Assembly: GCA_944322885.1 (NCBI GenBank)
Contig: CALUQH010000013.1
Span: 1 to 56,442, forward strand
Source of the DNA: Candidatus Gastranaerophilales bacterium
GTDB lineage: Bacteria > Cyanobacteriota > Vampirovibrionia > Gastranaerophilales > Gastranaerophilaceae
Length of the DNA stretch: 56,442 nt
Reading direction: 5' to 3'
In this document: positions 1 through 56,442 of the stretch, piece after piece
How the letters are laid out: each line of letters begins with the position of its first letter
How positions within the stretch are numbered: the first letter of the stretch is position 1
The notes under the pieces: generated by a model
The model's database searches: none
The model's input: the letters and a program-made list of their open reading frames with translations, nothing else
What the model was told of the DNA's origin: nothing
Position numbers and translations under genes: made by a program

Positions 1-74
1 GTACCCCCAAGCGAATTCGAATCGCTGTCTACACCGTGAAAGGGTGTTGTCCTAGGCCTCTAGACGATGGGGGC
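1..74 (-). tRNA. tRNA-Glu (TTC)
   Basis: The minus strand folds as a tRNA. The acceptor arm begins GCCCCCA and pairs with TGGGGGT, with the 3' end at or just past the window edge. The D-arm reads GTCTAGAGGCCTAGGAC, the anticodon loop is CTTTCAC (anticodon TTC), and the T-arm has the GATTCGAATTC core. The sequence closely resembles cyanobacterial and chloroplast trnE, which also pairs G1 with U72. The CCA end cannot be judged because the window stops there. Confidence 0.93.
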
Positions 75-196
75 TTATTTCTTTCGACAAGTTCAATTCT
101 ACATGAAGCAAAATTAAATGTCAACCATTTTTTTTATATTTTATTGCATGTAAAAAATGGAGAGTTTTTTCAGCTTTTTAGATATGGATTTACCCC

Positions 197-225
197 TTGA
201 AAGTTTTTTGTTTTTTATGTAAAAT
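197..225 (+). promoter_or_regulatory. Probable clpC promoter
   Basis: TTGAAA at 197-202 and TAAAAT at 220-225 are separated by exactly 17 bp, about 40 bp before the clpC start. AGGAG at 248-252 is the ribosome binding site. No CtsR- or CIRCE-type operator was recognised here. Confidence 0.6.
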
Positions 226-264
226 ATATATATAATTTGAGAGAGATAGGAGTAAATATTTAAA

Positions 265-2760
265 ATGTTTGAACGTTTTACCGAAAAAGCGATAAAAGTT
301 ATAATGTTAGCTCAGGAAGAAGCAAGACGTTTAGGTCATAATTTTGTGGGAACCGAACAGGTTTTACTCGGACTTATCGGAGAAGGCACAGGCGTTGCTG
401 CAAAAACTTTGAAGTCTATGGGCGTAACACTTAAAGATGCCAGAGCCGAGGTGGAAAAAATAATCGGCAGAGGCTCCGGTTTTGTTGCAGTTGAGATACC
501 TTTTACCCCGAGAGCTAAAAGAGTTCTTGAATTATCATGGGATGAAGCAAGACAGTTAGGACATAATTATATAGGCACTGAACACTTATTATTAGGTTTA
601 ATAAGAGAAGGTGAAGGAGTTGCAGCCAGAGTTTTAGAAAATTTGGGCGTTGATTTGAACAAGGTTAGAAGCAATGTAGTGAAAATGCTTGGAGAATCTA
701 AGCCGCAAACCGTATCATCCGGTAGCTCAAGTTCATCTTCCTCGTCCGGCGGGAAAACAAAAACCCCAAGTTTGGACGAATTTGGCCGTGACTTAACTCT
801 TGCCGCACAAGAACTGAGACTTGATCCGGTTGTTGGCAGAGAAAAAGAAATTGAACGCGTTATACAAATCCTTGCAAGACGTACCAAAAATAATCCTGTT
901 CTTATCGGTGAGCCGGGGGTTGGTAAAACAGCTGTTGCGGAAGGTCTTGCAACAAGAATTGTTAATGCTGAAGTCCCTGATATTCTTGACGGTAAAAAAG
1001 TTATCCAGCTTGATATGGGGTTGCTTGTTGCAGGTACTAAATACCGCGGTGAATTTGAAGAACGTTTGAAAAAAATTATGGACGAAATTCGTCAGGCAGG
1101 AAATATAATTCTTGTTATTGATGAGATGCATACCCTTATCGGTGCAGGTGCCGCAGAAGGCGCTATTGATGCTGCAAATATATTAAAACCTGCGCTGTCG
1201 AGAGGTGAAATTCAGGTTATCGGAGCAACAACACTTGATGAATACAGAAAATATGTTGAAAAAGATTCTGCTCTTGAACGTCGTTTCCAGCCCGTAATTA
1301 TTGATGAACCGACTGAGGAAGAATCTATTGAAATTATTAAGGGATTGAAACCTAAGTACGAAGAACATCATAAATTAATAATTTCTGATGAAGCTATTGT
1401 TGCTGCTGTAAAATTATCTAATAAATATATTACTGACAGATTTTTACCGGATAAAGCAATTGACGTTATTGACGAAGCTTCATCAAAAGTTCGTTTAAAA
1501 GTTTCTAATCTTTCTCCGGAAGGAAAGGAACTTGAAAAAGAACTGAGAACTCTAATAAAAGAAAAAGAAGAGGCTATTAGAAATCAGGAATTTGAAAAAG
1601 CTTCACAATTAAGAGATGACGAGGCTGATTTGAAAGAAAGAATTCGCGAAATGGCTCAAAAATATAAAGAAGAACATGAGGCTAACAAGCCGACTGTTAC
1701 AGCTGAAAATGTTGCTGAAGTTATTTCAACAATGACCGGTGTTCCTGTTACAAAATTAACAGAAGGAGAAAGTGAAAGACTTCTTAAACTTGAAGATACT
1801 CTTCATGAACGTGTAATAGGTCAGCATGATGCTGTTGTTGCGATATCAAAGGCAATCAGACGTGCAAGGGTTGGTTTGAAAAGTCCTAACAGACCTATCG
1901 GAAGCTTTATCTTCTGCGGGCCTACCGGTGTTGGTAAAACTGAACTTGCCAAGGCTCTTGCAGAAGCTGTATTCGGTTCCGAAGATAACATGATAAGAGT
2001 TGATATGTCTGAATTTATGGAAAAACATTCAACTGCAAAACTTATCGGTTCTCCTCCGGGATACGTTGGTTATGACGACGGCGGACATTTGACAGAGCTG
2101 GTTCGTAAAAAACCTTACAGCGTAATCCTGTTTGATGAAATTGAAAAGGCTCATCCGGATGTATTCAATATCATGCTTCAAATTCTGGATGACGGACGTT
2201 TGACAGATGCTAAAGGTCGTCATGTTAACTTCAAAAATACAATTATCATCATGACATCAAATGTCGGTGCAAGTATGATTACAACAACATCAAAACTCGG
2301 ATTCTCAACAAGTGACGATGAATCAAAAGATAAATACGAAAAACTTAAAGAAACAGTTACTGAAGAAATGAAAAAAGCATTCAGACCTGAATTCTTGAAC
2401 CGTATTGATGAAACGATAGTATTCTCTCACCTGTCTCAGGAAGAAATCAGACAGATTGTTGATTTGATGTTGAAAGATCTCTTCAAACGTCTGGCTGAAA
2501 GAGAATTGTCTGTTGAGGTTACAGATGAAGTTAAAGATCATCTCGCTAAAAACGGATACTCTGAAGCTTACGGTGCAAGACCTTTAAGAAGATTAATCCA
2601 GCGCAAGATAGAGGATATGCTTGCAGAGGAAATTCTTTCTGGTAAGTATGCGCCGGGTGATACGATTGTGATAAAGCTTGTTGATGATAAGATTGCTTTT
2701 GAAAAAAAGGCCAAACGGACCAAAAAAGAAAGTCAGGAAACATCAGAAGCTGTTCAATAA
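265..2760 (+). CDS. clpC: ATP-dependent Clp protease ATP-binding subunit ClpC
   Basis: ClpC is a cytoplasmic AAA+ unfoldase that feeds proteins to the ClpP peptidase. The 831-residue product has two N-terminal Clp_N repeats (about 1-140, each with a [12 protein letters not shown]-type core). A Ser-rich linker follows near 149-163. AAA domain 1 has Walker A GEPGVGKT at about 215-222. A coiled-coil/UVR-like middle region lies near 430-465, and AAA domain 2 has GPTGVGKT at about 552-559. The length matches cyanobacterial and Gram-positive ClpC and exceeds ClpA. The gene is monocistronic, with its own promoter and a strong terminator directly after the stop. Confidence 0.97.
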
Positions 2761-2764
2761 TAAT

Positions 2765-2801
2765 TAAAAATTCCGCCCGATAAATAGGCGGAATTTTTTT
2801 C
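2765..2801 (+). terminator. Rho-independent terminator after clpC
   Basis: An inverted repeat (AAAAATTCCGCC ... GGCGGAATTTTT) with a short loop is followed by a run of T, just downstream of the clpC stop. Confidence 0.85.
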
Positions 2802-2848
2802 TTGCTATTTCTGATAAAATAGTTTAAAGTATTTATATTGGTTTTGTT

Positions 2849-4090
2849 ATGGCAAAGTTTCAATACAGTGCGTTAAAAAATAATAAGGAAATTATAAAAG
2901 GTGAGGTCGAAGCCGCAGATATTCGTGAGGCCCGCGAAAAAATACGTAAGCTTGGATTTCTTCCCACCAAAGTTTATATGGAATCGGCAAGTTATAATGC
3001 TGTAGATTCTGCAATTGCAGGTGCTCCTCAAAGTAATACTAAAAATATAACATTTCTGAGCATAAAAGATAAAATCAATTTTACCAGTGAGCTTGAGGTT
3101 TTATTGTCGGCTGGTATTCCAATTCTTGAAGCGCTGCATACTCTCGAAATAAATGCACCAAATGTGAAACTCAAAACAATTTGTTCTAAGTTACAGGAAC
3201 AAATTATTGGCGGCAAAACTTTTGCGCAGGCTTTAACTTCTCTTTACGGCTCTGTTTTTGGTCCTGTTTATACATCTCTTGTAAAAGCGGGTGAAGATTC
3301 CGGAGAGTTGGAGGAAACTTTAGGGCGTATGCTTTTGCTCTTGAGAAACCAGGACAATATAAAAGGAAAAATTATTCAGGCATCTATTTACCCTGCAATT
3401 TTGCTTTTGATAATGTTTTGTGTGTTATTACTGTTTGCAAAAGTGATTTTTCCAGCGTTTTACAGTGTTATTCAATTCGGCGGCGGAAGTGTTCCATTTT
3501 TGGCTCAAACGCTAATAGGTTTGTGTACTTTTGTCGGGAATTTCTGGTGGCTTATTATTATCGGATTTGGCGCCTTGTGCTATTTGTGTTCGACACTTTT
3601 TAAAAATCCTGTATTTAAAAGCCGATGGGATGAGTTTGTATTAAAAATACCTGCTGTATCAGAATTTATTCGTTATATAAATTTGTCTAATTTCATGACA
3701 GTCTTACATATCTCTTATGATGCTGGGCTGCCTGTATTGTCCGGATTAGAACTTTCCGCCAAAACTATAGGCAATTGGGTAATAAAGCGTCAGGCCGCAA
3801 ATGCATCCAGTTTAGCAAGACAGGGAAAATCGCTTTCAGAAGCGTTTCAGATTTCATCTTTAATTCCGGGTGCTTTAATGACAATGGTTGCAACCGGTGA
3901 AAAATCCGGAACTCTCGGTAAAATGATTAAAGATGCTGCTGATGTTATTGATAAGAAAGTCGATATGGCATTGGAAGCTATGCTGAAACTTTTTGAACCG
4001 GCAATTATTGTAATAATGGGCGGTTTTGTTCTGTTTATTGCAATGGCGTTCTATCAGCTTTATGTCGGAATGTTAGGAACCCTTTTTTAA
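2849..4090 (+). CDS. Type IV pilus / type II secretion inner-membrane platform protein (GspF/PilC)
   Basis: This 413-residue product is the polytopic platform of a type IV pilus or type II secretion machine, on which the ATPase acts to assemble pilins. The N-terminus (FQYSALKNNKEIIKGEVEA) is typical of the family. Two T2SSF domains lie at about 70-195 and 270-400, each followed by hydrophobic helices, with transmembrane segments near 178-200, 220-245 and 385-408. It is the only pilus-assembly component in the window and is a plausible partner of the five prepilin-like proteins encoded elsewhere here. The stop overlaps the convergent TPR gene by 4 bp. Whether it belongs to a secretion or a pilus system cannot be told from sequence alone. 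Confidence 0.9.
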   Translation: MAKFQYSALKNNKEIIKGEVEAADIREAREKIRKLGFLPTKVYMESASYNAVDSAIAGAPQSNTKNITFLSIKDKINFTSELEVLLSAGIPILEALHTLEINAPNVKLKTICSKLQEQIIGGKTFAQALTSLYGSVFGPVYTSLVKAGEDSGELEETLGRMLLLLRNQDNIKGKIIQASIYPAILLLIMFCVLLLFAKVIFPAFYSVIQFGGGSVPFLAQTLIGLCTFVGNFWWLIIIGFGALCYLCSTLFKNPVFKSRWDEFVLKIPAVSEFIRYINLSNFMTVLHISYDAGLPVLSGLELSAKTIGNWVIKRQAANASSLARQGKSLSEAFQISSLIPGALMTMVATGEKSGTLGKMIKDAADVIDKKVDMALEAMLKLFEPAIIVIMGGFVLFIAMAFYQLYVGMLGTLF

Positions 4091-5487
4091 TCCCTGTTAA
4101 ACCACTTCATAATTTTGTCAATAAACCCTTCTTCTTCCTGCATTTCGGTGTTGTTAAGCTTTTCCAGTTTATGCTGAATTTTGGAATAATCAGGATTTCC
4201 TTTGCCGATTTCTAAATATTTTTCGTAGCATTCAACAGCTGCAGGTTTATTGCGGAGTTTTTCATAGGCTTCCCCGAGTTTTCTGACTGTTGTAGAGTTT
4301 CTTTTATCAAGATGGTAAAGCTTTAAAAGATAATCAGCCTGAGCCTTATAGTCGCCTATGCTTTCCCTGAATTCAGCAAGTTTTTGCAACGATTTTTTAT
4401 CTGTTTCATCAAGTTTTGAGATTCTTTCATAAAATTCCATTGCATGGTTTCTGTCGCCTGATTCTTCTAAGAGCATGGCAAGTGTATTTAACAAATCAAG
4501 ATTATCATTTTTTATCTGGTAAGCATTAAGGTATTCATTTATTGCAATATCTTTGTTGCCTCTGACAAGATTGTATTTGCCCCAGTTAAGATGTGCATTA
4601 AAGTCATCATCCTTTTCTTCATAAATAAGTGCGCGCATCTGATAAGTAAGCGGTGAATTTTTTTCAAATTCATCAAACTTATTCACATATTCAAGAGCTT
4701 TGTCAAATTCTTTATTTATATAATAATATTGTGCTTTTAGCGAATGGAATTGAGCAATATGATTGTATTCATCTTCCATTTTTTGAAGTTTTTCAAAAGC
4801 TTCGTCTTTTTTGTCCATATCAAGCAGACATTTTACTTTTGTAAGCTCATCTGATGTAACTTCGATAGCTTTTTCAGGATTTCCGTTTTTAATGTAAAAA
4901 TCTGCAAGAAGTTCTTTTATATCTGTAGAGTCGAATCCGTTTTTTATCGCTCTTTCAAGTACTTCAACGGCACTTGCAGCGGCACTTTCTTTTACGTAAA
5001 GTTTTGAAAGCCTTATATAAGCTTCCTGCGGGGCGTCTTCATAATCAAGAACTTTTAAATATTCATCAATTGCCTTTAAATTATTCCCTTCCTGCTCATA
5101 GAGTGTTGCAAGAACAAAGCGGGCCGAGAGCATTTCTTTATCTTCCTGAGCAACATTAATTGCTTTTTTGTAATCATTTATCGCATGTTCAAGTTTGTGT
5201 TCTACAGAATGCATATTCCCTCTGTAAATGTAATATTTATATTTGTCTGTTGTGACATAAATATCCATGAGCTGTTCATAAGCGAGAATATTTGTTGCAT
5301 CAAATTCAAGGATTTTAGAGTAGTACTCGGCAGCCTGATCTTTGTTATCAAGAAGCATAGAAATATGCCCGAGTCTTTCTAAAAGGCTCAAATCTTTCGG
5401 ATTTCTGTTATAAAGTTTTTGATATTCTTCAAAAGCTTGTGTATATTGTTCATTCTCTTCAAACTGTTCTGCTGTCTGTAAACTCAT
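4087..5487 (-). CDS. Tetratricopeptide-repeat protein
   Basis: The 466-residue protein is built almost entirely of TPR-like helical pairs (for example AYEQLMDIYV, AIDEYLKVLDY, AAVECYEKYLEIGKGNPDY). It has no signal peptide and ends in a short charged tail (EEEGFIDKIMKWFNRD). TPR superhelices mediate protein-protein contacts, and no specific partner is evident. It is convergent with the GspF-like gene and could act with the pilus machinery, but that is only a neighbourhood inference. Confidence 0.85.
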   Translation of the reverse strand: MSLQTAEQFEENEQYTQAFEEYQKLYNRNPKDLSLLERLGHISMLLDNKDQAAEYYSKILEFDATNILAYEQLMDIYVTTDKYKYYIYRGNMHSVEHKLEHAINDYKKAINVAQEDKEMLSARFVLATLYEQEGNNLKAIDEYLKVLDYEDAPQEAYIRLSKLYVKESAAASAVEVLERAIKNGFDSTDIKELLADFYIKNGNPEKAIEVTSDELTKVKCLLDMDKKDEAFEKLQKMEDEYNHIAQFHSLKAQYYYINKEFDKALEYVNKFDEFEKNSPLTYQMRALIYEEKDDDFNAHLNWGKYNLVRGNKDIAINEYLNAYQIKNDNLDLLNTLAMLLEESGDRNHAMEFYERISKLDETDKKSLQKLAEFRESIGDYKAQADYLLKLYHLDKRNSTTVRKLGEAYEKLRNKPAAVECYEKYLEIGKGNPDYSKIQHKLEKLNNTEMQEEEGFIDKIMKWFNRD

Positions 5488-5542
5488 TTTTACTCCTTTT
5501 TTTTATAATTATATATTAAAAATGGTTAATTATATAGGTAAA

Positions 5543-6088
5543 TCAGTTAAATTTGTTCTGTGCTTTTTCTATTCCGTTATCAAGATAAAATTCAACAGCT
5601 TCGATAGATTTTTTCAGGACATTTTTTAAATCGGTCAGCTGTTCTTTGGGAAAATTCTGGAGAACGTAGTTTTCTGACGGAATATTGGGCTGCGGGCCTA
5701 TACCTATTTTCAGTCTGTCAAACTCTTTTGTCCCCGTATGTTTTATAATTGATTTTATCCCGTTATGTCCTCCGTCAGAACCGTTTGCCCTGAACCTTAT
5801 CCGTCCTAAATCGAGTGCAATGTCATCATATATAATCAGAACATCTTTAATATCAATTTTGTAATAATCCATTACCGCACGAACGGCTTCGCCCGACAAA
5901 TTCATAAAAGTTGTCGGTTTGATAAGAATATTGTCACCCATTCTCGCAATAAAGCATTTAAGTTTTTTGTCCTCTTTGAACGTTATGTTGCTGCCCATAG
6001 CCCACTTATCAAGAACCATAAATCCTGCATTGTGTCTTGTAAAACAATATTTATCGCCTACGTTGCCGAGTCCTGTGATTAACTTCAT
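5543..6088 (-). CDS. pth: Peptidyl-tRNA hydrolase
   Basis: Pth cleaves peptidyl-tRNA released from stalled ribosomes. The 181-residue length is normal. Family landmarks are the TRHNAGF block with catalytic His19, FMNLSGEAV, IIYDDIAL and GGHNGIKSI. One departure is GLGNVG near the N-terminus, where most family members have GLGNPG; the catalytic residues are intact. A start directly at MKLITGLGN fits the family. Confidence 0.96.
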   Translation of the reverse strand: MKLITGLGNVGDKYCFTRHNAGFMVLDKWAMGSNITFKEDKKLKCFIARMGDNILIKPTTFMNLSGEAVRAVMDYYKIDIKDVLIIYDDIALDLGRIRFRANGSDGGHNGIKSIIKHTGTKEFDRLKIGIGPQPNIPSENYVLQNFPKEQLTDLKNVLKKSIEAVEFYLDNGIEKAQNKFN

Positions 6089-6323
6089 TTTTTATCCTTT
6101 TTACCGTTTGTTTGTGATATTTAAAAAAATTTTGTCAGTCGCTGCGCTTATGGTTTTATTTTATCAGCTGCTGTAATTAAATTCAAACGCTTGTTCCCGT
6201 CTTTCCCTTTATATTTCTTATTTTAACTTAAATAAATATTGCCGTCTTGATTTACCATACTTTCGCTTAACAAAAAGATAAATAACTTTTATGTTGATAA
6301 TGCTTAAAGATGAGGATAAAATT

Positions 6324-6887
6324 ATGAAAAATAAACAAATCATTCAGGAAAAAAGTTCAGAGAAAGTTGCAAAGTTTTTGGAAAAAAATTCTTTGCATAA
6401 AAAAGATTTTGCGGAAATGATAGGTGTTACTCTTTCTTATGTATATAATCTTATAGATAACACTATACCGTTTTCGACCCGTACTACAACTTTAGAGCGT
6501 ATTGCCACAGTAATGGAGATTGAACCTGAGGAGTTTGAAGAATATAAAATTCCTCAGGAACCAATTTTGATTGATGATTCTGTTGAATTTTTCAGAAGTG
6601 TAATGAAAGAAAAAGGAATGTCTGTTGTGAATTTTCTTAAAGCTTTTCCTCGCAAAAAACGTCTTGATATTGTTGATATGTTAAGAGGTACTCTGCCAAT
6701 ACCAATTGATTTCAAAGAATTGACTATGATTGCACAGGTTTTGGATTTGTCAAAGGACGATATTTATTCAATGTGGGAAAAACGCATGAAACAGGTTTTG
6801 GAAACTAACGGCATGAATATATATTCAAATGCGGCTTTAGTAAATTCAATGTTTGATTGCGCAAAGAAATTTATTCATCTGAAATAA
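6324..6887 (+). CDS. Helix-turn-helix (XRE-like) protein
   Basis: The product of about 187 residues contains two XRE/Cro-like segments. The first has KDFAEMIGVTLSYVYNLI, typical of HTH recognition helices, and the second is a more diverged copy centred on VVNFLKAFPRKKRLDIVDML. An upstream in-frame ATG exists at 6291. The ATG at 6324 is preferred because GAGG sits about 7-9 nt before it and the family-like sequence begins after it. It is probably a transcriptional regulator; its targets are unknown. It converges on the frameshifted TPR gene. Confidence 0.7.
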   Translation: MKNKQIIQEKSSEKVAKFLEKNSLHKKDFAEMIGVTLSYVYNLIDNTIPFSTRTTTLERIATVMEIEPEEFEEYKIPQEPILIDDSVEFFRSVMKEKGMSVVNFLKAFPRKKRLDIVDMLRGTLPIPIDFKELTMIAQVLDLSKDDIYSMWEKRMKQVLETNGMNIYSNAALVNSMFDCAKKFIHLK

Positions 6888-7792
6888 GTTTATTGGTGAG
6901 ACTGTTAACTTTATTCACACCTTCAATAAAATTTGCTTTTTGAAAATACATTTTTGCATCTAATAAATATGTGTTTGCGGTTTCTTTGTCATCTTTAAAC
7001 ATATGTAAAATACCTAAATACATATTTATTTGCGCATTTTGCATGTAATCAAAATGTTTTGGGTTATAATATTTTTTTATAATTGATATACCTTTATCAT
7101 ATTCTTTTTTATGAACTGACAGATTGAAATAATTATATAAAGTTGCAGCTATATGAGAATTTGAGCATTTATTTACAGAGCAAAAATTTAAAATTTCATT
7201 ATAAGTTTTTTCTGATAATTCACACTCTTGTTTATTAAAATACCAAATTCCTAGATTTAAATAATTTTCAGATGCATATATCGGGATATTATGTTTTTTT
7301 TGATAGGCTATAACACTATCTAAATTTTCTTTAGCATCTGTAAAATTTTTTATCATTATTTGATTATAAGCTAATTCAGAGATTGCGGTATATTTTAGTT
7401 TATAGTCATTTAAATACGGGATTATTTGTTTATAGGTATTGATTGCATTATTGTATTTATATTGTTTAGAATATAAATCTGCCAGAGTAAGCTTTAAAAG
7501 TTGATTAGCATCAGGCTTATGATTAAATAAAGCTTGCCTTTTTTATTGCATTGTTTAGTAATATTTCTGCCCTTTGCAATTGCCCTGAGTCAATATAAGA
7601 ATTTGCTAAAAATACAACAGAAGCTTCATTTAACATTAGGGTCATCCGTACATTTTTAGAATAATAATATGCCGCAGATTTATAATCCCCAATATTTTTG
7701 GCATGTTCTGCCCTGACAAAATAATAAAAATAGAGAATACTATATAACAGAACTGGAATTAATATAAGACAATAATAAATATTTTTTTTCAT
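6871..7792 (-). pseudogene. TPR-like membrane-anchored protein, broken by one frameshift
   Basis: The N-terminal part (7523-7792, 89 residues) has a signal-anchor helix (LILIPVLLYSILYFYYFV) and a TPR-like start. The remainder runs on in another frame from just after the A6 run (T6 on the + strand at 7539-7544) to 6871, with no stop between them. Removing one A rejoins the frames (NNAIK then RQALFNHKPDANQ), giving one TPR protein of roughly 300 residues. The region downstream of the break still reads as clean coding sequence, so the lesion is recent, a sequencing error, or bypassed by slippage. The shift needed is +1 (or -2), not the -1 of a dnaX-type site. Function unknown. Confidence 0.7.
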
Positions 7793-7825
7793 TGATTATA
7801 ATTATAACATAATTTTGTTTAGATA

Positions 7826-7860
7826 AAAATAAAAGAGGACACAATGTCCTCTTTTATTTT
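7826..7860 (-). terminator. Distal terminator after the tRNA-Lys fragment
   Basis: A 16-bp perfect stem (AAAATAAAAGAGGACA / TGTCCTCTTTTATTTT) with a 3-nt loop. It is symmetrical, so it may act on both strands. Its outer arms match those of the terminator at 8009-8044, which suggests a duplicated tRNA 3' end plus terminator unit. Confidence 0.75.
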
Positions 7861-8008
7861 GTGCTTGGCGCGATTGTCTTGACCTGCTCGCGTTAAACGT
7901 AACTACGGTTGAGTGTTACAAGAATTTCATTCTTTACACACTCAAGCCTTCGCACTCTGCTCGCAGGTCGCTCGAACGCAATATACATTCTTATCTTAGC
8001 TAAACAGC
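7861..8008 (-). other. Structured non-coding element beside tRNA-Lys, with a duplicated tRNA 3' end
   Basis: Positions 7851-7875 repeat 8035-8060 with one mismatch, covering the terminator arm and the tRNA-Lys 3' end up to the T-loop. The interval has no open reading frame and is GC-richer than its surroundings. It contains two nested inverted repeats, GACCTGC/GCAGGTC and GGTTGAGTGT/ACACTCAAGCC, which would form a long two-part stem. Similar arrangements flank tRNA-Leu and tRNA-Pro. It could be a small inserted element with a target duplication, or a structured RNA. Confidence 0.5.
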
Positions 8009-8044
8009 AAAATAAAAGGAAGGATAAACCCTTCCTTTTATTTT
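8009..8044 (-). terminator. Terminator directly after tRNA-Lys
   Basis: A 15-bp stem (AAAATAAAAGGAAGG / CCTTCCTTTTATTTT) with a 6-nt loop, starting right at the tRNA 3' end and T-rich on the minus strand. Confidence 0.8.
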
Positions 8045-8116
8045 GCGCTTGGCGCGATTCGAACGCGCGACCTATCCCTTAAAAGGGGAGTGCTCTACCT
8101 GCTGAGCTACAAGCGC
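8044..8116 (-). tRNA. tRNA-Lys (TTT)
   Basis: The minus strand gives a 73-nt cloverleaf: acceptor GCGCTTG/CAAGCGC with discriminator A, D-arm AGCTCAGCAGGTAGAGC, anticodon loop CTTTTAA (anticodon TTT), and T-arm GCGCG-TTCGAAT-CGCGC. CCA is not encoded. Confidence 0.97.
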
Positions 8117-8226
8117 GAATATCAATGCTATTCATTTTCGCCAGTAAAATTATTCTAACAAGAACAATTTTTGTTGTCAACAGGTTTATTTTATATTTAT
8201 TTTTTATTGTATTATTGAAATAATAT

Positions 8227-9150
8227 ATGATAAAATTAGCTGTGATGAATCAAATAGATTGTAAAAGTAAATATTATGATTTTTTAAACGAAAATATAGA
8301 AACTCTTATGGCGTTTGAAAAGTATAGGAAGAAATTACTTTTTAGGACAATTTCTAAATCTGTTTTGTTCTTTTTATGCGCATTGTTTATTTTATATGTG
8401 CTATCTTTGTTAATATTAAATAATGGTTATAATCCTGTATTATTTCCGCTGCTGCTGTTTGGATTGTATGTTTGTTTATTAAAGTCCATGAGTGTTATAA
8501 TTTTGACCGACAGAGAATATCAGCAAAAGTTTAACGAAGAAGTTTTAACTCTGATTTTACACCCTGTTGCAAATTTTAAAAATTGGCCTAAAAATCAAAA
8601 TACTGCGGCGATTCTTGATTCTCAACTTTTTTCTAATTTTGATACACAGGAAGATGCTTCTTGTATTTTTGGATATTATGGAAGTAAAAGTGTTACAATT
8701 TCTGATACCCGTCTTACATTGCCTGTAAGAGCTTCTGAGAAACCGGATTTATTTAAAGGAATTATCATTCAGGCTGAAGTTGAAAAAAATATTAAAAATC
8801 ATGTCATATTAATTTCGAAAAACGAGAAAAAGAATAATAAATATAATTGTTATAAAACCCATATTAAGGAAATTGATGAAAATTTATATACTTTTATAAA
8901 AAATGATTCTAATTTACAATTTATTTCTGATGAATTATGGCAAATTTTAAAGAAGTTTTCAGAAGTTTATTCCGCAAAGAGTTTAAGTTTTTCTTATAAA
9001 AATAATACTTTAGTTGTTGCAATGCGTCAAAGAAAAGCTATGCCATTCGGTTATCTGTTCAGGTCAATTATTAATCTAAAAAATTACGATGAATTTATTG
9101 AAAAGTTCATCGTAATTTATGAGTTGATTGATTTTATTAATAAAAATTAA
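8227..9150 (+). CDS. DUF3137-like membrane protein
   Basis: The 307-residue protein has two N-terminal transmembrane helices (about 43-65 and 70-93) and a cytoplasmic-looking C-terminal part. The pattern IFGYYGSKSVTISDTRL followed by FKGIIIQAEV resembles DUF3137 (galanin-like) proteins, whose function is unknown. No clear ribosome binding site precedes the ATG. Its 3' end overlaps the convergent GT5-like gene by 4 bp. The family call comes from recalled motif similarity. Confidence 0.6.
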   Translation: MIKLAVMNQIDCKSKYYDFLNENIETLMAFEKYRKKLLFRTISKSVLFFLCALFILYVLSLLILNNGYNPVLFPLLLFGLYVCLLKSMSVIILTDREYQQKFNEEVLTLILHPVANFKNWPKNQNTAAILDSQLFSNFDTQEDASCIFGYYGSKSVTISDTRLTLPVRASEKPDLFKGIIIQAEVEKNIKNHVILISKNEKKNNKYNCYKTHIKEIDENLYTFIKNDSNLQFISDELWQILKKFSEVYSAKSLSFSYKNNTLVVAMRQRKAMPFGYLFRSIINLKNYDEFIEKFIVIYELIDFINKN

Positions 9151-11855
9151 GCTATTTTGTCTGCTTTTGGAGTTGTTTTTTCTGATTCGAAAATTACAGG
9201 TGTTTCAGTTTTTGGCTGTGTCTGTTTTTTCCCATGTTTTTTCATATACATATATGCTGCAGTAGATAGTGCAACAACTGCAACACCCGCGCCGACGGCT
9301 GTTTTAACCCATTTATTTTTTACATTTGTAACTTCTTTTTTGGCATTTTCTACAACTTTGGCCGTTTCTTTTTTGACTGTTTCTGCAGTATTGTCTATAA
9401 TACCTCTTTTTAAATCTTCTTCCGATGCACCGACAAGACGTTTCATCTGGGTTTTATCCCTTGCTTCCCAGCCTTCATCTATGTGCCATATATCATTACT
9501 GTACATTTTATTAGCTGATTTCCCGCCGTTAAATTCATCATTGTTATGCCAGTCAAATTCTTCTTCAATGTTCTTTTTACATTTAGCAATGTAACTTGGT
9601 TTGTCATTGAAATATTCTTCTGCCATTTGTTTCAGACAGTCTGAAACTTCATCTGATGCTCTTGCAATTCTTGCATCATCAATTTTATCTGCAGGTGTAT
9701 CCCAGCTTAATTTATCAAAAGTAGGATTCATTTCGGGAGCAGTTTTGGTAAGCCAACCGTTTTCTTTGTTTGTATAATCTACGGGCCCGCCGGCTGCTGT
9801 TGCAAGATACGGTACACCTCCGGCTTTTGATTCAAACGGTGTAATACCGCAAATTTCATCTCTTGATGTGAAGATACCATGAGTTGCACAGCCTACAAGC
9901 TTGTTAGGATAACGTCCATCCGCTAACATTAGGCTTCCTTTGTATGCTCCGTTTTCTAAATTCTGGATTTCATTGAATGTATCATGAATAAGTTTCCATT
10001 CTCTTGAATTTTTATCAAACGGCAAGTCTCCCCAGCCTATTTGTAGGTTTACACGTTGTTTTATTTCTGCAGGGACATCATCTCTCATAAGGAATTTTTT
10101 GAAGCCCATAAGCGTAATCGGGAAACCTTTTTGTTCATCAGGTCTGCCCCAACCAACTATTAACATGGCGCCTTTTTTGAAATTGGCCAGACTTCCGAAT
10201 ACACTTCTTCCCTGTTCAATTTGTAAATCGTTATAAAATACTTTGTTCAAGGCCTGTTGCCCCTTTTGTTCTGCTTTTTTCAGGATATTGGTAAGCCATA
10301 CAGCGTTCTTTTCCCTATTTGCAATAATTTCTTCAATATTATGTCCGTTATATTTTAAAGGAGTAAAGCCGGATTTCTCTGCAGACAGAGTATTGTTGCC
10401 TCTGCCAAAATCACCTGTATTATTGTCCAGTCCGAGGCTGGCAGGCGTTGAACCGTTTAAGGGACTAATTGTTTCAATTTCTCTTAAATCTGCGCCAAGT
10501 CCGGGAGCTACATCCATATTCGGATTTTTCATCTGTCTGTCAAAGTTTGGGGATACTGTTCCGATGGAGGAATTATTAGGATTTACTTTTTTGGCAACAA
10601 TTGCAATTTTTGTAATATTGTATGTGCCGAAGAAATCTTTAAATTGTCCGATATAAGGATCAAATGCTTTTCTTACAAAATTTTTCTCAACTTCCGTTAA
10701 ATTATTCCATCCTTTGGCGTTAAAATTTTGTAGAAGCTCATATTGCGGATGATTTTTTATTTTTTCAACATCTTCAGGAGTGAATAACATTCTTGCAAAT
10801 GCGAAAGGATCATCTGTTGTCCCTTGATAAGGTCTTCTGGGATTATGCATTGTAAAATGGGAAATAGTTCCGTTATAGAAGCTGTTTCCTCTCGCCGATT
10901 CATCCGCAATATGGCTGAAAACGGCTGCTACCGGTCTGTCATGTCCCCAGATGCTTGCAGGATTAAAGTTCCCGAATTCTTCAGTATTCATCTGCTCTCC
11001 GGCCTTAATTACCGCACGACAGAAGTCAGAATTTATTATTTCGGAATTCACTCCCCCATGGCCTTCCGGTCCGTAACTATAAGGTTTCGGAATTTTTGCA
11101 AGTTCTGTTGTATACATCCAATAGTTTGGAGTATCAGCAAGTTTATTGTAGCTCGGATTTTCTTTCGCTATTTTAAACAGGTGATATCTGACTGTTTGGG
11201 TTTTGCCGATATCTATATCGGACATTCTTTCAAATTCGCCCTTAGCACTTGTCGGTTCTATGATACAATATTTTGAAAGGCTGTCAGCATCTTTCCCGTT
11301 TGGTTCACTTTGAATTACGTATCTCAAATTTTTCGGGTCAAAATTATGAGCTTTTGCGAATTCTTCAAGAGTTTGCCCCGGATCTCCGGATAAAAACCAT
11401 TTTGCTTCTATTTGCTCCGGTAGTTTACCGTCTTTTGTTCGTTTTACGTCTTTCAAGTAAACAAATTTGTATCCGCCTTTGGGGTTGTTGTATTCATGGA
11501 AAGGCATGATGCTCCTAACATCCAATCCTTCATTTTTTCTGAAACTTTCGGGAGCTTCTGCCGTTACAACTCCGAGACCGCCCTGGTAATCTTCCGGCAA
11601 GCCTGTTGCTTTATTTTCATACGGCAGTGAAAGTATCTGATTTATGTTTTTACTGCCGCCTGTAAAAGTAATATATGAGATCCCATGTGTTTTTAGTGAT
11701 TTATTACCGAAAAATATCGGGGGGGGGGCAACATTATATGCTGCCGGATTATAGCTGTTACCATATTGATTGGCCGTAATGTTGCTTGTTGATTTTCGGT
11801 TGTTTTCACTCCCTGCAAGCGCAGTTTGATAAGATTGAATTGGACTTATACGCAT
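9147..11855 (-). CDS. Membrane-anchored glycogen/starch-synthase-like glycosyltransferase (GT5-like)
   Basis: The 902-residue protein carries GT-B/GT5 landmarks: GGLGVV near the start of the catalytic region, GHDRPVAA (matching the catalytic HD region), TMHNPRRPYQG (compare TVHNLAYQG), GRPDEQKGF with Arg and Lys, and SRDEICGITPFESKAGGVP with the conserved Glu. The usual KxGGL lysine is replaced (YQGGL). Family enzymes are near 480 residues. This one has an N-terminal disordered region, internal insertions, a helical linker and a C-terminal transmembrane helix (TAVGAGVAVVALSTAAYMYM), so it is probably tethered to a membrane. Codons 43-46 lie on a C10 tract, in frame as sequenced. Substrate unknown. 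Confidence 0.7.
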   Translation of the reverse strand: MRISPIQSYQTALAGSENNRKSTSNITANQYGNSYNPAAYNVAPPPIFFGNKSLKTHGISYITFTGGSKNINQILSLPYENKATGLPEDYQGGLGVVTAEAPESFRKNEGLDVRSIMPFHEYNNPKGGYKFVYLKDVKRTKDGKLPEQIEAKWFLSGDPGQTLEEFAKAHNFDPKNLRYVIQSEPNGKDADSLSKYCIIEPTSAKGEFERMSDIDIGKTQTVRYHLFKIAKENPSYNKLADTPNYWMYTTELAKIPKPYSYGPEGHGGVNSEIINSDFCRAVIKAGEQMNTEEFGNFNPASIWGHDRPVAAVFSHIADESARGNSFYNGTISHFTMHNPRRPYQGTTDDPFAFARMLFTPEDVEKIKNHPQYELLQNFNAKGWNNLTEVEKNFVRKAFDPYIGQFKDFFGTYNITKIAIVAKKVNPNNSSIGTVSPNFDRQMKNPNMDVAPGLGADLREIETISPLNGSTPASLGLDNNTGDFGRGNNTLSAEKSGFTPLKYNGHNIEEIIANREKNAVWLTNILKKAEQKGQQALNKVFYNDLQIEQGRSVFGSLANFKKGAMLIVGWGRPDEQKGFPITLMGFKKFLMRDDVPAEIKQRVNLQIGWGDLPFDKNSREWKLIHDTFNEIQNLENGAYKGSLMLADGRYPNKLVGCATHGIFTSRDEICGITPFESKAGGVPYLATAAGGPVDYTNKENGWLTKTAPEMNPTFDKLSWDTPADKIDDARIARASDEVSDCLKQMAEEYFNDKPSYIAKCKKNIEEEFDWHNNDEFNGGKSANKMYSNDIWHIDEGWEARDKTQMKRLVGASEEDLKRGIIDNTAETVKKETAKVVENAKKEVTNVKNKWVKTAVGAGVAVVALSTAAYMYMKKHGKKQTQPKTETPVIFESEKTTPKADKIA
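11719..11728 (-). repeat. C10 homopolymer tract inside the GT5-like gene
   Basis: Ten consecutive G on the + strand encode Ala43-Pro44-Pro45-Pro46 (GCC CCC CCC CCG) on the coding strand. Any length change other than a multiple of 3 would truncate the enzyme after about 42 residues. The present length is in frame. Confidence 0.9.
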
Positions 11856-12061
11856 AATAATTACACCCCTTAATTTTTTGTCCGGTAGTTTACTCTTTTG
11901 TGCAGAAAAATTCCTGCCTTTTATAATAAGGCGTGGGCATATATTTTTTCAATAGCAAAAGACTATTATATTAAGAAATATTAAGTAAAGTTTTTTTTAA
12001 TAATTAAGTTTTTTTATTCGGTTTCAGGTAAAATTAAAGCATTAGTTGAAAAAGGAAGAAA

Positions 12062-13342
12062 ATGGACAGATTTTTTGGATTGTTGGGAATTGTTTTAATA
12101 TTCGGGATAGCTTTTTTAATGTCCAATAACAGGAAAGCCATAAATTATAAAACTGTCGGTACAGGGTTTGCTCTGCAAATTCTGCTTGCTGTTTTTATAT
12201 TTAAGGTTCCGTTAGGCAGAGCTATATTTTTTAATATAGGGCTGTTTATCCAAAAAATCCTTGAATTTGCCAAAGAGGGCGGCTCATTTGTTTTCGGGCC
12301 ATTGATGACCGAACATAAAATTACTGCTGTTTTTGGAGAAGGTGCTCAGGTGTTTGCATTGCAGCTTGTTGCATCCCTTATTTTTATGATGATTCTTGTA
12401 AATATGCTTTACTACTATGGAATAATGCAAAGAGTTGTTCCGCTTTTGGGTAAAGCTATGAATAAATTGATGAGTGTAAGCGGGGCTGAAGCTTTATCAA
12501 ATGTTGCGAGTGCTTTTGTCGGGCAAATTGCAGCACAGATTATGATAAGGCCTTATCTTGCAAAGCTGACACGTTCTGAATTGCTTGCTTCCATGGCCGG
12601 AAGCATGGCATGTATTTCAGGCGCAACCATGCCTATTTATATCGGAATGGGAATTCCTGCACAGTATCTTTTAGCTTCCTGTATAATGGCGGCTCCGGGG
12701 GCTCTTGTTATTTCTAAAATCGTTTATCCTGAAACTTCAACTCCTGAAACCAGCGAAGATATTAAAATAACTTACAGTAAAAGAAAACGCCCTTATATAA
12801 ATGTTTTTGATGCAATTTCAGCAGGCGCATCAGAGGGGATGAAAGTTGCTATAAATGTTATAGCGATGATTTTGGCGCTTGTTGCACTTGTTGCAATGAT
12901 TGACTGGATTTTGGGATGTGCAGGAAATTTGGTTGTTAAATATCTGCATATAAACTTTGCATCTTTTGACTTAACCCATCTTTCATTAAAACTTATATTA
13001 GGTAAAATATTTGCTATATTTGCATATTTTATGGGAGTTCCTCTCAATGAGGCTACAACGGTCGGAAGTCTTATGGGTACAAAACTTGTTTTAAACGAAA
13101 TGGTTGCTTATTTTGATTTAACAACTCTGCCTCAGGCGCTTTCTGATAAAAGCTTTTTAATTGCAAGTTTTGCGTTATGCAGTTTCGGAAACTTCGGCTC
13201 AATAGCAATTCAATTAGGCGGAATCGGCGAACTTGCTCCTAACCAGCGTAAAAATCTTGCAAGACTCGGTGTGCGGGCATTAATCTGCGGAACATTAACC
13301 TGTTATATGTCTGCAGCGATTGTTGGTGTGTTGTTTAATTAG
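12062..13342 (+). CDS. nupC: Concentrative nucleoside transporter (NupC/CNT family)
   Basis: The 426-residue polytopic membrane protein has the CNT layout: an N-terminal helix block, a central region with SNVASAFVGQ and the PYLAKLTRSELLASMAGSMA segment (gate and nucleoside-binding hairpin), and the C-terminal FGNFGSIAIQLGGIGELAPNQR block. It would import nucleosides with Na+ or H+. AAGGAAG lies just before the ATG. It stands alone, followed by the first phase-variable prepilin gene. Confidence 0.93.
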   Translation: MDRFFGLLGIVLIFGIAFLMSNNRKAINYKTVGTGFALQILLAVFIFKVPLGRAIFFNIGLFIQKILEFAKEGGSFVFGPLMTEHKITAVFGEGAQVFALQLVASLIFMMILVNMLYYYGIMQRVVPLLGKAMNKLMSVSGAEALSNVASAFVGQIAAQIMIRPYLAKLTRSELLASMAGSMACISGATMPIYIGMGIPAQYLLASCIMAAPGALVISKIVYPETSTPETSEDIKITYSKRKRPYINVFDAISAGASEGMKVAINVIAMILALVALVAMIDWILGCAGNLVVKYLHINFASFDLTHLSLKLILGKIFAIFAYFMGVPLNEATTVGSLMGTKLVLNEMVAYFDLTTLPQALSDKSFLIASFALCSFGNFGSIAIQLGGIGELAPNQRKNLARLGVRALICGTLTCYMSAAIVGVLFN

Positions 13343-13344
13343 TA

Positions 13345-13373
13345 TTGAAAATTTTCCAATAATATGATAAAAT
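13345..13373 (+). promoter_or_regulatory. Promoter of prepilin gene 1
   Basis: TTGAAA (13345-13350), a 17-bp spacer and TAAAAT (13368-13373), followed by AAAGGAG just before the ATG at 13404. The intact promoter and ribosome binding site support the ATG at 13404 as the real start of the out-of-frame gene. Confidence 0.75.
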
Positions 13374-13403
13374 AAATATGTTGTACACGATAAAGGAGCA
13401 GAT

Positions 13404-14230
13404 ATGAAAAAGATTTTAAATTTTGAGAAAGTCGGGGGGGGGGCACTCTAGGTTTTGCAGGAGGGTTAGAGCTCAAGAAGATAACATGTCAAGTTGTTAT
13501 CAGTGAGCGAAGTTCACTAAAAAAGAAAGTTGCCTTTACTCTTGCCGAAGTGTTAATAACACTTGGTATAATAGGTGTTATTGCTGCAATGACTATGCCT
13601 TCCTTGATTTCCAAACATAGAGAAAGAGTCTTTGTTGAACAACTAAAACAAAGTTATTCTATTTTTTCACAGGCATATTTGATGGCTATAGCAGAAAATG
13701 GTCCGGCTGATTTTTGGGACTTGGGTGAAAATGCTACTATGGAAGGAGCTGAAAAAGTTTTTGATATATTTGAACCATATTTAAGTAAAGTACAATCCTG
13801 TAGAGGAGAATCCGGATGCTTTGCTGAGAGTTATAAAACATTTAGCGGTGTGGATTATGGTTTTGCCCCTTATGATCATAGTAAGTATACAAGAGGTATA
13901 TTAGCTAATGGAGTATCATTTGCTTTTGCAAGTGGCGGAAGCGGCTGCCAACTCAGTCACGCTCCAGTATATCCGAAAATCTGTGCTGTTTTATATGTTG
14001 ATTTAAATGGTTATAAATACCCAAATAAGACAGGTGTTGATTATTTCGGATTTTATATAACTCCAAATGCAATTTTACCTATTGGGATGAAAGGATATGA
14101 TGGAGGGACAAATGGTTATACATGTCAGTATAAAGGAACTGGGCGCGGTAATGGTACCGGATGTACTGCCTGGGTATTAAGCAAGCAAAATATGGATTAT
14201 TTGCGTCGTGACATTTCCTCTGATTGGTAG
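13404..14230 (+). CDS. Prepilin-like protein 1, phase-OFF (needs one more G)
   Basis: AAAGGAG precedes the ATG at 13404. As sequenced, translation gives 15 residues (MKKILNFEKVGGGAL) and stops at TAG just after a G10 tract. The pilin frame has no start upstream of the signature apart from a GTG at 13550, and it hits TGA at 13424. One extra G (11), or 8, joins the frames into about 275 residues: a 44-residue leader ending KKKVA, then FTLAEVLITLGIIGVIAAM and the pilin body. The body keeps family features: a Cys pair (SCRGESGC), VDLNGYKYPN followed by GVDYFGF, and a late Cys pair. The body looks intact, so this is a switch rather than decay. Confidence 0.85.
13434..13443 (+). repeat. G10 tract controlling prepilin 1
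   Basis: Ten G followed by CACTCTAGG, at codons 11-14 of the leader. 13550 minus 13404 is 146, which is 2 mod 3, so exactly one added base restores the frame. Confidence 0.92.
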
Positions 14231-14231
14231 G

Positions 14232-14537
14232 TTATTTGGGTAAGTGTTTTTGCCAGTCCGCATCAAGACTCTGGATAAATCTGTGTGCGTCAATTACATC
14301 ATCATAATTTATGGGTTCAGGTCCTTCTTGAACATCTAAAGGTTCATAATCTTTTATATCAATATCAGTAAAACCGACAAACGCGACACCGAAGTTTTTT
14401 CCGCAGTGTTTGCATTGAAGGCTTATAACCATTAATCCTTCTTCTTCTCTTTTGATAATAACCGAATCCTCATCAAAACTGTTTTTACATTGGGAGCAGC
14501 ATAGATTATTAAATAATTTTTCTATTTTCTTCTTCAT
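14232..14537 (-). CDS. Small zinc-ribbon protein
   Basis: The 101-residue cytoplasmic protein has two CxxC knuckles (Cys14/Cys17 and Cys42/Cys45, in CSQC and CKHCGKNF), which suggests one zinc site. An acidic C-terminal half follows. No enzyme motif is visible, and its role is unknown. It is transcribed toward prepilin gene 1 with a 1-bp gap between stops. GAGGAA lies upstream of its start. Confidence 0.75.
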   Translation of the reverse strand: MKKKIEKLFNNLCCSQCKNSFDEDSVIIKREEEGLMVISLQCKHCGKNFGVAFVGFTDIDIKDYEPLDVQEGPEPINYDDVIDAHRFIQSLDADWQKHLPK

Positions 14538-14667
14538 AAATTCCTCTTTTTTTATATTTATATTATAATAAAAATGTTAATTTCCTAATGAGCATGGGAA
14601 TAATATAAGTGTAGCGAATTATATATGTCGTTTCGGTTCGCTAAAGCTAACAGATAGGAGTTATATC

Positions 14668-14763
14668 ATGGAAGCTATTAACTTAATTCTATTCGGATTT
14701 ATTGTTTATACTGCGTTAATCGTAGTACCAAGTATCTGGGAAGAATTAACAACAGAAGGATAA
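14668..14763 (+). CDS. 31-residue single-pass membrane peptide
   Basis: ATAGGAG sits 7 nt before an ATG opening a 31-codon frame. The peptide begins MEAINLILFGF, continues through one hydrophobic helix (FIVYTALIVVP) and ends with a charged tail (SIWEELTTEG). Upstream, TAGCGAA/TTCGCTA forms an inverted repeat. The size and layout recall small membrane-complex subunits or regulatory peptides, but no family was recognised. It stands alone between the zinc-ribbon gene and prepilin gene 2. Confidence 0.6.
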   Translation: MEAINLILFGFIVYTALIVVPSIWEELTTEG

Positions 14764-14939
14764 ATCCTTTTAAAATTTAAGACGAAGTGTTTGATTGAGA
14801 GTTCCTTTTTTAGTCAAAGATTTTGCCAGATGTGTAGGTGTCGGATTTAAAAAGTGTAGATTGTACGTTAAAAGTTTTAACGCTCTTTTTATTCTGTCTT
14901 TTTCAATTAGGATAGTCAAGTATAAATCCCTTTTGATGG

Positions 14940-14968
14940 TTGAAAATTTTATGAAATATTGTTATAAT
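14940..14968 (+). promoter_or_regulatory. Promoter of prepilin gene 2
   Basis: TTGAAA (14940-14945), a 17-bp spacer, then TATAAT (14963-14968), 40 bp before the ATG at 15008. Confidence 0.75.
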
Positions 14969-15007
14969 TACAATATAATGTTGAAATTATAGAAAGGGAG
15001 TTTGATT

Positions 15008-15784
15008 ATGCAAAAATTCGGTTATACTGCAATTTCGGGGGGGGCATCTCTCAGACTAGGTAAGGGTTTAAAATGGATTGCTTACTATTCATCGGAAAAG
15101 AAATGGGCTTTTACTCTTGCTGAAGTTCTTATTACGCTTGGTATAATAGGTGTTGTTGCTGCGATGACTATGCCTGCATTAATTGCAAATTATCAGCGTA
15201 AGGCTCTTGAAACCTCATTTAAAAAGTCATATTCAGTTATATCACAAGCTATGCAAAGATTAATAAATGAAGAAGGATATATCCCAAAGGCTGAAAATAT
15301 TACTGGCTATGCTGAGACTTTCCTTCTGAGAAAATATTTTATAAGTGCTATTGATTGCTTTAACAAATCGTCAGGAAGCTCCGAATCTTGTGTAAGTTCT
15401 GAAAAGTTTTCTTCATGGTTTGATAGTTTTTATAAAACTTATAATAAAAAAACATTGGCAAGCAGTGCTCACTGGTGGTTTGATGATGGTATGTTTGTTG
15501 CTGCTGACGGAAGTTTTATTTTTTTTGATAATTCAAATACCGATAATTTGCTAATAGGTGTTGATACAAACGGCAAAAAGGCGCCAAATTTATTAGGGCA
15601 TGATGTATTTTTATTTGAGCTGGATTCAGAGACAGGTGCTGTCAGGGGGTATGATGGTAACAATAATAGAGGGGATAAAGCGTCTGAATATTGTGATAGA
15701 AATGCAACTTCGGGACTTAACGGACTTTCATGTGCTTTTGAAGCACTTAAAAATCCTGATGAATATTTTAAAAATTTACCTTAA
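15008..15784 (+). CDS. Prepilin-like protein 2, in frame (G8 tract)
   Basis: The ATG at 15008 is chosen because AAAGGGAG lies just upstream; a TTG at 15002 is less likely. The 258-residue product has a 34-residue leader containing SGGASLRLGKG, encoded partly by G8 (15047-15054), then WA before FTLAEVLITLGIIGVVAAM, the prepilin cleavage/methylation site with Glu5. The body has a Cys pair (DCFNKSSGSSESC), VDTNGKKAPN followed by GHDVFLF, and a late pair (CDRNATSGLNGLSC). Eight G equals the 11-G ON length minus one codon. It is a probable pseudopilin or minor pilin with an unknown role. Its stop overlaps bioA by 4 bp. Confidence 0.85.
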   Translation: MQKFGYTAISGGASLRLGKGLKWIAYYSSEKKWAFTLAEVLITLGIIGVVAAMTMPALIANYQRKALETSFKKSYSVISQAMQRLINEEGYIPKAENITGYAETFLLRKYFISAIDCFNKSSGSSESCVSSEKFSSWFDSFYKTYNKKTLASSAHWWFDDGMFVAADGSFIFFDNSNTDNLLIGVDTNGKKAPNLLGHDVFLFELDSETGAVRGYDGNNNRGDKASEYCDRNATSGLNGLSCAFEALKNPDEYFKNLP

Positions 15785-17127
15785 TATGGCAGCACTTTAT
15801 TCAAGCATTCAAAGGCCGTATCAACTACATAATCCATATCGTTCTTATCAATTATAAGTGGCGGATTAAAGTATATGACATTACCTAAAGGTCTTAAAAT
15901 AACTCCCTCCGTCAAAGCCTTTTTGTAAATTTGGTAACCTATCCTTAAATTACCGTCAAAAGCCTTTTTACTTTGTTTGTCCTCTACAAGTTCTATAGCG
16001 TTTATTAAACCTATGTGACGGACTTCTCCGACATTGGGGTGTGAAAGGAATTTTTCTTTTATTATTTTATTGAAGTACAGAGCATTTTCCTGTGCTTTTT
16101 CCAATACCGTTCCATCTTCCAGTATATCAAGAACGGCATTAGCGCATGAGCAGGCAAGCGGATTCCCGCTGTATGTGTGGCTGTGCATAAAGCCTTTGCC
16201 GGTATTGTAATCATCATAGAATGCATCATATATCTTTTGTGTCGTGACAAATATTGCCATAGGCATATAGCCGCCGGTAAGTCCTTTAGAAAGACACATA
16301 ATATCAGGGGAAACTCCGGCATGGTCAAATGCAAACATTTTTCCGGTTCTGCCGAATCCTGTGGCAATTTCATCTGCAATAAGGTGTACATTATATTTAT
16401 CGCAAAGAATACGAAGTTTTTTAAGATATAGCGGCGGATAGATTTTCATTCCTGCAGACCCCTGTAATAGAGGTTCAACAAGTATTGCTGCGGTTTCTTC
16501 TCCGTGTGCGGCAAAAGCCTTTTCAGCATGCTCAAAGCATTCACAACTGCAATTCTCACGGGTTTTGCCGTAAGGGCACCTGAAGCAGTCAGGACCCTGA
16601 ACTCTTACAATATCCATTAAAATAGGTTTATATAATTTAGTGTATAAGTCGCAATCGCCTGCAGATAAAGCTCCGATGGTTTCTCCGTGATAGGCTTCTG
16701 TTAATGCCATGAATTTCGTTTTTTGCGGGCTGCCTGTTTGCTGATGGTATTGAAAACTTACCTTCATTGAGGCTTCAATAGCAGATGAGCCGTTGTCAGT
16801 AAAATTGAACTTGCAAAGCCCCTCCGGTAAAAGTTTTGTTAGTCTTTCACACAGTCTTATTGCCTGTTCATGGGTAAAGTTTGCAAATATAACATGTTCA
16901 AGTTTGCCGGATTGTTTTTTTAAGGCAGAAGTAATATGCGGATTGCAGTGCCCGAGAAGATTACACCACCATGAACTTATTACATCATAGTATTTTTTTC
17001 CGTTAATGTCATATAAATAAATCCCTTCTCCCCTGTCAATTACAATGGGTGGAAGTGTTTCGTAATCCTTCATCTGTGAACATGGGTGCCAAATATATTT
17101 CAAATCTTTTTCAGCTAAATTATTCAT
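15781..17127 (-). CDS. bioA: Adenosylmethionine-8-amino-7-oxononanoate aminotransferase
   Basis: BioA is a PLP-dependent class-III aminotransferase that converts KAPA to DAPA in biotin synthesis. The 448-residue length is normal. Landmarks: WHPCSQMKDYE at the N-terminus, SSWWCNLLGHCNP, NGSSAIEASMK, HGETIGALS, IADEIATGFGRTGKMFA, and the PLP lysine in CLSKGLTGGYMP. It directly follows bioD with no gap, so the two are co-transcribed. bioB and bioF are not in the window. Confidence 0.96.
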   Translation of the reverse strand: MNNLAEKDLKYIWHPCSQMKDYETLPPIVIDRGEGIYLYDINGKKYYDVISSWWCNLLGHCNPHITSALKKQSGKLEHVIFANFTHEQAIRLCERLTKLLPEGLCKFNFTDNGSSAIEASMKVSFQYHQQTGSPQKTKFMALTEAYHGETIGALSAGDCDLYTKLYKPILMDIVRVQGPDCFRCPYGKTRENCSCECFEHAEKAFAAHGEETAAILVEPLLQGSAGMKIYPPLYLKKLRILCDKYNVHLIADEIATGFGRTGKMFAFDHAGVSPDIMCLSKGLTGGYMPMAIFVTTQKIYDAFYDDYNTGKGFMHSHTYSGNPLACSCANAVLDILEDGTVLEKAQENALYFNKIIKEKFLSHPNVGEVRHIGLINAIELVEDKQSKKAFDGNLRIGYQIYKKALTEGVILRPLGNVIYFNPPLIIDKNDMDYVVDTAFECLNKVLPY

Positions 17128-17802
17128 CTATACCTCTTTGAAAATTTTTGACAAATCATAAATGTCATTATCGTTTTTTGATACGGTTGAAATAACCTTT
17201 ATCCCTGTTAGGTTTTCAATCTGTTTTTTGTTATCTTGTTGCATGAAATTATTTTCATCATATCTGTTAAGTACTATACCTTTTATGTTTATGTGCTGCT
17301 GTTTGGCGTATTCAACCGTTAAAATTGTCGAATTAATTGTTCCGAGTTCTGCATCTGCAACAATAATAATATCTAAATCCAATGCTTTTACAACATCGGA
17401 AAGTATAAGTTTTCCCTCTTTAAGATTAAAGGGACAGCAAATTCCGCCGGCACCTTCTACAACTATATAATCAAATTCTTTTTTTATTCGTTCAAAATCG
17501 GTTTTTATTTTTTCGATTTTTATTGGATTATTTTCGATTTCTGATGCAAGATGCGGAGATACGGCTTCTTTAAATATATAAGATACATAATTATCAGGAT
17601 TAAGGTTTATTTCTGCCTGTTTTAGAACATAGTCACAGTCGCCCGGGATAAGTTTGCCGTTTACAATTTCTGCTCCGCTGAGAGCCGGTTTAAAGTATCC
17701 GCAATTATATCCGAGTTCTCTCATCTTTTTTACGATAAGCGCTGAAATATAAGTTTTACCGACATCTGTACCTGTTGCTGTTATAAATATTCCTTTTGTC
17801 AC
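17128..17802 (-). CDS. bioD: Dethiobiotin synthetase
   Basis: BioD closes the ureido ring of dethiobiotin from DAPA using CO2 and ATP. The 224-residue product has the P-loop TATGTDVGKTYISA at the N-terminus, KPALSG, VEGAGGICCPF, and ADAELGTINSTILT. It is the first gene of a bioD-bioA unit on the minus strand, followed immediately by bioA. No BirA operator was recognised upstream. Confidence 0.96.
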   Translation of the reverse strand: MTKGIFITATGTDVGKTYISALIVKKMRELGYNCGYFKPALSGAEIVNGKLIPGDCDYVLKQAEINLNPDNYVSYIFKEAVSPHLASEIENNPIKIEKIKTDFERIKKEFDYIVVEGAGGICCPFNLKEGKLILSDVVKALDLDIIIVADAELGTINSTILTVEYAKQQHINIKGIVLNRYDENNFMQQDNKKQIENLTGIKVISTVSKNDNDIYDLSKIFKEV

Positions 17803-17820
17803 TTTTCCCCTCTTTATCGC

Positions 17821-17851
17821 TGAAAAAATGCGGTAACTTTATGTTACCGCA
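17821..17851 (-). terminator. Terminator after the TpsB-like gene
   Basis: A hairpin TGCGGTAAC-loop-GTTACCGCA lies about 24 bp beyond the TpsB stop and is followed by a T run on the minus strand. It separates this unit from bioDA. Confidence 0.8.
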
Positions 17852-17874
17852 TAATTTATAATATTCAATATTTT

Positions 17875-19839
17875 TTATAATGAGCCGCCGCCGCCATCAT
17901 AGAAGTAATCATAGTGTCTTATATCATCATAGTTATTAATGTATTCGGCTTCAACATTTTTCTGGAACTGAGTTTTCGGTGCAGTACTTCTTGAAGCAAG
18001 TAATGCGTCAATGTTAGGTGCAAGTGTTAATTCAAAGTGGAAACGTCCCATTTTGCTGTAAGGCTCGTTGTAGTTGCGGATTAGAGGGAAGCCCCAGTAT
18101 AATCTTGCACTCAAGTCTGCCGGAAGCTGTACTCTTAAGCCCATACCGAGTGACGCTGCAAAGTAACTTCCGCCCATATAGTCTTCGGAAGCTGCAGGGA
18201 AAATACCTGCTGTATCAGCAAAAACTGCACCTTTAACGTATTTACCGATAAATGGTATTTTTTCACCGGTTCTCGGACTTGTGATTTCTCTGGGTAAAAT
18301 CGGGAACATCAACTCACCGCTGATGAAGTATCCGTTTTTACCAATCATCAAACCTTCTGAATAACCTCTTACTGTTGCCAAACCACCGGTCTGCATCTGA
18401 TCAAGGTAAGGAATTTGTTTGTCACCCGGTACAATCTGGTAGTTGCCTCTTAACTGCCCGATAATACCATGTGAAAAATCGTGTAATCTTACAACACTGC
18501 CGCTGTATTTAAAGTAGTTGTTATCCCTGTCGCTGTTGAATATCGGGAATGAATAATAAGCATCCTGATTTAAGTACCAAATACCATATTTGGTATCTTT
18601 TCTTAACATCAATGCAACTTCTGCTGATGTAATGTTATCAGTACTTCCTAAAAAGTCATCAAGAATTCCAATATCACTAAATGTTCTTGCTCGTTTGTAG
18701 TTTAAACCACCATATGCTTTTAACTCAAGGCCTGGTTTTCTTACAATTGGTTGAGAATAATACAATGAATATTGGTATGCATTGCTACCAATTTTAAGCG
18801 GAACTAAAGGACCATATTTGATATCGGCAAAAGTTGAGGAGAACATGAAACCGACACGTCCGTCATGTTTATTTACAGGAATGTTATAATCAAAGAAGGG
18901 GCTCTGAGCGCCTTTAGAAAAATATGAACCTAAAGACATCCTGTCACGTCTGCCGAATAAGCTGTCGGCATAAATCATGGCACCGCCTCTAAGGCTTCCT
19001 GTATTGTAACGGCCTGCATTATCAAATATACCCATTACGTGGAAAGGAAATGTTTCGTCTGCAACAACTTCAACATCTGTAGTACCCGGCTTTTGTCCGG
19101 CTTTTAAGTTTGCTGATAATTTTACGCCTTCGTTATATCTGTTGAAGTCCAAGATATCTTTTTCAAGTTCTACAATATCAAACAAATCTCCTTCTTTTTG
19201 GGGCAATCTGTCTGTGATGTATTTATCTTTTGTCCATCTGTTTTCCTGTACCGTAATGCTTCCGATACGGCTTTCTGTTAAGGCGATATAAATATTTCCG
19301 TTTTCAACCGTTTGTTCGGGCAAAAAGGCTCTTGCAGTTACAAAACCTTTTTCAGCATACAGGTTATTGATGCTGTCAATTACTTTTTGGATATCTTCTA
19401 TAAATACGTTTCTGCCTACTATTGGCTGAACAAGTTTATTTATTTCTTCTTTTGTTAAAATTTCAGAAGGTGCAACTTCAACTGAATTTACAAATACTCC
19501 TTTTGTATTTAATTCTTCAACAGTTGCCTGCTGCATAGAACCGCCGTTGTAGTTTTGAATAACTTGATTTTCTTTACTGCCGGGGTTTTCTTCTAGTTCT
19601 TTTTTTCGCTGGTAATATTGATAATCTTCATTTCTGTAATTATCTTGATATCTTTCTTTGAGATAGTTTGTATCATGTATTTGGTTCATACCGCCCTGCA
19701 TTCCGGCTTCCTGAATTACAGAAGGGGTAATTGTCGTTCCTCCAAAAGCATCAGCTTTTGCAAGATTTGATGCAGATAGCACAATAGCGACACACATTAC
19801 TGCACTTAAAATATTTCTTCTCGAACTAATCTTTTTCAT
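17875..19839 (-). CDS. Outer-membrane TpsB/ShlB-FhaC-type transporter
   Basis: The 654-residue precursor has a signal peptide (about 1-29, ending NLAKADA). A linker rich in Gln, Asn and Tyr follows. POTRA-like domains lie near 115-270 (VNSVEVAPSE ... ALTESRIGSI ... PGTTDVEVV). A beta-barrel runs from about 270 to the end with the VRGY motif (GGLATVRGYSEG) and a late KGAVFADTAG strand. Family members export large TpsA proteins or assemble outer-membrane proteins. No TpsA-like substrate gene adjoins it, so the cargo is unknown. It diverges from the Skp-like chaperone gene, which is a functionally sensible neighbour. Confidence 0.87.
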   Translation of the reverse strand: MKKISSRRNILSAVMCVAIVLSASNLAKADAFGGTTITPSVIQEAGMQGGMNQIHDTNYLKERYQDNYRNEDYQYYQRKKELEENPGSKENQVIQNYNGGSMQQATVEELNTKGVFVNSVEVAPSEILTKEEINKLVQPIVGRNVFIEDIQKVIDSINNLYAEKGFVTARAFLPEQTVENGNIYIALTESRIGSITVQENRWTKDKYITDRLPQKEGDLFDIVELEKDILDFNRYNEGVKLSANLKAGQKPGTTDVEVVADETFPFHVMGIFDNAGRYNTGSLRGGAMIYADSLFGRRDRMSLGSYFSKGAQSPFFDYNIPVNKHDGRVGFMFSSTFADIKYGPLVPLKIGSNAYQYSLYYSQPIVRKPGLELKAYGGLNYKRARTFSDIGILDDFLGSTDNITSAEVALMLRKDTKYGIWYLNQDAYYSFPIFNSDRDNNYFKYSGSVVRLHDFSHGIIGQLRGNYQIVPGDKQIPYLDQMQTGGLATVRGYSEGLMIGKNGYFISGELMFPILPREITSPRTGEKIPFIGKYVKGAVFADTAGIFPAASEDYMGGSYFAASLGMGLRVQLPADLSARLYWGFPLIRNYNEPYSKMGRFHFELTLAPNIDALLASRSTAPKTQFQKNVEAEYINNYDDIRHYDYFYDGGGGSL

Positions 19840-20001
19840 TTATTATTCACCTTTAAAAATTTAAAATATATATATTTAAATCCGGTCAAAAAAATTTTTG
19901 CGTTAGGTGTTGATATAAATAATGATTTTTTAATTTTTATTACAATATGTTAATAAAAATTAATCTTTTAACAAAATCTATTTTAACCTGCTATTATTAT
20001 A

Positions 20002-20007
20002 TATAAT
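20002..20007 (+). promoter_or_regulatory. Possible -10 box for the Skp-like gene
   Basis: TATAAT lies in the very AT-rich 262-bp gap between the divergent TpsB and Skp genes. A good -35 is not obvious. Nothing else was recognised in this gap. Confidence 0.3.
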
Positions 20008-20101
20008 ATTCAGGTGCTTGTAAAGGTCTTAAGATAAATATCAATCTTTATGTGTACCAATATTTACAAAAATAGTATAGGTAGTGTACAAGGGAGAAAA
20101 T

Positions 20102-20563
20102 ATGAACAACAAACTTAAATTTTTAGCGGTAGCGCTTAGTGCTTTTGTTATCGGAATATCTGTAAATAATTTCGCTATGTCTGATGTTCCTTCTAAAATT
20201 GCTGTAGTAGATGTCCCGCAGGTTGTGGCTTCATCATCACAGGTCAAAGCATTGAAGAAAGAACAGGAAGCAAAGGCTAAAGAAATTGTTGCATTTGTTG
20301 AAAAGGCAAGAAAAGAAGTAGCTGCAACAACCGATGTAAAGAAAAAACAAGCTCTTGAAGAAAAGTATAATAAGGAGTTAAACAGCAAAAAAGCTGCAAT
20401 GGATAAAAATTATGCATCAAAATTAAAAGCTATTGACAGCACAATTTCGGCTAAAATAACTGAGCAAGCAAAAACTGGCGGTTATGATTTAGTTCTTGCG
20501 AAAGGTGTTGTACTTTATGGCGGTACTGATATCACTGATGCAGTTAAAAAAGCTGTGAAATAG
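20102..20563 (+). CDS. OmpH/Skp-family periplasmic chaperone
   Basis: The start at 20102 is chosen because GGGAG is placed correctly before it; an in-frame ATG at 20084 lies upstream of that site. The 153-residue product has an N-terminal signal/anchor helix (FLAVALSAFVIGISVNNFAM), a beta-strand IAVVDVPQVVASSSQVK, a long Lys/Ala/Glu-rich coiled coil, and a C-terminal YDLVLAKGVVLYGGTDITD strand pair typical of OmpH/Skp. Such proteins escort outer-membrane proteins through the periplasm. It is divergent from the outer-membrane barrel gene and is followed by a terminator. Confidence 0.85.
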   Translation: MNNKLKFLAVALSAFVIGISVNNFAMSDVPSKIAVVDVPQVVASSSQVKALKKEQEAKAKEIVAFVEKARKEVAATTDVKKKQALEEKYNKELNSKKAAMDKNYASKLKAIDSTISAKITEQAKTGGYDLVLAKGVVLYGGTDITDAVKKAVK

Positions 20564-20582
20564 CAGTTATTTATTCATAAAT

Positions 20583-20615
20583 AAAAAACTCCGAACTTTA
20601 AGTTCGGAGTTTTTG
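20583..20615 (+). terminator. Terminator after the Skp-like gene
   Basis: The hairpin AAAAACTCCGAAC / GTTCGGAGTTTTT is followed by T residues. It is nearly symmetrical and may also end the convergent hyd transcript. Confidence 0.85.
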
Positions 20616-20631
20616 TTTTGTTGTGAGATTA

Positions 20632-22383
20632 TTATATATCCTTATATGACCCTGCAAATCTGTCCGAGTAAACTGTATGCAGTATTTCATGAGCTTTATG
20701 GGAATTCGGGTGTTCAAGATATTCCTGATAAAGCTTTTGAATTGAAGGGTTCATATGTGATTTTCTTAACGGCATTTCAGAATCTTCTTTATAAAGTCCT
20801 TCTGCACGTTCTTCTTTTATTTTCGAATTATCACAGCTTCTAGGCTGTCCGCCGCCGTTGATGCAACCGCCTGGGCAAGCCATAACTTCAAGCATCTGGA
20901 ACTGAGCTTTTCCTTCTTTGATTTCTCTCAAAGATTTTTCAGCTTCTTTCAGTGTGGAAACAACTCTTACAACAAGTTTTGTTCCTTTTAAATCAAGCTG
21001 AATATCTTTGCATCTGTTTGAAGTTCCGCGCATTTGATTAATGTCAACATCTTTAAGAACTTCTCCGGTAGCATATTCATAAGCTGTTCTTACTGCAGCT
21101 TCTGCAACACCGCCGGATGCCCCAAAAATTGTCCCCGCGCCGGTGTATTCTCCGAAAGGAGAATCATGGTCTTCAGGTTCTAGTCTATCAAAATTTATAC
21201 CTGCTTCTTTTATCATTCTGCCGAGTTCTTGCGTTGTTAATACATAATCTGTGTCAGGATGTCCGTTATGAGAAAGTTCTGAACGTTTGCATTCGTATTT
21301 CTTTGCAGTACAAGGCATAATCGCAACAACGACAAGATCTTCGCGATTAATATTGAAGTGTTTCGGCACAAGTTCTACCAGAACCGGCGATAGCATTGAC
21401 ATCGGTGATTTACAGCTTGACAGATGTTTGAGCATATCAGGATGCTGTTCTTCAAGATATTTTACCCATGCGGGACAGCAGGATGTGAATAACGGTAAAT
21501 TTTCTCCTGATTTTAATCTTTCAAGAAACTCCGTTGCTTCTTCCATAATAGTTAAATCAGCACCAAAATTTGTATCAAATACTAAGTTAAAACCGATTTT
21601 TCTCAATGCTGCATTCATTTTGCCTATGGAATTAACTCCGGGTTCAAGTCCGAACATTTCGCCAATTGCAACACGTGTTGCTGGAGCCATCTGAACAACG
21701 ACTGTTTTATCAGGGTTGGTAATTTCATTCCAGACCTGTTCTACATCGGATTTAATTGTTAACGCACCTGTCGGGCAAACAGCAGCGCATTGACCGCAGT
21801 TTACGCAATCTACCTGACCTAATGGTCTGCCGTTTATTGGTTGTACAACAGTTTTTGAACCTCTGTTTGCAAAACCGAGTACTGCATGTCCCTGAAATTC
21901 ACTGCAAGCCCTTACACATGCTCCGCACAATATACATTTGTTAGGATCTCTGACAATTGAAGGACTAGAAGCATCAATAAGCTGATATTCATCAAGTTCT
22001 TTGTCAGGGTAGCGTATGTTTCTGATTCCGTATTCTTCTGCGTATTGCTGTAATTCACAATTTCCTGATTTTTCACAGGTCAAGCAGTTTTTGTCATGAT
22101 TTGCAAGAAGAAGTTCCAGAACGGTTTTTCTGATTCTTCTTGTTCTTTCTGTATTAAGATGAATTTTTAATCCTGCCTCAGGCGGCATTGTACAGGATGA
22201 TTGAATGCCTCTGCCTTCAATTTCTACAACGCACATTCTGCATGCACCGAAAGATGTTAAGTCCGGACGGTAGCAGAAAGTCGGAACATTCATGCCTGCT
22301 TTTCTTATAACTTCAAGCAGATTTGGTTCGTCTGTAAATTCGACTTCTCTTCCGTCTATAAATAATGTTTTTTTATCTGTCAT
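20632..22383 (-). CDS. hydA: [FeFe] hydrogenase catalytic subunit, electron-bifurcating type (HydA/HndD)
   Basis: This subunit makes or oxidises H2 at the H-cluster. The 583-residue order is: [2Fe-2S] domain (CYRPDLTSFGACRMC), His-Cys3 [4Fe-4S] motif (HDKNCLTCEKSGNCELQ), two [4Fe-4S] motifs (CILCGACVRAC and CVNCGQCAAVCP), then the H-cluster motifs TSCCPAW, MPCTAKKYEC and MACPGGCINGGGQP, followed by a small-subunit-like C-terminal domain. With the NuoF- and NuoE-like genes upstream it forms a HydABC/Hnd complex coupling NADH and ferredoxin to H2. It is last in the operon, separated from hydB by a palindromic repeat. Confidence 0.97.
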   Translation of the reverse strand: MTDKKTLFIDGREVEFTDEPNLLEVIRKAGMNVPTFCYRPDLTSFGACRMCVVEIEGRGIQSSCTMPPEAGLKIHLNTERTRRIRKTVLELLLANHDKNCLTCEKSGNCELQQYAEEYGIRNIRYPDKELDEYQLIDASSPSIVRDPNKCILCGACVRACSEFQGHAVLGFANRGSKTVVQPINGRPLGQVDCVNCGQCAAVCPTGALTIKSDVEQVWNEITNPDKTVVVQMAPATRVAIGEMFGLEPGVNSIGKMNAALRKIGFNLVFDTNFGADLTIMEEATEFLERLKSGENLPLFTSCCPAWVKYLEEQHPDMLKHLSSCKSPMSMLSPVLVELVPKHFNINREDLVVVAIMPCTAKKYECKRSELSHNGHPDTDYVLTTQELGRMIKEAGINFDRLEPEDHDSPFGEYTGAGTIFGASGGVAEAAVRTAYEYATGEVLKDVDINQMRGTSNRCKDIQLDLKGTKLVVRVVSTLKEAEKSLREIKEGKAQFQMLEVMACPGGCINGGGQPRSCDNSKIKEERAEGLYKEDSEMPLRKSHMNPSIQKLYQEYLEHPNSHKAHEILHTVYSDRFAGSYKDI

Positions 22384-22406
22384 TTTGTTATTCCTTTATT
22401 TATGGA

Positions 22407-22459
22407 GAAGTGTGAAGAGTGATGAGTGAAGTAAAAATTCGTTTCTCTCTTCACACTTC
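22407..22459 (-). repeat. Palindromic repeat between hydB and hydA
   Basis: A perfect 13-bp inverted repeat (GAAGTGTGAAGAG / CTCTTCACACTTC) with a 27-nt loop. The arms are made of AGTGAAG-like heptamers. The repeat runs up to the end of hydB and appears to supply its TGA stop (22466-22468). It could be a dispersed repeat insertion, an RNA processing site, or a hairpin that tunes hydA relative to hydB. Confidence 0.65.
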
Positions 22460-22465
22460 ACTTCT

Positions 22466-24328
22466 TCACTCCAATACAATTGCTTTGAACGGGCAGTTTT
22501 GCATACAAGCCTCACATTTAATACATTTTTCCTGGTTAATGTGGTGCGGATGCTTAATAGTACCCTCGATTGCTCCTACAGGGCATATTCTTGCACACTT
22601 TGTGCATCCTCTGCAGGCGGATTCTTTAATAACAAGCTTTTTCATAGCTGTACAAACACCTGCAGGGCATTTTTTATCTTTTATGTGCGCAATATATTCG
22701 TCCCTGAAGTATTTAAGAGTTGAAAGAACCGGGTTCGGGGCAGTTTTTCCGAGCCCGCATAGAGAACCGTCTTTTACAGCATGGGCAAGTTCTTCCAGTG
22801 TCTCAAGATCTTTCATTTCACCTTTGCCTGCAACGATTTTTTCTAAAATTTTCAGCATATTTTTTGTTCCTTCGCGGCATGGAACACATTTACCGCAGCT
22901 TTCGTGCTGGGTAAAGTTCATGAAAAATCTTGCAACTTCAACGATACAGGTTTTGTCGCTCATAACTACAAGACCGCCAGAACCGACCATAGCACCGGCT
23001 TTTATAAGGTTGTCATAGTCCATCGGAATATCAAGATGTTCTTCTGTTAAACATCCGCCAGATGGGCCTCCGATTTGAACAGCTTTGAATTTTTTGCCGT
23101 CCCTCATTCCGCCGCCTATGTCAAAAACGATTTCTCTTAAAGTTGTACCCATTGGAACTTCAATAAGACCGGTGTTATTAACCTCACCTGTAAGTGCAAA
23201 TGTTTTTGTACCTTTGGAAGTTTCTGTTCCCATAGATGCAAACCAGTCTGCTCCGTTGAGAATAATTAAAGGAACATTTGCAAGAGTTTCAACGTTATTG
23301 ATTAAGGTCGGTCTGCCAAACAAACCTTTATTTGCAGGAAATGGCGGTTTAGGTCTTGGCATTCCTCTTTCGCCTTCAATTGATGCCATAAGAGCTGTTT
23401 CTTCTCCGCAAACAAAAGCTCCTGCTCCTTCTTTGATGTGTATTTCAAATGAGAAATTACTTCCCATTATGTTTTTACCGAGATAATTTCTTTCTTCAGC
23501 ATCTTTTATAGCTTTTCTCAGACGTTTAATAGCAAGCGGGTATTCCGCTCTTACATAAATATAGCCTTCGTCTGCACCTATCGCAAAAGCTGCAATTGCC
23601 ATCCCTTCAAGGAGTTTATGGGGGTCACCTTCCATAACCGATCTGTCCATAAAAGCTCCCGGGTCACCTTCGTCACCGTTACAAACAACATAAGATTTTC
23701 CGCCTTTATTGGCTGCTGTAAATCTCCATTTGCGTCCGGTCGGGAAGCCTCCGCCGCCTCTGCCTCTGAGGCCTGATTTTTCGATTGTTTCAATAACTCC
23801 GTCCGGATTATTTTCTTCTATTACTTTGGATAAAGCTTCATAACCTCTTACGGCAATTGCTTCATCAATAGATTCTGCATTAATGTTTCCGCAGTTTGCA
23901 AGAGCTGTTCTTGTTTGTTTTGCATAAAAGTTTATGTGTTCGTCATCCTGAACACGTTCTTTTGTTTTCGGGTCAATATAAAGAAGCCTTTCAACGGGTT
24001 TGTTATTTTTTATGTGGCTTTCGTAAATTTCTTCAACATCTTTTTCTTTAACTTTAACATAAGTTACGTGTTTGTCAGGAATTGCAACCAGTACGCCCTG
24101 TTCACAGAAACCGTGGCAGCCTGTAGGTACAATTGTCATTTTGTCATAATCAGTTAAAACTGAAACGTCAGCACCGAGTTCTTTGAATTTATCAATAACT
24201 TTTAATGCTCCGTTTGCAACGCAGCCGGTTCCTGCACAAACAAGAACACGAAGCCCTTGGGATTTAACAAGTTCCTGTGCCTTTTTTTGTTCTTCTTTAA
24301 TATCTATATTTAATGCGGTTTTTTCCAT
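22466..24328 (-). CDS. hydB: Electron-bifurcating hydrogenase flavin/NADH subunit (HydB/HndC, NuoF-like)
   Basis: The 620-residue protein has an N-terminal thioredoxin-like [2Fe-2S] domain (VCAGTGCVANG ... PTGCHGFCEQG). A NuoF-like core binds FMN and NADH (GLRGRGGGGFPTGRKW, NGDEGDPGAFMDR). A [4Fe-4S] site follows (ESCGKCVPCREGT), then a C-terminal 2x[4Fe-4S] ferredoxin domain (CRGCTKCARICP, CIKCEACMQNCP). This is the subunit held to perform flavin-based electron bifurcation in HydABC complexes. It begins where hydC ends (1-nt overlap). Confidence 0.96.
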   Translation of the reverse strand: MEKTALNIDIKEEQKKAQELVKSQGLRVLVCAGTGCVANGALKVIDKFKELGADVSVLTDYDKMTIVPTGCHGFCEQGVLVAIPDKHVTYVKVKEKDVEEIYESHIKNNKPVERLLYIDPKTKERVQDDEHINFYAKQTRTALANCGNINAESIDEAIAVRGYEALSKVIEENNPDGVIETIEKSGLRGRGGGGFPTGRKWRFTAANKGGKSYVVCNGDEGDPGAFMDRSVMEGDPHKLLEGMAIAAFAIGADEGYIYVRAEYPLAIKRLRKAIKDAEERNYLGKNIMGSNFSFEIHIKEGAGAFVCGEETALMASIEGERGMPRPKPPFPANKGLFGRPTLINNVETLANVPLIILNGADWFASMGTETSKGTKTFALTGEVNNTGLIEVPMGTTLREIVFDIGGGMRDGKKFKAVQIGGPSGGCLTEEHLDIPMDYDNLIKAGAMVGSGGLVVMSDKTCIVEVARFFMNFTQHESCGKCVPCREGTKNMLKILEKIVAGKGEMKDLETLEELAHAVKDGSLCGLGKTAPNPVLSTLKYFRDEYIAHIKDKKCPAGVCTAMKKLVIKESACRGCTKCARICPVGAIEGTIKHPHHINQEKCIKCEACMQNCPFKAIVLE

Positions 24329-24822
24329 TAGTTCCCCTCCTTCATCAATGTGTCAAGCACAATTGTAATAGCATCTGATGTCATTTGAGGATATACTTTG
24401 TCATTTATTACCACAACCGGAGCAAGACCGCATGCCCCGAGACAGCTTACGGTTTCAAGAGAAAATAGGCCGTTTTCACTTGTCAGCTGCCCCGTCGGGA
24501 TATTTAATTTTGCTCTTATGGCATTTAAAACAGGCATTGATCCGCGTACGTGGCAGGCTGTGCCGTCACATACTTTTATTTCATATTTCCCTTTAGGTTC
24601 AAGGGAAAACTGTGCATAAAATGTTGCAACTCCAAAAACTGTAGCAGGTGATAATCCCTCGATTTTTGTTCCGATATAAATCATTGCTTCTTCAGGAAGA
24701 TATCGGTAAGTTTCCTGAACTTTCTGCAAAATCGCAATCAAGTTAGATTTTTTCCCGTCATAAGTCCGGATAATTTCATCTAACTTGGATGTGTCGATTT
24801 TATGAGGATTTGTTACACTCAT
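24328..24822 (-). CDS. hydC: Electron-bifurcating hydrogenase small subunit (HydC/HndA, NuoE-like)
   Basis: The 164-residue NuoE-like [2Fe-2S] thioredoxin-fold protein has the ligand pairs CDGTAC and CLGAC in the expected spacing, plus the helical N-terminal YLPEEAMIYI region. It is the first gene of hydCBA. A GAG-containing site lies just before the ATG (AGGAGTTCGAG on the minus strand). Confidence 0.95.
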   Translation of the reverse strand: MSVTNPHKIDTSKLDEIIRTYDGKKSNLIAILQKVQETYRYLPEEAMIYIGTKIEGLSPATVFGVATFYAQFSLEPKGKYEIKVCDGTACHVRGSMPVLNAIRAKLNIPTGQLTSENGLFSLETVSCLGACGLAPVVVINDKVYPQMTSDAITIVLDTLMKEGN

Positions 24823-24932
24823 CTCGAACTCCTATGTAATTTATTTTTAACCCCGATTGTATTATATATAGAAAAGGTAAATAAAGTACAATCTTAACAG
24901 TATTTTCACATAAAAGTTCTTTTAAATCAAGT

Positions 24933-25436
24933 TTATTTTGTTCTGTTACCTTTTAAATCGTTTGTTAATTTGGTTATTGTTCTATATAAATTTCGCAAAA
25001 ATGAGTCTTCATGATTTTCTTTCAGATATGTACGCGTAAATTGTGTTTCATCCCCTGTTTCATAAACTCTGTAACCTGTTGTTTTGTATAAATAGGTATC
25101 GGATGTGTTGTCTGGAACGAGGGCTTGTTTTTGACTCGATTTTTTAGATAAATCCGTTACAGTAACAAAAAGTTTGTTTGCTACAGCTTCTTCTTCTCTT
25201 GCAGTAGTTAATTCGTTTAAAATATGATCTCCGCTATAGATATCCACTCTTACCTTATTGTTTCTGGCATAGTTACCTAAAGTTGTTTGAGCTTCATATA
25301 TTTTTGCCAGAGTGTCGTCTTTTAAAGAATAATTATCGTGAATTTGTACATGTTTTTTTGCAAGTTTTTCAAATCTGTTAGCTTTGGATGTTTGTATATT
25401 TTCTGCAATATGTGATATTATCGGTTTTATTTTCAT
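24933..25436 (-). CDS. Hypothetical protein, 167 residues
   Basis: No family was recognised. The protein is basic and soluble, begins MKIKPIISHIAENIQ without a signal peptide, and has a mixed helix/strand pattern (VRVDIYSGDHI, KLFVTVTDLS). AGGAGC lies before the ATG. It resembles other small lineage-specific proteins in this window at its N-terminus. It sits alone between hydC and nth. Confidence 0.65.
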   Translation of the reverse strand: MKIKPIISHIAENIQTSKANRFEKLAKKHVQIHDNYSLKDDTLAKIYEAQTTLGNYARNNKVRVDIYSGDHILNELTTAREEEAVANKLFVTVTDLSKKSSQKQALVPDNTSDTYLYKTTGYRVYETGDETQFTRTYLKENHEDSFLRNLYRTITKLTNDLKGNRTK

Positions 25437-25519
25437 AATATGCTCCTTTTTTCTTTTACATTTTTTATAGTAAATCGATGAAAAAAAATATTTGCTATTT
25501 TATAAAAAAATATTAAGAT

Positions 25520-26164
25520 TTATATTAATTTTTTACAATAATTTTTTATAGGGCATTCGTCACATTTTGGGTTTATAGGTTTGCAGACATTTTGACCGTG
25601 GGTTACAAGAAGAGTATTAATATCAATCCAGTATTTAACCGGAAGTTTTTCCCTCAGAGCAAATTCTGTTTCTTCCGGATTTTTGGTATGCACGTAGCCA
25701 AGACGGTTAAAAATTCTGTGTACGTGGACGTCGACACATATCGCAGGTTCATTAAATCCTCTTGATATTGTTAAGTTAGCCGTTTTTCTCCCGACTCCAT
25801 TAAATTTACAGAGTTCCTCAATAGAATTCGGGACTTTTGAATTATACTTTTCAACAAGCTCTTTGGATAATTCAACAATTTGTTTAGCTTTATTCGCATA
25901 AAATCCTACAGGATAAATTGCTTTTTCCAGTTCTTTGACATCGCAATTTGCAAAATCTTCTGGAGTATGTCCGAGCTTAAGCATTCTTAAAGTTGCGGGA
26001 TAAGTAGTTTTGTCATTTGTTCTCAAACTCAATATGCATGATATTAAAACAAGAAATGGATCGTTAAAGCAGTCCATTAAACCTACAAAATCGCTTTTTG
26101 GCTGGTCAGCCTTTTTTAGTAATTCGACTATTTTATCTATATTGATATCGGTTTTTGTTTTCAT
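25520..26164 (-). CDS. nth: Endonuclease III (DNA glycosylase/AP lyase)
   Basis: Nth removes oxidised pyrimidines and nicks AP sites. The 214-residue length is normal. The helix-hairpin-helix carries the catalytic Lys (LCKFNGVGRKTANL), the catalytic Asp lies in VDVHVHRIFNRLGYV, and the C-terminal [4Fe-4S] loop reads CKPINPKCDECPIKNYC with C-x6-C-x2-C-x5-C spacing. It is divergent from prepilin gene 3. Confidence 0.97.
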   Translation of the reverse strand: MKTKTDINIDKIVELLKKADQPKSDFVGLMDCFNDPFLVLISCILSLRTNDKTTYPATLRMLKLGHTPEDFANCDVKELEKAIYPVGFYANKAKQIVELSKELVEKYNSKVPNSIEELCKFNGVGRKTANLTISRGFNEPAICVDVHVHRIFNRLGYVHTKNPEETEFALREKLPVKYWIDINTLLVTHGQNVCKPINPKCDECPIKNYCKKLI

Positions 26165-26205
26165 ATAGTCTATTATATATCAACTCAGGTGAAAATGGTC
26201 TACTA

Positions 26206-26234
26206 TTGAAAATTACTTAAAATTCTTTTATAAT
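26206..26234 (+). promoter_or_regulatory. Promoter of prepilin gene 3
   Basis: TTGAAA (26206-26211), a 17-bp spacer, then TATAAT (26229-26234), about 34 bp before the ATG at 26268. Confidence 0.75.
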
Positions 26235-26267
26235 AGATGTTATAATAGTTTTATGAGGAGTATTAGT

Positions 26268-26975
26268 ATGAAAAAATATTGTAATTACTTCAAGAATATA
26301 GGGAGGTGGTATGCTTTGAGCTCTAAATCTGCCTTTACTCTTGCCGAAGTATTAATAACTCTTGGAATAATTGCTGTTGTTGCTGCTATGACATTGCCAT
26401 CTGTTATAATCAACTATCAGAAAGAAAAAACGGTTTCTTATGTCAAGAAGTTTTATAACGAAATAAATAATGCTGTCAGAATGTCTGTTGTTGATAATGG
26501 AGATGTTGAACTGTGGATGGAAGATGCACGCCCTGATAATTACAATGAAAACCTTAAGTTTTTACAGGAATACATTTTACCGTATATAAAATATTTTAAG
26601 GTTGATAACTGTAACAATCAACAGGTTTGCGTATATTTGTCTTACGGTATGTTTACATATAGAGTTGATGGTAATGGCGGTGATATTGTCTTTTATGTGA
26701 ACAGTAAACCCGAAAGAAGTCCTAAAAATTATTTTGCTTTTCAGTTTAATAAACGTAATGATGCTGTTGCAAATTTGAGTAATAAACCTATTGTCGAACC
26801 GTACACATTTCAATGGAATGGGAATTATAATCCACCGAAAGTAAATACTTTAAAAACTGACGGCTTGCTTGGATGTAATTCTTCTGCTGGTAATGCAAGA
26901 TATGCATATTATACAAAATGGATACAATTGAATAACTGGAAAATACCTGATGATTATCCATGGCATGCTAAATAG
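26268..26975 (+). CDS. Prepilin-like protein 3, no homopolymer tract
   Basis: The ATG at 26268 is preferred over 26253 because GAGGAG (26255-26260) sits 7 nt before it. The 235-residue product has a 22-residue leader ending SSKSA, then FTLAEVLITLGIIAVVAAM. Its leader lacks a G tract, although GGGAGGTGG at 26300-26308 might be an eroded one. The body has a Cys pair (NCNNQQVC) and a shortened version of the family motif (VNSKPERSPK followed by YFAFQF). Its stop overlaps lpxK by 8 bp. It is a probable minor pilin or pseudopilin. Confidence 0.85.
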   Translation: MKKYCNYFKNIGRWYALSSKSAFTLAEVLITLGIIAVVAAMTLPSVIINYQKEKTVSYVKKFYNEINNAVRMSVVDNGDVELWMEDARPDNYNENLKFLQEYILPYIKYFKVDNCNNQQVCVYLSYGMFTYRVDGNGGDIVFYVNSKPERSPKNYFAFQFNKRNDAVANLSNKPIVEPYTFQWNGNYNPPKVNTLKTDGLLGCNSSAGNARYAYYTKWIQLNNWKIPDDYPWHAK

Positions 26976-27990
26976 TGTAATTTTTTAAGAGTTGTTCAAT
27001 ATCTATAACAGTTTTTAATTTCAGAGCATAAATATCATTACGGTTAAAGGCTGACATTTTTACCGCATCTTTTTCAGTTGTAATAACAATTCCCTCCGGG
27101 ATTTCTTCTTCTGTATATATATGGTGGTCATCAAAAGAAATTGTTTGTTTTACATTATAATTATTTAGGAATTTGTAAAACTGTTCGGGCTGTCCTATTG
27201 CACATATTGCAGTAACTTCGGCATTATCTGCAAGCTTCTCGCCTGTTTTTATGTTGTAAATGTAGTCAGGTTCTGTTTTACATACAATTGTTTCAATCTT
27301 CATTTTTTTAGACATTATTTTCGCAAGCTTTTCCGCTCTTGTATGGTCTGTATTTTTGCTTACAATAACAAGTCTGTCTATTCTTTTGAAAGCTTCTGTT
27401 CCTTCACGCAAAGGACCGGCCGGAAGAAGTTTCTCGTTACCGAATCCTTTTTCGCTGTCCATTAAGACTATGTTAAAATCCCTATATAGTTTTCTATGCT
27501 GAAATCCGTCATCAAGTATTATTTTTGTAACTCCGAATTTTTCAATTGCATATTTCGAGGCTTTATATCTGTTTTTAGATGTTATAACAATAGAGCCTTT
27601 TGTATTTTCAGCCAGCCATAGCGGTTCATCTCCGGCAAGCCGCGCATTATAATAAATTTTTTCTCCGTCTGAAATTACGTTGATATTTTTATTTGAAAGT
27701 TTGCCACCATATCCGCGTGATATAATGGCTGTTTTTTCACCTTTTGATATAAAATATTTCGCTATTTCCGACACTACTGGAGTTTTACCTACTCCGCCCG
27801 TTGTCAGATTTCCGACAGAAATGACACAGGCATCAACATTTTGGGGTTTTATAATATTGTTGTCATAAAGTTTATTTTTTAAGCCGCTTCCTATTCCGTA
27901 AAATATTGAGGCAAATTCCAGTAATTTTACCGGAAAACCTTTAGCATCTTTATTATAATGAATTTTAGTTATTTCTGTTTTCAGGTTCAT
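26968..27990 (-). CDS. lpxK: Tetraacyldisaccharide 4'-kinase (lipid A synthesis)
   Basis: LpxK phosphorylates the lipid A disaccharide at the inner membrane, so the cell should make lipopolysaccharide. The 340-residue product has the P-loop VGNLTTGGVGKTPVV, the DEPLWLA block, and ILDDGFQHRKL with catalytic Asp. It lies downstream of the MlaD-like gene (65-bp gap), consistent with an envelope-lipid unit. Confidence 0.95.
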   Translation of the reverse strand: MNLKTEITKIHYNKDAKGFPVKLLEFASIFYGIGSGLKNKLYDNNIIKPQNVDACVISVGNLTTGGVGKTPVVSEIAKYFISKGEKTAIISRGYGGKLSNKNINVISDGEKIYYNARLAGDEPLWLAENTKGSIVITSKNRYKASKYAIEKFGVTKIILDDGFQHRKLYRDFNIVLMDSEKGFGNEKLLPAGPLREGTEAFKRIDRLVIVSKNTDHTRAEKLAKIMSKKMKIETIVCKTEPDYIYNIKTGEKLADNAEVTAICAIGQPEQFYKFLNNYNVKQTISFDDHHIYTEEEIPEGIVITTEKDAVKMSAFNRNDIYALKLKTVIDIEQLLKNYTI

Positions 27991-28055
27991 TTATATTTTA
28001 CCCTTACCCGAATTTCTGAAATTCTACCCTCTACCAAAGGCAGATGGAGTAACTT

Positions 28056-29417
28056 TTAGAACATCAATCTCCAGAGCAAAAATCTCTTATTGAGTTTTTC
28101 GGAGAATTTACGCAGATTGCAGGTTGTTGTTCTTGTGTTTTCTACTATTGCTTCAAGTTCTGTTTTGTTTTCAGGTGTAACCTTGTTTACTGCTTCAAGT
28201 GCTTTAGAAATTTCAACCATTGCATTGTTAATGTTTGCAACTGCTCTGTTTATATCATTTTTAAGCTGGTCATCTTTAGTCAGAGAATTTACATAAACGC
28301 TTATTTCATTCAAGTTATGCGTAATTGCTCTGATGTCTTGAGCCATTTGTTCAGCTTCCTGTTCATTACCTATAATTTTGTTTAAATTTTGAGATAACTT
28401 GTCAAGAGAATCTGCTGTAGACATCATTGTTGTTTTGAATTGAGGATCTCCGATTATGTTATTGATATTATATGATAACATATTAAAATCGGTAGTTGCT
28501 TTATCCATCATAATCATAAGCTGATTTAAATCGCCTTTTGAAGTATCAATCAAGTCGTTAAGTTTTGCCATTGTGTCGCTTGTCTGGCCTGTAAGGTCAT
28601 TAATGTGCGAAACAGACATTTTCAGCTCTGCAATAACCTGATCAGACAGCAGGTCATTAATTTTTTTGTTTGTTTCTGTTAATGATTCCGCTGCCCTGTA
28701 TTGCCAATCCATAAAATCTGCAATTCTCATAGGTTCTATGATTGTGTACGGAGATTTTTGTGCAGGATATGGAAGTGTGATGTCGTCAAGAGTAGATATT
28801 CTTAGTGTGTTAGCCCCGTTTTCCCTGACAACTTTACCCTTTAAAAATTCAGGCACTATAAGCCCAGGCAGATTTATTACATAATCAACTTTGTAGGCAA
28901 AATTAGTTTTTATTGTGTCTTTTATGGCATAAGGTAAAACATCCTTTGATACAACTTCAATATTTGTAATTTTTCCTATATCATAATATTTTTTGTCCAA
29001 TTTCATCTGGACGTTATCATCTTTATAGAGAATATCTTTAGTCAGCATAGGAACATAAACCGTTCTTGTTTTTGGCGGTGTTATTTCCAAAAATAATTCG
29101 CCAATAAGACCTGATTGCTGGATAGAAAGCATTGAAGCTTTTGGAATATCAACGTTTGGCTCGGTTATAACAAATTTAACTTTAACGTAACTGTTTTCAC
29201 CCTCAATAACCGGAGTGATTTCTTCGACCTGTCCTACGCGAAGTCCCATCATTTGAACTCCAGCACCGGGACGCATGCCGTTTACATCTTTAAATTGAAC
29301 TTCAACCCTGTCTGCAGACGAAAAAGTTCGTCCTTTAATTTTAAACACTGCACCGATTAATAAAACAAGTGCAATTAATGTCAACAATCCTACTTTAAAA
29401 GATGATGAAAATTTCAT
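28056..29417 (-). CDS. MlaD/MCE-family lipid transport protein
   Basis: The 453-residue protein has one N-terminal transmembrane helix (LLTLIALVLLIGAVF), an MCE domain at about 35-115 (VEVQFKDVNGMRPGAGVQMMGLRVGQVEEI), an intermediate domain, and a C-terminal helical/coiled-coil half. It is probably the substrate-binding part of a phospholipid shuttle between inner and outer membranes. The usual MlaE/MlaF partners are not adjacent. It lies upstream of lpxK on the same strand. Confidence 0.88.
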   Translation of the reverse strand: MKFSSSFKVGLLTLIALVLLIGAVFKIKGRTFSSADRVEVQFKDVNGMRPGAGVQMMGLRVGQVEEITPVIEGENSYVKVKFVITEPNVDIPKASMLSIQQSGLIGELFLEITPPKTRTVYVPMLTKDILYKDDNVQMKLDKKYYDIGKITNIEVVSKDVLPYAIKDTIKTNFAYKVDYVINLPGLIVPEFLKGKVVRENGANTLRISTLDDITLPYPAQKSPYTIIEPMRIADFMDWQYRAAESLTETNKKINDLLSDQVIAELKMSVSHINDLTGQTSDTMAKLNDLIDTSKGDLNQLMIMMDKATTDFNMLSYNINNIIGDPQFKTTMMSTADSLDKLSQNLNKIIGNEQEAEQMAQDIRAITHNLNEISVYVNSLTKDDQLKNDINRAVANINNAMVEISKALEAVNKVTPENKTELEAIVENTRTTTCNLRKFSEKLNKRFLLWRLMF

Positions 29418-29495
29418 TTGCTGCCTTTCCTACTTTAAAATTATTGTAGCAAAAACAACAAAATTGTGCAAAATTGTTAAATAATGCTTGAAATC

Positions 29496-30203
29496 CTAGA
29501 GATAATTGGCAAGAATATTCCTTACATAATTTTGAGTTTCTTTGTAGGGCGGAATCCCATCATATTTATCAACGGCTCCTGGGCCAGCATTATAAGCGGC
29601 CAAAGCTAAAATCATGTTGCCGTTATATTTATCAAGCATTGATTTCAGGTATTTAACTCCGCCTTCTACATTTTGGACGATATTATAAGGATCTTTTACT
29701 CCTAAATTTTTTGCTGTTGCGGGCATCAATTGCATTAACCCAATTGCTCCGGCCTTAGATTTAGCGTTCGGATTAAATCCCGATTCCTGTTTAATAAGTG
29801 CCTGTACAAGTTTTTCGTCAACCCCGTGTTTTTTTGAAATTTGCGATACTACATTCAGAATTTGTGATTTGCTTGCCGGTTGTGTATTTGCCTGAATTGC
29901 TGCCGCTTCATTCAGTGCATTTGTTAAACTTGTCTGCGGGGATTGCCTTATGATATCAGCATTGACTGATTTTAAGTGCGGATCTAAAAGAAGCGTTCCG
30001 AAATTTGATTTTGTAGTGGCCTGCAAAACTTTTTCAAATGACGGGGTATTAACTTTATTATCGGGATAAAGTGCATCAAGCGGATTTTGAGGTTCATTTT
30101 TTGCATTCAAATTATTAACTTTGCTTGCTATTTGTGCATAACGCTCCATAGCCTGAGCTTGTCCGCCTGTATTTAATAAGCCTTGAATAAACTGTGAGAA
30201 CAT
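29496..30203 (-). CDS. Lytic transglycosylase (SLT domain)
   Basis: The C-terminal half of this 235-residue protein is an SLT/goose-lysozyme-like domain with the catalytic Glu in KQESGFNPNAKS, followed by GAIGLMQLMPATAKNLG and ILALAAYNAGPGAV. It would cleave peptidoglycan with formation of anhydro-MurNAc. The N-terminal about 110 residues are low-complexity, and no signal peptide is visible, unlike most such enzymes. It may use another export route or a special partner such as a pilus or appendage system. Confidence 0.87.
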   Translation of the reverse strand: MFSQFIQGLLNTGGQAQAMERYAQIASKVNNLNAKNEPQNPLDALYPDNKVNTPSFEKVLQATTKSNFGTLLLDPHLKSVNADIIRQSPQTSLTNALNEAAAIQANTQPASKSQILNVVSQISKKHGVDEKLVQALIKQESGFNPNAKSKAGAIGLMQLMPATAKNLGVKDPYNIVQNVEGGVKYLKSMLDKYNGNMILALAAYNAGPGAVDKYDGIPPYKETQNYVRNILANYL

Positions 30204-30312
30204 ACCTTCTTCTTAAAACCTTCCTCCGATTATATTCTACATGTAATCTGTGTTTTCCGTATCCTCTATTTGTATTAATGATTTTTTTATAAAAGGCAAT
30301 CGCTGTATAAGT

Positions 30313-31067
30313 TCATTTAAGGTTTTTAAAATAATTATTATCGGTCAGAGCAAAGTATGCACAGGTAAAGCCATTCATATTACTCGTAGATGTTTCAGAA
30401 CAGTAGGTGTCTTTCCCATAGGAAAGCCATGTATTTTCCGCTCCCACAGGTAAAACACGACCGTCTTTAGTTATATGAAACATAAATAAATCATAGCCCA
30501 TTCTATTAGGCTTTCTTTTGAAACCGTTAACATCTATTGAAACCAGAAATCCGGAAAATTGGGATTGCTCTCCCTGTTCAAAAAGGTATAATACTCCATC
30601 AGAGGTTAGGAACCCTCCATCATCAAAATATGCTCTGCTTAAAGTATTACCGTTCAGAGTTTTATAATAGGTAAATGTATCATCTTCTTCTAGCAATATA
30701 CAGCCAGTGTTATGGTTTATTTCTCCGCAATATTCGGTAGCTTTAAACTGTGCGGCAAGACGTGTACTAAAACGCGGTCCATAGTTTTCATAAGTAAAAT
30801 CCAGTTCATCTTCGCTTCTGATACTCAAGATAGCCTGCTGTAATATTGAATATTGTTTTTTGAATACCGCCTCTAGTTCCTTTTTGTTAGTGTTGTTTAT
30901 TAACGCAGGTATAGTCATAGCTGCAACTACGCCTATTATACCCAGTGTAATTAAAACTTCGGCAAGAGTAAATCCAAATTTTTTAAAATAAATACAGTTA
31001 TCTAAATTCCTTGCTATACTTGACCTTTGCGGGGGGGGGGCACTCTCAAAGCCTTGATGTTAAACAT
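30313..31067 (-). CDS. Prepilin-like protein 4, phase-OFF (needs one more C)
   Basis: AGGAGGA precedes the ATG at 31067. As sequenced, the frame reads MFNIKALRVPPPRKGQV and stops after 17 residues. The pilin frame has TAA upstream of the tract and no start. One extra C (11), or 8, restores about 251 residues: a 32-residue leader ending YFKKFG, then FTLAEVLITLGIIGVVAAM and the body. The body keeps a Cys pair (YCGEINHNTGC), IDVNGFKRKPN followed by GYDLFMF, and a late pair (CSETSTSNMNGFTC). The intact body argues for a reversible switch. Here the tract encodes Pro, and the G strand is the template strand, opposite to prepilin 1. Confidence 0.85.
31031..31040 (-). repeat. C10 tract controlling prepilin 4
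   Basis: On the + strand, G10 is followed by CACTCTC. 31067 minus 30918 is 149, which is 2 mod 3, so exactly one added base restores the frame. The word G10-CACTCT is identical to that in prepilin gene 1 but in the opposite orientation relative to coding. Confidence 0.92.
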
Positions 31068-31088
31068 TTTTTGTCCTCCTGTTTTTTC

Positions 31089-31117
31089 ATTATAACTCTT
31101 TTTACCGGTAAGTGCAA
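31089..31117 (-). promoter_or_regulatory. Promoter of prepilin gene 4
   Basis: On the minus strand TTGCAC (31117-31112), a 17-bp spacer and TATAAT (31094-31089), just upstream of the AGGAGGA site. Confidence 0.72.
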
Positions 31118-31130
31118 TATATTAATTTAA

Positions 31131-32246
31131 TTAACAAATATACATGCAATCGCCGTATGAGAAAAAGCGATATTTATTTTCGATTGCTTCTTTGTATGCT
31201 TCAAATATAAAATCTTTACCCGCAAGAGCACTTACAAGCATTAAAAGAGTGGATTTGGGCAGATGAAAGTTTGTTATAAGGTTATCTATAACCTTGAATT
31301 GATATGGAGGATAGATAAATAATTCAGAGTGGTCATGGCATGCTTTTATGCAACCGTATTTTTGGTATGCTGTTTCTAAAGTCCTGACAGTTGTTGTACC
31401 GACAGCAACAATCTTTTTTCCCTCAGATTTTGCCCTGTTTATTTGTTCGGCGGCTTTTTGAGAAATTTCAAAAGTTTCTGAATGCATTTTGTGATTTTCA
31501 ACATTTTCACACTGAACCGGTCTGAATGTCCCGAGTCCGACATTCAAGGTAACGTATGCCAGTTCAACCCCTTTAGCTTCAAGTTTTTGTAAAATCTCAT
31601 TTGTAAAATGTAAACCGGCAGTCGGAGCAGCAACCGAGCCTTCATCTTTGGCGTAAACGGTCTGGTATCGTTCAAAATCAAGTTTTTTCAAATCATCATT
31701 CGGAATTTTTCTTTCAATATATGGCGGAAGCGGAATTTGACCGTTTCTGTGCAATACATCAAGGATGTTATCACCTTCAAAGAGTAATTCAACAAGCCAT
31801 TCTCCGTTTTCTTCAAGGCGTTTAATTGCTTTTACCGATAATTCATCGCTGATTTTTATAATCGTATCAGGTTTAACCCGTTTGGAAGGCTTTATTAGGA
31901 CATCCCACAAGCACCCCTCACCCGAATTTGTAAATTCGCAATTCTGCTCATTAACAAATTCTTCCATCTCCCTCAAGGGGCGAGGATAAGAAGGCTTAAG
32001 CAAAAATACTTCAATTTTGGCCCCTGTGTCCTTGTGTCCTATCAAACGTGCAGGAAGAACTTTTGTATTATTCATTACAAGAAGTGTATTGCTATCAAGT
32101 AAGTCTACAATATCGTAAAAATGTTTATGAGAAATGGTTCTATCCTTACGGTTTAGAACCATCATTCTTGAATTTTCTCTTTTATCCGCAGGCATCTGCG
32201 CGATTAATTCTTCCGGTAAATTATAATCATAGTCTGATAAAAGCAT
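31131..32246 (-). CDS. queA: S-adenosylmethionine:tRNA ribosyltransferase-isomerase
   Basis: QueA makes epoxyqueuosine in tRNA from preQ1. The 371-residue length is normal. Landmarks: YNLPEELIAQMPADKRENSRMMVL, VMNNTKVLPARL, GQIPLPPYI, DEGSVAAPTAGLHF and ITNFHLPKSTLLMLVSA. It lies 5 bp downstream of yidC on the minus strand, so co-transcription is likely. Confidence 0.97.
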   Translation of the reverse strand: MLLSDYDYNLPEELIAQMPADKRENSRMMVLNRKDRTISHKHFYDIVDLLDSNTLLVMNNTKVLPARLIGHKDTGAKIEVFLLKPSYPRPLREMEEFVNEQNCEFTNSGEGCLWDVLIKPSKRVKPDTIIKISDELSVKAIKRLEENGEWLVELLFEGDNILDVLHRNGQIPLPPYIERKIPNDDLKKLDFERYQTVYAKDEGSVAAPTAGLHFTNEILQKLEAKGVELAYVTLNVGLGTFRPVQCENVENHKMHSETFEISQKAAEQINRAKSEGKKIVAVGTTTVRTLETAYQKYGCIKACHDHSELFIYPPYQFKVIDNLITNFHLPKSTLLMLVSALAGKDFIFEAYKEAIENKYRFFSYGDCMYIC

Positions 32247-32251
32247 ATATT

Positions 32252-33340
32252 TTATTCTTTCGGTTTAATTTGTTTCGCATTTGCAATATCAGAATCCGTT
32301 GCAATATTTTTAGTTCTCTCCTGCTCCATATCAATCTGTTTATTTACAATTACAGTCTGCAAAATTTGTATAATATTGCTTGTTACTAAATACAATAAAA
32401 CACCGGCAGGTATCGGGATTATAACAAATGTGCCGATAATCATAATGGGCATAAATGTTCCCATTGATTTTTGTATAGCTTCCTGTGTCGGATCAAGAGC
32501 TCCGTCTTTCGGCTTGTTTGTAGCCATCATAACTTTTTGAGATGCAAACATTGTGAGAGCAAATAATGCAATCAGAATAAATACATCCCAGTGGAAAGTT
32601 CTTTCGGCAACTGTAGTCGGAACAGATGCGGCTAAAATGCTTCCTTCTTTTTTGAATGTAATATTTTCAATTTCTTTGTTAGACATATCTGTAACAGCAA
32701 TTTCAGCTTTTTCAATCTGGTCAAGCTGTGCAAACTTTAAATTCAGGTGGTCTAAGTCAATTTTGAAATCAATATTTTCACCAGGTTTAAATTCTCCCTG
32801 AATTTCAATGGCTTTATTAGGATCTTTTATTTTAACATTTTCCAGAGTTTCGTTCGGTAAATATACTGTTGCAGTTTTTCCTAATGTAAATGTGTCACCC
32901 TGCGATACTCCAAAGCTTCCGTCATAAGAACGTCCTGCGGTAGCTCTTAATGTAGTATCAAGCCTTCCCAAAAATCCTAAAGATGTATCGCCTGCAATCT
33001 GAATAAACTGCGGGCTCATTAGAGCTGAATATAAAAGTATGAATATAGGTAATTGAATTAACAACGGCAGACATCCGCCCATAGGGTTAAACTTATGTTC
33101 TTTATAAAATTCCATAAGTTTTTGCTGCATTTTTTGCGGGTCACTTTTGTATCTGTCCTGAATAGCTTTAATTTTTGGCTGTAAATTCTGCATCATTTTC
33201 ATAGAACGTTGCTGTGATACATTTAGCGGCCACATTGCGAGTCTGACAACAACTGTCAGTAATATAATTGCAAGTCCGTAATTTCCTACAAGTGAAGCCA
33301 GAGCTTTTAATGCTTCAATAGTTAAAGTTGTAAAATCCAA
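32252..33340 (-). CDS. yidC: Membrane protein insertase YidC/Oxa1 family
   Basis: YidC inserts proteins into the inner membrane. The 362-residue product begins directly with the conserved insertase core (YGLAIILLTVVVRLAMWPLNVSQQ), lacks the large N-terminal periplasmic domain of E. coli YidC, and has the GGCLPLLIQLPIFILLYSAL hairpin. A segment of about 130 residues rich in predicted strands (around 120-245) lies between the second and third core helices on the outer face, followed by the usual C-terminal helices. rnpA and rpmH, frequent neighbours, are absent. queA follows. Confidence 0.93.
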   Translation of the reverse strand: MDFTTLTIEALKALASLVGNYGLAIILLTVVVRLAMWPLNVSQQRSMKMMQNLQPKIKAIQDRYKSDPQKMQQKLMEFYKEHKFNPMGGCLPLLIQLPIFILLYSALMSPQFIQIAGDTSLGFLGRLDTTLRATAGRSYDGSFGVSQGDTFTLGKTATVYLPNETLENVKIKDPNKAIEIQGEFKPGENIDFKIDLDHLNLKFAQLDQIEKAEIAVTDMSNKEIENITFKKEGSILAASVPTTVAERTFHWDVFILIALFALTMFASQKVMMATNKPKDGALDPTQEAIQKSMGTFMPIMIIGTFVIIPIPAGVLLYLVTSNIIQILQTVIVNKQIDMEQERTKNIATDSDIANAKQIKPKE

Positions 33341-33479
33341 TTTCCCTAATCCTCATTTAATAGTGTAAAATCTCTTCTCCAGAAGTTTATTATAAAAGAA
33401 GAGGATAGTCAACTTTAAATAATTACATATTGACTTTAAGTTATTTTTTGTGTAAATTAAATAATGCACTGTTGATTGA

Positions 33480-33585
33480 CGGGATGTGGCACTCTGCCGA
33501 GTGAAACAATCCTGTGAATTGTTTCACGAGGGGTGATAGCGCACAATTTCAAATGTGGAACATTTGAAAATTCAACATAATTCGT
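33480..33585 (+). other. Structured segment upstream of tRNA-Pro with a duplicated tRNA 5' end
   Basis: CGGGATGTGGC at 33480-33490 repeats the first 11 nt of tRNA-Pro (33586-33596). The 95 bp between them contain two perfect hairpins, GTGAAACAAT/ATTGTTTCAC and TTTCAAATGT/ACATTTGAAA, and no open reading frame. GCACTCTGCCGAG near its start resembles GCACTCTGCTCGC in the tRNA-Lys element. Confidence 0.5.
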
Positions 33586-33662
33586 CGGGATGTGGCGCAG
33601 CTTAGTAGCGCACCTCGCTTGGGACGAGGGGGTCGCACGTTCAAATCGTGTCATCCCGACCA
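33586..33662 (+). tRNA. tRNA-Pro (TGG)
   Basis: A cloverleaf with acceptor CGGGATG/CATCCCG, D-arm GCGCAGCTTAGTAGCGC, anticodon loop CTTGGGA (anticodon TGG) on a CCTCG/CGAGG stem, and T-arm GCACG-TTCAAAT-CGTGT. Discriminator A is followed by an encoded CCA, unlike the Lys, Leu and Gln tRNAs in this window. Confidence 0.97.
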
Positions 33663-33729
33663 TTTTTAAAAAGATTGGATTTTTTGATTTTAAAATAATT
33701 TTTGTCATCAATTTAAATCCAATCTTTTT

Positions 33730-34536
33730 TTATTCTTTATTGCTTAATAAACTCTGTTTTGCCGCAACTCCTAGGCCTATACCTGCTATTACGTAAGTCA
33801 GCCATGCGAAGAAGTAGTTTCTTTTTAAAGGTTTGAGATTTACAGCTTTGCCTAAAGTTTGTTTTGCGGCTTTTACACCTCTTATTGAAGCAAGTCCTTC
33901 TTCTACAATTGTCGGAAGAAATGAGGCAAAGCCTATAAGTCCTGCGCTTCTTTCTACAAAATTCTTTTTATTGTCTTTTCTTTGCGGAATTGCACTGTTT
34001 AACAATAAAAGTGCCGTTGGAACAGCTGAAACATATCCGCGTGACTTTTGAAGAAATTTTAAAAATTTCCCTTTATGCGCATTTATTGCGTGCCCTAATT
34101 CATGTAAAATTAATGAGGGTTTGCTCTTTGGTGCAACTGCAAGTTTTAATTGATCGGTGTAAAAAGCATTTTCTCCTCTGGCAACAGGTTTGAGCGCTTC
34201 TCTAAGCCCTTCTCCGTATTTATGAATATTTTTGTCGTCGATAAAATCTACCGCTACATCAAGTTTATTGTCTTTTACCATATTTTTGGCTGTTTTATAA
34301 ATATTTTCGGCAGAGGTAAATTCTTTTCCCTGCATAAGTTTATTACCGCACCACTGCGAAGCTTTTTGAAGAAACATTGCAAATGCTTGTAACAAACCTG
34401 CTTTTACTATTGTTTTTGTCGGATTTGGTTCGTGAATTTCTTCTTGTATATACATATTTGAACGGCCGCTGTCAGGAAAACTCCTGTTGTAGCCATAGTT
34501 GCCCAAATTTGGTTGTACACTACTTAAACCATTCAC
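33730..34536 (-). CDS. Hypothetical membrane protein with HExxH motif
   Basis: The 268-residue protein has a disordered Asn/Ser-rich N-terminus, then LILHELGHAINAHKGKFLKF, a HELGH zincin motif, then hydrophobic segments (SAVPTALLLLN, AGLIGFASFLPTIV) and a C-terminal helix (FFAWLTYVIAGIGLGVAA). It is possibly a membrane metallopeptidase. No family was recognised, and a third zinc ligand could not be assigned. It lies downstream of rubredoxin on the same strand. Confidence 0.65.
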   Translation of the reverse strand: MNGLSSVQPNLGNYGYNRSFPDSGRSNMYIQEEIHEPNPTKTIVKAGLLQAFAMFLQKASQWCGNKLMQGKEFTSAENIYKTAKNMVKDNKLDVAVDFIDDKNIHKYGEGLREALKPVARGENAFYTDQLKLAVAPKSKPSLILHELGHAINAHKGKFLKFLQKSRGYVSAVPTALLLLNSAIPQRKDNKKNFVERSAGLIGFASFLPTIVEEGLASIRGVKAAKQTLGKAVNLKPLKRNYFFAWLTYVIAGIGLGVAAKQSLLSNKE

Positions 34537-34575
34537 ATTTTTATTAAAACAGGAAAATATTAAAAATTGCTAAAT

Positions 34576-34710
34576 TCATTCTTCTTTACTAAACATATCT
34601 TTACCAACTCCGCAAACCGGACAGCTCCAGTCATCCGGCAGGTCTTCAAATTTTGTACCTTCTTTTTCTTCATCATAAACATATCCGCAAACACTGCATT
34701 TGTACTTCAT
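34576..34710 (-). CDS. Rubredoxin
   Basis: A 44-residue one-iron electron carrier: [11 protein letters not shown] near the N-terminus and [11 protein letters not shown] near the C-terminus give the two CxxC pairs of a FeS4 site, with the canonical [11 protein letters not shown] stretch. AGGAGG precedes the ATG at 34710. In anaerobes rubredoxin often serves oxygen or superoxide reduction. No rubrerythrin or flavodiiron gene adjoins it. It is divergent from the thioesterase gene. Confidence 0.95.
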
Positions 34711-34728
34711 TTATTTACCTCCTTGTGT

Positions 34729-34734
34729 TATAAT
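34729..34734 (+). promoter_or_regulatory. -10 box very close to the thioesterase start
   Basis: TATAAT ends only 9 nt before the ATG at 34744. Transcription would start about 2-4 nt before the codon, giving a leaderless or nearly leaderless mRNA. No ribosome binding site is visible for this gene. The -35 region (TTCATT, 17 bp upstream) is poor. Confidence 0.45.
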
Positions 34735-34743
34735 AATTTTGTT

Positions 34744-35169
34744 ATGAAAAATGTATTTGAAACTAAAGTTTATTATTCTGATACTGATGCTTACGGTGTT
34801 GTCTGGCATGGTGCATATTTGAGATGGATGGAAAAAGGCAGAGTTGATCTTTGTGATTCAATGGGCTTGGATTTAGTTACGTTGAAAAACTCTGATATTT
34901 TGATGCCTGTTACAAATATGAATGTTAGATACAAAGCTTCCGCAAGGCTTAATGATACTATTATTATAGAAACGTGGATTGAAAAATATAATAGCCTGTC
35001 GATTACTTTTAAGCAGGTTATAAAATCTAAGGAAACAGGAAAATTGTTTATTGAAGCTTTGTTTGATGTTGTAGCAATAAATGAGGCCGGAAAACTTTAC
35101 AGAAGACTTCCGGAAGCTGTTGTCAGTGCAATGGAAAAGGATTCGGAAAAATGTCCGGTATCCGTTTAA
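34744..35169 (+). CDS. Acyl-CoA thioesterase, YbgC/4-hydroxybenzoyl-CoA type
   Basis: The hotdog-fold protein of 141 residues has YYSDTDAYGVVWHGAYLRWME at its N-terminus, which contains the catalytic Asp of the HBT/YbgC family, followed by NVRYKASARLND and ITFKQVI strands. The ATG at 34744 is chosen because family homology begins there. An open frame upstream (to 34567) is antisense to rubredoxin and not credible. The last codons overlap the next gene (35151), so the genes are probably translationally coupled. Confidence 0.9.
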   Translation: MKNVFETKVYYSDTDAYGVVWHGAYLRWMEKGRVDLCDSMGLDLVTLKNSDILMPVTNMNVRYKASARLNDTIIIETWIEKYNSLSITFKQVIKSKETGKLFIEALFDVVAINEAGKLYRRLPEAVVSAMEKDSEKCPVSV

Positions 35170-35882
35170 ACAAATATATTGCATCGTCAGGTTTATGTTC
35201 ACGCAGAAAAGCTGATGAACTTATTGAACAGGGTTCTGTTAATGTCAACGGCAGAATTGTTAAGGAACTTGGATATCTTGTTCAGCCTAAAGATAAGGTG
35301 TTTGTTAATCAAAAGCTTATAAGACCTGCAAAACTTGAATACTACAGGTTTTATAAACCTGCCGGTTATATTACGACTTGTGATGATGAAAAAGGACGTA
35401 AAACTATTTATGATTTACTGCCTGAAAACATGCTGTCATTAAAGCCTGTCGGACGTTTGGATAAGGATTCTACAGGTTTGTTAATTTTAACAAATGACGG
35501 TGATTTGATTAATGAACTTACTCACCCCTCGGTAAAAGTGCCGAAGGTTTACCTCGTTACTGTTGCAGCAAGAGTTCAGAAACAAGAATTGGAACAGATG
35601 GCAAACGGGATTGAGATTGAACCAGGTAAAACGGCGTATGCTGATATTCAGGTTTTGGAAATCGACAGTAAACATACTGAAATGCAGATTACATTATATC
35701 AGGGAATGAACAGGCAGATTAGAAAGATGTTCGAATATTTCGGGTATGAAGTTAAAACATTGAAAAGAATTCAGCATGCGACAATTACTCTTGCAGGTTT
35801 GAAACGCGGAGAATTTAAACCGATAAAACCTGTTCAGATAAGAGAATTAAAGAATTTTCTAAACAGGATATCAAATTCATGA
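35151..35882 (+). CDS. RsuA/RluB-family pseudouridine synthase
   Basis: The enzyme isomerises uridine to pseudouridine in rRNA. The 243-residue product has an N-terminal S4 RNA-binding domain ([27 protein letters not shown]) and the catalytic domain with Asp in [19 protein letters not shown], and [17 protein letters not shown]. It overlaps the thioesterase gene by 19 bp and coaE by 4 bp, so the three form a tight unit. Whether its target is 16S or 23S rRNA is not resolved. Confidence 0.94.
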   Translation: [243 protein letters not shown]

Positions 35883-36454
35883 AAAGAATAGCTGTTTGCG
35901 GAAATATTGCTTCAGGTAAGTCTACTGTTCAAAATTTGCTTGAAAAACGTGGATTTAAAGTTCTCGATACTGATGAGGTTTCCCATAGACTTTTGACGGT
36001 TAATAATTTACCGCTTTTTGAAGCTTTTAAAAATTATGATGTATTTTCTGAAAAAGGAGAGTTTTCCCGATATAAAGTCGGTACGCTTATATTTTCTGAT
36101 GAAAATGCAAGGTTAAAGATAGCTGAGATTATGCATCCTCAAATAAAAAAGGAAATTTTAAACTTTTTTGAAGAAAATAAATCTGAAAGATTGCTATTTG
36201 TTGGTATTCCACTTTTATTTGAGGCTAAAATGGAAGATTTGTTTGACAAAATTATATTTATTTATGCTGATGATAATATAAGGTTGGAAAGATTGATTAA
36301 ACGTAACGGATACTCTCTTGAACATGCAAAAGCCAGAATTAATTCACAGATGCCTCAGGAGCAAAAACTTAATTTTTCTGATTTTATAATTTATAATAAC
36401 TCTTCTGTTGAGGATTTAGAAATATCATTGTGCAGTATTTTGCAAAAACTTTAA
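35879..36454 (+). CDS. coaE: Dephospho-CoA kinase
   Basis: CoaE performs the last step of coenzyme A synthesis. The 191-residue product has the P-loop GNIASGKSTVQNLL, VLDTDEVSHRLL, and MHPQIKKEI, with FVGIPLLFEAKM and a C-terminal lid region (RNGYSLEHAKARINSQM). The ATGA overlap with the pseudouridine synthase gene indicates coupling. Its end overlaps the convergent NlpC/CHAP-like gene by 4 bp. Confidence 0.96.
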   Translation: MKRIAVCGNIASGKSTVQNLLEKRGFKVLDTDEVSHRLLTVNNLPLFEAFKNYDVFSEKGEFSRYKVGTLIFSDENARLKIAEIMHPQIKKEILNFFEENKSERLLFVGIPLLFEAKMEDLFDKIIFIYADDNIRLERLIKRNGYSLEHAKARINSQMPQEQKLNFSDFIIYNNSSVEDLEISLCSILQKL

Positions 36455-37209
36455 ACAGGTACAAATACTCTGGCGCCTTTTCTTATATTATTTGTAATGC
36501 CATCACTCACTGCTTTACCGTTGCCTAATGTTATTTCTACATGTCCGTATTGCCTGCTGTATCCGGATGTACCTCTGTTATATACAAGAACACAACCAGC
36601 GGGAAGATTTGATAAATTTATTCCTGACGTAGATATTTCTTTGAAGTTTTCGTTACGGCTAAGTATACCTGCATATTCATAGCCGTCTCCCCGTTCACCG
36701 GTTCCCAATCCGCTTTGTTCAAGGGCAATTCGTACATATTTTGCACAGTCACCCTGAAAACCTACAGCATTTCTTCTTACAGTTTTTGCTAATTTTTCAC
36801 CTTTCTGTTTATTATAATCTGCATCTTTAAAGGATATTTTATTGTTATTAGTTGAACTAAAATTTGTTAATGATGGTGTTTTGAAGTTGAAATCCGAAAA
36901 TAATGAAGAAAATTTAGGAATTGTCGGCATGAAAGAAAAATTGGACGGTGTAAAATTAAATAAATTTAAACTTGGGGTAAATGTAAAATTAAAAGGCATA
37001 AAATTCATTGTGGACATCGGATTCCAAAAACCGTTCCATAAGTTCAGCCCGCTTGTATAATAATTCATTCCATAGTTAGAATTGGAAAAATTAAATATAC
37101 TCGGCATACTATTATTAGTCAAAGATAAACTGCTTTGGTTTTGATGTTGATATTCAGAATTATTCAGCAGAATTTTTTTATCGGCTAATTTTACATTAAC
37201 AAAACTCAA
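36451..37209 (-). CDS. NlpC/P60- or CHAP-like amidase with Asn/Phe-rich N-terminus
   Basis: The 252-residue protein has an N-terminal 115 residues that are Asn/Ser/Phe-rich and repetitive (FNFTPSNFSF-like). A C-terminal domain has QGDCAKYVRIALEQSG (probable catalytic Cys), LPAGCVLVYN and YGHVEITLGNG (probable catalytic His). This order is typical of CHAP/NlpC peptidoglycan amidases. There is no classical signal peptide. It is probably a cell-wall hydrolase, and the exact family is not certain. Confidence 0.7.
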   Translation of the reverse strand: MSFVNVKLADKKILLNNSEYQHQNQSSLSLTNNSMPSIFNFSNSNYGMNYYTSGLNLWNGFWNPMSTMNFMPFNFTFTPSLNLFNFTPSNFSFMPTIPKFSSLFSDFNFKTPSLTNFSSTNNNKISFKDADYNKQKGEKLAKTVRRNAVGFQGDCAKYVRIALEQSGLGTGERGDGYEYAGILSRNENFKEISTSGINLSNLPAGCVLVYNRGTSGYSRQYGHVEITLGNGKAVSDGITNNIRKGARVFVPV

Positions 37210-37339
37210 AATTTTCCCCTTTGATTTTTCCTCTATAGATATAAAGTATTTTTAGTCTGAGAAATTGCCTTTTGTTACAAAATTTTAATAAAGCTAAAGG
37301 TATATAGAGAAGAAGCCGATAGATATATTGAGGTTAGTT

Positions 37340-38827
37340 ATGTTTGATAATATCACTATTTTTTATAAAGATGCAGAAATGCATATTAATCACTTCAATG
37401 CCGGAATAGTTATTAAGCTTCTAAAAAAACGTATTGCAGAAGGTGAGGTAACTGCTCAAAACTATGCTTTTCTTGCAAACGCATATTGTGATAAAAATGA
37501 TAATAAAAAAGCTTTAAAGTATGCGTTTATGTCAAAAAAACTTGATCCAGATTATTACTATGCTGATGTCCTTTTGACTATTATATATCTTAATGATGAA
37601 AAAATTTCTAAGGCTGAGAGGTGTTTGAACAATCTTTTAGAAAAAGCTCCTGATGATTATTATTTTGCGGATTTTTTGGCTTTAGAGGTGTATAAAAGGC
37701 AAAATAACGATGGCAGTAAACAAAAAATTATAGACAAATATTGCGAAAAAATACTTAGCTATGAGGAAGACGGATCTAATTGCTTATTTATCGCAAAATG
37801 TAGTGCTTATTTATGGAAAGGGAAAGGTGAATCTATATCTGCGTTAAAACAGCTCTTAAAGGCATTAAAAGCTGATATTAGATATTTATTTGATTCATCA
37901 TGCATAGCGATTTTGATGGCTATATTATTTTTATACATTTTTGAATTATTAAAGGTATTGCCTTCTTATAATCTGCGCATAAATTTAGGTATGATATTTT
38001 ATCCTAAAGATGAAAGATATTATGAACTTGCCGATCCTATTTTCAATGACTCACCGCCAAAAAAATTATTGAAGTATATAGAAAAAGCTATTAAAATTAA
38101 GCCAAAACCGTTATACTATATGCGTATGGCTGATATAAAATCTATATTAGGATGCCATGAAGAAGCTATTGAAATTTACAAACGAGTTTTGGAAGAAGAT
38201 GACAGTTTTGTTGAATGTTATGAACGTATTGCAGGTGAATATAGAGATATAGACGATTTCCAAAATGCTTTAAAGTATATAAATATGGCAATTTTGAATA
38301 ATCAAGAAAATGCAGAATTATATTTTGCAAAGGCTATGTATCTGTCAGCTTTGTTTAAATTTGATGAAGCGCTTGATTTGCTTTTAAACTTTGATAAAAA
38401 ACATCCTGAAGCTGAAAATGAAACTGCGTATTATATTTCATACTGCTATTCTTATCTAGAAGATTATAACAAGGCTCTTTTGTATATAAATAAACACCTT
38501 TTGAAAGAAAAAACTTATAATATTTATAAGTATAAAATGGCTCTTTTATTAGATTTAAAGAGATATGAAGAAGCAATTGAAACAGGTAAAAAAGCGCTTG
38601 AATTTCAAGAAAATGAATACATATATTATAAAATGGCTATATGTTACGGCCGTTTAGAAAATTTTTCAACAGCTCTTGTATGTATAAATAAATCAATTCT
38701 CTTAGGCGGAGCTGATAAATACGGTTATTATATCAAATCAGAAATTCTCAGTGCTCTCGGGCAAAACAAAGAAGCTGAAAAGTCTTACACAAAAGCTGTT
38801 GAGCTCGGGTATAACCAAGATGACTAA
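37340..38827 (+). CDS. TPR protein with a central transmembrane helix
   Basis: The ATG at 37340 is preferred because GAGG lies 5-9 nt before it; a TTG at 37328 is also in frame. The protein of about 495 residues has TPR repeats on both sides of a hydrophobic helix (IAILMAILFLYIFELL, around 190-210). C-terminal repeats read like EAEKSYTKAVELGYN. It might scaffold complexes at the membrane. No specific role can be assigned. Confidence 0.8.
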   Translation: MFDNITIFYKDAEMHINHFNAGIVIKLLKKRIAEGEVTAQNYAFLANAYCDKNDNKKALKYAFMSKKLDPDYYYADVLLTIIYLNDEKISKAERCLNNLLEKAPDDYYFADFLALEVYKRQNNDGSKQKIIDKYCEKILSYEEDGSNCLFIAKCSAYLWKGKGESISALKQLLKALKADIRYLFDSSCIAILMAILFLYIFELLKVLPSYNLRINLGMIFYPKDERYYELADPIFNDSPPKKLLKYIEKAIKIKPKPLYYMRMADIKSILGCHEEAIEIYKRVLEEDDSFVECYERIAGEYRDIDDFQNALKYINMAILNNQENAELYFAKAMYLSALFKFDEALDLLLNFDKKHPEAENETAYYISYCYSYLEDYNKALLYINKHLLKEKTYNIYKYKMALLLDLKRYEEAIETGKKALEFQENEYIYYKMAICYGRLENFSTALVCINKSILLGGADKYGYYIKSEILSALGQNKEAEKSYTKAVELGYNQDD

Positions 38828-38887
38828 AATCATGAGATTCTTAAACAAGTACAGTATGACTGTCTGACCATTTAGAACTTTTGTCTT

Positions 38888-39211
38888 TTATAAAAGTATG
38901 ATTCCGGCTTCGGCTTTGCCCATATCAACCATATCAAACGGCTTTTCAATATCTTCCGTTGTTATATAATCTGATGATTTAAGGTTAAAGATTTTATCAA
39001 TATCAACATTTCCGCTGAACAAATAAAATTTATTAACATTTTTCATGTAAAGCCCTATAGTATTTTCTTTTTTTAGTGCTTCAAGAAATTCTTTTTTTAT
39101 GCTGTTCTTTGAAAATCCGTCGAATGTAAAAGTTTTTACCAAATTACATTCTTTTTTCATTGTTTCCAGAAGAACGTACGGTTCTATCCATTTTGTTAAT
39201 ATTTTATGCAT
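38888..39211 (-). CDS. Hypothetical protein, 107 residues
   Basis: No family was recognised. It is a small soluble alpha/beta protein (TFTFDGFSKNSIKKEFLEALKK, IGLYMKNVNKFYLFSGNVD). It starts 2 bp after the stop of the MsbA-type exporter gene, so co-transcription is very likely and a link to envelope lipid export is possible. Confidence 0.7.
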   Translation of the reverse strand: MHKILTKWIEPYVLLETMKKECNLVKTFTFDGFSKNSIKKEFLEALKKENTIGLYMKNVNKFYLFSGNVDIDKIFNLKSSDYITTEDIEKPFDMVDMGKAEAGIILL

Positions 39212-39213
39212 AT

Positions 39214-41049
39214 TTAAACCTGAGCCGCTTCCTGTTGATTTTTGAACTGCATTTCATACAGATTTTTGTATTTACCGTTTTCTATGTTCATTAATTCATC
39301 ATGTGTACCCAGTTCTACAAGTTCTCCTTCATTGATGACCGCGATTCTATCAGCATTTTTAATTGTTGATAATCTGTGTGCTATTATAAATACAGTTTTA
39401 TTTTGGATTAGGTTGTCCAATGCTTTTTGTACAATTGCTTCAGATTTGTTATCCAGTGCAGATGTGGCTTCATCAAGAATTACTATAGGTGCATCTTTAA
39501 GCATTGCTCGAGCAATAGCTACACGTTGTCTTTGTCCGCCTGACAATGTTGTCCCGCGTTCTCCTACATAAGTGTCTAATCCATTTTCAAGTGTACAGGT
39601 AAATTCATCCAGATGAGCCATTTTTATAACTCTTTCAATATCCGCATCTGTTGCATGCTCATTACCCATTAAAATGTTATCTTTGATTGTTCCGGAGAAC
39701 AAAAAATTATCCTGAAATACGAATGAAATTTGATTTCTCAGTGAATTTAATTCAAATTTACGGATATCTACCCCGTCAAATTCTATAGAACCTGATGTTA
39801 CGTCGTAAAATCTCGGTAAAAGGCTTACAACAGTACTTTTTCCTCCGCCCGAGTTTCCTACAAGCGCAATCGTTTCATTTTTATTAATATCCAGGTTCAA
39901 ATTTTTTAATACGGGAACTCCCGGCTCGTACTCAAAATAAACATTTTTAAACTGAATAGAGTTGTTTAAACCCGTTAATGTTATTGCATTTTTTGGAGAT
40001 TTAATCTGGGGTTGTATGTCAAATAACTCAAATACACGGCCCATTGCAACAAACACTGTTTGTAAGTTTGTTAAAGTATTTCCTAATGTTTTAGTAGGTT
40101 TATAAAGCAGTAACAGCGAAGTTACAAATGACGCAAAGCTTCCGGCAGTCATTTGTCCGCTCAGAATTAAGTGGTTCCCGTAAGCCATTACAAGAGCAAT
40201 ACCTATAGAGCATACAAAATACATAATCGGTGACATCCATCCTACACGTTTTGTTAAAGACATGGCAAGATGGAATTGCTCGTGTATCTGGCTTTCAAAC
40301 TTTTTGTTCTGGTCTTCCTGTAAATTATAAGCTGTTATAATCTTGTTTCCTGCAAACGTTTCATTAAAATTTGTAGTCATGTTTCCGCCGACAACCATTG
40401 TTGCGTTAGAAACTTTTTTAATTCTTTTACGGATAAATGTAACAGGTGTTATTGCGATTGCCATAATTGTTACACCAATAATTGCAAGTTTCCAAGAATT
40501 ATACAAAAGAACCGCTACAAGTCCCACAAGTCCAAAAAACGTAGCAATAAAAGATTTTAGCATTTCAATTATATTTTTTGATGCGGTGTCAGGGTCTGAC
40601 AAAAATCTTGTTAACACAAGACCAGAAGAATTTACATCAAAAAATTGCGGATCCATCATGGTAAGTTTTTTAAATAAATCTATTTTTAAAGAGTTGGATA
40701 TTTTAAGTCCTGTCCAGTCAGTCAAATAGTTGCTTAAATATTTTAAAATCCCTTGGAATAAAGCAAAAGCAACTATGCCGAAAGGAATTACGGCTGCAAG
40801 CCAGGCTTGAGAGTGTACTGTTATTCCAAAAAATGACCAGGTATGATTTGGATCCCCGTTAATAACAAAATCCAAATACGGTTTCAGAGATAATGCTACA
40901 ACCCCGTCTAATAGACCTAAAGGTATTGCAATTATCAGATTTATAATCGCTCTGCCAAGGACAGGTTTTATATACGGATAAATCTTTTTCAATAAATAAC
41001 CGTATTTAAAAGCATCCTTTGATACTGTATTTTGAAGTTTGTAGTCCAT
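39214..41049 (-). CDS. msbA: MsbA-type ABC exporter (lipid A/lipid flippase)
   Basis: The 611-residue half-transporter has six N-terminal transmembrane helices (to about 330) and an ABC ATPase domain with Walker A GNSGGGKST, Q-loop VFQDNFLFSG, signature LSGGQRQRVAIARAML and Walker B VILDEATSALD with the H-loop IAHRLSTI. It probably acts as a homodimer flipping lipid A core or another lipid. lpxK elsewhere in the window makes an MsbA role plausible, but the substrate is inferred. Confidence 0.88.
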   Translation of the reverse strand: MDYKLQNTVSKDAFKYGYLLKKIYPYIKPVLGRAIINLIIAIPLGLLDGVVALSLKPYLDFVINGDPNHTWSFFGITVHSQAWLAAVIPFGIVAFALFQGILKYLSNYLTDWTGLKISNSLKIDLFKKLTMMDPQFFDVNSSGLVLTRFLSDPDTASKNIIEMLKSFIATFFGLVGLVAVLLYNSWKLAIIGVTIMAIAITPVTFIRKRIKKVSNATMVVGGNMTTNFNETFAGNKIITAYNLQEDQNKKFESQIHEQFHLAMSLTKRVGWMSPIMYFVCSIGIALVMAYGNHLILSGQMTAGSFASFVTSLLLLYKPTKTLGNTLTNLQTVFVAMGRVFELFDIQPQIKSPKNAITLTGLNNSIQFKNVYFEYEPGVPVLKNLNLDINKNETIALVGNSGGGKSTVVSLLPRFYDVTSGSIEFDGVDIRKFELNSLRNQISFVFQDNFLFSGTIKDNILMGNEHATDADIERVIKMAHLDEFTCTLENGLDTYVGERGTTLSGGQRQRVAIARAMLKDAPIVILDEATSALDNKSEAIVQKALDNLIQNKTVFIIAHRLSTIKNADRIAVINEGELVELGTHDELMNIENGKYKNLYEMQFKNQQEAAQV

Positions 41050-41149
41050 GAATATCCCTCTCTATGTATAATTTATAATCTATATTATCTCATGAAAAAA
41101 AATTTTTGTGTTATTCTATTATAAAAAGTAAATTTAGTAAGGAGTAGAG

Positions 41150-42472
41150 ATGAAGATTTGTGTAATAGGAACCGGATATGTGGGTTTAGTTGCAGGAACA
41201 TGTCTTGCAGATATGGGAAATGATGTTATATGTGTTGACAATGATTTAGATAAACTTGAAAAATTACGCAGCGGAGTTGTTCCTATTTATGAACCTGGAT
41301 TGGAGGAATTAATAAAGGCAAATGTGATGGAGGGCAGACTTAATTTTTCAGATAATCTGTCCGAAGCTGTTCAAAAATCTCTGGTATGCTTTATTGCTGT
41401 CGGAACTCCTCAGGGAGAAGACGGCTCTGCAGATCTCCAGTATGTTGAGCAGGTTGCTGAAAGTATAGGAAAAGCAATTAACGATTATAAAGTTATTGTT
41501 GACAAATCGACTGTTCCTGTCGGCACTGCTGAAAGGGTCGCAAAGATTATAAAAAAATATTATTCCGGAGATTTTGATGTAGTATCCAATCCGGAGTTTT
41601 TAAAACAAGGTGCTGCCGTTGATGACTTTTTAAAGCCGGATAGGGTAGTGATAGGTTCAAATTCTCCGAAAGCTACTGCAATTATGCAGGAAGTTTATGC
41701 TCCGTTTTTTAGAACGGCGAGCAGATTTGTAATTATGGATGTTAAATCTGCTGAAATGACAAAATATGCCGCAAATTCATTTCTTGCTTTAAAAATTTCT
41801 TACGCCAATGAAATAGCAAATATTTGCGAGGCTGTCGGTGCTGATGCAGAGATGGTGCGTATCGGGATGTGTTCAGATAAGCGTATTGGCTCGCAATTTT
41901 TATTCCCGGGGCTTGGGTACGGCGGAAGTTGTTTCCCGAAAGATGTAAAAGCTTTGCTAAAAATTGCTTGTGATCATAATTGTGAACATCGTTTGATAGA
42001 GGCTGCAGATGAAGTTAACAAAGAGCAAAGAGTAATTTTTATAACAAAAATTTTACAGAGATTTGGTGCTGATTTGTCAGGTAAAACTTTTGCTGTTTGG
42101 GGATTGACATTTAAACCAAAGACAAATGATATGAGAATGTCTCCCTCTATTACGATAATCAATGCCTTGCTTGAACTCGGGGCAAAAATTCAGGCCTATG
42201 ATCCAAAAGGTTTTGAACAGGCAAAATTAATCTGGGGAGATAAAATTGTTTACGCAAGAAATTCTTATGATGCCTTAAACAATGCGGATTGTCTTCTGTT
42301 ATTAACAGAGTGGAATGAATTCAGACGTCCTGATTTTGATAAGGTAAAAGAATTAATGAAAAAAACTGTTATATTTGACGGTAGAAATCAATATGACGGA
42401 GAAAGATTAATTCAACGCGGATTTGAATATTATTGCGTCGGGAAAAAATTTAAAATTTTAAATCCCGTTTAA
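41150..42472 (+). CDS. ugd: UDP-glucose 6-dehydrogenase
   Basis: The enzyme oxidises UDP-glucose to UDP-glucuronate for surface polysaccharides. The 440-residue product has the NAD-binding GTGYVGLVAGTCLADMG, the ADLQYVEQVAESIG and DKSTVPVGTAERV regions, and the catalytic Cys in GLGYGGSCFPKDVKAL. The C-terminal UDP-binding domain has WGLTFKPKTNDMRMSPS. AAGGAG lies before the ATG. It is divergent from the exporter gene. Confidence 0.96.
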   Translation: MKICVIGTGYVGLVAGTCLADMGNDVICVDNDLDKLEKLRSGVVPIYEPGLEELIKANVMEGRLNFSDNLSEAVQKSLVCFIAVGTPQGEDGSADLQYVEQVAESIGKAINDYKVIVDKSTVPVGTAERVAKIIKKYYSGDFDVVSNPEFLKQGAAVDDFLKPDRVVIGSNSPKATAIMQEVYAPFFRTASRFVIMDVKSAEMTKYAANSFLALKISYANEIANICEAVGADAEMVRIGMCSDKRIGSQFLFPGLGYGGSCFPKDVKALLKIACDHNCEHRLIEAADEVNKEQRVIFITKILQRFGADLSGKTFAVWGLTFKPKTNDMRMSPSITIINALLELGAKIQAYDPKGFEQAKLIWGDKIVYARNSYDALNNADCLLLLTEWNEFRRPDFDKVKELMKKTVIFDGRNQYDGERLIQRGFEYYCVGKKFKILNPV

Positions 42473-43408
42473 ACTGTCAAATGCTTTGATTTTATCTGGG
42501 TCTATGGAATGCCCGCCTGTTTTTAACATTATAAATTCTTTTACATATTTGGTATGATTTGCTAACTCCAGAGTAGATTTTGTCGATATTATTTTGTCAT
42601 TTTCGGAGTGAATGAAGTATACAGGCAAGTTTAAAGATTTTATTTTTTTTAGATTTCTGAATGACCAATCAACCATATTCACGAAAAACGGACACTTTTC
42701 AATAATATATTTTGCAAATGTCGGTAATTTTACGGTATTTCCTTTTAGGAGTATATCTTTTTCATTTTTCATAGAGTTAAAAGGCGATATCAGAACCAAA
42801 AATTTTAAATTTTCATTCTTGTGTGCAAGAGTAATTGCCGGAAAACTTCCCAGACTGAACCCGACTACCCCTATATCATCTTTCTTTATTCCTTTATTTT
42901 CCAAATATTTAATTGCACTTTTTGTATTTCTTTTTATTGATTCGGCGGTAACATTACCTGTACTTTCGCCAAATCCGCCGTATTCAGGCGCAAAAACCCC
43001 GTATCCTTTTTGTATTATAGCTTTATATAATTCTTGATTTGAGGTTATATTTTGCCCTAGTCCGTGATAAAAAATAATGTATTTTTTAGAATTATTCGGA
43101 TTGATATCCCAGGCAACAGAACTATTTTTTTTCATCTTTAATTTAATGACTTTAATGCTGTCTTTTAAATCATTATCGATACCAAATTTTCGTTTTTTGG
43201 ATATGTACATAAACCTGTCAAAAACTTTGCGCATATAAAAGTTTAACGGGGATAATTTTTCAAGATTGTTTTCCAGACCCGTAAAGTTAGTTTTGCAGTC
43301 ATAGTATCTGCGGTGGTAGTTATTGTTATTATTAATTTTAAATTGATTATAATTAGGGTAATTTGTATTTGCAAAGTGGGGTATAATAATCATAAAGCCT
43401 CTTTTCAC
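42458..43408 (-). CDS. Alpha/beta hydrolase with lineage-type N-terminus
   Basis: The 316-residue protein has HGLGQN (oxyanion region), VVGFSLGSFPA with the nucleophile Ser in GFSLG, and a C-terminal Asp/His region (HSENDKIIS ... TGGHSIDPD). It is a serine hydrolase of the BAAT/FSH-like type. The first 60 residues are Asn/Tyr-rich and contain NFTGL, like several other proteins here, and there is no clear signal peptide. Substrate unknown. Its end overlaps ugd by 15 bp. Confidence 0.8.
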   Translation of the reverse strand: MKRGFMIIIPHFANTNYPNYNQFKINNNNNYHRRYYDCKTNFTGLENNLEKLSPLNFYMRKVFDRFMYISKKRKFGIDNDLKDSIKVIKLKMKKNSSVAWDINPNNSKKYIIFYHGLGQNITSNQELYKAIIQKGYGVFAPEYGGFGESTGNVTAESIKRNTKSAIKYLENKGIKKDDIGVVGFSLGSFPAITLAHKNENLKFLVLISPFNSMKNEKDILLKGNTVKLPTFAKYIIEKCPFFVNMVDWSFRNLKKIKSLNLPVYFIHSENDKIISTKSTLELANHTKYVKEFIMLKTGGHSIDPDKIKAFDSLNGI

Positions 43409-43416
43409 GGAAAATA

Positions 43417-43450
43417 AAAAACCTTATTTATACAATATAATAAGGTTTTT
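43417..43450 (-). terminator. Terminator beyond the tRNA-Leu region
   Basis: A 12-bp stem (AAAAACCTTATT / AATAAGGTTTTT) with a 10-nt loop. It lies downstream of the duplicated tRNA-Leu 3' end on the minus strand. Confidence 0.7.
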
Positions 43451-43458
43451 ATGTTCAA

Positions 43459-43615
43459 AAAGTTTGGGCATGAAGAGACTCTCTTGCATCGTAGGCGAGT
43501 GGCACGAGCCGTACGAGGCAGGATACCCTTTAGGGCAGAACTCCCGTATGTTGCGAACATCATGAGCAACATACAAGTTTGAGGCTCTTAATGCTATTAT
43601 TATTAAATTATCAAT
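43459..43615 (-). other. Structured segment beside tRNA-Leu with a duplicated tRNA 3' end
   Basis: Positions 43459-43481 repeat 43616-43638 exactly (23 bp), covering the tRNA-Leu 3' end from the T-loop through the trailer. The 134 bp between are GC-richer than average and non-coding. They contain inverted repeats such as GTATGTTGC/GCAACATAC and CCCTTTAGGG. The architecture is the same as beside tRNA-Lys. Confidence 0.55.
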
Positions 43616-43621
43616 AAAGTT

Positions 43622-43700
43622 TGGGCATGAAGAGACTCGAACTCCCACGCGTAAGCACTAGTTCCTAAGACTAGCGTGTCTACCATTCCACCACATGCCC
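43622..43700 (-). tRNA. tRNA-Leu (TAG)
   Basis: The minus strand gives acceptor GGGCATG/CATGCCC with discriminator A, a D-arm containing GGTAGACAC, anticodon stem CTAGT/ACTAG with loop CTTAGGA (anticodon TAG), a long variable arm (GCTTACGCGTG), and T-arm GGAG-TTCGAGT-CTC. The long variable arm confirms class II. CCA is not encoded. Confidence 0.96.
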
Positions 43701-43771
43701 ATATTAAATTGTCAATCAGTCCTTTAGACTTTAAACGTGTATATCAACAATATACTGAAAATATTCCAAAG

Positions 43772-43924
43772 TCAAGATTTGTTTTCAATCCTTTCAGGAT
43801 GGGCAGAATTTGAAAGGATTATTTCATAATACTCGTTTTTATCAATATTGACTCCCATAGTTTTGGGGTCGGCAAATTTCTTCTTTTTATGTTTATTTAA
43901 CAATTTTTTGTAATCGCCTGCCAT
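43772..43924 (-). CDS. Small basic hypothetical protein, 50 residues
   Basis: An ATG-initiated frame of 50 codons between tRNA-Leu and rplS reads MAGDYKKLLNKHKKKK, then FADPKTMGVNIDKNEYY, and ends ERIENKS. It is Lys-rich at the N-terminus. There is no clear ribosome binding site, but TATAAT occurs just before the ATG, so a leaderless transcript is possible. The composition looks like coding sequence, but the evidence is thin. Confidence 0.42.
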   Translation of the reverse strand: MAGDYKKLLNKHKKKKFADPKTMGVNIDKNEYYEIILSNSAHPERIENKS

Positions 43925-43999
43925 AGTTGTATTATATTACAAAATTTTAAAAATCGCTTGAAATTTTTCTCCCTTTGGTTTACGATAATTTCACGTGTG

Positions 44000-44022
44000 T
44001 CGATGTATTTGTGGAACATCGA
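44000..44022 (+). promoter_or_regulatory. Hairpin in the rplS leader
   Basis: TCGATGT and ACATCGA form a 7-bp stem with a 9-nt loop, about 52 bp before the L19 start. Ribosomal protein leaders that bind their product are known for L19 in some bacteria. Whether this hairpin serves that role is a guess. Confidence 0.35.
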
Positions 44023-44073
44023 TTTAAGGAATTTCAAAAAGTACGAAATATAAAGTTATAAAGGAATTGTGAA

Positions 44074-44427
44074 ATGAACCCTATTATTAATGAATTGGAA
44101 AAATCTTATTTAAGAGAAAATCTTCCTGAAACAAATCCTGGCGATACTGTTAAAGTTTTCGTTAGAATTGTTGAAGGAAACAAAGAAAGAATTCAGGCTT
44201 TCGAAGGAACTGTTATTAAAAAACACGGTTCAGGCGTTAATAAAACTATAACAGTTAGAAAAGTTTTTCAGGGCGTTGGTGTAGAACGTGTGTTCTTGCT
44301 CAACTCTCCGAGAATTGACAAAATTACAGTTCTCAGAAAAGGTGATGTAAGACGTTCTAAACTTTACTACTTGAGAGAACGTTCTGGTAAAGCAACTCGT
44401 ATCAAGGAAAAAATTGAAAAAAGATAA
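44074..44427 (+). CDS. rplS: 50S ribosomal protein L19
   Basis: L19 lies at the 30S-50S interface. The 117-residue product has the typical [27 protein letters not shown] core, [24 protein letters not shown] and [24 protein letters not shown] precedes the ATG. Its end overlaps the YlqF gene by 14 bp, so the ribosome assembly genes are coupled. Confidence 0.98.
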
Positions 44428-45256
44428 GCTTCATATACACTGGTATCCCGGACATATTGCTAAAGCTGAAAAACAGTTAAAATCTCAGCTTTCTTTAGTG
44501 GATGCCGTTATTGAAGTCGTTGATGCAAGATTGCCTTTCTCAAGCAGTTATGATAATATTACGGGGCTTTTAGGTGAAAAGCCCCGTTTAATATTGCTGA
44601 ATAAGGCTGATTTAACTGATGCAAATGAGTTGAATAAATTTGCACGAATTCTGGAAGAGAAAAACGGTTTTCCTGTCTTAAAATCCGACGCTAAAAACAG
44701 CAAGGATTTAAATGTTATTGTAAAAAAAATCATAGAGCTTTCAGAACCGAGAATACAGGCAATAATTGCTAAAGGACTTTTGCGCCGTCCTGCTCGTGTT
44801 ATGGTTGTAGGGATGCCTAATGTAGGAAAATCAAGTATAATAAATAAGCTTACAAAATCATCAAAAACAAAAATCGGGGCAAAGGCAGGTGTAACCCGCC
44901 AGCAGCAGTGGGTAAGGATTAATCCGCAGCTAGATTTACTTGATACTCCGGGTATTATCCCGATGAAACAGGAAGATCAATTGAGGGCTAAAAAACTCGC
45001 GTTTGTCAATGCTGTATCAGAAAATGCATATTCAAACGAGATTGTGGCAAAAGAGCTTCTGGCTTTATTAGAGGGGAAATATTCCGAGATTGTTAAAAAT
45101 TTTTATAAGACAGATTCTTTGTCTCTTGAAGATATCGCGAAATCGCGGAATTGGATTACTTCAGGAGGAAATCCGGATATAGAAAGAACTGCTGTTTTTC
45201 TTTTACGTGATTTCAGAGAGGGTAAAATAGGCAAGTTTATATTGGATGAAATATAA
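44414..45256 (+). CDS. ylqF: Ribosome biogenesis GTPase YlqF/RbgA
   Basis: A circularly permuted GTPase that assists late 50S assembly. The 280-residue product has G4 (LLNKADL) before G1 ([14 protein letters not shown]) and G3 (LLDTPGIIP), the permuted order, and the N-terminal [13 protein letters not shown] motif. The order rplS-ylqF-rnhB is widespread and supports the call. Confidence 0.96.
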
Positions 45257-46062
45257 TGGATACTTATAATAAATTTGGTCATGATTCATCTGAAGATGAA
45301 ATTGAGATAAAAAAAAATAATAAAAAAACATCTAAACGCTTAAATACAACTTTGACGGTTGATTCAAGAGTTGTTCAGCTTTTTACGTTTGATCTTAACC
45401 AGAAGAGAAGATTTGTTATAGGAACTGATGAGGCAGGAAGAGGATGCGGTGCCGGTGGTGTCTTTGCGAGTGCTGTTTGTTTTGATAAACGTTCAAAGGA
45501 GCTTATCGAAAAACTTGAAGATTTAAACGACAGTAAAAAACTTTCTGCAAAAAAGCGTGAAGCTTTATATGATATTATTAAAGAAAATTCAATAAATTCA
45601 ACTGTTTGTATTGAGGTTGAAGAAATAGAACGTATAAATATATTAAATGCCTCATTGAAGGCGATGCGTCTTGCAATTGAGGATGTTATAAACCAGCTTT
45701 ATCCTTTATCCGATAGCAGAGAAAAGTTGATTGCAAGGAGTATGCTTTCAAGAAGTGAAATTATGATACTTATTGACGGAAATAAGCGAATTTGGGATTT
45801 TGATTATTCACAAAGGTATGTTGTAAAAGGCGATGGCAAATCAGCTTCTATTGCAGCAGCAAGTATTTTGGCAAAGGTAAGCCGCGACAGATATATGTTA
45901 AAGCTTGATGAAGAATTCCCGCAATATAATTGGAAGGAAAATGCGGGGTATTTAACCAAAGAGCACATGGCTCTTATTGACAAATACGGCTTAAGTAAAT
46001 ATCACCGTCCATCATATCTTCAAAAGCATTTTGCAAAGCAGGAACAGTTAAACTTGTTTTAA
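45256..46062 (+). CDS. rnhB: Ribonuclease HII
   Basis: RNase HII removes RNA from RNA-DNA hybrids, including single ribonucleotides. The 268-residue product carries GTDEAGRGCGAGGVFASAV with catalytic Asp58 and Glu59, LNDSKKLSAKKRE, and the GDGKSASIAAASILAKVSRD block. About 50 N-terminal residues precede the catalytic domain and are charged, making it longer than usual. The start overlaps the ylqF stop by one base (TAATG). Confidence 0.95.
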   Translation: MDTYNKFGHDSSEDEIEIKKNNKKTSKRLNTTLTVDSRVVQLFTFDLNQKRRFVIGTDEAGRGCGAGGVFASAVCFDKRSKELIEKLEDLNDSKKLSAKKREALYDIIKENSINSTVCIEVEEIERINILNASLKAMRLAIEDVINQLYPLSDSREKLIARSMLSRSEIMILIDGNKRIWDFDYSQRYVVKGDGKSASIAAASILAKVSRDRYMLKLDEEFPQYNWKENAGYLTKEHMALIDKYGLSKYHRPSYLQKHFAKQEQLNLF

Positions 46063-46072
46063 TGCATTTCTA

Positions 46073-47116
46073 TTATACTTTTTTATATTTGTAGGACGGA
46101 TTTGTTTTAAGCTTTTCTTCAATCTGTTCAAATGTCAATAATCCTTGTGTTGCTCCAAATTCAGATACTGCACCTGCTGAATTTACAGAAGCATACATTA
46201 AAGCTTTGCCTATATCGTTGTTTACCCTGCCTAAAGCTGCACAGAAAGTTGAAGCAAATGCATCGCCGGCTCCGAGTGTTGACACAACCGGCCCATCAAA
46301 TACTGGACAGTAGTAAAAGTTTTTACCGTCGTATGCATAAGCACCTTTCCCGCCGTCTGTAATTACGATTACCTGATAGTCGCAGACTTTTAATTTTTTA
46401 AACATTTCTTTTACATCCGGATGAATCAGTTCTTCTGAAAATTTTTCATCTCTGGTATCCGGACGAACCTGTATATCAGTTGCAAGAGAAGCTTCTTCCT
46501 TATTCATTACAACAATATTAGCTTTTTCAAGAATTTTTTTCAGGTAGTTAAATCCTTTTTTGATACTTGTTGAGCCTGCGTTAAAGCATACATAAACATT
46601 ATTTTCGCTTGCAAAATTTGCTATATCGTCAAGAACTTTTGTGCTGTCGCCGTTCATAGGTGCAATATATAAAAGTTTTGCATTTTTTATTGCTTCAAAA
46701 TTAATATCGGATTTTTTTATTTGAGCGTTTGCGCCTCTGTGTGCAAGTACGGTTCTATCTCCCTGAAAACTGACCAGAATAATAGAAAATCCGGTACTTA
46801 ATTTATTATCCTGTACAATGTTAGATAAATCAACTTTTTTATTTTTAAAGGATTCCAAAATCCCGTCAGAATATATATCATCTCCGATTTTAAATATTGC
46901 GCTTGTATTGTATCCAAGATTAGCAAAATTTACTGCGGTATTAATCCCGCCGCCGCCAACCTGAGAAGTAAAATCAGAAATTTCAACTTTTGCACCATAA
47001 GGGTAGCTCATAAATTCTGATTTTTTATTTTTAGTGTAAACAGAAACTATATTTGCATCATCGCTTTCAACGAATACATCCATTGTTGCGCTTCCAATCG
47101 TTATAACATCGTACAT
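46073..47116 (-). CDS. PfkB-family carbohydrate/nucleoside kinase
   Basis: The ATG at 47116 is chosen because GGAGG (47126-47130) is correctly spaced from it; in-frame starts further upstream lack one. The product of about 347 residues has the PfkB N-terminal signature GGGGINTAVNFANLGYNT and the C-terminal TLGAGDAFASTFCAALG with catalytic Asp and the anion hole. It phosphorylates a sugar or nucleoside, and the specific substrate is not resolved. It converges on rnhB. Confidence 0.9.
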   Translation of the reverse strand: MYDVITIGSATMDVFVESDDANIVSVYTKNKKSEFMSYPYGAKVEISDFTSQVGGGGINTAVNFANLGYNTSAIFKIGDDIYSDGILESFKNKKVDLSNIVQDNKLSTGFSIILVSFQGDRTVLAHRGANAQIKKSDINFEAIKNAKLLYIAPMNGDSTKVLDDIANFASENNVYVCFNAGSTSIKKGFNYLKKILEKANIVVMNKEEASLATDIQVRPDTRDEKFSEELIHPDVKEMFKKLKVCDYQVIVITDGGKGAYAYDGKNFYYCPVFDGPVVSTLGAGDAFASTFCAALGRVNNDIGKALMYASVNSAGAVSEFGATQGLLTFEQIEEKLKTNPSYKYKKV

Positions 47117-47179
47117 GATATTCATCCTCCAGTTAATTAAAGCGTAACACAAAAGATTTATTTTGTTAATTTATTTCCA

Positions 47180-47208
47180 TTGAAAAATTGTTAATTATAG
47201 TGTATAGT
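47180..47208 (+). promoter_or_regulatory. Promoter of prepilin gene 5
   Basis: TTGAAA (47180-47185), a 17-bp spacer, then TATAGT (47203-47208). AAAGGGG follows just before the ATG at 47241. Confidence 0.72.
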
Positions 47209-47240
47209 GGACGTGTACATTAAATAAGAAAGGGGAAAAA

Positions 47241-48107
47241 ATGAAAAGATTATTTGAAACTGAAAATGTCGGGGGGGAGGGCACTCCTCAGCTAGGTAGA
47301 AGCAAAGATGCAAAGACGCGAAGTCGCAAAGCCAGTATCGTAAATAATACTTTCCTCCCCCGAAGAAGGGATGCAGAGAAACTCTCTTCACTGAAACGAA
47401 CTTATTGTCCTAACGTCTTAACGTCCTATCGTCTAAAGAAATGTGCATTTACCTTAGCAGAGGTCTTAGTAACCTTAGGAATAATCGGAGTTGTATCAGC
47501 AATGACTGTTCCGACATTGATGCAAAATTACCAGCGAAAAGTTTATGTAACGCAATTGCATAAAGTCTATAGTGAAATGTCACAGGCTTTATCTCTTTAC
47601 ATTACAAAAAAAAATGCTGTCAATTTAAAGGAGTCAAGATTTAATACTATTGACGGCTTGAATGATTTTATAAGTTCTCACCTTAAAGTTGTTAAAGACT
47701 GCGGTAGTGCAGTAAAAGACTGTTTTGCTTCGCAATACGGCTATATAAATTCTTCAACTGTTATATCAGGCGGTAATCCTACTTGTAATCGGGTTATCAC
47801 ACTCGCAAGTGGAGCCATACTTTGTATTGATGTTGAGAATGGTTCTGGCAGTATTAATGAAGATGACGAGCAGGAAGGCAGTACGACTAATTTAAAAGGT
47901 GCTGTCGCTACTATAGAGGTTGATGTTAATGGAACAAGCGGACCTAATATTTTCGGCAGGGATTATTTTGTTATGTTTATTGATAATGACGGTACTATAA
48001 AAGATTATGCATTTGAAGAATACGGATTAGTTACTGATTCTTCAAAAGGGTCATATACCGGTGCATTTGGCAAAATTATGGATGACGGGTGGCAGATGAA
48101 TTATTAA
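47241..48107 (+). CDS. Prepilin-like protein 5, in frame with an interrupted G tract
   Basis: AAAGGGG precedes the ATG. The 288-residue product has a very long leader (69 residues) before FTLAEVLVTLGIIGVVSAM. The leader holds VGGEGTPQLGR, encoded by G7-A-G3 (47270-47280), 11 bases with one A, which matches the predicted ON length and cannot slip easily. The rest of the leader contains short tandem repeats. The body has CGSAVKDC and VDVNGTSGPN followed by GRDYFVMF. The late Cys pair of relatives is missing. It is a probable minor pilin or pseudopilin, monocistronic and followed by a terminator. Confidence 0.85.
   Translation: MKRLFETENVGGEGTPQLGRSKDAKTRSRKASIVNNTFLPRRRDAEKLSSLKRTYCPNVLTSYRLKKCAFTLAEVLVTLGIIGVVSAMTVPTLMQNYQRKVYVTQLHKVYSEMSQALSLYITKKNAVNLKESRFNTIDGLNDFISSHLKVVKDCGSAVKDCFASQYGYINSSTVISGGNPTCNRVITLASGAILCIDVENGSGSINEDDEQEGSTTNLKGAVATIEVDVNGTSGPNIFGRDYFVMFIDNDGTIKDYAFEEYGLVTDSSKGSYTGAFGKIMDDGWQMNY
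47301..47331 (+). repeat. Heptamer-like short tandem repeat inside the prepilin 5 leader
   Basis: Units resembling GCAAAGA (GCAAAGAT, GCAAAGAC, GCGAAGTC, GCAAAG) in tandem encode a basic stretch of the leader. Confidence 0.6.
47410..47433 (+). repeat. Octamer tandem repeat inside the prepilin 5 leader
   Basis: Three tandem octamers: CTAACGTC, TTAACGTC, CTATCGTC. They are translated within the part of the leader that prepilin peptidase would remove. Confidence 0.7.
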
Positions 48108-48136
48108 AAAAAAGAGGGCTGATGCCCTCTTTTTTA
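48106..48136. terminator. Bidirectional terminator between prepilin 5 and pnp
   Basis: AAAAAAAGAGGGC / GCCCTCTTTTTT with a short loop. It serves both convergent genes; the pnp stop lies within one arm. Confidence 0.85.
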
Positions 48137-50275
48137 TTCAACCTGAGCTTTTTCCTCTTCTGAAACGCCTTTAATTGTTAGGTTAACTCTGCCTTTATCG
48201 TCGATTTTAATTACTTTAACAATTACTTCATCGCCTATATGAAGGTGGGGTTCAATTGTATCAATTCTTTCGTTGCAAACCTGTGAAATATGCACCATGC
48301 CGTCTTTGCCCGGTGCAAGTTCTACAAAGGCGCCTATCGGAATAATTCTTACAACTTTACCTTTTACAACCATTCCTGGTTCAGGTTTGAACGTGAGATC
48401 CTGAATCATCTTTTTAGCAATTTGAGCGCCTTCCTGATCGTTAGATGTAATTGTTACAACACCTGAATCCTGAATATCAATTTCGGCGCCTGAGGCATCT
48501 ATAATTGCTCTGATTTGTTTTCCGCCAGGTCCGATAACAGTTCCGATATCTTCTACAGGAATTGTCATAGTTGTGATGCTAGGAGCATAAGGTGAGAGAT
48601 GATCTGCCGGAGCGGAAATTACTTCTCTCATTTTTCCTAAAATATGAAGTCTTCCTTCTTTGGCCTGAGCAAGAGCTTTCCGTAATGTTTCGTTTGCAAT
48701 GCCTTTAGCCTTCATATCCATTTGAAGTGCTGTAATTCCGGTATCGTTTCCTGTTACTTTGAAGTCCATATCGCCTAAAAAGTCTTCAATACCTTGAATA
48801 TCAGTTAATACAACAGGTTCTTTGCCTTCTTCGGTAATCATACCCATTGCTACACCGCCTATCATGCATTTTACCGGGACGCCTGCGTTCATTAAAGCCA
48901 TAGAAGAACCGCAGGTCGAAGCCATTGAAGTTGAACCGTTTGATTCTAAAACGTCTGATGTTACGCGGATTGTATACCCGAATTCTTCCTGAGAAGGCAG
49001 TGCGGGAACATTTGCTCTTTCTGCAAGATTTCCATGGCCTACTTCACGTCTTCCGGGACCTCTTAAAGGTTTTACTTCGCCTACAGAAAATCCGGGGAAT
49101 ATGTATTTGTGCATATAAGTTTTTTCTGTTTGCGGGTCAACACCGTCGAGCTCCTGTTTCATTCCGGGGCCTGCAAGAGTTGCAACAGATAATACCTGTG
49201 TCTGGCCTCTCGTAAATACTGCAGAACCGTGAGCTCTAGGTAATACACCTACTTCACACCATATAGGACGAACTTCGGTTGGTTTTCTTCCGTCCGCTCT
49301 TACGCCTTCGTCAAGAATCATTGTACGCATAATGTGTTTTTCTGCATTTTTGAATTCTTCCGCAACAAAGTCAATGCCTGTTTCTTCCATAATTTTTTTT
49401 ATGTAGTCGTCTTCAGGCAATGCGTCTATTTTTTCTTTTACAAGCTTTTTAGCTTCTTCAAGTTTTTCCTGTCTGTATGTTCTGTCAAAGTTGTGATAAG
49501 CATCAAAAATCATATCGTGAGCTGTTTCTTCAATAATCTTTTTGATTTCTGTTGTGTCATAAGGATTAACAAATTCTTCTTTCACAACTCCGCATTCTTT
49601 AACGAAAGCTTCTTGTGCTTCGCATTGTTTTCTTATTTCTGCTTGTGCAAATTCAACTGCGTTCATTATATCGTCTTCCGTTACGAATTTGCATCCTGCT
49701 TCAACCATAATTACAGAATCATGTGTACCTGCAACTACGATATCTAAATCTGATTTGTCAGCCTGCTGGTGTGTCGGGTTTGCAATCATATTGCCGTTTT
49801 CATCTCTGGAAACTCTAACTGCACCGATTGGGCCTTCAAAAGGTGCGCCAGAAAGCATTAAAGCACAAGATGCACCGAGCATTGCAAGAGTATCAGGCTG
49901 ATTTTGCTGATCATAGCTGAATAATTGCGCTACGATTTGTATATCATTTCTGTAACCTTTCGGGAACAGAGGTCTTATTGGTCTGTCGATAAGTCTTGAA
50001 ATAAGTATAGCCTTATCTCCGGCTTTTCCCTCGGAACGGTTGTAACCGCCGGGGATACGTCCGATTGACGACATTCTTTCTTCATAATCAATTAATAACG
50101 GGAAAAAATCTATCCCGACTCTCGGTTCTTTTGAAACAACACAATGAACAAATAACATTGTGTCACCACATCTTACAGTAACAGAACCGTTTGTAGATTG
50201 TGCGTATTTGCCGGTTTCAACGGTAACGGTTTTTCCGCCAATCTCAATTTCAAATTTCTTTGTTTCAGGTACCAT
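48134..50275 (-). CDS. pnp: Polyribonucleotide nucleotidyltransferase (PNPase)
   Basis: PNPase degrades RNA 3' to 5' with phosphate and can also synthesise tails. The 713-residue product has two RNase PH-like domains (the first with RPLFPKGYRNDIQIVAQ, the second with RTMILDEGVRADGRKPTEVRPI and SNGSTSMAST), an intermediate helical domain, KH (VIGPGGKQIRAIIDASGAEIDI) and S1 (GMVVKGKVVRIIPIGAFVEL) domains. The 5' leader has a small hairpin (TGCGC/GCGCA at 50316-50332) that could relate to autoregulation, as in other bacteria, though this is weak. Confidence 0.97.
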   Translation of the reverse strand: MVPETKKFEIEIGGKTVTVETGKYAQSTNGSVTVRCGDTMLFVHCVVSKEPRVGIDFFPLLIDYEERMSSIGRIPGGYNRSEGKAGDKAILISRLIDRPIRPLFPKGYRNDIQIVAQLFSYDQQNQPDTLAMLGASCALMLSGAPFEGPIGAVRVSRDENGNMIANPTHQQADKSDLDIVVAGTHDSVIMVEAGCKFVTEDDIMNAVEFAQAEIRKQCEAQEAFVKECGVVKEEFVNPYDTTEIKKIIEETAHDMIFDAYHNFDRTYRQEKLEEAKKLVKEKIDALPEDDYIKKIMEETGIDFVAEEFKNAEKHIMRTMILDEGVRADGRKPTEVRPIWCEVGVLPRAHGSAVFTRGQTQVLSVATLAGPGMKQELDGVDPQTEKTYMHKYIFPGFSVGEVKPLRGPGRREVGHGNLAERANVPALPSQEEFGYTIRVTSDVLESNGSTSMASTCGSSMALMNAGVPVKCMIGGVAMGMITEEGKEPVVLTDIQGIEDFLGDMDFKVTGNDTGITALQMDMKAKGIANETLRKALAQAKEGRLHILGKMREVISAPADHLSPYAPSITTMTIPVEDIGTVIGPGGKQIRAIIDASGAEIDIQDSGVVTITSNDQEGAQIAKKMIQDLTFKPEPGMVVKGKVVRIIPIGAFVELAPGKDGMVHISQVCNERIDTIEPHLHIGDEVIVKVIKIDDKGRVNLTIKGVSEEEKAQVE

Positions 50276-50391
50276 AATTTTCCTTTCCTGCTCCCAGCGA
50301 ACTTTCTGTGAGCTTTGCGCTTTTCTGGCGCATTTAGTTATACACTTCTGATTGTTCTTCTTTATTGTACCGCAAAAACAAAATTTTTAAA

Positions 50392-50425
50392 TAAATACAA
50401 TGAAAACATCTTTTCATTGTATTTA
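50392..50425 (-). terminator. Hairpin terminator after the large TPR gene
   Basis: A perfect 15-bp stem (TAAATACAATGAAAA / TTTTCATTGTATTTA) with a CATC loop, 34 bp beyond the TPR stop on the minus strand. Confidence 0.65.
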
Positions 50426-50458
50426 TAATCTTTACAAATAAATTGAGTTTTTAATATC

Positions 50459-52117
50459 TTATATTTCAAATAATTTATGCAGGCGGGTTCTAATATCTTC
50501 TTCGTCTAAATCCTGAGTAATTTTGTTCAGATCAATAGCCATTTGATAGTAATTTGCCGCATCATTTATAAAGCCCATTGCCTGAGATGCTCTCGCCGCG
50601 TTGAAGTAAGCAAGAGTGTAATTCGGGTTTAATTCAACTGCAGTTTCAAAATATTCTAGTGCTTCTTCAGCATCGCCCAACCCGTCAAGATATAGTATAC
50701 CGAGATTATTTTGCGCGTATTCATTATCCGGATTTAAATCAATTGCTTTGTGAAAAGAAACAAGCGCTTCTTCAAGATAATCTTTTTCCCACAGTGCAAT
50801 TCCCGCTTTAGAATAACCGCGGTAGTCTTCGGGGTTAAGCGTAATGGCATCACAGTAAGCTCTTATTGCGTTGTCCAAATCGTATGCGGCCATGTGAATA
50901 TCCCCGAGGGATAAATATAAATCATAATTATTCGGGTCAAGAATGATTCCGGCCTGATAAGTAGAAACAGCTGCATCTATATTTCCTTTAACTTCAGCAT
51001 AAATAGATCCTAGCGCCTGACATACAATTGATGTCCATTCTTTGTCCGGATTAATTGCAATTGCTTTCTGATAATGTTCTATTGCCTCATCATATAATTC
51101 GGCTTTTGAATAAGCATAAGCAAGTGAATTATTGTAAAACGGATTTTCAGGATCTCTTTCTACCGCAAGTTTAAATGCACTCATAGAATTAATTTTGTCT
51201 TCTTTTTTCAGGTAAAGATGACCGAGTTCATAGTAGATTTGCGGTACATCTATATCAAATTCCAAAAGTTTTTCATAACAATCGATTGCTTCATCCGTAT
51301 TTTCCGGGAAATAGGTTTGAAGAACGGTTGCAAGTTTTATTAAAACTTCGCGGTTAAGCGGGTTTGCTTCCAAAACCTTACGGTAGCAATCAACTGTTAA
51401 ATCCATTTCTTTATTCTTAAGTGCAAGATCTCCCATTTTGTTATAAAAAATCTCACTGTGATTTGTTTTGGCAACTGCCTGTCTGTAGATGTTTTCGGCT
51501 GTCGGATAAAGTTTAAATTTTTCTAAGAATTTCCCGACTGTATTGTATGTAAAGACAGAAAAATCATCAGACATGTTTTTGTAAAACATTTTCATTGAAG
51601 GTCTGTCCCAAGCAAGCATAAGGCTTCCTGAAAGAAAATAATATAAGAAACTTAAATAGTCGCCGACATTTCCGTTTTTAGAATTAATTTTTTGTAAAAT
51701 AGATTGAGAAAGAATTAAACGGGGGCGTGCCGAGTTTAATTTCCCCATTTTAATGGCAGATTTAAATTCTGATTCGGCCGATTTAAAATCCTGTGCCATC
51801 TTCATAAAAAATCCGGTATATAAATGTGCATTGATATTCTGCGGAGCAAGAGAAACTGCTGTCTTACACTGTTCAATTGCGGTGTCAATGCTTATCTGTC
51901 CTTGTTCCCACATTAGGGTAGCAAGTCTGTAATATGCTTCAGGCATTGTAGGGTCATATTTTACCGCATCAACATAATATTCTATAGCATCCTGCAAATC
52001 TTGATTTTGCTGGCGGATAAGATATTTTTCGTGTGCTATTCTAGCTTTTTCTAGTGATTCTTTTGCTTTATCCGTATTAGCCGCTATCGGCTGTAGTAAA
52101 ATTTGTTCTGACATCAA
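50459..52117 (-). CDS. Large tetratricopeptide-repeat protein
   Basis: The 552-residue protein is made of many TPR units with canonical spacing (for example AIDCYEKLLEFDIDVPQIYYELGHLYLKK, AIEHYQKAIAINPDKEW, AYFNAARASQAMGFINDAANYYQMAIDLN). A less repetitive central segment around 150-190 includes YLSFLYYFLSGSLML. It starts MMSEQILLQ, and either Met could be used. There is no signal peptide. It is probably a scaffold, with partners unknown. Confidence 0.85.
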   Translation of the reverse strand: MMSEQILLQPIAANTDKAKESLEKARIAHEKYLIRQQNQDLQDAIEYYVDAVKYDPTMPEAYYRLATLMWEQGQISIDTAIEQCKTAVSLAPQNINAHLYTGFFMKMAQDFKSAESEFKSAIKMGKLNSARPRLILSQSILQKINSKNGNVGDYLSFLYYFLSGSLMLAWDRPSMKMFYKNMSDDFSVFTYNTVGKFLEKFKLYPTAENIYRQAVAKTNHSEIFYNKMGDLALKNKEMDLTVDCYRKVLEANPLNREVLIKLATVLQTYFPENTDEAIDCYEKLLEFDIDVPQIYYELGHLYLKKEDKINSMSAFKLAVERDPENPFYNNSLAYAYSKAELYDEAIEHYQKAIAINPDKEWTSIVCQALGSIYAEVKGNIDAAVSTYQAGIILDPNNYDLYLSLGDIHMAAYDLDNAIRAYCDAITLNPEDYRGYSKAGIALWEKDYLEEALVSFHKAIDLNPDNEYAQNNLGILYLDGLGDAEEALEYFETAVELNPNYTLAYFNAARASQAMGFINDAANYYQMAIDLNKITQDLDEEDIRTRLHKLFEI

Positions 52118-52202
52118 TGAGCTCCAATAAGATGTATATTCAATATGTATTTTCTTATGTCGATATAAATTATATTAATCTTTAGTAATTTGAAATAATA
52201 TC

Positions 52203-52219
52203 ATCTACATGGTGTAGAT
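52203..52219 (+). promoter_or_regulatory. Palindrome upstream of mnmG (operator candidate)
   Basis: ATCTACA-TGG-TGTAGAT is a 7-bp inverted repeat, 23 bp upstream of a likely promoter (TTGTCC at 52243-52248, 17 bp, TAATAT at 52266-52271). It could be an operator or a hairpin. No regulator was recognised. Confidence 0.35.
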
Positions 52220-52304
52220 ATCTGGTTAATCTATTTTAATTTTTGTCCTAAAAGATTTTTATTTGTAATATAATATTTGCTGTAGCCGATTAGGAATATG
52301 AAAT

Positions 52305-54188
52305 ATGGATTATCTCAATAATAAATATGATGTAATAGTTGTCGGAGCAGGACACGCAGGATGTGAGGCCGCAATTTCCTGTGCAAGGCTTGGAGCGAAG
52401 GTTCTTCTTGCAACTCTTGATGTTGATCATATTGCTTTAATGCCGTGTAACCCTGCAATAGGCGGCCCTGCTAAATCAACTCTGGTCAGAGAAATTGATG
52501 CGCTGGGCGGTGTTATGGGTGAAGCTGCTGACGCTACTTATATCCAGATGAAAATGCTGAATTCTTCAAAAGGGCCGGCTGTAAGAGCGCTGCGTGCCCA
52601 ATCGGATAAAAAGCAATACATGGATTATATGCGCAATATTATCGAGAATAATGAGAATATCTATCTCCGTCAGGCTTGTATTACTGATTTAATTGTAAAA
52701 GATAATACTATAACCGGTGCAATTGATGAATATGGTATTGAATATTCTGCACGTGCAGTTATATTAACAACCGGAACTTCTTTGAACGGAAAGATTTTTG
52801 TCGGATTGCGTTCCTACAGTGCTGGCAGATTGGGTGAGAAAGCGGCTTACGGCTTATCAGAATCGCTTACAAAACATGGAATACAAATTAAAAAATTAAA
52901 AACAGGCACACCGCCGCGGGTTGACAAACGTACTATTGATTATTCGAAAATGTCAATTCAGCCGGGTGACGAAACTCTGCATTTTTATTCATTTAAACCG
53001 AACAGACCGGTTAGACCCCAGTACCCCTGTTATTTAACAAGAACTAATGAGAAAACACATGAGATAATTAAAGCAAATCTTGATAAATCGCCGATGTTTC
53101 AAGGGTTAATTCAGGGTGTCGGTCCGCGTTACTGCCCGTCAATTGAGGATAAGGTTGTAAGATTCAGTGAAAATCCGTCGCATCATATTTTTATTGAACC
53201 TGAGGGGCTAGGTACTTATGAAGTTTATATTCAGGGATTTTCAAGCAGCCTGCCGGCTGATGTTCAGGTAAAAATGTTGAGAACTCTGCCTGGGCTTGAA
53301 AATGCGCATGTTATAAAACCTGCTTATGCAGTTGAATACGATTATGTCCCTGCTGTTCAAACAACTCATTCTTTAATGTCAAAAACTGTAAAAGGTTTAT
53401 TTTTTGCCGGCCAAATTAACGGTACGAGCGGTTATGAAGAAGCAGCAGCACAGGGACTTATTGCCGGAATAAATGCCTTTAACTATTTGAATGACTCTGA
53501 AATGTTGGAACTTTCAAGAAGTTCATCTTATATAGGGACATTAATTGATGATCTTGTGACAAAAGATATTCAGGATCCATACAGAATGCTTACTTCCCGC
53601 TCGGAATACAGACTTTTACTTCGTCAGGACAATGCTGATGCAAGACTTACTCCAATCGGTCATAAATACGGACTTATTGACGATAAGCAATACAAAATTT
53701 TTACCGATAAACAAGATGCGATTGAAAAGGAATTGCAGAGAATAAAAGACGCAAAAATCTCTGCAACCGAAGATGTTAATTCAATTCTTTCAGAGTTCGG
53801 AGAACACATGGAACGCGGTATGAAAATCGCGGAGCTTCTTAAACGACCGAATATTGATTATTCTGTGATTAAAAAGATTGATGATACTACGAGAGAATTG
53901 AATATTTCATTTGATGTTGCCGAGCAGGTGGAAATTTTAGTCAAATATGACGGATATTTAAAACGACAGGAATTTCAGGTTGAACAGGCATCTAAACTTG
54001 ATAAATTCAAAATTCCAGACGATATTGATTATTCATCAATAGAGCATATTTCCTCGGAAACCCGCGATAAGTTATCAAAAATCCGTCCTAAAACGCTGGC
54101 TCAGGCATCACGTATCGGCGGGGTAAAACCTGCTGATATCTCAATTTTAATGGTAATCCTTGAAAGACACGCTTATTCAAGAGTTTAA
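52305..54188 (+). CDS. mnmG: tRNA uridine-34 5-carboxymethylaminomethyl modification enzyme MnmG (GidA)
   Basis: A FAD enzyme that, with MnmE, modifies wobble U34 of tRNAs. The 627-residue length is normal. Landmarks: VVGAGHAGCEAAISCARLG (FAD), CNPAIGGPAKSTLVREIDALGG, KTGTPPRVD, CPSIEDKVVRF, GLFFAGQINGTSGYEEAAAQG, and the C-terminal MnmE-binding helices. mnmE is not in the window. Confidence 0.97.
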   Translation: MDYLNNKYDVIVVGAGHAGCEAAISCARLGAKVLLATLDVDHIALMPCNPAIGGPAKSTLVREIDALGGVMGEAADATYIQMKMLNSSKGPAVRALRAQSDKKQYMDYMRNIIENNENIYLRQACITDLIVKDNTITGAIDEYGIEYSARAVILTTGTSLNGKIFVGLRSYSAGRLGEKAAYGLSESLTKHGIQIKKLKTGTPPRVDKRTIDYSKMSIQPGDETLHFYSFKPNRPVRPQYPCYLTRTNEKTHEIIKANLDKSPMFQGLIQGVGPRYCPSIEDKVVRFSENPSHHIFIEPEGLGTYEVYIQGFSSSLPADVQVKMLRTLPGLENAHVIKPAYAVEYDYVPAVQTTHSLMSKTVKGLFFAGQINGTSGYEEAAAQGLIAGINAFNYLNDSEMLELSRSSSYIGTLIDDLVTKDIQDPYRMLTSRSEYRLLLRQDNADARLTPIGHKYGLIDDKQYKIFTDKQDAIEKELQRIKDAKISATEDVNSILSEFGEHMERGMKIAELLKRPNIDYSVIKKIDDTTRELNISFDVAEQVEILVKYDGYLKRQEFQVEQASKLDKFKIPDDIDYSSIEHISSETRDKLSKIRPKTLAQASRIGGVKPADISILMVILERHAYSRV

Positions 54189-54995
54189 TGACATTCTGTG
54201 ATTGTTTCGTGCATTTGTGAGTTTTTCCTTAAGCAATTTGTTTGCAAATTTTAGTTTTTGTTTAAATTTAGCATTTTGATGTAAAAAAAGCTTTATTGTT
54301 ATAATTTCACGCAAATTATAGAATAAACCCGAACCTTTAGCCATGCTTTTTATTTCATCCCCGTAAGCATTAATTTTACTTTTTAGTGAGTTCCTTATTG
54401 TTTGCAAGCAATCTATTGATATGGTATCAGGCATGTCTTCTATTAACTTCCTAACTGAACTTTTAAAGTCTTTCATTCGTGTAGGATTATCAAGAGTATC
54501 CAAAAACAGTTTTGAAATATTATCTTTTTGTGCTTCAAAATCAATTTTTTCATATAAGTTTTGAAGTCTGAATTGGTTTGTTTTCGGGTTACACACTGCA
54601 TCAAAAAGGTGTCTTGCCTCATGAATTGCGCAAAACTTATTTGTGATATTTTTGCCGTTTTTATCTAATGGTAAAAATATTTTGAACCCGTCAATCAGAA
54701 GGCTGATAATACCGTTATCATCACATTCAGTTCCTGTAACGTTATGTTTAATAGTGCCTCTATACTTCGGGTTGGTTTCTCGTAATACTTTAAAGTTGAT
54801 TTTATTTTGAAGCAAATTATTAAGAAGAACATTGAATATTTCTAAAGTGCAACTTTTATCGTTTGAAGCGGATAACAGTTTTGTATAAAATTGTTTACTA
54901 AGAGCGTCCGCCGTTTTATTACGTTTTTGTGCACTTCCCTTAATGATAGAAAACGGCAGCGATGTATTTTGAGTTCTTGTTATAATTTTAATCAT
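54177..54995 (-). CDS. Hypothetical protein with HExxH motif
   Basis: The 272-residue protein has FCAIHEARHLFDAV (HEARH, a zincin-type motif) near residue 120, preceded by ISLLIDGFKIFLPLDKNG. The rest is helical and basic. No signal peptide or known family was recognised. It could be a small metalloprotease. It is followed by a related-looking hypothetical upstream on the same strand (55002-55283, 6-bp gap). Its stop overlaps mnmG by 12 bp. Confidence 0.65.
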   Translation of the reverse strand: MIKIITRTQNTSLPFSIIKGSAQKRNKTADALSKQFYTKLLSASNDKSCTLEIFNVLLNNLLQNKINFKVLRETNPKYRGTIKHNVTGTECDDNGIISLLIDGFKIFLPLDKNGKNITNKFCAIHEARHLFDAVCNPKTNQFRLQNLYEKIDFEAQKDNISKLFLDTLDNPTRMKDFKSSVRKLIEDMPDTISIDCLQTIRNSLKSKINAYGDEIKSMAKGSGLFYNLREIITIKLFLHQNAKFKQKLKFANKLLKEKLTNARNNHRMSLNS

Positions 54996-55001
54996 TTCAG
55001 A

Positions 55002-55283
55002 CTAAACCGTATAGTAAAGACTATTTTGTTTCTTTTGATAAGATATTCCGTTATATTTCATAACAGATTCAAAAGCTTTATCTTTATAATCTTTGACATT
55101 AATGTCTACTTTCCCGTAAATTCCGGTGTTTTTGATTCTGTTAAATGTAGTAGCTGCATTGTTAATCCAGAAGTTGTTCATCATAGCACCTAATGTAAAT
55201 ATCTGCTGTTTTGAAGTCGCACTTCCAGTATCAACTGTATAAGTACTTTTAAAACTCTGTGAATTTATATAATTTACCTTCAT
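55002..55283 (-). CDS. Hypothetical protein, 93 residues
   Basis: Unrecognised. It begins MKVNYINSQSFKSTYTVD, an N-terminus of the short Asn/Ser/Phe type seen in other proteins here. The remainder (FTLGAMMNNFWINNAATTFNRI, KVDINVKDYKDKAFESVM) is mixed alpha/beta. Only 6 bp separate its stop from the start of the HExxH gene, so the two are probably co-transcribed and may act together. Confidence 0.6.
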   Translation of the reverse strand: MKVNYINSQSFKSTYTVDTGSATSKQQIFTLGAMMNNFWINNAATTFNRIKNTGIYGKVDINVKDYKDKAFESVMKYNGISYQKKQNSLYYTV

Positions 55284-55333
55284 AATATTCAGAAAACATA
55301 TAAAAAAATTTTTTGCTATAAAACAACAAAAAA

Positions 55334-55404
55334 TTCCCGGAGATGGATTCGAACCACCGTTGGAAGAGCCAGAATCTTCAGTCCTGCCACTAGACGATCC
55401 GGGA
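55334..55404 (-). tRNA. tRNA-Gln (CTG)
   Basis: A 71-nt cloverleaf on the minus strand: acceptor TCCCGGA/TCCGGGA, discriminator A, D-arm GTCTAGTGGCAGGAC, anticodon stem GAAGA/TCTTC with loop TTCTGGC (anticodon CTG), and T-arm GGTGG-TTCGAAT-CCATC. CCA is not encoded. Confidence 0.93.
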
Positions 55405-55496
55405 ATATTTGCAAATATATTTTAATCCAGACAAAAATTTATTGCAAGAAGTTTTTTTATAAAATGAAGACAGGATTTAGTATTTTTATTAAAGGC

Positions 55497-56165
55497 TTAT
55501 CTCATTGTCCCTGATTCATATCCCGTCCACATATAAAATAGCGGCAAAAATTTTTCAATCCCGAGTTTCCCGATTAAAGGAAATTTTGCCATTACCAGTG
55601 CTCCTGATATTACATCTATGTTTGCTATTGTATCAACAAATTTAACTTTTCTTTTTGAACCAGCTGATGTAGTCCCATTTATTTTATTTGAAATGTTGGC
55701 TCCTGCGATCATTCCGCAAAAAATTCCGCTCATTAGAGTTGCAGCTTTAGCCTTTGTGTTATTTAGAAACTTAATTTTATCACATGTTTTCAATATCGGC
55801 TTAATTAATAATGTTGGAACTACTGCGTTAAAAAACTGGAATACTCCTTCATGAATTTTATACTCAGGCTTTACTTTTTTATCAGAATACATCCCGCCTA
55901 ATACTCCGCCAGTGATTGACCCGGTACTGAGTAAAATCATTTCTTTTTCTGCATATTTAAGTTTTTGTACTGGTAATTTTTGTTTTTTGCAAAAATACAT
56001 TATAGGTATTGCTGTACCTATTAGTGTCCCGGTGCCTATAGAAAGTCTTTCAGATATAGTTAATGGTTTTCGTTCTGGAATTGAAAAGAAATTATCCTGT
56101 TTTGGCTTAAATCCAAAGGAGCTAAATGTTTTATTAGGGGAATTTGTATAAACTGCTGTTAACAT
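55497..56165 (-). CDS. Hypothetical multi-pass membrane protein
   Basis: The 222-residue protein has several Gly-rich hydrophobic segments (GTGTLIGTAIPIMYF, LSTGSITGGVLGGMYSD, ATLMSGIFCGMIAGANIS, DVISGALVMAKFPLIG). It begins MLTAVYTNSPNKTFSSFGFKPKQDN, again with the Asn/Ser/Phe-Gly N-terminal style. No family was recognised. It ends EKFLPLFYMWTGYESGTMR. Confidence 0.65.
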   Translation of the reverse strand: MLTAVYTNSPNKTFSSFGFKPKQDNFFSIPERKPLTISERLSIGTGTLIGTAIPIMYFCKKQKLPVQKLKYAEKEMILLSTGSITGGVLGGMYSDKKVKPEYKIHEGVFQFFNAVVPTLLIKPILKTCDKIKFLNNTKAKAATLMSGIFCGMIAGANISNKINGTTSAGSKRKVKFVDTIANIDVISGALVMAKFPLIGKLGIEKFLPLFYMWTGYESGTMR

Positions 56166-56442
56166 TTGTAAATTTTTATATCTATTTTACTTTTATCTAA
56201 GCAGTAAATATATTACATAAGGAACTGTTATTGTCAATATATCGTTAAAAATATTATAACTATAAATTCGATAATTGCAGTTGTTCTCCGGTAATCAGGA
56301 AAACTAGAGATAAAGGAGATGTCAAATGACATCTCCTTTATGGCTCCGCTGACTGTACGACATTGGAACTTTTTATTCAAAAGTTGTATCATAAAATTGT
56401 TGAAAATCGAAGAATTATGAATTTAAATATTTTCCATTTTTT
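56166..56442. other. Non-coding end region with a perfect palindrome
   Basis: No gene is seen in these 277 bases. TAAAGGAGATGTCA-AA-TGACATCTCCTTTA at 56311-56340 is a perfect 14-bp palindrome. The following TGGCTCCGCTGACTG looks like the beginning of another GC-richer segment of the type beside the tRNA genes. It may be a terminator for a gene beyond the window. Confidence 0.5.

Follow-up and report, generated by a model that had tools for sequence, protein, structure and literature searches.

Ten-guanine tracts in prepilin leaders of a Gastranaerophilales bacterium: a probable default-off phase-variation system

Why is a prepilin gene with a promoter, a ribosome binding site and a start codon read for only 15 codons, up to a stop just past a run of ten G? 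The question is raised by gene 1 of a 56,442-nucleotide stretch of DNA (the window); this stretch forms contig 13 of a Candidatus Gastranaerophilales genome of 1.86 Mb that is 97.7% complete. The locus is built as follows.

13345 to 13373, plus strand: sigma-70-like promoter TTGAAA-17-TAAAAT (10 of 12 matches to the consensus)
13392 to 13398, plus strand: ribosome binding site AAAGGAG, read directly
13404 to 13451, plus strand: 15-codon mini-ORF at G10, MKKILNFEKVGGGAL then TAG (ATG at 13404-13406, TAG at 13449-13451)
13434 to 13443, plus strand: G10 tract, core of the motif TC-G10-CACTCTAGG, with the G strand as leading strand
13427 to 14230, plus strand: open prepilin frame, entered only at the tract and joined to the ATG at 13404 with 8 or 11 G
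13502 to 13518, plus strand: small palindrome AGTGAGCGAAGTTCACT within the removable leader
13535 to 14227, plus strand: predicted mature pilin from FTLAEV, a long N-terminal helix followed by a beta-rich domain

The original prediction described gene 1 as switched off by a G10 tract in a removable leader, and this description of the locus was borne out. The promoter with its 17-bp spacer is consensus-like, the only start backed by a ribosome binding site meets TAG after 15 codons, and the pilin frame is closed upstream of the tract by a TGA (13424-13426) and contains no ATG, GTG or TTG between the tract and FTLAEV. In silico, gene 1 yields 15 amino acids at 10 G and 275 residues with AFTLAEVLITLGIIGVIAAMTMP at 11 G, the prepilin frame being open only at 8 or 11 G; the position of the tract in the removable leader was likewise supported. 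As in contingency loci, a homopolymer of at least 9 lies at the 5' end of the ORF, and unit changes in its length toggle, in silico, between a full-length and a truncated product. The G10 tracts of the window are not due to chance, with 10 (overlapping) matches to eight G observed and 0.16 expected.

The predicted product carries a type IV prepilin signature (A/G, F at +1, E at +5 and a hydrophobic helix; FTLAEV), and matches the Pfam N_methyl model at 23.5 bits (cut-off 21.2; 13532-13594), a match that was not reported in a scan starting from 13523. An AlphaFold2 model of the pilin (17 window and locus sequences; mean pLDDT 84.7) has a helix at residues 3-55 and several strands in a beta-rich domain, a predicted build like that of a type IV pilin, but a Foldseek search of the PDB with this model gave no significant solved match. 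From its sequence, the pilin is expected to be located at the cell surface. Comparison of mature gene 1 with a 92% identical orthologue (L278), which is syntenic and has an upstream neighbour matching that of gene 1 by sequence, gave a dN of 0.043 and a dS of 0.38 (dN/dS about 0.11), and the body of gene 1 is intact. Both this orthologue and a second syntenic one with 69% identity (L280) have a tract of exactly 10, are off and share the same register, with leaders quite different from that of gene 1. Thus, the pilin is under purifying selection although it is off at 10 in three species, which disfavors the pseudogene that had been named as an alternative. In three further relatives (L279, L281 and L282), the leader is short, of the form MKKAF|TLAEV, and lacks a tract, so that leaders come in two types, of which one bears a tract.

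Gene 1 is one member of a genome-wide system. All 66 G tracts of at least 9 in this genome, counted on both strands, were inspected individually, and 59 of them precede an FTLAEV-type pilin motif, that is, they lie in prepilin leaders, where almost all are exactly 10 long; the remainder include glycosyltransferases, i.e. surface genes. The prepilin tracts comprise 34 of type A (G in the coding strand) and 25 of type B (C in the coding strand). Of 48 assignable G10/C10 loci, 44 are off and need a length of 11 (or 8) to open, and among the five G11/C11 prepilins three are on, as are those with G8 and with GGGGGGGAGGG. The Pfam N_methyl model found 91 pilin starts genome-wide, none of them with an internal stop. 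A loose motif, TC-G10-CRNTYTNAGC, surrounds the tract in both orientations and also in a few other genes; no match to it was found in viral contigs. The window itself holds four further examples.

15008 to 15784, plus strand: second prepilin gene, with G8 (15037-15044), in frame (on)
30313 to 31067, minus strand: prepilin gene with C10 in the coding strand (G10 on the plus strand at 31031-31040), off at 10 and open at 11, MFNIKALRVPPPPQ...FTLAEV
47241 to 48107, plus strand: prepilin gene with the interrupted tract GGGGGGGAGGG (11 nt), in frame (on), N_methyl E 7.1e-5
11719 to 11728, plus strand: G10 in a non-pilin ORF (9147-11855, minus strand; 902 aa; L027), in frame at 10

One further interrupted tract was seen among the loci (L175), and a scan of the genus for interrupted tracts returned G11 only. 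Eight non-pilin genes carry the same motif in their coding body and are in frame at 10 (L001, L016, L024, L027, L037, L104, L140 and L149). From their sequences, we take L016 and L037 to be glycosyltransferases and L024 to be an FrhB-like ferredoxin protein.

The leaders have further features. Small palindromic repeats like AGTGAGCGAAGTTCACT lie in frame within the removable leader of gene 1 and at L033, L053, L135, L177, L201 and L283; they resemble Rickettsia palindromic elements, and leaders reach well over 100 residues, apparently via insertions of such palindromes. A second recurring leader segment (about YNSDMKHH; L013, L034, L048, L057, L060, L071, L188 and L248) corresponds to TATAAT-like DNA followed, after about 6 bases, often by an in-frame ATG, and could be a leaderless internal promoter and start in some prepilins.

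Tract length is sharply defined. Along 396 kb of this genome, taken in leading-strand orientation, G runs of lengths 5 to 9 number 51, 3, 1, 1 and 1, followed by 33 at exactly 10 and 3 at 11, and there are no C runs of 7 or more. In the genus, 119 prepilin loci could be assigned; lengths 8, 9 and 11 occur among them (1, 4 and 8 loci), and 10 dominates (106 loci). In Campylobacter jejuni, 27 tracts in four clonal isolates showed lengths of 8 (10 cases), 9 (49), 10 (38), 11 (10) and 12 (1), varying among isolates at 18/27 loci with no length locking (PMC5135748); 49/108 are thus at the modal length there, compared to 106/119 here. Loss of MutS as a source of tract instability was ruled out, as MutS_V is present in all 33 genomes of the genus. 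Its presence may account for the tight tract lengths and means that switching need not be fast. As to why the length is 10 and the register nearly always +1, our guess is that 11 reverts to 10 quickly, giving brief on states, and that 9 would be too stable. A type B prepilin gene with C10 (G000:C31:60460-61336) directly adjoins mutS, a mismatch-repair gene expected to influence slippage. Several metagenome-assembled contigs stop no more than about 60 bases from a G10 tract (G004:C71:45, G004:C72:45, G074:C31:33 and G254:C96:27; L153, L158, L160 and L164), a pattern expected if tract length is polymorphic or if sequencing across the tract is poor. By contrast with the clean G10 motif, G runs 12 to 38 long that were seen in other genera where a contig ends or next to Ns (L194, L196 and L213) have the look of sequencing artefacts.

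The register, too, is largely fixed. Across about 30 genomes of the genus, 110/119 loci open at 8/11 (49/54 in this genome alone), independently of the ATG-to-tract distance modulo 3 and of type A or B, although the 119 loci include paralogues and hence are not independent, so that p-values computed on them are too optimistic. A stop within 16 nt past the tract was found in the frame read at 10 in 105/110 same-register loci, compared to 22/110 in the 9/12 frame; in this genome, where sampling was independent of the flank, the corresponding counts were 45/49 and 9/49. Loci from other genera were chosen by the G10 pattern, which makes tract lengths there uninformative. As for their registers, genus g7 has the 8/11 register in 22/22 loci, genus g5 is mixed (7 loci open at 11, 5 on at 10), and genus g3 does not share the 8/11 direction, with 7 loci opening at 9/12 and 4 on at 10.

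The tracts are also polar with respect to replication. In seven genomes of two genera, 101/103 neighboring tract pairs in the same contig point in the same direction, with prepilin genes on both strands, and GC skew identifies the G strand as the G-rich, leading one in 17/18 stretches; the single polarity switch inside a contig (contig 3) coincides with a flip in GC skew. GC skew alone was ruled out as the cause of this polarity, since short runs are near-balanced (341 G4 to 280 C4; 51 G5 to 31 C5) and runs of at least 7 stand at 39 to 0. Because the Gs stay on the leading strand, genes co-directional with the fork are type A, with G10 and a Gly leader, and head-on genes are type B, with C10 and a Pro leader. 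The mRNA base thus changes with gene direction while the DNA strand is constant, which points to a process in DNA, not in RNA, and the constant placement of the Gs on the leading strand hints that DNA replication itself works the switch. We found no earlier reports of leading-strand polarity in poly-G switches in the open-access literature. This polarity and the +1 register with its lock at 10 are the two oddest features of the system, and both were absent from the original prediction.

Taken together, we consider it likely, with a probability of about 0.7, that gene 1 and its kin are default-off phase-variation loci switched by replication slippage. Transcription and translation of a prepilin gene would begin normally, and at the standard 10 G the ribosome would reach the stop just past the tract, so that no pilin would be produced. 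Replication slippage to 11 (or 8) G would join the leader to the pilin frame, and prepilin peptidase would then remove the leader together with the glycines encoded by the tract, leaving a mature pilin identical at every in-frame length. With about 59 prepilin genes wired alike, each cell would express a small, changing subset, and most of the about sixty prepilin genes are probably off until tract length changes. This explanation is favored by the concentration of the tracts in prepilin leaders, with surface genes among the rest, by lengths of 8, 9 and 11 beside 10, with some of these genes on, by pilin frames that are intact though off at 10, and by a strand polarity that fits a DNA-level process. 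Moreover, a switch, unlike recoding in a fixed direction, would be expected to yield loci that open at 9/12, as several do in g3. Against it stand lengths far more uniform than in C. jejuni and a single register where free slippage should randomise; indeed, the register bias rules out random-register phase variation as a complete account. Phase variation, as originally proposed, is retained as the best explanation of the gene 1 tract, the switching itself being something that we infer.

A less likely, tentative second reading takes the tracts not as repeats that drift freely but as a length-locked (exactly 10), leading-strand-polar DNA element, in which a replication-coupled process would set or select the length and about 60 prepilins per cell would be held one base out of frame, as a coordinated and not an independent switch.

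Programmed recoding at a fixed G10/C10 is unlikely. Prepilins would be made either through an extra base added by slipping RNA polymerase or through -1 ribosomal frameshifting, and the nearby stop would end the unshifted product, which agrees with tracts locked at 10, with the single register in the genus and in g7, with a close stop in the unshifted frame only and with purifying selection on off genes in three species. Known genes of this kind (IS elements, Shigella mxiE, dnaX; PMC1088944, PMC3711429) similarly combine a homopolymer, a stop behind it in the unshifted frame and a fixed direction, but they rely mostly on A/T runs or a fixed mRNA sequence. No slippery mRNA sequence is conserved here (G10 in 34 and C10 in 25 prepilin mRNAs of this genome), and what is conserved is the DNA strand. 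Moreover, the fixed direction of slippage holds in the genus and in g7 but fails in g3, where 7/11 loci require the opposite shift, in-frame G8 and interrupted forms exist, and non-pilin genes keep the same tract in frame.

An improbable reading takes the tract as a leading-strand-polar protein-binding or recombination site that is tolerated in removable leaders, with a secondary effect on frame. The conserved core in both gene orientations and in unrelated genes, the strict strand polarity and the length locking would suit such a site, whereas its concentration in pilins (59/66), which is not the spread of FtsK-orienting or Chi-like sites, its variable flanks and a strong register bias that would need a separate cause do not.

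About as improbable is a pilin start downstream of the tract (internal or leaderless) that would make the upstream mini-ORF a regulatory leader only: 53/101 off loci do have an ATG, GTG or TTG in the pilin frame past the tract, 21 of them with a ribosome-binding-like site, and TATAAT-N6-ATG-like segments were seen by eye in some leaders, but 48/101, gene 1 included, have no start codon from the tract to the cleavage site, in some cases (L045 3790) the prepilin starts almost directly at the tract, and an independent start would not need the conserved register to the upstream ATG.

Finally, homopolymers are error-prone and several contigs end at G10 tracts, but the possibility raised at the outset that a true length of 11 is under-called as 10 is very improbable and was ruled out by the eight non-pilin genes in frame at exactly 10, whose reading frames would not have survived the systematic loss of a G, the more so as the same tract and register picture recurs in about 30 separately assembled genomes, at least some with metaSPAdes/MEGAHIT-style contig names, and as lengths of 8, 9 and 11 are called too.

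Returning to phase variation by slippage, a search of the literature on Gastranaerophilales or Melainabacteria together with phase variation found nothing relevant, and related switches are known elsewhere. The tract of Neisseria pilC reportedly sits in a removed signal peptide, much as the tracts here lie in a leader. Like them, it is a poly-G/C frame switch affecting type IV pili, but pilC encodes a pilus-associated protein, not a pilin, and Neisseria tracts spread from G9 to G20 with 15-19 poly-G tracts per genome (PMC5953494), compared to 66 here with a spike at 10. C. jejuni shares with this genome many surface-structure genes whose frame is set by G/C tracts, of 8-12 in its case (PMC5135748). 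A close parallel is the sortase-pilus switch of Bifidobacterium breve UCC2003 (bbr_0113 and bbr_1889; Penno et al. 2022, PMC9187656), also in a gut commensal, in which a short upstream ORF and a pilin ORF are split by a G10/G11 tract, the annotated state is off and slippage joins the two; one pilus locus is G10 and off in about 93% of cells. Poly-G slippage that switches a pilus gene, with the majority off, is a mechanism class already demonstrated in that species. The B. breve system has two loci, Sec/LPXTG pilins and a productive change of mainly -1, whereas the system here, which would work in a similar way, is far larger in scale, with about 59 type IV prepilin-like genes in both orientations, a +1 register and a G strand that stays the leading one. 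New here are the spike at exactly 10 and the finding that, in nearly all stretches, it is the leading strand that bears the Gs.

For annotation, these results are a warning that dozens of prepilins in these metagenome-assembled genomes will be annotated without their leaders or overlooked. If the proposed switch is real, a little-studied, uncultured lineage of gut Cyanobacteriota would possess an unusually large default-off repertoire of surface proteins, with about 59 switchable prepilins in 1.9 Mb, in which the coding of the leader (Gly or Pro) would track gene direction so that the G run stays leading. It would also make testable the question of whether bacteria tune the mutation rates of contingency loci by replication strand.

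Follow-up and report, generated by a model that had tools for sequence, protein, structure and literature searches.

Pilin antigenic variation in Neisseria involves pilE and pilS with an upstream G-quadruplex. Phase variation at poly-G tracts, including that of gut pilus genes annotated in the OFF state, is already known: in the pilus loci of Bifidobacterium breve, going by the part of the report considered here, the annotated G-tract length is the OFF one and a minority of cells are ON (PMC9187656). For Campylobacter jejuni, the parts of two reports considered here give single-colony counts of 257 for G8, 214 for G9, 431 for G10, 77 for G11 and 9 for G12 (PMC4965091), as well as a bias to insertion at G8-G9 and to deletion at G10-G11 (PMC4085013), hence the lengths would be held near 9-10.

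The gene described here is a prepilin gene with the ATG at 31067 on the minus strand of a 56,442-nucleotide stretch of Candidatus Gastranaerophilales DNA (the window), and its putative switch is one case of a genus-wide prepilin tract system in Gastranaerophilales. To judge from the considered part of the B. breve report, it resembles the sortase-dependent pili of that species in that a gut commensal has, in its pilus genes, a coding G-tract of 10-11 bases, which is OFF as annotated and turned ON by one base. It differs from the two sortase-pilus loci treated there, as the genes here encode N_methyl prepilins, about 50 per genome, with tracts in either orientation, a rule as to the replication strand and a single arithmetic throughout the genus; slippage was measured in B. 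breve, whereas for the present system it is predicted from the sequence (PMC9187656). With the contingency loci of C. jejuni, as covered by the considered part of that report, it shares many frame-setting coding poly-G/C tracts of similar length, but those loci number 29 and are broader in length, whereas here a single genome has 70 runs, with ten bases dominant, mostly in one gene family that is OFF at the modal length (PMC4965091).

As far as our searches show, what is new is the lineage, how many family members one genome has, an arithmetic that is OFF by default across the genus, and the replication-strand rule. In the open-licence PMC literature, we found nothing joining Gastranaerophilales with phase variation and, more broadly, nothing among the entries listed on Gastranaerophilales tracts or on a poly-G replication-strand rule; Melainabacteria and phase variation co-occur there, unlinked, in one paper, on flagellins. 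As in the pilE/pilS system, pilin diversity is tied to a G-rich DNA element. Unlike in that system, the element here is one G10 run rather than a G4 motif of four runs, and the tract-bearing copies in the window are not silent partial cassettes, each having its own ATG, Shine-Dalgarno sequence and full-length body, which speaks against gene conversion of the pilE/pilS type. At tract-bearing loci in the host genome, a candidate start generally precedes the tract.

The elements of the gene are:

31089 to 31117, minus strand: sigma-70-like promoter (TTGCAC at 31117-31112, 17-nt spacer, TATAAT at 31094-31089)
31075 to 31080, minus strand: Shine-Dalgarno sequence AGGAGG
31041 to 31067, minus strand: 27-nt leader from the ATG to the tract, MFNIKALRV, with a TAA in the prepilin frame at 31062-31060
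31031 to 31040, minus strand: C10 tract on the sense strand (G10 on the plus strand, flanks C...CA), OFF at 10, ON at 8 or 11
30313 to 31030, minus strand: 55-nt spacer followed by the prepilin body (KKFGFTLAEVLITLGIIGVVAAM...), which matches N_methyl PF07963; the frame is open as far as the stop

With the tract at ten bases, the distance from the ATG to the prepilin motif is 2 mod 3, and the gene is OFF, encoding a 17-residue peptide MFNIKALRVPPPRKGQV followed by a stop. The prepilin frame is entered at tract lengths 11 or 8 only, and is open from the tract to the stop at 30313-30315. The body matches N_methyl PF07963 with 22.9 bits (cut-off 21.2), with the methylation/cleavage motif and a hydrophobic helix; by this motif, the predicted product is a type IV pilin-like prepilin. 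As in contingency genes, a frame-setting coding repeat is combined with an intact body and intact promoter and Shine-Dalgarno sequence, and a copy at the equivalent site in one relative (G001) has similar promoter boxes at the same spacing. The first-pass annotation had given the same arithmetic, the same short OFF product, the upstream TAA and the intact signals and body, and a re-reading of the minus strand agrees with it in each respect. An internal start downstream of the tract was considered and rejected, as the prepilin frame has no ATG, GTG or TTG between the last stop and the motif. Internal start codons do exist in some of the relatives whose spacers are long.

The region between queA and an SLT lytic transglycosylase gene (30204-31130) appears to be a hotspot of prepilin genes: C10 prepilins with similar 5' ends occupy it in the host genome and in G001, G017 has a C10 prepilin with a different 5' end, and most relatives have none or other repeats. 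While queA was matched in 30 of 33 genomes, the adjoining prepilin gene is mostly absent, hence the queA locus provides few direct orthologues. Within queA itself, the stretch 31908-31997 (residues about 84-113) is absent from several relatives, with the queA match split around it; it recurs elsewhere in several genomes of the genus and resembles a dispersed repeat inserted in frame.

C7 matches on both strands of the window number 15, against a mean of 1.1 expected, a value reached in none of 100 shuffles. The other relevant features of the window are:

13404 to 14230, plus strand: second OFF prepilin gene, ATG at 13404, G10 at 13434-13443 (G-sense), OFF peptide MKKILNFEKVGGGAL
15008 to 15784, plus strand: prepilin gene with G8 (15037-15044), in frame, that is, ON
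26253 to 26975, plus strand: prepilin gene without a tract (N_methyl and DUF6613)
47241 to 48107, plus strand: prepilin gene with an interrupted tract G7-A-G3 (11 nt in total), in frame, ON and probably locked
11719 to 11728, minus strand: C10, in frame at ten bases, in a non-prepilin gene of 902 aa (9147-11855); at the same place in some orthologues

Thus the window does contain two family members that are OFF by one base, as had been proposed, the second being the G10 gene at 13404-14230. Interrupted tracts, looked for as a test for locked states, gave two matches only. The 902-aa protein, with C10 in its N-terminus, has no Pfam match, and by eye contains a glycogen-synthase-like GGLGVV region. 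In alignments, its orthologues have either C10 at the same place, or a tract eroded by substitution with a total of still ten bases, or no run. In-frame runs also occur in glycosyltransferase-like and other genes (names from inspection of the translations). As the non-prepilin genes are read through at the modal length and the prepilin genes are not, a modal length that is OFF seems peculiar to the prepilins.

In the host genome (1.86 Mb, 40 contigs), we observed 70 G/C runs of at least 8 bases, 65 of them with a C just before the run when read on the G strand; the length was 10 in 58 runs, 11 in five, 8 in four and 9 in three. All 80 PF07963 matches in this genome lack internal stops, and 50 of the 80 have a G/C run within 450 nt upstream. 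The motif C-G10-CA is present in the host and in 28 of 32 other genomes of the genus, with up to 108 occurrences per genome, and in none of 25 genomes outside the genus; over the 33 genomes of the genus, it occurs 991 times, and its reversed control 27 times. Searching named species genomes for a stricter version of the motif recovered 34 stretches, of which 24 come from Candidatus Gastranaerophilales, three from Candidatus Melainabacteria and seven from uncultured bacterium. As to the four same-genus genomes with no C-G10-CA, prepilin homologues are few in G013, G024 and G028 (18, 25 and 10 matches, respectively) and many in G030.

The frame arithmetic is shared. Among prepilin loci with exactly ten bases, in the host and same-genus relatives, 125 of 135 have the same OFF residue (frame 2): 45 of 49 in the host, 35 of 36 in G027, all seven in G007, and 38 of 43 in other relatives. 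Counted here are loci that have a prepilin motif and whose spacer is open in its frame, and the loci of the relatives were mostly fetched for carrying G10, not for frame; starts were picked by the Shine-Dalgarno score, and some of the exceptions may be mis-chosen starts. In prepilin loci fetched for 9, 11 or 8 bases, the arithmetic was unchanged in 19 of 20, 15 of 16 and 5 of 5 cases, respectively, after 9, 14 and 2 further loci had been dropped as having no prepilin motif within range. Thus the tract length changed and the rest did not, lengths 8 and 11 being ON and lengths 9 and 10 OFF across the prepilin loci. When distinct combinations of sense, leader and spacer are counted, 100 of 112 obey leader + spacer = 1 mod 3, that is, ON at 8 or 11 (binomial p = 7e-35 against 1/3).

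Of 107 loci with a spacer of at least 40 nt, taken without conditioning on openness, 103 have it open in the prepilin frame, compared with one and two for the other two frames. FTLAE loci whose spacers are longer number 13, and all of them are best read at 11; the ORF test was used for the FTLAE loci only, and alignment for the 902-aa gene, since for non-FTLAE tracts this test, ranking by codons after the tract, is blind to the difference between 10 and 11 near an internal start. As the spacers are open in the ON frame, ribosomes must read on from leader to body across a tract of 11 or 8 with a frequency on which selection can act. Four loci (L363, L065, L365 and L376) have long N-terminal extensions with repeated pieces (FTLAEGATHV, SLIREG), in the prepilin frame and upstream of the motif.

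In 33 genomes, tracts of the form C-Gn-CA have 8 bases in 7 cases, 9 in 51, 10 in 991, 11 in 58, 12 in 8 and 13 in 3, so that length 10 accounts for 88.6% of the 1118 tracts counted, these being tracts that end directly in CA (other 3' flanks, including two further matches, are excluded). All lengths come from consensus assemblies, and the symmetric fall-off at 9 and 11 means that the consensus gives no preference for 11 (ON) over 9 (OFF). One genome, G002, seems shifted to longer runs, with 10 seen once, 11 three times and 12-13 three times. The first-pass annotation expected orthologues to keep the tract and vary in its length; given this dominance of ten, the length does not vary freely between species in that way. 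Within the family, lengths 8, 9 and 11 do occur with the flanks and the arithmetic preserved, as in contingency genes. At the ATG-31067 locus itself, the three closest homologues (in G017, G003 and G001) all have C10, hence no length change is seen there. The G003 homologue has a stop in the prepilin frame between the tract and the motif, and may start internally.

In 12 pairs of prepilin bodies with both members at ten bases, dN/dS is 0.08-0.25; for the ATG-31067 gene, it is 0.21 against G001, 0.08 against G017 and 0.09 against G003, with synonymous sites near saturation in the latter two comparisons. The prepilin bodies are under purifying selection and are not decaying, although under phase variation one would not quite expect selection this strong on genes whose consensus is OFF. 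Together with the locus counts given above, it strongly supports the earlier preference for a shared design over decay or assembly error; the scale, the two tract orientations and the replication-strand rule go beyond that proposal.

The consensus yTC-G10-CAnTCTnnaGCT is common to G-sense prepilins, C-sense prepilins (in reverse complement) and other genes. In 12 contigs or contig parts from three genomes, the strand of positive GC skew carries the G-run in 87 of 96 cases, and in all 78 cases where the local skew exceeds 0.015. The orientation of the G-run flips with the skew in host C3 near 100 kb and in G007 C1 near 320-340 kb. Two neighbouring motifs share a strand in 82 of 84 pairs, two neighbouring prepilin genes in 49 of 98, while for short exact runs the strand ratio is 1007:777 for G4, 114:80 for G5 and 6:13 for G6. 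In bacteria the G-rich strand is usually the leading one, and by this rule we take the G-run strand as leading. With such polarity, a prepilin gene uses G10 when on one strand and C10 when on the other, with the same ON lengths. On a tree of 148 bodies, 107 of them tract-bearing, at least 22 changes between G-sense and C-sense are needed, while 60 shuffles need 32.5 on average; the tree was built by FastTree without support thresholds, and hence gives only a rough sign that the sense changed repeatedly. Even the closest pair of opposite sense shares only 60% identity, hence no recent conversion shows up in these data.

Phase variation by slipped-strand mispairing, in which the modal length of ten is OFF and one base short of ON, probably explains the shared arithmetic, the length variants that lack compensation and the intactness of the bodies, and switching presumably takes place within populations. 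Through slippage of DNA polymerase, the C10/G10 run 27 nt past the ATG would gain or lose one base. At 10 or 9 bases the frame would be lost and translation would end within a few codons (OFF), while at 11 or 8 the leader would be joined in frame to the full prepilin (ON). Since ten is modal throughout the genus and nearly every tract-bearing prepilin is OFF at ten, most copies should be silent by default. Each copy would then be switched on rarely and independently, leading to cells with different subsets of a large repertoire, and in consensus assemblies of such mixed populations the modal ten would appear at nearly every locus. This suggests that, at any one time, a cell has a few surface fibre proteins switched on at random; the length change within a population, the protein in ON cells and diversity as the benefit are what we infer. 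Further observations weigh against phase variation by slippage. MutS, missing in some phase-variable species, was found in the host and in all 12 same-genus genomes tested, and the peak at ten is sharp, the lengths in C. jejuni being far broader.

The main rival is programmed slippage at a fixed G10 or C10 tract, where RNA polymerase or a -1 ribosomal shift would sometimes read 11 bases, and every cell would make a little of each prepilin. The 991 tracts of 1118 at ten, the uniform need for +1 and the strong purifying selection on consensus-OFF genes speak in its favour, but about 11% of tracts have other lengths with no compensation, including 9-base tracts that are still OFF. Moreover, rG and rC runs share the arithmetic and would both have to slip alike, and a ribosomal shift at CCC-C, where slippage is usually +1, goes the wrong way; we therefore regard this explanation as unlikely. 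A mobile or copied G10 element of constant length, inserted in a replication-defined orientation, would make the frame offset a by-product. It would account for the flanks common to both prepilin senses and other genes, for the strict strand polarity and, the insertion having a constant length, for the constant residue. However, it leaves unexplained why spacers are open in the ON frame only, and the tract of the 902-aa gene varies by substitution in equal-length alignments with no insertion boundary, both of which weaken uniform insertion as the sole cause of the shared frame. The motif also has no exact match in viral contigs, so that phage carriage is unsupported, and we consider an inserted element quite improbable. 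Decaying genes or an assembly artefact could be suspected from the broken consensus frame in a genome of 40 contigs, but the same arithmetic in many same-genus assemblies, the dN/dS values, the N_methyl matches uninterrupted by stops and the excess of CG10CA over its reversed control already contradict this, and its probability is very small.

The simplest idea for the polarity is an orientation-dependent instability of G-runs at the replication fork, and a bolder one is a dedicated maintenance or insertion process. One can speculate, tentatively and with considerable doubt, that the G10 motif is a replication-polar element, where a fork-coupled polymerase, repair system or factor reading CAnTCTnnaGCT would act on leading-strand G-runs only and hold them at ten; with prepilins fitted both ways, the genome would then carry some 50-100 switchable pilins as a clocked library, OFF by default.

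Most of the tract-bearing pilins will go unannotated, or be annotated too short, when genes are called automatically. The leading-strand rule makes the effects of strand and flank on poly-G stability and equilibrium length testable. If the proposed switching is true, its scale would exceed that in C. jejuni (28-29 poly-G loci), the modal state would be OFF by construction, and an uncultured, widespread gut relative of cyanobacteria would spend dozens of genes per genome on the random switching of surface filaments.
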